A DNA stretch of 8,957 nucleotides. Origin: Pseudomonadota bacterium. Lineage in GTDB: Bacteria; Pseudomonadota; Gammaproteobacteria; Burkholderiales; Gallionellaceae. The stretch covers positions 1-8,957 of the forward strand of contig JAJXTL010000121.1 in NCBI GenBank assembly GCA_021783855.1, in the 5' to 3' direction. This document shows, one piece after another, positions 1-8,957 of this stretch. Numbering within the stretch: position 1 is the stretch's first letter; each line of letters begins with the position of its first letter. Below the pieces are notes generated by a model. That model saw only the letters and a program-made list of their open reading frames with translations, was not told where the DNA came from and did no database searches. The translations under genes and the position numbers were made by a program.

Positions 1-2019
1 GGCTGTTGCCAGGCTGAGCAACTCGATTTCACCACTACCCTTGCAAAGCACCAGTTTTCCGTTGCGCACCAGTACTGCACGTCCGCCTTTTTCCAAGTGA
101 GACGTGACGACAGGCAATTCGCCATGCGCTGCAAAGAACATCACTTCACCATCGCTATAGCGGGCCAGATCGGCTACCAGCGGGTCGGCGCCATTGAGTA
201 TGGCAACGCCGTCTGACAGCACCACATCAACCTGAGTGCGCAGCACATTGCATACCTGCTCATCGCTTCCGATGTAATACTCGCCGAAATGGCGAGCGGG
301 CTCCAGGTTGGTGACGATGCCGATCTGGCAGCGATCGTAGCCCAGTCCCTCGGACAAGATAGTGTTAAGGGGGTTTTCGATGACCGCCGCATCCACCGAA
401 CGGTTGAGCAATACTTTCTGCGCGGCAGCCCAGGTCGCGCAATCCCGCTTGTCCACCAGACGCTTGTCAAAAAACAGTCCTTCGCTGCTGGCCGTGCCGA
501 CAAAAAAACCTGCCAGCTTCAACAATCTGGCCAAGATGCGCGCGACCTGTGACATGCCATGCGTGCCGCATATGCCGATTACCGGGATGCGAGCGCTCTC
601 ACCTGCGGCAAACAGACTGTCGACGATGGCGCGCCCCACCGGACGCGGCTCGCCAAAAGCAGGTTTCAAATGCATGAGCAGGCCGGGACCCGCATTGATT
701 TCAACGATGGCGCCGCCCTGTTCAGTCAAAGGGCGTGAAATATCCTCAGCCACCAGATCAATCCCGGCGATGTCCAGCCCCACAATGCGCGCGGCAAGCG
801 CGGCTGTCGCCGCCACGTCCGGATGCACCAGATCAGTGACATCGATTGCGACATTACCGTTGCGCTGGATCAGCACCTTGGCGCCCCGGGGCGGCACCGA
901 GTCCGCCGTGTAGCCCTGGCGGGCAATTTCAAATCTGACCGTCGGATCTTCATCGAGCAAGATCAGGCTGAGCGGGAAATCTTCACTGACCCCGCGACGC
1001 GGATCGGTGTTGATCTGCTCATCTATCAGTCGGCTGACCGATGAACTGCCGTCCGCCAGCAAAAACACCGATTCGCCGCGTGCCGCCGCCGCCAGACGTC
1101 CGCCTACCACCAGCAGCCGATGTTCATGGCCGCGCACAAAACGTTCGACGATGACTTCGCTACCCTCGTTGTCGGCCAGCTTGAATGCCGCCTCCACCTC
1201 GTCGCGCGTCATCAGTTCGCTGGAAACGCCGCGCCCGTGATTGCCGTCCGTAGGTTTGACGACCACCGGCAGGCCGATATCTTCGGCAGCCTGCCAGGCA
1301 TCAGTCGGGCTGTCGACGATACGCCCCTCAGGCACTGGAACGCCGCAGGCTTGCAGCAAAGTTTTGGTAAGGTCCTTATCTCTGGAAATGCTCTCGGCAA
1401 TCGCGCTGGTCCGGTCGGTCTCCGCAGTCCAGATGCGATGCTGACGGGCGCCATAGCCCAGTTGCACCAGATTGCCTTCGGTCAGGCGTATGGACGGAAT
1501 GCCTCTGTCGGTTGCCGCTTCCACGATACACGCGGTGCTCGGCCCCAGACAAAGCGAGTCGACCATCTCGTGCAGCCTCGCAACGGAGGCTGCGACATCG
1601 TAAGCCCTGTCCTGCATCGCCGCGAGGATCAGATCGCGCGCATCATGCAGCGCGGCCCGGGAAACATCCTCGTTGCGCGAACGCACCACCACCTTGTAGA
1701 CGCCGCGCTTTGACGTTTCACGCGCCTTGCCGAAGCCGCTCTGCATGCCGGCCAGATTCTGCAATTCTATGGTGACGTGTTCGAGTATGTGACCGGGCCA
1801 GGTGCCTTCGCGCAGACGCTGCAAAAATCCGCCGCGCTCACCGACACCGCAACGGTGTTCGACCAAAGTCGGCAACCAGTCGGTGAGTCTTTCGTAGAAG
1901 CCGGGTATGGTATTGGAAGGCGAATCTTCAAGTGCACCGATATTCAGCCACACCTCAAGCACAGGACGATATGTCCAGATATTCGGGCCGCGCAGAGGCA
2001 ATATTTTCAAAAACTCCAT
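1..2019 (-). CDS. cphA': Cyanophycin synthetase paralogue CphA' with degenerate Mur-ligase domain (3' end outside window)
   Basis: Reading the minus strand from the ATG at 2019 gives 673 codons without a stop, so the gene leaves the window on the left. Cyanophycin synthetase makes the storage polymer multi-L-arginyl-poly-L-aspartate in the cytoplasm, using an ATP-grasp domain to add Asp and a Mur-ligase-like domain to add Arg. Seen here: the typical start MEFLKILPLRGPN, an N-terminal domain (about 1-160) with HxxEH at residues 77-81, an ATP-grasp domain (about 165-470) with KPTDGNHGRGV at 255-265 and VEINAGPG at 439-446, then a Mur-like domain. In that last domain the usual GTNGKTT P-loop is GTHGMSQ (485-491, Lys to Met at 489), and the usual ETARGGIL is ENPLNTIL (548-555). 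The usual NLSTGG loop of the ATP-grasp domain is replaced by a shorter segment. The frame is clean, so it is not a decayed pseudogene. Ralstonia eutropha is known to carry paired cphA and cphA' genes; this is probably the cphA' type, with a canonical cphA perhaps beyond the left edge. Family assignment is sure, enzymatic activity is not. Confidence 0.93.
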   Translation of the reverse strand, partial: MEFLKILPLRGPNIWTYRPVLEVWLNIGALEDSPSNTIPGFYERLTDWLPTLVEHRCGVGERGGFLQRLREGTWPGHILEHVTIELQNLAGMQSGFGKARETSKRGVYKVVVRSRNEDVSRAALHDARDLILAAMQDRAYDVAASVARLHEMVDSLCLGPSTACIVEAATDRGIPSIRLTEGNLVQLGYGARQHRIWTAETDRTSAIAESISRDKDLTKTLLQACGVPVPEGRIVDSPTDAWQAAEDIGLPVVVKPTDGNHGRGVSSELMTRDEVEAAFKLADNEGSEVIVERFVRGHEHRLLVVGGRLAAAARGESVFLLADGSSSVSRLIDEQINTDPRRGVSEDFPLSLILLDEDPTVRFEIARQGYTADSVPPRGAKVLIQRNGNVAIDVTDLVHPDVAATAALAARIVGLDIAGIDLVAEDISRPLTEQGGAIVEINAGPGLLMHLKPAFGEPRPVGRAIVDSLFAAGESARIPVIGICGTHGMSQVARILARLLKLAGFFVGTASSEGLFFDKRLVDKRDCATWAAAQKVLLNRSVDAAVIENPLNTILSEGLGYDRCQIGIVTNLEPARHFGEYYIGSDEQVCNVLRTQVDVVLSDGVAILNGADPLVADLARYSDGEVMFFAAHGELPVVTSHLEKGGRAVLVRNGKLVLCKGSGEIELLSLATA

Positions 2020-2127
2020 CAAACCTTCCTGGTGAATTGTGTAACGTGCAGCAGTTAACGCAGCACACGGCATTTTGGTTTACCGGCAACCTTACATGGA
2101 GTTTACCAGAGGGTGCGCTAAAACTGT
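2020..2127. other. Divergent intergenic spacer between cphA' and the ABC transporter gene
   Basis: This 108-base spacer separates two genes transcribed away from each other, so it should hold the promoter of cphA' and part or all of the control region of the ABC/DUF1854 pair. By eye there is no convincing sigma-70 pair for cphA' and no clear operator palindrome. A sigma-54 signature (GG-N10-GC) was not evident either. The shared position makes joint regulation of both transcripts likely, but that is inference. Confidence 0.5.
2024..2030 (-). promoter_or_regulatory. Ribosome binding site of cphA'
   Basis: On the minus strand AGGAAGG lies four bases before the ATG at 2019. It supports this start, which also gives the family's characteristic N-terminus. 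Confidence 0.6.
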
Positions 2128-2155
2128 TTGTCGCTGCGTTTTATTGTAGTAATAT
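2128..2155 (+). promoter_or_regulatory. Candidate sigma-70-like promoter overlapping the start of the ABC transporter gene
   Basis: TTGTCG at 2128-2133 and TAATAT at 2150-2155 are separated by 16 bases; each matches its consensus hexamer at four of six positions. If used, transcription would begin near 2162, after the TTG start proposed for the ABC gene, and translation would have to begin at the GTG at 2164 or further on. Such matches occur by chance in AT-richer spacers, so this is weak support only. Confidence 0.25.
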
Positions 2156-4440
2156 CGCCGCCAGTGAATATATCTCCCCCTATTAAAGCCGCCACTCCGG
2201 ACGCATGGCGCACCATCGTACAGTCGCGACTGTCAGACCATGAAGAGATTGCAGCCGAGCTTGCGATCAACCTCGATGCGCGGTTGAATTTTTCTCAGAG
2301 TCTGCTGGTTGTCAGCAACCAGCGCCTCATCTGTTTCGATGGACAGCAGTATCGCGACTACCCTTATCATGAAGATCTGACGATACAACGCCACGACCAC
2401 GGCGGAGTAGGCAGAATCGAATTATTCGACGTTGATGTCCGTCTGGCCTGCTGGTTTTATACGCTGGCGCATAACGTTCAGGCCGCACGCTTCGTCAAAC
2501 AGTTCGAACGGCAGCGCACCTCGTTTATTTCTGGTATTGCCGCCTCAAGTGTAGCGCCCGAATGCTGTCCGGATTGCCTGACACCGCTGACCGATCAGGG
2601 GGCATGCCCGTTTTGCAGCGACACCGTCAATATGCCGCCTTCAACCTGGACGCTGTTTCGCCTGTGGCGTTTTGCGAAACCCTATCAGTGGCAGTTATTG
2701 GCAGGATTTTTGCTGATGCTCGCTTCCACCGCCGCCACGCTGGTGCCGCCCTATCTCACCATGCCGCTGATGGATCGTGTGCTGATACCCTACCAGAACG
2801 GCACGCCGATCGATTTTGCCATCGTCGCCTGGCTGCTGGCAGGCTTGCTGGGTTCGGCCCTGCTGGCCTGGTCTTTAGGCTGGGCCAAGACCTATATTCT
2901 GGCGCTGGTAAGCGAACGCATCGGGGCCGATCTGCGCACCATCACCTATGAGCACCTGTTGCGTCTTTCGCTGGAATATTTCGGCGGCAAACGCACCGGC
3001 GACCTGATGTCGCGCATCGGTTCGGAATCGGATCGGATCTGTGTCTTTTTATCTTTGCATCTGCTCGACTTTGCGACCGATGTGCTGATGATCGTGATGA
3101 CTTCGGTCATTTTATTTTCCATCAACCCGTGGCTGGCGCTGGTCACGCTGGTGCCGCTGCCCTTCATCGCATGGATGATCCACAACGTGCGCGACCGGCT
3201 GCGCACCGGCTTTGAAAAAATCGACCGCGTCTGGTCGGAAGTGAGCAACGTGCTGGCCGACACCATTCCCGGCATCCGCGTGGTCAAGGCGTTCGCACAG
3301 GAAGGGCGCGAGGCGGATCGCTTCAAAGTCGCCAACGCCCACAACCTGCAGGTGAATGACCGCATCAACAAAATCTGGTCGCTGTTCACCCCCAGCGTCT
3401 CCCTGCTAACCGAAATCGGCCTGCTGGTTGTATGGGCATTCGGCATCTGGCAGGTATCGAAGAACCAGATTACCGTCGGCGTGCTGACCGCTTTTCTGGC
3501 TTACATCAGCCGCTTTTATGCGCGCCTGGATTCGATGAGCCGCATCGTGTCCGTCACGCAGAAAGCGGCTGCCGGCGCTAAACGCATTTTCGACGTGCTC
3601 GATCATGTTTCCAGCGTGCCGGAGCCGGTTAATCCGGTCCGTCTGGACAAAATTGCGGGGCGTATCGAGCTCAAAAATGCGGGATTCCGCTATGGCAATC
3701 GCGCGGTCATCAAGGATCTGAATCTCATCATCGAGCCCGGCGAGATGATCGGACTGGTTGGCCACAGCGGTTCGGGAAAAAGTACGCTGGTCAACCTGAT
3801 GTGCCGTTTCTACGATGTCTCGGAAGGGTCGATCAGCATAGACGGCGTGAACATCAAATCATTGTCCATCCCGGATTATCGGCGTCACATCGGCCTGGTG
3901 TTGCAGGACCCGTTTCTGTTCTTCGGCAGCATTGCCGACAACATTGCTTACGGCAAACCAAATTCCACGCGCGCCGAGATCGTCGCCGCTGCCCGTGCCG
4001 CCCATGCCCATGAATTCATCCTGCGTCTGCCGCACGGTTACGACTCACTGGTAGGCGAACGAGGTCATGGCCTGTCCGGCGGCGAACGACAGCGCATCTC
4101 GATTGCACGCGCCTTGCTGATCGACCCGCGTATTCTGATACTCGACGAAGCGACCGCCTCGGTGGATACCGAAACCGAGAAGGAAATCCAGAAGGCGCTC
4201 GACAATCTGGTGCATGGCCGTACCACTATCGCCATCGCACACCGCCTGTCCACGCTGCACAAGGCGAACCGGCTGGTGGTGCTGGACAAGGGCGAAGTTG
4301 TAGAAATCGGCAGTCACGACGATCTGATGGCCAGGGAAGGCGCTTATTACCGGCTGTATCAGGCGCAGGCGCGCAATGTGGATACCGATCTGGATGATGC
4401 ATCCACCCGCATTCCGATAGACAGGAAGGTGAGCACATGA
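2128..4440 (+). CDS. Cyanophycin-associated ABC exporter half-transporter (permease-ATPase fusion) with PH-like and zinc-ribbon N-terminal extension
   Basis: This 770-residue protein has the fused permease-ATPase layout of type IV ABC exporters (MsbA/MDR type) and should act as a homodimer in the inner membrane. From the N-terminus: a soluble part (about 45-130) that resembles a bacterial PH/GRAM-like fold; a zinc ribbon with CxxC pairs at 147/150 and 160/163; a transmembrane domain (about 175-490) with several long hydrophobic segments; and an ATPase domain (about 511-750) with Walker A GHSGSGKST at 545-553, Q-loop Gln593, signature LSGGERQR at 649-656, Walker B ILILDEA at 669-675 and switch His705. 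All catalytic motifs are intact, so it should hydrolyse ATP. The gene overlaps the next one by four bases and diverges from cphA'. Relatives are recurrent neighbours of cyanophycin genes, but the substrate is unknown. The start is uncertain: an in-frame TAA at 2119 limits it; TTG 2128 has only AGAGGG at 2108-2113, rather far upstream, and GTG 2164 has no evident ribosome binding site. Confidence 0.9.
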   Translation: MSLRFIVVISPPVNISPPIKAATPDAWRTIVQSRLSDHEEIAAELAINLDARLNFSQSLLVVSNQRLICFDGQQYRDYPYHEDLTIQRHDHGGVGRIELFDVDVRLACWFYTLAHNVQAARFVKQFERQRTSFISGIAASSVAPECCPDCLTPLTDQGACPFCSDTVNMPPSTWTLFRLWRFAKPYQWQLLAGFLLMLASTAATLVPPYLTMPLMDRVLIPYQNGTPIDFAIVAWLLAGLLGSALLAWSLGWAKTYILALVSERIGADLRTITYEHLLRLSLEYFGGKRTGDLMSRIGSESDRICVFLSLHLLDFATDVLMIVMTSVILFSINPWLALVTLVPLPFIAWMIHNVRDRLRTGFEKIDRVWSEVSNVLADTIPGIRVVKAFAQEGREADRFKVANAHNLQVNDRINKIWSLFTPSVSLLTEIGLLVVWAFGIWQVSKNQITVGVLTAFLAYISRFYARLDSMSRIVSVTQKAAAGAKRIFDVLDHVSSVPEPVNPVRLDKIAGRIELKNAGFRYGNRAVIKDLNLIIEPGEMIGLVGHSGSGKSTLVNLMCRFYDVSEGSISIDGVNIKSLSIPDYRRHIGLVLQDPFLFFGSIADNIAYGKPNSTRAEIVAAARAAHAHEFILRLPHGYDSLVGERGHGLSGGERQRISIARALLIDPRILILDEATASVDTETEKEIQKALDNLVHGRTTIAIAHRLSTLHKANRLVVLDKGEVVEIGSHDDLMAREGAYYRLYQAQARNVDTDLDDASTRIPIDRKVST
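4423..4429 (+). promoter_or_regulatory. Ribosome binding site of the DUF1854 gene
   Basis: AGGAAGG lies seven bases before the ATG at 4437, inside the last codons of the ABC gene. It fixes the start and, with the ATGA stop/start overlap, indicates translational coupling. Confidence 0.7.
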
Positions 4441-4898
4441 ACGATTTTCAACTGACTCGTAATCCGTCCGGTCTGCTGGTATACACCTGCGGTGACGAAG
4501 TGCATGAAGGCGTCGTACCGGTGCGCGCTTTTCCGATTGCGGCGCCCGATCAGTGCCTGTCCTTGATGAGTCGTGACGGCCATGAAGTGGCCTGGCTGGA
4601 AAACCCTGAGGATTTGCCCGCCGATATCCGCATGCTGATCACTGATGAACTGGCATGCCGTGAATTCATACCGAAAATCAGCCACATCAGCGAGGCGTCG
4701 AGTTTCGCCACGCCCAGTATCTGGCAGGTGGAAACGGACAGGGGAAGCACTGAGTTACTGCTCAAGGCCGAAGATCACATCCGTCGCCTGTCGCACAACG
4801 CCCTGCTCATCACCGACGGGCACGGCGTCTCATTTCTGATAGGCGATATGGAAAAGCTGGATGTCCACAGCAGAAAGTTGCTGGACAGATTTCTGTAG
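4437..4898 (+). CDS. DUF1854 family protein associated with cyanophycin metabolism
   Basis: This small soluble protein of 153 residues has no signal peptide and no membrane segment. It matches the DUF1854 family as I remember it: EGVVPVRAFPI near residues 24-34, an acidic middle with DELACREFIPKI (about 70-81), SSFATPSIWQVETDRG (about 87-102), a DHIRRL segment and the C-terminal HSRKLLDRFL. The biochemical role of the family is unknown. Its start codon overlaps the stop of the ABC transporter gene (ATGA, four bases) and has a strong Shine-Dalgarno sequence, so the two proteins are probably made together and may act together, for example as an accessory subunit of the transporter. The link to cyanophycin rests on the divergent synthetase gene next door and on the family's recurrent neighbourhood. 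Length is normal and nothing looks truncated. Confidence 0.88.
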   Translation: MNDFQLTRNPSGLLVYTCGDEVHEGVVPVRAFPIAAPDQCLSLMSRDGHEVAWLENPEDLPADIRMLITDELACREFIPKISHISEASSFATPSIWQVETDRGSTELLLKAEDHIRRLSHNALLITDGHGVSFLIGDMEKLDVHSRKLLDRFL

Positions 4899-4914
4899 AA
4901 GACCTGTCAGCCTG

Positions 4915-6888
4915 TCACTGGCATTTCAGCAGTTGTTCAAACTCACCGGCAGGCACCGGGCGGCTGCTCAGATAGCCTTGATACAGGTCGCACCCCTGGG
5001 TCTTTAAATAGGCAAGTTGATTTTTGTTTTCAACCCCTTCGGCCAGCACCTTCAGGCGCAGCGAGTGCGCCATGGCGATAATCGCGGCGACGATTTCCAT
5101 GTCGTCGCGGTGCAATGGGACATCGTCAATAAAACGCTTGTCGATTTTCAGAATATCCAGCGGAAACAACTTGAGGTAGGCCAGCGAAGAATAGCCGGTA
5201 CCAAAGTCGTCAATCGCCAGTTTCACGCCGAGCACCCTTAGCCGGTTGAGAATCAGGATAGCCTCGGTTTCGCGCTGCATCAACGCGCTCTCGGTCAGTT
5301 CCAACTCCAGATATTCTGCCGGGAAACCGGTATCGTTCAAAACCCGGGTTACGGTTTTACTGATGTCACCTTGCAAAAACTGGTAGGGAGACAGGTTGAC
5401 TGCCAACGTGAGCGGCGTTAAGCCCGCCGCTCTCCAGCGTTGCCCTTGCAAACAGGCTTCCCTCAACACCCAGTCGTCAATTTCACCTATCAGACCGGAG
5501 GCTTCCGCAATGTGAATAAAGCGCGCCGGCATGATCAAACCTTCGGTCGGTGACTGCCAGCGCACCAGTGCTTCGGCGCCGACGATGCGCCCACTGGCAA
5601 TCTCCACCTGCGGCTGGTAGTACACGCGCAGCTCGCCATGATTGATGGCATGACGCAATCTTACTTCAAGATCTATCCGTTCGCGCGCTGCGAGAGTGAG
5701 GCTATTCGAAAAATACACAAAGCGACTGCGACCTTCAGTTTTGGCCTTGTATAGTGCACTGCCTGCCTGTTGCAACATCAGTTCCGGCGTGTTGCCATGT
5801 CCGGGAAAGATGCTGATGCCGACACTGGCGCCGGTACGTACCTCGACGCCATTTGATAGCCGGTAGGACTCGTTCAACGCTTCTATAATTTCGTTCGCTA
5901 TACGAGCAGCATCTTCAGCCTCACCGAGATCATCGAGCAGCATGGTGAATCCATCACCGCCCAGTCGGAAAACCGTATCCAATTCGCGCCGTTGCGCATC
6001 CAGCCTGTCGGCTACCAGTTTCAATAGCTCATCGCCTGCCAGGTGGCCGAAGCTGTCGTTGATATCCTTGAAGCGATCCAGATCTATCATCAGCAATGCC
6101 AGATACTTGCCATCGCGCTGCGCTCTTTGCATGCTGTGCTGCAAATTCGACATCAGCAACAAGCGGTTCGGCAATTGCGTCAATGGATCGTGATTGGCGA
6201 GAAAATCGAGATCGGATTGCGATTGCCTGAGTGTGGAAATATCGGCAAAAACCGTAACATAGTTGTTCACCACACCGGAAACATCCTTAACGACAGCCAG
6301 GCTCGCCAACTCAGGGTATATTTCACCGTTCTTGCGCCGACTCCAGATTTCTCCCTGCCAATGACCGACGCTTGCAACGCTGTCCCACATTGACGCATAA
6401 AATTCACGGTTATGACGCCCGGAGTGGAGTATTTCGGGTGTTTCTCCCAATACATCGGTTTCCGTATAACCGGTAATTTCGGTAAAGGCCGGATTGATAC
6501 GCACGATACGTTTTTCGGTATCGGTCACCATCACCCCCTCACGTGTACTGTCAAATACAGCAGCCGCCAGGCGCAACCCAAGCTCAGACATTTTTCGCTC
6601 GGTGATGTCGCGCACGCCAATCACGTAAGCTGACTGACCTTCCCAGGTGATGGGCGAGGAACGCAACTCAGCCCAACCTATACCGCTGCGACGGATCAAA
6701 TTAATGTCTTGATGAGCAGCAGTATGAGAGACGGGAATGGCTAAATCACAGCCCTGCAAATCGCCGCGTTCAAAAATATGTTCGGCGCTCTGATTGGCAT
6801 ACAGCACGATACCATGCTGATTAACAACCACAATGCCGTCCGTGATAGCCGCTAAAATCAGCTCGATATTGATTTTAGTTTCGGTCAT
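4915..6888 (-). CDS. PAS-PAS-GGDEF-EAL protein, probable cyclic-di-GMP phosphodiesterase with degenerate GGDEF
   Basis: This 657-residue cytoplasmic protein has no membrane segments. Domains: PAS 1 (about 5-98, ending in DITERK), PAS 2 (about 104-218, with the GYTETDVLG segment), GGDEF (about 228-395) and EAL (about 405-655). The GGDEF active-site motif reads GGDGF at 310-314, so the acidic fourth residue is lost and cyclase activity is unlikely. The inhibitory-site motif RELD (301-304), five residues before it, is kept, so the domain may still bind cyclic-di-GMP or GTP as a regulator. The EAL site looks complete: EAL 439-441, Asn498, ELTE 530-533, DD 560-561 followed by the FGTGYSS loop, Lys581, EGVE 617-620 and Gln637. 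Breakdown of cyclic-di-GMP to pGpG is therefore expected. It is the last gene of the minus-strand signalling group, 32 bases after the REC-KaiB gene. No strong ribosome binding site precedes the ATG, so translation may depend on the upstream gene. Cofactors of the PAS domains cannot be told from sequence. Confidence 0.93.
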   Translation of the reverse strand: MTETKINIELILAAITDGIVVVNQHGIVLYANQSAEHIFERGDLQGCDLAIPVSHTAAHQDINLIRRSGIGWAELRSSPITWEGQSAYVIGVRDITERKMSELGLRLAAAVFDSTREGVMVTDTEKRIVRINPAFTEITGYTETDVLGETPEILHSGRHNREFYASMWDSVASVGHWQGEIWSRRKNGEIYPELASLAVVKDVSGVVNNYVTVFADISTLRQSQSDLDFLANHDPLTQLPNRLLLMSNLQHSMQRAQRDGKYLALLMIDLDRFKDINDSFGHLAGDELLKLVADRLDAQRRELDTVFRLGGDGFTMLLDDLGEAEDAARIANEIIEALNESYRLSNGVEVRTGASVGISIFPGHGNTPELMLQQAGSALYKAKTEGRSRFVYFSNSLTLAARERIDLEVRLRHAINHGELRVYYQPQVEIASGRIVGAEALVRWQSPTEGLIMPARFIHIAEASGLIGEIDDWVLREACLQGQRWRAAGLTPLTLAVNLSPYQFLQGDISKTVTRVLNDTGFPAEYLELELTESALMQRETEAILILNRLRVLGVKLAIDDFGTGYSSLAYLKLFPLDILKIDKRFIDDVPLHRDDMEIVAAIIAMAHSLRLKVLAEGVENKNQLAYLKTQGCDLYQGYLSSRPVPAGEFEQLLKCQ

Positions 6889-6920
6889 GATGCGTTTTCA
6901 GGGAACCATTCCATATCTTG

Positions 6921-7610
6921 TTACAGTACCACCGTGTCCGAGCTATTGCCATTTTGGGCCGTGATAGTGGCCAGCATGGGATGCATTTTGGACAAGTCGC
7001 CTAACAGCTTCAAAATGGGTTCAGGAATGTCACGCACCAGCATCGGCGTGGCAAACACGTCTTTTTCCAGTGCTTTTTCAGGCATGCTCAACACCTCCAC
7101 CACATTCAGCGCCCAGAACCCCCGGTGATAGCTTGCCGCCAACTCGTTTCTGAGTTGCGTGATGAATTGCTGAGCCTCCGGATTGATGGACATGACATAC
7201 AGCGTCAGCTTGATTTTTCGGCTGCCTGGGATCACTTCATCAACGACGCGCACAGATTTGGCGATATAGCGAATCTGTGCTGACGACAGCGGCTTGCTGG
7301 CTAACTGAAATACCAACCCTTCGGCTTGCGCTGTCTTCAAATCGGCCAGGTATTCCTGCGAGAAGGCAGTGACAATGTATATCTTCAACGTGCTATCCAT
7401 CGCCAACAAGCGGCGCATCGTCTCGACTCCATCAATACCCGGCATCTTCAAATCCAGAAAAATCAAATCAGGGCGCGCAGCCTTGACCAGCGCTACCCCT
7501 TGCAAACCATCCTCTGCTGCGCGTACCGTACAGCCCATCTCTTCCAGCACTAATTGGAACGAACCGCGCACGGCGGCATCATCATCAATTACAACAATAT
7601 TCTGAGTCAT
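6921..7610 (-). CDS. Response regulator with KaiB-type output domain (REC-KaiB fusion)
   Basis: This protein has 229 residues. The first 120 or so form a CheY-like receiver domain: acidic residues Asp9-Asp11, phospho-acceptor Asp53 in LDLKMPGIDG, Thr81 and Lys106 in the ASKP motif, all intact. After a short linker, residues about 132-208 match KaiB, the thioredoxin-like clock protein that binds KaiC. KLTLYV (134-139), ALNVVEVL (167-174), FATPML (186-191), a proline-bearing helix start and GDLS (204-207) correspond in order and spacing to KLYV, ALKVIDVL, ATPTL and GDLS of cyanobacterial KaiB. There is no DNA-binding or known enzymatic output domain, so the protein should act by protein-protein contact, with a KaiC-like ATPase as the obvious candidate, although none is seen here. 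The C-terminal tail of about 20 residues is polar. The gene lies 24 bases after the histidine kinase gene, its likely cognate kinase, and 32 bases before a cyclic-di-GMP phosphodiesterase. A purine-rich GGGATGAGAG precedes the ATG. Confidence 0.9.
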   Translation of the reverse strand: MTQNIVVIDDDAAVRGSFQLVLEEMGCTVRAAEDGLQGVALVKAARPDLIFLDLKMPGIDGVETMRRLLAMDSTLKIYIVTAFSQEYLADLKTAQAEGLVFQLASKPLSSAQIRYIAKSVRVVDEVIPGSRKIKLTLYVMSINPEAQQFITQLRNELAASYHRGFWALNVVEVLSMPEKALEKDVFATPMLVRDIPEPILKLLGDLSKMHPMLATITAQNGNSSDTVVL

Positions 7611-7634
7611 TCTCTCATCCCATTCGAAGCTCGT

Positions 7635-8957
7635 TTAAGCCTCTTTAAAAACCAACTGGAAACAGGCGCCAGGCGCCTGTTTCTCATTGTAACTCAGACT
7701 GCCGCCCATCTCTTCGAGCAGTTGCCTTGACACGGCCAAGCCAAGGCCGGTGCCTTTGCCGATCGGTTTGGTGGTAAAAAAAGGATCGAATATTTTTTTA
7801 CGGATTTCATCACTGATACCAGGACCGTTGTCGCATACCGTTAGAATGATTTCACCGCTCTGGTGACGGCCGCTGATGGTAATGCGCTGCTCCGACTGCT
7901 CCGCAACGGCATCCCGCGCGTTCAGCAACAAATTCACCAGCACTTGTTGCAAACTGCCTGCGCTGCATTTAACTTGCGGGAGATCGACAGGCAAGTCGAT
8001 CTGAAGTTGCACTGCATTTTTTCTGAATTCGCCTTCCAGCAAGGCAGCGGTTCGTCTGACTGAGTCGTGGACATTACATATGGCATGATGGTCGCTGTCA
8101 GCACGTACGAATACCAGCATATGCTGCACGATTACCCTGATACGATCTATTTCGTGCAGTGCATTGCCCAACACCTCGATTGATTTGGCATCGACGGCCT
8201 TGTTTTTAGCATATTCGACATAGTTCATTACACCCATCAACGGGTTGTTAATTTCATGTGCCACACCGCCCACCATGGTACCCAACGAAGAAAGCTTCTC
8301 GATTTGAATCATGCGCTCGCGTGCCTCTTCAACCAGTTTGCGGGCGCTATTGTCGGTGCCGATCAGCAGGTAGCCGATGATGGCATTTTGCACGTCTCGC
8401 AGTGCAGTGACAGACACGACGGCCGGAAATCGGCTGCCATCGCGACGAATATAGGTCAGCTCGTAGATATCCTCGATGCCGCGCGAGGCTTTGAACACCA
8501 AAGCTTCGAAGCCCGGCATAATCGTAGTGCCAAGTTCATCACTCAAGGCGCGGGCGCGTGCAATCAACTCTTGTGGATCGGAAAGATCCGCCGGTGTGAT
8601 CTTGTTCATCACGTCGCTGGCGGTGTAGCCCAGCATGCGCTCGGCACCGACGTTGAAAATCTGAATCACGCCCTTCGCATCGGTGGCGATACTGGAAAAG
8701 TTGGCGCTGTCGAAAATCGCTTTCTGCAACGCGCCCGCTTTGAGCAGCGCTTCCTCTGCTAGTTTGCGGGCGGTATTGTCGGTACCGATCAGCAGGTATC
8801 CGATGATGGCGTTTTCTTTGTTACGCAGCGCGGTGACCGATACGACAGCCGGGAATCGGCTGCCATCCTTACGGATATAGGTCAGCTCGTAGATATCCTC
8901 GATACCGCGCGAGGCCTTGAACACCAGGGCCTCGAAGCCCGGGGTGATTGGGAGATC
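7635..8957 (-). CDS. PAS-repeat sensor histidine kinase (5' end outside window)
   Basis: The frame stays open to the right edge, so 440 C-terminal residues are visible and the true start lies beyond 8957; the GTG at 8924 is internal to a PAS repeat and is not the start. In order: the C-terminal half of one PAS-PAC unit, a full second PAS-PAC unit (with [10 protein letters not shown] and ending in the same [11 protein letters not shown] segment), then the kinase core. The H-box is VAHEINNPL with the phospho-acceptor His at 8256-8258, followed by the N-box [10 protein letters not shown] (about 7905-7940), the G1 box DNGPGI (about 7816-7836), the F-box FDPFFTTKP and the G2 box GTGLGL (about 7741-7760), all intact. 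No membrane segment occurs in the visible part, so sensing looks cytoplasmic, with PAS domains binding an unknown ligand or cofactor. The gene sits 24 bases before the REC-KaiB gene, which makes that protein its likely phosphorylation partner. The core resembles NtrB-like orthodox kinases. Confidence 0.93.
7659..7683. repeat. Perfect 12-bp inverted repeat at the 3' end of the kinase gene
   Basis: GAAACAGGCGCC and GGCGCCTGTTTC flank a single central base. In RNA this would fold as a hairpin of about 11 pairs with a three-base loop. It lies inside the coding sequence, 22 bases before the kinase stop codon; on the minus strand five T residues follow a few bases after the second arm. It may weaken read-through or protect the kinase mRNA end, or it may be chance in a coding segment. 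Confidence 0.6.
8335..8520 (-). repeat. Direct repeat copy 1: PAS-PAC segment of the kinase gene (membrane-distal to the core copy reads second)
   Basis: This segment matches 8761-8946 at an offset of 426 bases (142 codons), with about 85 percent identity by hand count and no indels. It encodes the C-terminal half of the PAS unit next to the kinase core. The exact multiple of three keeps the frame and indicates an in-frame internal duplication. Confidence 0.8.
8761..8946 (-). repeat. Direct repeat copy 2: upstream PAS-PAC segment of the kinase gene
   Basis: This is the second copy of the 426-base duplication, running close to the window edge, so further units may lie beyond. At protein level the stretch from FKASRGIED to [11 protein letters not shown] is nearly identical in both copies, differing by a Lys/Arg exchange. 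Confidence 0.8.

What the first reader, a model, noticed from the sequence alone, without database searches (positions are those of the whole stretch)
6921..7610. Receiver domain fused to a KaiB clock domain (REC-KaiB)
KaiB normally occurs as a free protein of about 100 residues, or as the KaiB-like sensor domain of the SasA kinase. Here a KaiB-type domain (residues about 132-208) takes the output position of a response regulator with a complete phosphorylation site. Phosphorylation could therefore control a fold-switching or KaiC-binding module, the reverse of the SasA arrangement, where a KaiB-like domain controls a kinase. This would be a phosphorelay-gated clock-type output in a non-cyanobacterium.
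Basis: partly seen in the sequence, partly recalled or inferred. Interest (0 to 1): 0.82.

Follow-up and report, generated by a model that had tools for sequence, protein, structure and literature searches.

The report
KaiB-type response regulator without a clock
A bacterial signalling protein joins a phosphate-receiving switch to a domain related to the clock protein KaiB; in most carrier genomes searched the clock's core protein KaiC was not found, and the gene instead sits between a sensor kinase and an enzyme whose front domain appears to belong to this module, so KaiB here is probably a relay part and not a timer.

Summary
The 229-aa gene (6921-7610, minus) is a complete receiver domain (REC, Asp53) plus a KaiB domain (Pfam 38.9 bits, cut-off 27). 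It is a real family: 495 related proteins, 27 genome loci in beta- and gammaproteobacteria. The clock reading does not hold: no KaiC was found in 21 of 27 carriers, whereas free KaiB and KaiC matches coincide in 11 of 11 genomes of one genus. The domain sits in its own KaiB clade. Gene order is kinase - REC-KaiB - PAS-headed effector. The kinase core stays while its sensor varies; the effector's first PAS stays while its output varies: GGDEF-EAL (17 of 27), kinase, mostly hybrid (7), HD-GYP-type (1). That PAS subtype occurs in 5 of 89 genomes of one genus, exactly the REC-KaiB ones. Best explanation: phosphorylated REC gates a KaiB domain that docks on this PAS and sets effector activity, here a predicted c-di-GMP phosphodiesterase. 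Docking is inferred from genomics; nothing was measured. AlphaFold gives a low-confidence, ground-state-like KaiB fold. New variant of a known kind.

The parts
6921..7610 (-). REC-KaiB response regulator, 229 aa
   Evidence: ORF; Pfam; 495 homologues; 27 genome loci
7275..7598 (-). Receiver (REC) domain, residues 5-112, with phospho-acceptor Asp53 (codon 7452-7454), Asp9/Asp10, Thr81, Lys106
   Evidence: Pfam PF00072 E 5.1e-22; site residues conserved in 99-100 of 100 rows
6987..7202 (-). KaiB domain, residues 137-208 by Pfam; family conservation extends to about residues 131-218
   Evidence: PF07689 E 7.1e-10; PDB KaiB chains; separate clade from the free KaiBs compared
7635..8957 (-). Histidine kinase with tandem PAS domains, HisKA, HATPase; runs off the window's end; 24 bases upstream of REC-KaiB
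   Evidence: Pfam; kinase core adjacent upstream in 25 of 27 loci
4915..6888 (-). Downstream effector PAS-PAS-GGDEF-EAL, 657 aa; EAL motifs intact, GGDEF site reads GGDGF; 32 bases after REC-KaiB
   Evidence: Pfam; motifs
6580..6888 (-). PAS1: N-terminal PAS domain (residues 1-103) of the effector, proposed docking partner of the KaiB domain
   Evidence: Conserved across GGDEF-EAL, HD-GYP-type and kinase outputs; in the two genera searched it tracks REC-KaiB, with three exceptions told in the report

Best explanation
This is the middle gene of a KaiC-independent three-part relay. A histidine kinase with an exchangeable sensor phosphorylates Asp53 of REC (inferred from adjacency and intact motifs). 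Phosphorylation changes the exposure or conformation of the attached KaiB domain (inferred). The KaiB domain docks on the N-terminal PAS domain (PAS1) of the protein encoded next door (inferred from conservation and co-occurrence) and so sets the activity of an exchangeable output: here a PAS-PAS-GGDEF-EAL protein predicted to be a c-di-GMP phosphodiesterase, elsewhere an HD-GYP-type enzyme or a (hybrid) histidine kinase. Shown here: the domain architecture, the complete phosphorylation site, the gene order, the variable sensor and output ends, PAS1 tracking REC-KaiB in the two genera searched, and no KaiC found in most carriers. Not shown: phosphotransfer, any binding, direction of the effect.
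For: Kinase core within 275 bases upstream on the same strand in 25 of 27 loci, PAS1 downstream in 25 of 27; exceptions L014 and L021 (no kinase of this type), L017 (PAS1 gene gone), L020 (contig ends). Sensors found differ: PAS-PAS (window, L001), CHASE3 (L004), Ser/Thr kinase-AAA-GAF (L010 and L017 scanned, of a 19-locus cluster), ETR1_N-PAS (L087). Outputs differ: GGDEF-EAL in 17 of 27 (L021's runs off its contig), kinase in 7 (receiver seen in 6; L022's runs off its contig), HD_5/HD-GYP in 1; in the HD case PAS1 is 71% identical to the window's and nothing else matches. In 21 of the 43 carriers known by then, PAS1 at E <= 1e-6 was found in 20, at 22 places: 20 beside intact REC-KaiB, 1 beside a split REC/KaiB cluster, 1 orphan. 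Genus of G004: PAS1 in 5 of 89, exactly the 5 REC-KaiB genomes (Fisher 2e-8). Genus of G010: PAS1 in 23 of 24 REC-KaiB genomes and 3 of 13 others, of which one has the split cluster and two lack an intact REC-KaiB, one of these with a remnant. KaiC not found in 21 of 27.
Against: No interaction was measured or modelled. Co-occurrence within genera also follows from inheriting the operon as a block; the Fisher values ignore kinship. No natural fusion of this KaiB type to a protein of about 490-1550 aa was found (96 candidates, none E <= 0.001). One PAS1 protein is an orphan (L105), two genomes keep PAS1 without intact REC-KaiB and one keeps REC-KaiB without PAS1 (G017), so the parts can persist alone. 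The kinase core is conserved too, so KaiB could contact the kinase.
Confidence: 0.55

Rival explanations
1. KaiB talks back to the kinase or to its own receiver: it is an oligomerisation or lid domain that tunes phosphotransfer or dephosphorylation, while the PAS1 effector is driven by REC or independently. The link to PAS1 is only operon inheritance.
For: The kinase core is also conserved next to REC-KaiB (25 of 27). [quoted passage not shown]
Against: Does not explain why PAS1 alone is kept when the effector's catalytic half is replaced and is missing from the 84 relatives without REC-KaiB in the genus of G004. Two loci keep REC-KaiB and PAS1 without an adjacent kinase of this type (L014, L021).
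Confidence: 0.2
2. One reading: the KaiB domain binds KaiC, as a phosphorelay-gated clock or hourglass output.
For: The domain is a KaiB homologue. Six of 27 carriers have a KaiC-type match; in one of them (G020) it covers only the profile's second half in a 391-aa frame. In the genus of G010 all 5 genomes with KaiC are carriers.
Against: No KaiC in 21 of 27 carriers; in the genus of G010 in 19 of 24; in the genus of G004 REC-KaiB and KaiC are unassociated (1 of 5 against 10 of 84) while free KaiB and KaiC matches coincide in 11 of 11. Of the six carriers with KaiC among the 27, five have a separate kaiB (not G020), as has G406; G037, G039 and G046 were not searched for one. The domain sits in its own clade.
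Confidence: 0.07
3. REC-KaiB is a phosphate sink or acts in trans on unrelated targets; its neighbours are co-regulated but not partners.
For: Regulators without DNA-binding domains can act this way (recalled). In two genomes REC and KaiB units are separate genes in one operon (L087, L088).
Against: Tight gene order over beta- and gammaproteobacteria and the PAS1 restriction.
Confidence: 0.1

Closest known systems
KaiB of the KaiABC clock (Pfam PF07689)
   Same: Homologous domain; 28-32% identity to cyanobacterial ground-state KaiB structures and the same order of elements in a low-confidence model.
   Different: Fused to a phosphorylatable receiver; own clade with a one-residue insertion; positions 89 and 91 replaced; mostly without KaiC.
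SasA (KaiB-like thioredoxin domain on a histidine kinase)
   Same: KaiB-type domain used in two-component signalling.
   Different: There the domain is the kinase's N-terminal part and binds KaiC (PMC6378743, passages; PMC5520375, passages); here it is the output of the response regulator.
KaiA3 of Synechocystis (REC fused to a KaiA C-terminal domain)
   Same: Receiver with phosphorylation site fused to a Kai-type domain (PMC11372060, abstract and passages).
   Different: KaiA-type and not KaiB-type partner; works with KaiB3 and KaiC3.
Elongated KaiB / KaiB-4 of cyanobacteria (about 250 aa)
   Same: KaiB with an N-terminal extension of about 150 aa.
   Different: Extension reported without conserved domain or homologues outside cyanobacteria (PMC5520375, passages); here it is an unmistakable REC. 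KaiB-4 folds in the switched state by NMR (PMC10808063, passages).
Non-cyanobacterial kaiC-kaiB clusters beside kinases or GGDEF/EAL genes
   Different: Those clusters contain kaiC and a free kaiB; here no kaiC lies in the operon and REC is fused to KaiB.
Response regulators with a c-di-GMP phosphodiesterase output (REC-EAL, e.g. PvrR; NCBIfam name)
   Same: Phosphorelay ending in a predicted c-di-GMP phosphodiesterase.
   Different: REC and enzyme are separate proteins, with KaiB and PAS1 as the proposed connector.

Membership tests
Two-component response regulator | Phospho-acceptor Asp, acidic pair, Thr and Lys of the receiver | tested here: met
   D53, T81, K106 in 100 of 100 rows; D9, D10 in 99
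Two-component response regulator | Cognate histidine kinase nearby | tested here: met
   25 of 27 loci; phosphotransfer itself not testable here
KaiB domain family (Pfam) | Score over curated cut-off | tested here: met
   38.9 bits vs 27; 27 of 27 carrier genomes over the cut-off
Circadian clock KaiB (NCBIfam equivalogs) | Score over equivalog cut-offs | tested here: not met
   NF006798 42.9 vs 110; TIGR02654 41.9 vs 145.3 bits
Circadian clock KaiB | KaiC in the same genome | tested here: not met
   KaiC-type match (TIGR02655, E <= 1e-20) in 6 of 27 carriers, 5 of 24 in the genus of G010, 1 of 5 in the genus of G004; the window's own genome is not held
Circadian clock KaiB | Fold switching between ground and thioredoxin-like state | tested here: inconclusive
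Circadian clock KaiB | Gly89 and Asp91 (Thermosynechococcus numbering) | tested here: not met
   Position 215: A 73, T 17, S 10, no G; 217: T 97, A 2, I 1, no D. Some free KaiBs also deviate, including KaiC-linked L085
SasA-type kinase | KaiB-like domain N-terminal to HisKA-HATPase | tested here: not met
   REC-KaiB has no kinase domain
Thioredoxin-type redox protein | CxxC motif | tested here: not met
   0 of 100 rows
Cyanobacterial elongated KaiB (KaiB-4) | Shared N-terminal extension | not tested
   No KaiB-4 sequence was fetched; the published extension has no conserved domain

The most novel reading that the evidence does not exclude
REC-KaiB is a response regulator whose output is metamorphic: Asp53 phosphorylation shifts the KaiB domain between ground and thioredoxin-like folds, and only one fold docks on PAS1. 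KaiB then began, or was reused, as a phosphorylation-gated PAS adaptor unrelated to timekeeping.
Probability: 0.18. Interest if true: 0.9.

Novelty: new variant of a known kind. Interest (0 to 1): 0.68.

Why it matters
KaiB is known mainly as a KaiC partner and as a model fold-switching protein. A KaiB subfamily that lives mostly without KaiC and serves as a response-regulator output would show what KaiB does outside clocks, and gives a system in which a defined input (receiver phosphorylation) may control a metamorphic domain. It also suggests a plug-in relay in which sensors and outputs, c-di-GMP phosphodiesterases among them, are exchanged around a fixed centre of kinase core, REC-KaiB and PAS1. 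Papers on this family were looked for (open-access library only); none of the listed titles and abstract beginnings, and none of the passages I read, describes a REC-KaiB fusion.

Tried and rejected
KaiC in the window's own genome could not be tested: no whole genome is held; relatives were used. Cyanophycin link: cphA, an ABC transporter and a DUF1854 protein share the window and L001, but not the other REC-KaiB loci (clusters 21-23 occur only in L001 and the window); taken as incidental. Redox role: no CxxC. Fusion of this KaiB type to longer proteins: none. The fold search with the full-length model showed receiver structures or receiver-containing entries in its 50 rows, no KaiB, the KaiB half being of low confidence; repeated with the domain alone. 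Lys58, marked in the published KaiB-KaiC complex, is Asp, Glu or Asn here, but KaiC-linked free KaiBs also lack it, so it was not used as proof. KaiB-PAS1 covariation was not attempted: too few paired loci.

Rows dropped before counts: loci L028-L080 were left out on that call's table (identity 29-49%, mostly over the receiver part only) and not examined one by one. In one search a match of G432 below the cut-off was not counted as free KaiB. In one search matches below the cut-off in G260, G305, G307 and G364 were looked at (L097-L100) and gave no match to the family's KaiB profile. L026 gave no match because I took the wrong frame; its match is. In one search up to 70 candidates per genome were scored, fewer than found in nine genomes; all were scored.

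Full report
What is there. The minus-strand ORF 6921-7610 encodes 229 residues: a receiver domain (Pfam residues 5-112, E 5.1e-22) and a KaiB domain (residues 137-208, E 7.1e-10, 38.9 bits, cut-off 27). The same stretch matches KaiB chains of the PDB. It does not reach the NCBIfam clock-KaiB models. Family members number 495 at E <= 0.001 out of 1630 candidates; the 120 listed all have both domains. The phosphorylation site is intact throughout a 100-row alignment. The window is 93% identical over its whole length to L001, a proteobacterial MAG; the family group of L001's genome also holds the genomes of records titled Gallionellales and Gallionella (G002, G005), so the source is probably a Gallionella relative (inference).

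How common. In a sample of 200 genomes of the order of G001, 11 have a KaiB match and only G001 itself a REC-KaiB. In 150 genomes of its family, 26 have a KaiB match and four (G001, G002, G005, G372) a REC-KaiB by frame length, score and, for G372, profile. In the genus of G004 it is in 5 of 89, in the genus of G010 in 24 of 37.

KaiC. A scan of genome contigs gave 27 REC-KaiB loci (L001-L027). All 27 genomes have the KaiB match of REC-KaiB; a separate free KaiB occurs in 5 (G007, G011, G018, G022, G026). With the general ATPase family PF06745 every genome rings, as do all 14 control genomes, but matches at E < 1e-15 occur in only six genomes; the rest have weaker, mostly partial matches in frames of RadA, RecA or DnaB size (that identity is recalled, not tested). 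The KaiC model TIGR02655 at E <= 1e-20 gives the same six of 27; none of them reaches the model's own cut-off, which among the controls only Synechococcus elongatus does, so the E-value limit is mine. In the genus of G010 (37 genomes) 24 have full-length REC-KaiB and 5 have KaiC, all among the 24. In the genus of G004 (89 genomes) 11 genomes have free KaiB and the same 11 have a KaiC match: six over nearly the whole profile, three over its first half, one partial and on another contig than kaiB (G414), one a fragment (G406); REC-KaiB is in 5, of which only G406 has a KaiC match. So the search finds KaiC where a free kaiB predicts it, and REC-KaiB does not need it. Completeness of the draft genomes was not told, but G010 is a complete chromosome by its title.

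Operon. In the window the kinase ends 24 bases before REC-KaiB and the effector starts 32 bases after it. Across 27 loci the same kinase core lies upstream in 25 and PAS1 downstream in 25. The sensor half of the kinase differs between groups, and so does the output half of the downstream protein: GGDEF-EAL in 17 of 27, with the EAL motifs looked for intact in the 16 complete ones; HD-GYP-type in L006; PAS-kinase proteins in L005, L019, L022, L023, L024, L026, L027, six of them with a C-terminal receiver and L022 cut by its contig. The window and L001 have GGDGF at the cyclase site; the other 15 of the 16 complete ones have GGDEF. The window's effector is therefore predicted to degrade c-di-GMP (inference from motifs, recalled).

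PAS1. Residues 1-103 of the effector are the only part shared by all outputs. PAS1 at E <= 1e-6 was searched in 21 of the 43 carrier genomes then known: found in 20, at 22 places, of which 20 lie beside intact REC-KaiB (coordinates), 1 beside the split cluster of G046, 1 is an orphan hybrid kinase in G005. In the genus of G004 PAS1 at E <= 1e-10 is in 5 of 89 genomes, the same 5 as REC-KaiB. In the genus of G010 it is in 26 of 37: 23 of the 24 REC-KaiB genomes (not G017), plus G047 (split cluster) and G033 and G034, where no intact REC-KaiB was found and L110 keeps a 100-codon remnant. Fisher values (2e-8 and 8e-6) treat genomes as independent, which they are not.

Split and duplicated forms. 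G046 and G047 carry an operon kinase - REC - longer REC protein - KaiB - PAS1 effector, with overlapping start and stop codons; G046 also has the intact operon (L106). The longer REC protein begins like the first half of a KaiB domain: the family profile sees this in L087 at E 1.4e-5, Pfam does not, and in L088 I judge it by eye. L008 has two REC-KaiB genes in tandem. REC and KaiB can therefore be separate proteins of one operon, which argues that their partnership, and not the covalent link, is conserved.

The KaiB domain itself. A tree of 41 KaiB domains puts REC-KaiB (20 rows, 97/93), the split forms and three Accumulibacter-type free KaiBs on one side of a branch with 100/99 support, apart from 15 free KaiBs and a Thermosynechococcus chain. 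The program warns of long branches, so the exact placing of the Accumulibacter rows is unsure. AlphaFold2 gave REC with high and KaiB with low confidence in the full protein, and 67.6 mean pLDDT for the domain alone; both have a ground-state-like order of elements, and the domain model is nearer to ground-state KaiB structures than to switched ones. Published work reports that fold-switched KaiB binds the pseudo-receiver of CikA and KaiA through its second strand, and that the switched-fold mutant carries G89A and D91R (PMC6378743, passages). In REC-KaiB these two positions are Ala/Thr/Ser and nearly always Thr, which would point the other way from the model; the resting fold is therefore open.

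Conclusion. A real, conserved KaiB subfamily used as a response-regulator output, in most carriers without a detectable KaiC. The strongest functional inference is that KaiB connects REC to PAS1 of an exchangeable effector. The timing interpretation is not needed and, for most carriers, has no KaiC to act on.

Noticed in passing
window 7635-8957: The kinase's two PAS domains are near-copies: residues 4-70 and 146-212 of the part in the window are 90% identical, a recent tandem duplication; the first lies at the window's cut end.
   Followed up: partly
window 7659-7683: An 11-pair inverted repeat with a T-rich tail lies in the last codons of the kinase, about 50 bases before REC-KaiB, like an attenuator; two terminator-like sites were found in the stretch against 1.0 in shuffles, so it may be chance.
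   Followed up: no
window 1-4898: Cyanophycin synthetase, cyanophycin-associated ABC transporter and DUF1854 protein; in L001 two synthetase-like genes follow in tandem.
   Followed up: no
L087:8597-9106: A receiver protein that begins like half a KaiB domain lies between a REC gene and a free KaiB gene; a like arrangement is in L088.
   Followed up: partly
L105:6158-8131: Orphan PAS1 hybrid kinase in a Gallionella genome that has REC-KaiB elsewhere, a possible second partner in trans.
   Followed up: partly
P0147, P0149, P0150: Free 97-aa KaiB of the REC-KaiB clade named as Accumulibacter; its neighbours are unknown.
   Followed up: no
L010:4852-9972: A 1706-aa protein combining a Ser/Thr protein kinase, AAA ATPase, GAF and histidine kinase precedes REC-KaiB in methanotrophs.
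   Followed up: no
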